Assembly: GCA_003644325.1 (NCBI GenBank)
Contig: QNCA01000012.1
Coordinates: forward strand, 1 to 12,151
Length of the DNA stretch: 12,151 nucleotides
Direction of reading: 5' to 3'
Source of the DNA: Planctomycetota bacterium
GTDB taxonomy: Bacteria > Planctomycetota > B129-G9
The position numbers and the translations under genes are program-made. Shown here piece after piece: positions 1 through 12,151 of the stretch. The notes below the pieces were generated by a model. It was given only the letters and a program-made list of their open reading frames with translations. It was not told the DNA's origin and made no database searches. How positions within the stretch are numbered: position 1 is the stretch's first letter; every line of letters starts with the position of its first letter.

Positions 1-4
1 CGAT

Positions 5-27
5 CCGTTCCGACAAGGGCGGAACGG
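5..27. repeat. Perfect inverted repeat (hairpin)
   Basis: CCGTTCCG (5-12) is exactly complementary to CGGAACGG (20-27), with a 7-base loop. No T-run follows on either strand, so it is not a canonical intrinsic terminator. It may be part of the adjacent palindrome cluster or the end of a transcript from either side. Confidence 0.5.
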
Positions 28-37
28 CTCCGTAATT

Positions 38-97
38 GGTGACAGTCACCGAGGTTAACAAAAACTCAGTCAACTTGAGTAGATTAGTGACTGTCAC
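38..97. repeat. Pair of related palindromes GTGAC-N-GTCAC
   Basis: GGTGACAGTCACC (38-50) is a perfect 6+1+6 palindrome. GTGACTGTCAC (87-97) is a perfect 5+1+5 version of the same motif. The flanking bases resemble each other better when the second copy is read in inverse orientation to the first, as in REP-like or IS200-type end repeats. No transposase is visible in the window, so the element class is inference. Confidence 0.5.
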
Positions 98-170
98 CGT
101 AAGCCCCGGCAAAATGAAAACTTATAGTCAAACATCCGGCATTGCCTGGAAAAAGTCAGTCAACTTGAGT
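66..170. repeat. Two direct copies of a 15-base box (66-80, 156-170)
   Basis: TCAGTCAACTTGAGT occurs identically at 66-80 and 156-170, each preceded by a run of A one to two bases upstream. On the minus strand each copy therefore ends in a T-run. The left copy has a 5-bp stem, ACTCA/TGAGT (64-68 with 76-80 as read on the plus strand: CTCA/TGAG plus an outer pair), so it could act as a weak terminator for the minus-strand gene ending at 259. Two copies only, so this is not a CRISPR array. Confidence 0.45.
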
Positions 171-258
171 TCTTTATATGAAACACCAGACTCTTCCAGA
201 TCACCTTATCCGCTGATTTCCAACCCTCGTCAATACCGCACGTCCTTCATTTCCCAAC

Positions 259-1323
259 TCATGCCTGCTTTACGTCATCACTGCGCCTCACGGGTATGCC
301 TTTTCTTTCATCTATTCCCTCATCGTTATTACCAAAATCCGGGGTCAGGCTCCAGATATTTTTTATCCCGCTGCGGCGTGTCGTGAAATACACGGTTCCG
401 TCGGGCGCGCATACCGGCGCGTATTCCGGCGCGCTCCCCTCGCTTATCTTCGCCAGGCCCTTGCCGTCCATCCCCACCATCCACAGGTTGCCCGCTCTCC
501 CTTCATCCGCGCGCTCCGCCGGCACCGAGGAAAACACTATCCACCTGCCGTCACGCGTCCAGGCCGGCGTCACCGCGCCGAAGGCGGTGCTGCCGACTAT
601 CTCCACCAAGTTCCTGCCGTCCGAGGAGACGGTCCACAGCCCGTACAGCTGCGGGGCACGCCCGCGGGGCTTCTGGAAGACTATCGTCTCGCTGCCCTTG
701 ACCGGCCGCCATGCCGGGAACAGCCCCTCCGTGTTCAGCGACGCCGTCTCCCAGCCCTCTTTACTCAGCGTTATCATCATCAGTTCCCATCTTTCCGCCC
801 GGGCGTTGTACGATGAATACACTATCCGCCTGCCGTCCGGCGACCAGGATGGGCTTATGTCGTCGGTCTCGCCGCCGGTCAGTCGTACCTCCTCCGCGCC
901 CGGCGCCAGGGATTTCAGGAATATGTCCCAGTTGCCGTTCCTGTTCGAGACAAATGCCAGGAGCCTCCCGTCCGGCGACACACTGGGCTGCATGTCGTCC
1001 GCCGCATGGAAGGTCTTCTTTACGGCCGGAATCTCGCCGACCTGTTTGCAATAGATGTCGAAAGTCGCGCCGTCCTGGCTCGACGCGTAATATAACGTCT
1101 TCCCGTCCCAACTCAGCGCGGGGTCGACGGTCTGGCCCACCTCGTAGAAGGTGTGCTGCACCGCGTTCGGCGAGTAGTGCAGGTCGGGGCCGGTTTGCGG
1201 GCGCTCTTCCCTTGGGGGGCTTTCCGGCGCGTGCCCGGAACGGGCCCGTATGGGCGGGGCCTCCAGGACGCAGCCGCCCAGCAGCGCCGCCAGTATCAGG
1301 ATTGTATGCTTTCCAACTTCCAT
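259..1323 (-). CDS. TolB-like beta-propeller (PD40) lipoprotein
   Basis: I read this as an exported lipoprotein of 354 residues that folds mainly as a six-bladed TolB-type propeller. I start it at the ATG at 1323, because that gives a compact lipoprotein signal: charged N-terminus, hydrophobic run, lipobox LGGC with Cys18. An ATG three codons upstream (1332) is equally possible. Neither has a good Shine-Dalgarno site, and the longer open frame to 1560 would bury the signal. After a Pro-rich linker (about 21-60) six PD40-type strands follow at about 68-83, 112-135, 157-171, 202-217, 252-266 and 302-324, with the typical SPDG or SxDG turns and aromatic-rich strands. The N-terminal D1 domain of true TolB is missing, and no tol-pal genes are adjacent, so a Tol-Pal role is not supported. 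The family usually mediates protein contacts. The gene is divergent from its neighbour at 1621. Confidence 0.85.
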   Translation of the reverse strand: MEVGKHTILILAALLGGCVLEAPPIRARSGHAPESPPREERPQTGPDLHYSPNAVQHTFYEVGQTVDPALSWDGKTLYYASSQDGATFDIYCKQVGEIPAVKKTFHAADDMQPSVSPDGRLLAFVSNRNGNWDIFLKSLAPGAEEVRLTGGETDDISPSWSPDGRRIVYSSYNARAERWELMMITLSKEGWETASLNTEGLFPAWRPVKGSETIVFQKPRGRAPQLYGLWTVSSDGRNLVEIVGSTAFGAVTPAWTRDGRWIVFSSVPAERADEGRAGNLWMVGMDGKGLAKISEGSAPEYAPVCAPDGTVYFTTRRSGIKNIWSLTPDFGNNDEGIDERKGIPVRRSDDVKQA

Positions 1324-1553
1324 GTCACTCATCTGATGTCTGTGGTATTTCCTGTTATGCCTGTAGCAAAACGGATACCATGGACTCACGGTCGGGCCGG
1401 CCGACGGCCAAGTAGGCCGGAATCCGGCCCCCGGCGCGCGATTCGTGCCGGCGGCATCTTTCGGAGCGGCCCCTCCCACCCTGTACGGGCCGGGGTGATT
1501 TCCGCCGCGAGAAGGCGGTTTCCGCCGCCCGGAGAGTCTCGAGCAGGCTCCGC

Positions 1554-1582
1554 TTGACACGCGGCCCTCAGGGCCCTATACT
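1554..1582 (+). promoter_or_regulatory. Near-consensus sigma-70 promoter
   Basis: TTGACA (1554-1559) is a perfect -35 box. It lies 17 bases before TATACT (1577-1582), a -10 box with one mismatch. Transcription would begin near 1589, giving a leader of about 30 bases before the ATG at 1621, with its ribosome site inside the leader. Confidence 0.8.
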
Positions 1583-1586
1583 GAGG
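1563..1586. promoter_or_regulatory. Overlapping dyads inside the promoter (operator candidate)
   Basis: GGCCCT-C-AGGGCC (1563-1575) is a perfect inverted repeat that fills the spacer between the -35 and -10 boxes. A second dyad, CCTCAG (1566-1571) with CTGAGG (1581-1586), spans the -10 box. Dyads in these positions are typical repressor or activator sites. The regulator is unknown and the function is inference. Confidence 0.4.
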
Positions 1587-1605
1587 TCTTGTTTGGTCCC
1601 CAGCG

Positions 1606-1611
1606 AAGGAG
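1606..1611 (+). promoter_or_regulatory. Shine-Dalgarno site that fixes the start at 1621
   Basis: AAGGAG (1606-1611) lies 9 bases before the ATG at 1621 but only 3 bases before the in-frame TTG at 1615. The ATG is therefore the likely start. Confidence 0.75.
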
Positions 1612-1620
1612 CAATTGGTC

Positions 1621-2259
1621 ATGTCTGGAGAAAGCAGGAGTAAGACCACCATATCCATCGACGGGCGAACCGACCTGGTCTCGGCCGAGAGCGGCTATAC
1701 TCTGGGCAAGATACTCAGTCAACTTTCCGACTACCTGGGCAGGGGCAACAGGGTCGTCGTTTCCACCAGGGCCGACGGGAAGCCCGTTTCGGATTCCGAA
1801 AACGCCGAACTCCTGGACAGCAAGGTGGAGGAGTTTGCGCTGGTGGAACTGGAAACGGTGGATGTTCGCAGCCAGGCCGCCGCCGCCCTCCGGGAGGTAA
1901 GGGACCACCTGCCGCAACTGAGCAAGACGCTGGTCGAGGTAACAGAAAGCATCCAGGCGGGCGAGATAGTAAAGGGTTACAAGTCCCTCGCCGCATGCGC
2001 GGATTTGCTCAACCTCGTCGTTCACGTAATCGACGAGGTCCGTGCACTCGTCGGCATAGACCTCACCACGGTTAAGGTAAACGGCTCCACGGTATCCGAA
2101 CAACTGCAACAGGTGCGCGACGTCCTGCGCGACGCCAAGGCCGCCCTGGACAACCAGGACATAGTCGCCGTGGCCGACCTCATGGAGTACGAACTGGCCC
2201 CCCGTATCACCGGCTGGGAGGCCATTCTGGACAAACTCCTCGAGATGGTTGCCGGTTGA
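1621..2259 (+). CDS. Unrecognised two-part soluble protein, 212 residues
   Basis: I do not recognise a named family. The protein has no signal peptide or membrane segment, so it is probably cytoplasmic. Two regions can be told apart. Residues about 9-80 alternate short beta-like segments with one helix and are acidic; the strands are ISIDG at 11-15, VVVST at 45-49 and a hydrophobic FALVEL stretch at 72-77. Residues about 82-212 look all-helical with regular Leu/Val/Ala heptad-like spacing and no Pro until 194. A helical pattern around 95-140 seems echoed at 158-207, which suggests an internal duplication or a four-helix bundle. The start rests on a strong ribosome site. The gene stands alone with its own promoter and is followed by more than 240 non-coding bases, so it is probably a single-gene transcript. 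It could be a small adaptor or regulatory protein; I assign no function. Confidence 0.8.
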   Translation: MSGESRSKTTISIDGRTDLVSAESGYTLGKILSQLSDYLGRGNRVVVSTRADGKPVSDSENAELLDSKVEEFALVELETVDVRSQAAAALREVRDHLPQLSKTLVEVTESIQAGEIVKGYKSLAACADLLNLVVHVIDEVRALVGIDLTTVKVNGSTVSEQLQQVRDVLRDAKAALDNQDIVAVADLMEYELAPRITGWEAILDKLLEMVAG

Positions 2260-2335
2260 GGCCTGAGACCGTGTTCTCCGTGGCCTTGTAAAGCCTCTGC
2301 GCCTTTTCCCTGCTTGGCTGGTACGGCCGGCCTGC

Positions 2336-2368
2336 CCCATACGGGTATGGGTACGAGGCGCCGGCGCC
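2336..2368. terminator. Tandem hairpins downstream of the 1621-2259 gene (weak terminator candidate)
   Basis: CCCATACGGGTATGGG (2336-2351) forms a six-pair stem with a CGGG loop. Directly after it, GGCGCCGGCGCC (2357-2368) is a 12-base perfect palindrome. No T-run follows, so intrinsic termination is doubtful. The rest of the 2260-2505 spacer holds only the promoter at 2420-2447. Confidence 0.25.
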
Positions 2369-2419
2369 GTCAAGAATTATTGCCCAAGCCCTTCCATGCT
2401 CCCCATCGGTGTTTTGTGC

Positions 2420-2447
2420 TTGACAGCGTGTTGGGCGGGGCTATAAT
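2420..2447 (+). promoter_or_regulatory. Consensus sigma-70 promoter for the lptD-like operon
   Basis: A perfect TTGACA (2420-2425) and a perfect TATAAT (2442-2447) are separated by 16 bases. Transcription would start near 2454, leaving a leader of about 60 bases to the ATG at 2515 or about 157 bases to the GTG at 2611. It is the best-matching promoter in the window and probably serves lptD, ugd and coaD. Confidence 0.8.
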
Positions 2448-2600
2448 ACTCCACCTTTGCTAAGCGCCCCAGCGTTATAGCAATAGGGACTGCCGGACTG
2501 AATGTTTGGCCGGCATGAGAGGGGTCGTGACTACCTTTGCAGGCACGGCGTGTTTCGCGGCTGCGTGTGTGTCTTGTGCCTGCAATTTGCCGGACTACAC

Positions 2601-2605
2601 GGGAG
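2601..2605 (+). promoter_or_regulatory. Ribosome site supporting a GTG start at 2611
   Basis: GGGAG (2601-2605) lies 5 bases before the GTG at 2611. The upstream in-frame candidates, TTG at 2506 and ATG at 2515, have no Shine-Dalgarno site at usable distance. The GTG also places the signal peptide at the very N-terminus. Confidence 0.45.
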
Positions 2606-2610
2606 CGCGC

Positions 2611-3375
2611 GTGGAGAAAGAGAAAAAGGCCGTTGCAAAAGGCGGCAGGGCCATACGGCGCCTCCTCGTGGCGCCGTGCGCTTTGCTGGTGTGCCTTTGT
2701 TGGTGCGGCAACGCTTTCGCACGGGCGGGCGAGGACGAGGCACCGCCCCCGTCCACCGGGGAAACTCCTTCCGTATTGCCCGGGGATACGCCCGCAGCCG
2801 GCGGCAAGGGCGAGCGCCCCCTGGAGTCCGGCGTCGATATTCCCTCCAGTCCGGGCGAGTTCTACCTGCCCAGGCGTGCCGAAGGCGAGGTGGTGCGCGT
2901 CTCACCGCACGGCATTACAATGACCTACACGGACGCCGAGATGGGCTACGTGACCACGGTCACCGCCAAGAAGGCCGTCACCTGGATAACGCAGAGAAAG
3001 ATACTCCAGCCGGACGGCAGGCGCAAGTCGGTCCAGCAGGTGGAAATTTACGCCGAGGGCGACGTGATAATCGTACAGAAGAACGCGTTGACCGGCGTCG
3101 AAAACAGGGGTTGCTGCAAGAAACTGTATTTTGACTTCCTGAACAACAAGGGCGTGATGCTGGACGCCTGGGTGAAGTTCTACGAGCCCCGCGGCGACCA
3201 GTATCTTTACATGACGGCCGATGAGATCCGCCAACTGGCCACCGATGAGGCGAACACCACGCGCCTGAGACTCCTGGGGGCGCGCTTTACCAACGATGAG
3301 TACGGCAGGCCGATGTTGCACATGGACGCCAGAACCGTCGATATCGAACAGAAGCGAAAACAGGTGCCCCGCTAG
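2611..3375 (+). CDS. lptD: LptD-like protein, N-terminal half (OstA/LptA-like periplasmic domain), ends at in-frame TAG
   Basis: This is the periplasmic part of an LptD-type LPS-assembly protein. LptD receives lipopolysaccharide from the LptA bridge and inserts it into the outer membrane. From the GTG at 2611 the product begins with a basic n-region and a Cys/Leu-rich hydrophobic core, with a likely signal peptidase I site after Ala-Phe-Ala at residue 37. A Pro/Gly-rich acidic linker follows. Then comes a beta-rich domain (about 90-254) whose repeating strands (VEIYAEGDVIIVQ, KLYFDF, ADEIRQ) fit the OstA jelly-roll. A start at 2515 would add 32 residues of poor quality. The frame stops at TAG (3373-3375), but the same frame continues without a shift into the beta-barrel. 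Without the TAG, one protein of about 856 residues would result, close to the 784 of E. coli LptD. I therefore consider this half of a single interrupted gene. Confidence 0.7.
   Translation: MEKEKKAVAKGGRAIRRLLVAPCALLVCLCWCGNAFARAGEDEAPPPSTGETPSVLPGDTPAAGGKGERPLESGVDIPSSPGEFYLPRRAEGEVVRVSPHGITMTYTDAEMGYVTTVTAKKAVTWITQRKILQPDGRRKSVQQVEIYAEGDVIIVQKNALTGVENRGCCKKLYFDFLNNKGVMLDAWVKFYEPRGDQYLYMTADEIRQLATDEANTTRLRLLGARFTNDEYGRPMLHMDARTVDIEQKRKQVPR
3373..3375 (+). other. In-frame TAG splitting the lptD-like gene
   Basis: The codons around it read Q-V-P-R-TAG-V-H-G-K-S-V-V-R-F. Frames before and after are identical (2611 and 3403 differ by a multiple of three) and there is no other stop until 5179. 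TAG also ends the lptD-like, ugd and coaD genes here, so it is a genuine stop in this genome. A single base change from CAG, AAG, GAG, TGG, TTG, TCG, TAC or TAT would produce it. Confidence 0.9.
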
Positions 3376-3402
3376 GTACATGGCAAGTCGGTCGTCCGTT
3401 TT

Positions 3403-5181
3403 GTGGCGAAGAACGTGGTCGCAAAAGTTCGGGACGTGCCGTTGTTCTACCTGCCTTTTCTTTCCGCCGCCAGCAGAAACCGCTATTTCCTGAAGTCATT
3501 CCGCACCGGGCACTCCTCAAAGTTCGGCACCTTCGTGCTGACCAAGTGGGATCTTAACAAGATGGGCCTGCTGGACAACGACTGGAGCAAACTGACGCTC
3601 AGGCTGGATATGTACAGCAAGCGCGGGTTGGGAGTCGGGTTCGATTTTGACTACGCCCGGAAGAACTACAGGGGATATATTGAGGGTTATTTCATTCATG
3701 ACACGGGCAAGGACCGCGTGGGGCCGTGGCGTCTGGAGCCTTCTCAGGAGAGTCGCGGCCGCATTCGCGTCGTGCACAAGCAGGACCTGGGCAACGGGTG
3801 GAAGGCCAACCTGGAGATAAGCAAATTGAGCGACCGCGGGTTCCTGATGGAGTTCTATGAAGAGGAATTCGACGAGGGCAAGGACCAGGACACGCAACTG
3901 TTCATCTGGCGCACATCCCGCCATACCAAACTGAGCATGCTGACCCGGCCCCGGATAAACAGTTTTATTACCACCACGGAATACCTGCCCCGCCTGAGGG
4001 CCAGCGCCGTGGCCTGGCCGATGCTGAAGGACTTCGTGTATGTCTCCTTCGATTCGCAGATAGCCAACGTGCGCCGCAACTTCGACAAGGCATATACAAT
4101 CAGCGATGAAAGGATGGTACGCGGGGACATCAACACGGAATTCGCCACGCCGTTCAGCCTGGGCATATTCCAGTTCAACCCCTGCCTGGGACTCCGCGGG
4201 ACGTTCTACGACGCGACGCTCAGCCATGGAGGCGGCGTGGGGCGCTTTACCGGGTACAGCGGCGTGGAAGCGGCGACACGGTTCTCAAGAATTTACGAGA
4301 ACATCCTGGGCCAGGAGCGCCTGCGCCACATTATACGCCCTTATGTAAAGATTTACCACGTGTTCGAAAACACCCGGGACCCGTTGCGCCTCTACCAGGC
4401 GGATTCGGTGGACTTGCCGGACAAGCGCAGGATATACACCTTCGGCGTCAGGCAGGTGTTCCAGGGCAAGCGCGGCGAGCCCGGCAAGGGGCGTTCATTC
4501 GACGCCCTCACCGTTGATATGCGGTTCAACTTCTTCAGCGACGACGATCCCCCGGCGTTCTTCGTCAATCCCGCCGGGCTGAGGAATACGGCCTACTACA
4601 GGGGGCTCAGGTTTACGGACAACTTCAAGGGCGATGTGGAGTGGAACCTGTACGAAAATCTGACGCTGTTCGGCGGGTGGGAGATGAACCTGGATACGGA
4701 CCGCTTTGACGTGTATGACTACGGCTTCCGCCTGACACCCTCCCCCAGGTCCTCGCTGACGGTCAGAAACTACTTCGTGCGCAACGACGGCACATCGAAC
4801 TTTGCATCCTTCATGAACATATTCCCGGCGGAGATCGACCGGGACAACACATTCTTCCCTTACGGACCCGTCACGGACTTCCGCGAGCGAAACGTGCTGG
4901 AGGTGGATTTTTACTGGGAGGCCAGTGAAAAGTGGGCGTTCGCAATGGGGACCGAGTATGATTTCGAGAACTCGCGCTCGTTGGAACACAGTATCGTGGT
5001 TCGGCGCTATTTCCACCACTGGGTTCTGGACGTGGGCGTGAAGTACGACCGCGACGACCGCGACACCACGCTGTCAATATCGTTTTCACCGAGGGCGACC
5101 ACCAGGAGATTCGTCAAGACACGACGCGAGTACCAGGCGCGAGGCGGCGCCGGTATGGGGCGGAATGCGTCCGGGGAATAG
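3403..5181 (+). CDS. lptD: LptD-like protein, C-terminal outer-membrane beta-barrel half
   Basis: This frame encodes the barrel part of the LptD-like transporter. It starts with the family's junction motif DVPLFYLPFLS (about residues 11-21), where the periplasmic domain meets the barrel. It continues as alternating amphipathic strands with many Tyr, Phe, Arg and Asp residues. Typical LptD barrel pieces include RYFLKSFRTGHSSKFG near the start, YLPRLRAS and RHIIRPYVKIYHVF in the middle, and repeated short strand-turn-strand units up to the end. The GTG at 3403 is a nominal start only: it has no Shine-Dalgarno site, and the product would lack a signal peptide and could not reach the outer membrane alone. 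The open frame actually extends up to the TAG at 3373. The sequence therefore makes sense only as the continuation of 2611-3375, by read-through or in an unmutated allele. ugd follows after 32 bases. Confidence 0.75.
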   Translation: MAKNVVAKVRDVPLFYLPFLSAASRNRYFLKSFRTGHSSKFGTFVLTKWDLNKMGLLDNDWSKLTLRLDMYSKRGLGVGFDFDYARKNYRGYIEGYFIHDTGKDRVGPWRLEPSQESRGRIRVVHKQDLGNGWKANLEISKLSDRGFLMEFYEEEFDEGKDQDTQLFIWRTSRHTKLSMLTRPRINSFITTTEYLPRLRASAVAWPMLKDFVYVSFDSQIANVRRNFDKAYTISDERMVRGDINTEFATPFSLGIFQFNPCLGLRGTFYDATLSHGGGVGRFTGYSGVEAATRFSRIYENILGQERLRHIIRPYVKIYHVFENTRDPLRLYQADSVDLPDKRRIYTFGVRQVFQGKRGEPGKGRSFDALTVDMRFNFFSDDDPPAFFVNPAGLRNTAYYRGLRFTDNFKGDVEWNLYENLTLFGGWEMNLDTDRFDVYDYGFRLTPSPRSSLTVRNYFVRNDGTSNFASFMNIFPAEIDRDNTFFPYGPVTDFRERNVLEVDFYWEASEKWAFAMGTEYDFENSRSLEHSIVVRRYFHHWVLDVGVKYDRDDRDTTLSISFSPRATTRRFVKTRREYQARGGAGMGRNASGE

Positions 5182-5213
5182 CGCGCCCGGCGCGCTGAAA
5201 AACGGGAGGCGAC

Positions 5214-6503
5214 ATGAACATATGCATCGTTGGAACGGGCTACGTGGGTTTGGTTACTGGAACGATTTTCGCCCACAAGGGCCACACCGTTATTTGCATC
5301 GACAAGGAAGAAGACAAGATTCAGATGCTCAAGGAGGGCATAATGCCCATCTACGAGCCGGGACTGGAAGAAATGGTGAAGAGCAACGCAGCCGAGGGCC
5401 GGTTGCGGTTTTCCACGGACATGGCAGAAGGGGTGAAATCCTCCCAGATAATCTTTATTGCCGTCGGCACTCCGCCTAGAGCGGACGGACGCGCCGACCT
5501 CTCCTACATCGAGCAGGTCGCGCGGCAGATAGCGCGGCACATGAACGAATACAAGATAGTCGTGGAGAAGAGCACCGTGCCCGTCCAAACCGGCGAGAAG
5601 GTGCAAATGACAATCGAGAGGAACATCAAGGAGGCCGTGGAATTCGACGTGGTCAGCAACCCGGAGTTTCTCAAGGAAGGCTCGGCGATAGAAGACGCCC
5701 TTAACCCGGACCGCATCGTTGTCGGCACGTCCAGCGAACGGGCGCGCAAGGTCATGGAGGAACTGTACAAGGATTTCAACGCGCCGATTATCACCACCGA
5801 CGTGAAAAGCGCCGAGATAATCAAGCACGCGGCGAACTCGTTCCTGGCGCTCAAGATTTCCTATATCAACGCGGTGGCGAACGTCTGCGAACTGGCCGGG
5901 GCCAACGTGATGGAGGTTGCCAAGGGTATGGGCCTGGACAGGCGTATCGGAAGGCGGTTTCTATACGCCGGCCTGGGCTATGGCGGGTCCTGTTTCCCGA
6001 AGGACATAGACGCCTTCGCGCGCATATCACAGGAGTTGGGCTACGAATTCCCAATGCTGCGCCAAGTCCAACAAATCAACAGGGAACAGCGTACAAAACT
6101 AATTAAGAAGATAGAAGAAGAAATCTGGATACTTAAAGGAAAGACAATCGGCATACTGGGACTGGCGTTCAAGCCCAACACCGACGACATGCGCGAGGCG
6201 CCGGCCATCACCATAATTGAAGAACTGCAAAAGCGAGGCGCGGCAATAAAGGCGTATGACCCGAAGGCGATGAACAACGCCAAGAGTGTGCTCGACAAGG
6301 TCGAGTACTGCCAGGACCCCTATGGGGCGGCGAAGGACGCGGACTGCCTTGTCATCGCGACAGAGTGGAATGAATTCAAGGAGATGGACCTGACAAAGAT
6401 AAAGCAACTGATGAATCACCCGACCATCGTGGACGGGCGCAATATCTTTGACCCCAAGAAAATGATAGAAATGGGGTTCAATTACAGGAGCGTCGGAAGA
6501 TAG
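5214..6503 (+). CDS. ugd: UDP-glucose 6-dehydrogenase
   Basis: This cytoplasmic enzyme oxidises UDP-glucose to UDP-glucuronate in two NAD-dependent steps, supplying sugar acids for LPS, capsule or other polysaccharides. The 429-residue chain is full length for the short bacterial type. It has the N-terminal Rossmann motif GTGYVG (7-12), VGTP (84-87), the substrate-binding NPEFLKEG (149-156) and the catalytic region. Lys204 (EIIKHAANSF), Cys260 (GYGGSCFPKD) and Asp264 coincide in number with the catalytic residues known from the Streptococcus pyogenes enzyme. The C-terminal UDP-binding domain begins near 310 (GLAFKPNTDDMREAP, 316-330) and ends in a typical G-x-NYRSVGR tail. GGGAGG (5204-5209) precedes the ATG. 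It lies 32 bases after the lptD-like gene and 19 before coaD, consistent with one transcript. UDP-mannose or UDP-GlcNAc dehydrogenases are less likely given the motif fit. Confidence 0.95.
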   Translation: MNICIVGTGYVGLVTGTIFAHKGHTVICIDKEEDKIQMLKEGIMPIYEPGLEEMVKSNAAEGRLRFSTDMAEGVKSSQIIFIAVGTPPRADGRADLSYIEQVARQIARHMNEYKIVVEKSTVPVQTGEKVQMTIERNIKEAVEFDVVSNPEFLKEGSAIEDALNPDRIVVGTSSERARKVMEELYKDFNAPIITTDVKSAEIIKHAANSFLALKISYINAVANVCELAGANVMEVAKGMGLDRRIGRRFLYAGLGYGGSCFPKDIDAFARISQELGYEFPMLRQVQQINREQRTKLIKKIEEEIWILKGKTIGILGLAFKPNTDDMREAPAITIIEELQKRGAAIKAYDPKAMNNAKSVLDKVEYCQDPYGAAKDADCLVIATEWNEFKEMDLTKIKQLMNHPTIVDGRNIFDPKKMIEMGFNYRSVGR

Positions 6504-6522
6504 GGCCGGGGCGGAGTCCGGA

Positions 6523-7038
6523 ATGGCGGAAGAACACAAAAAGGTATCGACCGTGGCGGTCTATCCGGGCACATTTGACCCGGTGACCTACGGCCACTTG
6601 AACCTGATTTGCCGCGGAGCGAAGTTGTTCGCGAAACTTATCGTCGGCGTCGCGCGCGGCGGCATGAAGGAGACTTTGTTCACGCTCGAAGAGCGCGTTG
6701 AAATGATACAACACGCAATCAAGGACATTCCCAATGTGAAAGTGGAAAGTTTTGACGGCCTGACCGTGGATTTCGTCAGGCGAAAGGGGGGCAACATCCT
6801 CCTGCGCGGCATACGAACCGTTACCGACTTCGAGTACGAGTACCAGATAGCGCTGAGCAATCGTTCCATGGCAAAGGACATTGAAACGATATTTGTCATC
6901 CCCGGCGAAGAATTTTCCTTTATCTCCTCCAGCATCGTCAAGGACATCGTCAGCGCCGGCGGAGACGGCAGCGCCTTCGTGCCGCAGGAGGTAAACGAAA
7001 AGATGCGAGCGAAACTCGCTCCGCGAAGGAATCGTTAG
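6523..7038 (+). CDS. coaD: Phosphopantetheine adenylyltransferase
   Basis: CoaD transfers AMP from ATP to 4'-phosphopantetheine, the penultimate step of coenzyme A synthesis, in the cytoplasm as a hexamer. The protein has 171 residues, slightly longer than the usual 160 because of a short N-terminal extension (about nine residues) and a basic tail. The nucleotidyltransferase signature is present: YPGTFDPVTYGH (14-25), with the T-x-G-H motif at 22-25. It is followed by RGIRTVTDFEYEYQ (95-108), the phosphopantetheine-contacting region, and by ISSSIVKDI (134-142), the counterpart of the ISST-x-VR motif that binds ATP phosphates. A GGAG (6513-6516) lies six bases before the ATG. It is the last gene of the probable lptD-ugd-coaD unit; a hairpin follows. 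A close linkage of coaD with envelope genes is not functionally meaningful by itself. Confidence 0.95.
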   Translation: MAEEHKKVSTVAVYPGTFDPVTYGHLNLICRGAKLFAKLIVGVARGGMKETLFTLEERVEMIQHAIKDIPNVKVESFDGLTVDFVRRKGGNILLRGIRTVTDFEYEYQIALSNRSMAKDIETIFVIPGEEFSFISSSIVKDIVSAGGDGSAFVPQEVNEKMRAKLAPRRNR

Positions 7039-7055
7039 AACGGAACATACTACTC

Positions 7056-7092
7056 GACGCCCGAGAATTCAGTGGGGGCGTCTTGACTTTTT
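7056..7092 (+). terminator. Weak intrinsic terminator candidate after coaD
   Basis: GACGCCC (7056-7062) pairs perfectly with GGGCGTC (7076-7082) across a 13-base loop. The stem is followed by TTGAC and five T (7088-7092). The large loop and the interrupted T-run make it weak, but it is correctly placed 18 bases after the coaD stop. Confidence 0.4.
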
Positions 7093-7151
7093 GGCATGAG
7101 AATTTCACGAGAGGCGGATAGTTTCGCCAGCGGCAATAACAGGGTTGAAAA

Positions 7152-7535
7152 ATGAATCACAAAACGATATCGACAGACAAAGCCCCCGCGGCGGTGGGGC
7201 CTTACTCACAGGCGATTCTGGTTGACGGATGGCTTTACCTGTCCGGCCAACTGGGCATCAACCCCGAGAGCGGGGAGTTCGTAGAGGGCGGCACACCGGC
7301 TGAAACGGAGCAGATATTCCGAAACCTGAAGGCCGTGCTCGAAGCCGCCGGCGGCAGCCTGCAATCCATCGTGGCTACAAGAGTGTACCTGGCGGACATG
7401 GCCGACTTCGCCGCGGTGAACGAAGTGTACAAGGAAAACTTCAAGGACGCGCCCCCCGCGCGCGAATGCGTGCAGGTCGCCGCGCTCCCGAAGGGCGGGC
7501 GCGTTGAAATCAGCGCCGTCGCGAGAATATCGTAA
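7152..7535 (+). CDS. ridA: RidA-family reactive enamine/imine deaminase
   Basis: RidA proteins hydrolyse the reactive enamine/imine intermediates released by PLP-dependent dehydratases such as threonine deaminase, protecting PLP enzymes from damage. They act as cytoplasmic trimers. This 127-residue protein has the standard length and layout: GPYSQAI near the N-terminus (16-22, with Tyr18), SGQLG (31-35), TRVYLADMADFAAVNEVY (77-93), and the C-terminal signature PPARECVQVAALPKGGRVEI (101-120). Arg104, which binds the substrate carboxylate, and Glu119 are both present, so the archetypal RidA subgroup is the best fit. The start ATG has a modest AGGG (7141-7144) seven bases upstream. The gene lies between the coaD hairpin and the M16 peptidase gene, with 37 bases to the latter, so the two may be co-transcribed. 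I found no convincing promoter directly in front. Confidence 0.93.
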   Translation: MNHKTISTDKAPAAVGPYSQAILVDGWLYLSGQLGINPESGEFVEGGTPAETEQIFRNLKAVLEAAGGSLQSIVATRVYLADMADFAAVNEVYKENFKDAPPARECVQVAALPKGGRVEISAVARIS

Positions 7536-7572
7536 TCCTTAATCGTTACTTTTTGCTCATCGGATCTAAAAA

Positions 7573-10248
7573 ATGAAAACAAGAATAATAATAATGTTGC
7601 TTGTGATCGCGACGGCGGCTTCACTCGCATCCTGCAAGGCCGGCGACCCCGCCGTCATCAACGTCAAACCTGTCGGCGAATATGCGGATGAAAGCAGGGG
7701 CCTTTACCTGCGTACCCTGGAGAACGGCCTGCGGGTAGTGGTGAAGGAAAACCACGTGGCGCCGGTCGTACACGTCTACCTGGTTGTAAAGACCGGCTCG
7801 ATGCACGAAGAGGAATACCTTGGCTACGGAATGTCGCACATCATCGAGCACGTCATGTCCGGCGGCACAACCATCCATCGCACCGAGGAAGAAACTAAAA
7901 AGTTGCTCCAATCCATCGGCGCCGCCAGCAACGCCTATACGACGTCTTACTGCACGGCCTATCACATGACCACCACGGCGCGTTACCTAGACCAGGCGCT
8001 CGATGTTATCTCCGACTACATGGGGTATTGTACTTTTGATAAAAAGGAACTGGAGCGGGAATTCGGCGTAATACTGAAGGAAATCGCAAAGGACGAAGAG
8101 GAACCGAACAGGATAATGTGGAAACTCTTCCTCGATACGGCCTACGACGTTCACCCCATCCGCTATCCCACTATCGGCTATCGCGAAAAGTTCCTGCGGC
8201 TGAACCGTGAAGACATTATAAAGTATTACAATCGCCGATACGTCCCGCGCAACATGGTCCTCGCGATAGGCGGCGACGTCGATGCGAAAAAAGCGCTTGA
8301 GAAGGCGGCCAAGTTCTTTGGACGCCTCGAAGACAGGCCGCTCAAGAAAGTCGTACTGGCCGGGGAGCCGAAGAAAATCGGCAAGAGATACGCCGAAGGC
8401 GAAGCGGCCATCAAGATGGCCATGCTCAGGATGGGGTTTCGCACGACCGACCTGTTCCATCCGGATATGGTAAAGACCGATATACTCTCGGCTATTCTCG
8501 GCGCCGGCAAGAGCAGCCGTTTGTATCGACGCCTGGTGGAGGAAAAACAGTTGGTCGAGAACATCGGGTCCGGCAACTGGACACCCGAATACGTTCACGG
8601 CCATCTGACCGTCTATGCCACGCTGAAGGTTGAGAACCTGGACGCGGCCCAAAAAGAAGTCATGGATGTTATAGAAGACCTGAAAAAGAACCTTGTAAAG
8701 CAGGAAGAACTGGACCGCGTGCGGACATACCTCCGGGCCATGCGCCTGATGTACCGCCAGACCGCCGAGAAAGAGGTGCAGAGCATCGCCGGCGACGTTC
8801 GTTCAACCGGCGACCCGTTGTTTGACAGCAAGTACTTGAAGGCCATGGACGGTGTCACGCCGGAAATGGTCCGCGATATGGCCCGTAAATACCTGAACGA
8901 AGACAACCTGACAACCGTAGTGCTCAAACCGAAGACCGTGACCGGCCCGAAGAATGAACTGCCGCCGCTTGATGTAAAAAAGAAGGAAAGCGGCATAATC
9001 AAATATACGCTGAAGAACGGCCTGACCGTCCTGCTCAAGCGCAACCCGGAACTGCCGCTGGTATCCATGCAGACATACAGCCGCGGCGGCGTGCTGTTCG
9101 ACGGCGACAAGCCCGGCCTGAGCAACTTCATGGCGAACATGCTCATGCGCGGCACCTCCGGTAAAAATGCTGAAGAGATTACAAACACGCTGGAATCGAT
9201 GGGCGGAGAGATGAAACCTGTTTCCGGCAATAATACATTCGGCATGGAAATGACCGTCCTGCGCAAGGACCTTGAACCGGGGCTGGACCTTTTCGCCGAC
9301 GTTCTGTTGCGGCCCGCCTTCGATAAAAAAGAGGTGGAGCGAGTCCGGAAAAATATTCTGTTCGAAATTGACAACTTGTCCAATAACTGGATAGAGGAAA
9401 TTCGTTATAATTTCCGCAAAACCAGGTTCGGCGGTCATCCTTATGCAAATCACCGGCTTGGAAATAAGGAAAGCGTGGGGAAAATATCGTCGAAGGACCT
9501 GAAAGATTTCCATGAAAAGTACTTCGTGGGAAGCAACACGGTCCTTGCGATATTCGGCGACATTGATATCGAAGAGACGAAGGCCCTGGTAGCGCAGAAA
9601 TTCGGTGCAATGTCCGAAGGCGCTGTCAACCACAAGGCCATAGCCCCTCCGCCGCCTATCGGAAAGGGCGCGAAGGGTGTCGAGTCTCCGGTGGTAATTC
9701 CCGTGAAGCGTAAATCGATAAGCGTAATCCTGGCGACGAACGGCCTGCCGATAGGAGACGAATCCGGGCCGGATATGACCGTTCTGAAATTGATGTTCGA
9801 CAGCAGGCTGCACGAGGCCTTGCGCGGCCGCAATGATTACGTGTATCTCGTCTGGGCATACAACTCGCCCGGGTTTAATACCGGCACGTTCCAGATACTT
9901 GCCCAGACGACGCCCGACAAGTATGACGCCGTGATACGCGAAATTCGCTCGGAAATTGAAAAGATGAAAAAAGGCGAATTTACGGACGAGGAACTGGAGA
10001 ACGCGAAACGCCGTGCGGTATCCTACGTTGAACTAGGCTCACAGACAAACGCCGACCAGGCCGGTATCGCCGCGCTCAACGAGTTGTACGGTATCGGCTT
10101 CGACTATATGGCCGAGTATCCCACGAGGCTGGCAAAGGTGTCGCGCGAAGACATCATGAAGTTGATTAACCGATGCTTCGGCGAGTGGATGATAGTTGAA
10201 ACCCGCCCCGCGGAAAAGGCCGGAGAAACAGGCCCGGCGGCGGAGTAA
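7573..10248 (+). CDS. M16-family zinc metallopeptidase, lipoprotein, double-module
   Basis: This 891-residue protein is a single-chain M16 (pitrilysin/insulinase-type) peptidase anchored as a lipoprotein. The signal MKTRIIIMLL... ends in lipobox LASC with Cys21. The first module (about 45-250) has the inverted zinc motif HIIEH (His89, Glu92, His93). Glu170 (VILKEI) is placed 77 residues after His93, matching the third zinc ligand of pitrilysin. A non-catalytic M16 domain follows (about 250-460, with SRLYRRLVEE). A second pair of modules starts near 478 (YTLKNGLTVLL); there the zinc motif is replaced by LSNFMANML (about 516-524), so this half is structural, as in many bacterial M16 proteins. 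Members degrade peptides or process exported proteins. The periplasmic location and substrate here are inferred from the lipobox. The ATG has an A-rich leader and no clear Shine-Dalgarno site. The gene follows ridA; a hairpin spans its stop codon. Confidence 0.93.
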   Translation: MKTRIIIMLLVIATAASLASCKAGDPAVINVKPVGEYADESRGLYLRTLENGLRVVVKENHVAPVVHVYLVVKTGSMHEEEYLGYGMSHIIEHVMSGGTTIHRTEEETKKLLQSIGAASNAYTTSYCTAYHMTTTARYLDQALDVISDYMGYCTFDKKELEREFGVILKEIAKDEEEPNRIMWKLFLDTAYDVHPIRYPTIGYREKFLRLNREDIIKYYNRRYVPRNMVLAIGGDVDAKKALEKAAKFFGRLEDRPLKKVVLAGEPKKIGKRYAEGEAAIKMAMLRMGFRTTDLFHPDMVKTDILSAILGAGKSSRLYRRLVEEKQLVENIGSGNWTPEYVHGHLTVYATLKVENLDAAQKEVMDVIEDLKKNLVKQEELDRVRTYLRAMRLMYRQTAEKEVQSIAGDVRSTGDPLFDSKYLKAMDGVTPEMVRDMARKYLNEDNLTTVVLKPKTVTGPKNELPPLDVKKKESGIIKYTLKNGLTVLLKRNPELPLVSMQTYSRGGVLFDGDKPGLSNFMANMLMRGTSGKNAEEITNTLESMGGEMKPVSGNNTFGMEMTVLRKDLEPGLDLFADVLLRPAFDKKEVERVRKNILFEIDNLSNNWIEEIRYNFRKTRFGGHPYANHRLGNKESVGKISSKDLKDFHEKYFVGSNTVLAIFGDIDIEETKALVAQKFGAMSEGAVNHKAIAPPPPIGKGAKGVESPVVIPVKRKSISVILATNGLPIGDESGPDMTVLKLMFDSRLHEALRGRNDYVYLVWAYNSPGFNTGTFQILAQTTPDKYDAVIREIRSEIEKMKKGEFTDEELENAKRRAVSYVELGSQTNADQAGIAALNELYGIGFDYMAEYPTRLAKVSREDIMKLINRCFGEWMIVETRPAEKAGETGPAAE

Positions 10249-10266
10249 GGAAGGCGGCCGCCGCCG
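10235..10266. repeat. Hairpin spanning the stop codon of the M16 gene
   Basis: CGGCGGCGG (10235-10243) is perfectly complementary to CCGCCGCCG (10258-10266), with a 14-base loop containing the TAA at 10246-10248. No T-run follows. It could slow 3' decay or separate expression of the M16 gene from the small genes downstream, or it may simply reflect GC-rich codons. Confidence 0.35.
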
Positions 10267-10287
10267 CAATTGAAGGGCAACGTTCCC

Positions 10288-10800
10288 ATGAGCAGGAAGA
10301 GCAGACGACGACGGAAGGCCGCGAAAAACGCCGCAAGGGCGGAGGCGCCGCCAGGAAGGCTGACCTGGCGGGTGCATCCGTTCGCGGAGAACGGGACCAA
10401 GAGCGCCGTCGCCATCGCTGCCGTGCTGGGTATGGGCGGGCTGGCGTTGTGGGTATCGTGGGACCTGGGCGCGCATACGGCCGCGATGTTCGGAGCGGGC
10501 GCGGCGGTCATTATGTTTCTGGCCATGCATAAGTTCTTTCTGCCTACAACGTACGTCCTGTCAAAAGACTTGATAGAAATAAGGCGGGTTTTTCACTCCC
10601 TGGAGGCGGACTGGGAGAGATTCCGCTCGTTCAACTACGATGATGCGGGCGCGCTGTTGTCGCCTTACGAAGTGCCGACACGGAGGGCGGTTTTCCGCTC
10701 CCTGTTCCTCATGTTTGACAACGGCCGCAAAGAAGAGATACTCGCCTACCTGCGCCGGAGACTGCGCGATGTTAAATCTGAATCAGCCGCTGCTGAGTGA
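10288..10800 (+). CDS. Uncharacterised two-helix membrane protein, 170 residues
   Basis: I do not recognise a named family with certainty. The chain begins with a very basic, low-complexity cytoplasmic segment (RKSRRRRKAAKNAARA, 3-18). It then has two closely spaced hydrophobic helices (about 38-59 and 62-80), so both termini probably face the cytoplasm. A soluble region of about 90 residues follows with beta-strand alternation, a conserved-looking YEVPTRR turn (127-133) and a terminal amphipathic helix (EEILAYLRRRL). This layout resembles small bacterial membrane proteins with a PH-like domain after two helices, which is only a suggestion. The ATG at 10288 has AAGGG ten bases upstream; a TTG at 10270 would add six residues. 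Its 3' end overlaps the next gene by 32 bases, so the two are almost certainly translated together. Confidence 0.75.
   Translation: MSRKSRRRRKAAKNAARAEAPPGRLTWRVHPFAENGTKSAVAIAAVLGMGGLALWVSWDLGAHTAAMFGAGAAVIMFLAMHKFFLPTTYVLSKDLIEIRRVFHSLEADWERFRSFNYDDAGALLSPYEVPTRRAVFRSLFLMFDNGRKEEILAYLRRRLRDVKSESAAAE
10757..10760 (+). promoter_or_regulatory. Ribosome site inside the upstream gene, fixing the start at 10769
   Basis: GGAG (10757-10760) lies eight bases before the ATG at 10769, inside the coding region of the membrane-protein gene. The longer open frame from 10640 would overlap that gene by 160 bases and encodes an Arg/Cys-rich shadow segment, so the internal ATG is preferred. Confidence 0.6.
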
Positions 10801-11179
10801 AAAGATACTGGGGCAGAAATTGACCCCGCGCCAGAGGGGTATAATTGACCGGGTGGCCGACTGGACGGTGCGCAGGGGCATGACGACTCCGGCGATCCTG
10901 TGCCTGGAGAGCGTGAAACCGCTCAGTTATGTCGGCAGCCAGGTCGTGGTCTTCTTTGCGCCGGCGTTGGAGGTCCTGTTCGATCCCGTCTCGATAAGCG
11001 CCTTCGTCAGTTTGATGGAGGACCGGAACAACGTGGAGTTGCTGCTTCGGGAGATTGAGAGCCGGGACGCCGAACAGCAGAAGAAGGAAAAGGAACTCAA
11101 GGCTCAACGGCGCGCCATGAAGCGGCAGCGCAAACTGATGCGAAAGATGAAAAAGGCCGCCAAAAAGGGCGGGGCCTGA
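10769..11179 (+). CDS. Uncharacterised small protein with lysine/arginine-rich helical tail, 136 residues
   Basis: I cannot name a function. Two parts are visible. Residues 1-95 form a compact mixed region: a predicted helix (RQRGIIDRVADWTVRRG, 21-37), then MTTPAILCLESVKPLSYVGSQ (38-58), a hydrophobic strand VVVFFAPAL and an acidic helix LMEDRNNVELLLREIE. The hydrophobic pieces are too short and broken to be confident membrane spans, but peripheral membrane contact is plausible. Residues 97-133 are an extremely charged Lys/Arg/Glu/Gln stretch that would form a long basic helix, possibly binding nucleic acid or acidic lipids. It overlaps the membrane-protein gene by 32 bases and ends 84 bases before mutL. 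Translational coupling suggests the two small proteins act together. The spacer 11180-11263 shows no promoter or terminator that I can defend. Confidence 0.75.
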   Translation: MLNLNQPLLSEKILGQKLTPRQRGIIDRVADWTVRRGMTTPAILCLESVKPLSYVGSQVVVFFAPALEVLFDPVSISAFVSLMEDRNNVELLLREIESRDAEQQKKEKELKAQRRAMKRQRKLMRKMKKAAKKGGA

Positions 11180-11263
11180 TACGTCGATCCCGAGCGTACG
11201 AACCCCATCTCTAATCTTAACAGTGTAACAGAGCGGCGAGAAAACAAACAAACGGAGCGGCAA

Positions 11264-12151
11264 ATGTCGGAAACCAGGCGGGAAATACGCACCATACTTG
11301 CGACGGACTGCGGCAGCACGACCACGAAGGCCATTCTGATAGAGAAAAAGGGCGATGAGTATCGCCTGATAGTTCGCGGTGAGGCGCCGACCACCGTCGA
11401 GGCGCCGTTCGAGGACGTGACCAAGGGCGTGCTTAACGCCATAGAAGAGGTGGAAGACCTGACGGGGAAAAAGTTCATCGAGGACAACCGTATCATCACC
11501 CCCCGTCGTGACGAGAAGACCGGCGCCGACGTGTACGTATCCACCAGCAGCGCCGGGGGCGGCCTGCAAATGATGGTGGGCGGGCTGGTGCTGAGCATGA
11601 CCGCGGAGAGCGCCAAGCGCGCCGCGCTCGGGGCGGGGGCCATCGTGATGGACGCCGTCGCCACGAACGACGGCAGGCTGCCGCACGAGAAGATCGAACG
11701 CATACGCCAGTTGCGGCCCGACATGATTCTGCTGGCGGGGGCCGTTGACAACGGCACCGAGCAGAGCAAGTCAAAGGTCGTGGAACTGGCCGAACTCATC
11801 AGAGCGGCAAACCCCAAGGCCCGCCTGGGCATGCAGTACCAACTCCCTGTCGTCTACGCCGGCACGAAAGACGCCCGCGAGGATGTCAGGGAGGTCCTGG
11901 GCGGCAAGACCGCCCTGCGCATTGTCGAAAACATCCGCCCCGTACTGGAGCGGGAAAATCTGCTGCCTGCGCGAAATGAAATCCACGAACTCTTCATGGA
12001 ACACGTGATGGCCAACGCGCCGGGCTACAAGAAACTCATGTCCTGGACCGACGCGCCCATAATGCCCACGCCCGGGGCGGTGGGCGCTATAATGCAGGAA
12101 ATCGCAAGGCTCGAAGGCATAAACCTGGTGGGAGTGGACATCGGCGGCGCG
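11264..12151 (+). CDS. MutL-type protein (glutamate mutase L family), 5' part, runs off the window
   Basis: The first 296 residues are in frame to the last base of the window, with no stop. The family belongs to the ASKHA (actin/hexokinase/Hsp70-like) ATPases. It was first noted beside coenzyme B12-dependent glutamate mutase genes in clostridia, where a chaperone or reactivating role was proposed but is poorly proven. Motifs seen are the phosphate-1 loop ATDCGSTTTKA (13-23), STSSAGGGLQMMV (93-105), SMTAESAKRAALGAGAIVMD (111-130), RPDMILLAGAVDNGTEQ (151-167), ELFMEHVMANAPGYKKLMSW (242-261), IMPTPGAVGAIM (266-277) and the beginning of the phosphate-2 loop, VGVDIGGA (289-296). Roughly half of the usual length of about 600 residues is missing at the right edge. 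GGAG (11254-11257) lies six bases before the ATG. It should not be confused with the DNA mismatch-repair MutL, which has a GHKL ATPase fold. No mutase subunit gene is visible in the window. Confidence 0.9.
   Translation, partial: MSETRREIRTILATDCGSTTTKAILIEKKGDEYRLIVRGEAPTTVEAPFEDVTKGVLNAIEEVEDLTGKKFIEDNRIITPRRDEKTGADVYVSTSSAGGGLQMMVGGLVLSMTAESAKRAALGAGAIVMDAVATNDGRLPHEKIERIRQLRPDMILLAGAVDNGTEQSKSKVVELAELIRAANPKARLGMQYQLPVVYAGTKDAREDVREVLGGKTALRIVENIRPVLERENLLPARNEIHELFMEHVMANAPGYKKLMSWTDAPIMPTPGAVGAIMQEIARLEGINLVGVDIGGA

What the first reader, a model, noticed from the sequence alone, without database searches (positions are those of the whole stretch)
3373..3375. In-frame amber codon divides an otherwise intact lptD-like gene
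The reading frames before (from 2611) and after (to 5181) the TAG are the same frame, with no insertion or deletion. The downstream half keeps about 600 sense codons with clear LptD barrel features, starting with the junction motif DVPLFYLPFLS. The barrel half has no signal peptide and no ribosome site, so it would be useless as a separate protein. LptD is normally essential in LPS-making cells. The explanations are a sequencing or assembly error, a very recent nonsense mutation, suppression or read-through of TAG, or dispensable LptD in this lineage. TAG ends ugd and coaD nearby, which argues against genome-wide reassignment.
Basis: partly seen in the sequence, partly recalled or inferred. 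Interest (0 to 1): 0.72.

Follow-up and report, generated by a model that had tools for sequence, protein, structure and literature searches.

The report
Premature stop in a planctomycete lptD
In a draft genome of an uncultured planctomycete, the gene for the protein that delivers lipopolysaccharide to the outer membrane is cut by one stop codon that its relatives lack; this is most likely a local error or a recent private mutation, not a new way of reading the genetic code.

Summary
TAG at 3373-3375 lies in frame between 254 upstream codons (from GTG 2611) and 601 downstream codons of one lptD gene, with no indel. The window is contig C12 of a metagenome-type assembly (2.28 Mb, 471 contigs, 79.7% complete) in which no second LptD match was found. 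All 10 relatives aligned over the site have sense codons. An intact relative is modelled as LptD, with the site in a low-confidence loop.

TAG is a normal stop here: 107 of 428 closed long ORFs end in it, and what follows looks as non-coding as after TAA or TGA. No CUA tRNA was found, in an incomplete set. Genome-wide recoding and conserved read-through are not supported. A wrong consensus base fits best; a recent nonsense allele comes second. Without reads I cannot separate them.

One loose end: in 35% of the genome the only other in-frame interruption I found is also TAG, in a TPR gene where 6 of the 7 closest homologues have Tyr. Release factor 1 was not found in this assembly or its genus-mate; its neighbour L31 is missing too, so a gap is likely. 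Read-through as tyrosine is unlikely but not excluded.

The parts
2611..3372 (+). Upstream part of lptD: N-terminal hydrophobic stretch and N-terminal domain, 254 codons from GTG
   Evidence: Start lines up with the GTG start of the intact G001 gene; no Pfam match on its own
3373..3375 (+). In-frame TAG
   Evidence: sense codon in 10 of 10 aligned relatives
3376..5181 (+). Downstream part of lptD: 601 codons with the barrel, ending in TAG
   Evidence: PF04453 over cut-off; aligned to intact relatives
3403..3405 (+). First in-frame GTG after the stop; start of the 592-residue ORF that the protein collection holds; no obvious ribosome site
5214..6503 (+). ugd (UDP-glucose/GDP-mannose dehydrogenase family), ends in TAG; context and control
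   Evidence: Pfam; the G001 gene also ends in TAG
6523..7038 (+). coaD-like cytidylyltransferase gene, ends in TAG; context
   Evidence: Pfam; stop

Best explanation
The TAG is a wrong consensus base in a fragmented metagenome assembly, in an lptD gene that is intact in the organism. Nothing in the cell would then work differently: full-length LptD is made and exported as usual. Shown: the TAG and its frame, its absence in relatives, constraint on both parts up to the split from G001, and the normal use of TAG as a stop. Inferred: that the base is wrong. If the base is right, the first rival applies; the two together (a private single-base change) have about 0.77.
For: Single copy and otherwise intact: 601 downstream codons without another stop or frameshift. 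The stop is absent from 10 of 10 aligned relatives, including the genus-mate. Both parts are constrained against G001. TAG terminates genes normally. LPS genes are typical of the genus and phylum, so a broken lptD would be costly. The source is a draft in 471 contigs, 79.7% complete, of a species with a high-copy repeat at many contig ends. Two nonsense changes in 796 kb, with 3.0% of substitutions being nonsense, would need roughly 1 wrong base in 10,000 (my arithmetic), which I judge possible for a thinly covered metagenome.
Against: The protein collection holds the exact 592-residue downstream ORF as a cluster with 9 member sequences and shows no near-identical intact protein, which hints that the broken form was met more than once; the lengths and samples of the members are not shown. 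The collection's clusters are not clean, and the upstream part has no counterpart of its own length there, which I cannot reconcile. Both interruptions found are TAG, and the second is at a mostly-Tyr position. The depth of this contig is not known.
Confidence: 0.5

Rival explanations
1. A real and recent nonsense allele in the sampled strain. Ribosomes stop after the N-terminal domain, the barrel is not made or not exported, and the gene is a very young pseudogene or a short-lived polymorphism.
For: Same sequence evidence as for error. In-frame stops in bacterial genes are described as widespread and mostly short-lived (PMC7918605; abstract and part 1 of 2 of its Results read). The cluster of 9 member sequences behind the 592-residue ORF fits better here.
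Against: LptD is expected to be needed where LPS genes are present (the need in Gram-negative bacteria is established knowledge); a strain with a broken single copy should be rare.
Confidence: 0.27
2. The TAG is real and is read through, at least in part, as an amino acid, perhaps tyrosine by a near-cognate tRNA, helped by weak or absent release factor 1, so that full-length LptD is made.
For: Two in-frame TAGs and no TAA or TGA interruptions were seen among 52 junctions in 796 kb. The sister lineage has Tyr at the lptD site, and 6 of the 7 closest full-length homologues have Tyr at the TPR site. prfA was not found in G000 or G001.
Against: 107 of 428 closed long ORFs end in TAG (one of the 107 is the upstream part of lptD itself), and TAG ends are followed by non-coding sequence. 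No CUA tRNA. TAG is not conserved at the site in relatives. Tyr at the lptD site is seen in one sister lineage only, and the column is variable. L31, the neighbour of prfA in G002, is also missing from G000 and G001, as expected of an assembly gap. The chance of two TAG-at-Tyr cases under random nonsense is about 1%, or about 8% for any two alike, judged after seeing the data.
Confidence: 0.1
3. LptD is dispensable in this lineage because LPS is not made or not exported, and the gene is decaying.
For: LptF/LptG were not found in G000 or in G002.
Against: G000 is 79.7% complete and G002 76%. LptF/LptG are in G001 and in 10 of 10 near-complete phylum members searched, LpxC is in G000, and no second lesion lies in the gene.
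Confidence: 0.04
4. The gene is split on purpose into two proteins, an N-terminal domain and a barrel.
For: The stop falls in a loop between the N-terminal domain and the strands that follow.
Against: By eye the barrel part has no signal peptide and no clear ribosome site. All 9 full-length relatives aligned keep one gene.
Confidence: 0.02

Closest known systems
LptD, the LPS-assembly outer-membrane protein (Pfam PF04453)
   Same: Downstream part over the family cut-off. The model of an intact relative matches solved LptD structures best, E 1.1e-27, and a profile of relatives finds only LptD chains in the PDB at E 0.01 (3 of 3).
   Different: Here cut by one in-frame TAG. Sequence identity to solved LptD is low (12-14% in the structural matches).
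Short-lived in-frame stop codons in bacterial genes (Belinky et al. 2021, PMC7918605; abstract and part 1 of Results read)
   Same: One in-frame stop in a gene that is otherwise constrained against its relative.
   Different: Seen in one assembly only; no same-species comparison was possible.
TAG reassigned to an amino acid, or amber suppression
   Same: TAG inside a gene where relatives have an amino acid, twice in the sampled 35%.
   Different: No CUA tRNA found, TAG is a common terminator, and no relative with TAG at the site was seen.

Membership tests
LptD | Match to the LptD barrel model PF04453 | tested here: met
   Downstream part 48.6 bits, cut-off 22.4
LptD | LptD fold: strand-rich N-terminal domain plus large barrel | tested here: met
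   Tested on the intact relative P0002, not on the window's protein; modest model (pLDDT 62.4, pTM 0.48); LptD structures lead the PDB matches
LptD | One continuous, exported polypeptide | tested here: not met
   Interrupted at 3373-3375 as the sequence stands
LptD | Partner LptE and the Lpt bridge | tested here: inconclusive
   LptE not searched; LptF/LptG not found in G000 but found in G001
TAG reassignment (recoded genome) | TAG rare or absent as terminator | tested here: not met
   107 of 428 closed ORFs of 200 or more codons; following sequence non-coding
TAG reassignment (recoded genome) | tRNA with anticodon CUA | tested here: inconclusive
   None among 30 tRNAs, but His and Asn tRNAs are missing too
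TAG reassignment (recoded genome) | Release factor 1 absent | tested here: inconclusive
   Not found in G000 or G001, with its neighbour L31 missing as well; assemblies 80% and 73% complete
Programmed read-through of one gene | Stop conserved at the same site in relatives | tested here: not met
   Sense in 10 of 10 aligned relatives
Consensus error | Reads disagree with the consensus base | not testable with these tools
   No reads available

The most novel reading that the evidence does not exclude
In this planctomycete genus release factor 1 is weak or lost, and TAG, while still ending many genes, is read as tyrosine often enough that lptD and a TPR gene can carry it inside. That would be a naturally ambiguous amber codon with tyrosine; the listings of my searches showed no such case in a bacterium.
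Probability: 0.06. Interest if true: 0.8.

Novelty: already known. Interest (0 to 1): 0.22.

Why it matters
If it is an error or a young allele, as is likely, it is a reminder that one base in a draft metagenome assembly can make an important gene look lost. If both amber sites proved real and translated, they would show a bacterium using TAG both as a stop and as tyrosine, which bears directly on how codon reassignment begins.

Tried and rejected
Second lptD: no second match at E 0.001 in the assembly. Genome-wide recoding: rejected on the use of TAG as terminator. Suppressor tRNA: none seen, set incomplete. prfA gap test through PrmC: PrmC lies on another contig than prfA in G002, so it was uninformative. 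A first scan of named genomes with the downstream part found no relatives. A second, with an alignment of relatives, returned 10 loci; two of them I take for G001 and G002 from contig length and identity (isolates CSMAG_2925 and CSMAG_2201, both titled Planctomycetota bacterium). I link the CSMAG label to the cold-seep genome catalogue from a search listing and passages of PMC10491686. One search translated the wrong frame and was not used. No Rfam match in the window.

In-frame stop scan: a codon-usage scan of 100 of 471 contigs (796,167 of 2,279,701 bases) gave 52 same-frame junctions at the lowest threshold (TGA 19, TAA 18, TAG 15). All 52 were printed and read by eye. I judged 2 to be interrupted genes and 50 to be neighbouring genes or non-coding stretches, mostly from a start codon soon after the stop and from recalled protein motifs, not from homology searches. 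The scan cannot see interruptions near gene ends or in atypical genes. In G001, 21 contigs (90,725 bases) gave 3 junctions, read as neighbouring genes. The TPR homologue alignment used 28 of 88 hits; one (P0044) does not cover the site.

Full report
What is there. The window is the whole of contig C12 of genome G000, 2,279,701 bases in 471 contigs, 79.7% complete. TAG at 3373-3375 lies in a frame that is open on both sides, and the downstream frame runs 601 codons to a TAG at 5179-5181. The same gene in the genus-mate G001 is one intact ORF of 836 codons starting with GTG, and the window's GTG at 2611 lines up with that start. The downstream part matches the LptD family over its cut-off; the upstream part matches no Pfam family. 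No other LptD match at E 0.001 is in the assembly.

It is LptD. A structure model of the intact relative P0002 (79% identical to the window's downstream part; mean pLDDT 62.4 and pTM 0.48, so modest) gives a strand-rich N-terminal domain and many further strands. The first 37 Foldseek matches in the PDB are LptD structures, the best at E 1.1e-27 (three of those titles do not name LptD, and I count them from recall of the entries). A sequence profile of relatives finds only LptD chains in the PDB at E 0.01, 3 of 3. P0002 residue 248, aligned with the TAG, lies in a stretch of pLDDT below 50 (244-252) between two strands. The stop therefore falls in a loop between the N-terminal domain and the strands that follow.

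The stop is private. Ten relatives cover the site and all have sense codons: Tyr in G001 and P0002, Arg in five, His, Val and Leu in one each. G001 and P0002 are 96% identical, so Tyr is seen in only one sister lineage and the column is variable. The residue that the window's own ancestor had is not certain. Against G001, dN/dS is 0.195 before the stop and 0.154 after it, with 0.115 for ugd. This shows constraint since the split of the two species as a whole. It does not show that the downstream part is translated today.

TAG means stop here. In 100 contigs (34.9% of the genome) the 428 closed ORFs of at least 200 codons end in TGA 209 times, TAA 112 and TAG 107; one of the 107 is the upstream part of lptD itself. 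The 20 codons after a TAG end score on average -0.111, as after TAA (-0.098) and TGA (-0.121), that is, as non-coding. ugd ends in TAG in both G000 and G001. Thirty tRNAs were found, none with anticodon CUA, but no His or Asn tRNA is in the list either, so this is weak.

A loose end, told in full. A codon-usage scan for genes cut by an in-frame stop gave 52 junctions in those 796 kb, of which I judge two to be interruptions: the lptD TAG, and a TAG on contig C11 (L077, 2796-2798) in a TPR-repeat gene. At that second site 6 of the 7 closest full-length homologues have Tyr and one has Cys; over 27 covering rows 9 have Tyr. G002 has a 40% identical match to the downstream part in an open frame of 1158 codons without a stop; G001 has only a weak match. 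I saw no TAA or TGA interruption. By codon usage, TAG at a Tyr codon is about 10% of random nonsense changes, so two such cases have about a 1% chance, or about 8% for any two alike; the comparison was made after seeing the data.

Release factor 1. The prfA model finds no match over its cut-off in G000 and none at all in G001, but does in G002 and G003. The one hit in G000 (280 bits, cut-off 423.25) I take for release factor 2 from a motif that I recall. The G002 protein as query gives the same result, with no match in G001 even at E 10. In G002 an L31 gene (named from recall of its sequence) sits just before prfA, and L31 was not found in G000 or G001. One missing stretch per assembly would explain both absences.

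Is LptD needed here? LpxC is in G000. LptF/LptG were not found in G000 or G002 but are in G001, G003 and 10 of 10 near-complete phylum members searched. Passages of PMC3422733 report LptD in all the planctomycete genomes that its authors searched. Loss of need is therefore unlikely.

Source of the change. Error, a real young nonsense allele and read-through all give the same sequence. I favour error (about 0.5), then a real allele (about 0.27), then read-through (about 0.1). For error: the assembly is a fragmented draft and relatives lack the stop. Against error: the protein collection holds the exact 592-residue downstream ORF as a cluster with 9 member sequences and shows no near-identical intact protein. 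The clusters of that collection are not clean, however: entries over 99% identical stand apart, and the upstream part has no counterpart of its own length. The depth of this contig is unknown; the contigs that I take for those of G001 and G002 are labelled 31-fold and 7-fold.

Known context. In-frame stops in bacterial genes are described as widespread, and as tending to persist for a short evolutionary time (PMC7918605; abstract and part 1 of 2 of its Results read). A screen of over 250,000 genomes for other codes (PMC8629427), of which I saw the listing and passages only, names pseudogenes and contaminating contigs as sources of false stop reassignments. I saw no bacterial TAG-to-tyrosine code in the listings; those searches do not prove absence from print.

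Verdict. Its most likely meaning is ordinary: a wrong base or a young private allele. What keeps it from being trivial is the second TAG and the missing release factor, and both would be settled by reads.

Noticed in passing
window 1-81: A copy of a high-copy dispersed repeat predicted to form three small hairpins: 76 places in 48 of 100 sampled G000 contigs, 28 of them within 120 bases of a contig end; none in 21 sampled G001 contigs. It may be why the assembly is in 471 pieces. No Rfam match.
   Followed up: partly
L077 (G000:C11) 2796-2798, + strand: A second in-frame TAG, inside a TPR-repeat gene, at a position that is Tyr in 6 of the 7 closest full-length homologues.
   Followed up: partly
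G000 and G001 assemblies: Release factor 1 and ribosomal protein L31 were not found in either, although the two genes are neighbours in G002.
   Followed up: partly
P0041 (290 aa, on a 22 kb contig of another relative): The lptD of another relative also ends early, shortly after the same domain boundary; from its odd last residues I suspect a frameshift. Its DNA was not seen.
   Followed up: no
window 7573-10248: A gene with two matched stretches each of the M16 peptidase and M16 inactive domains.
   Followed up: no
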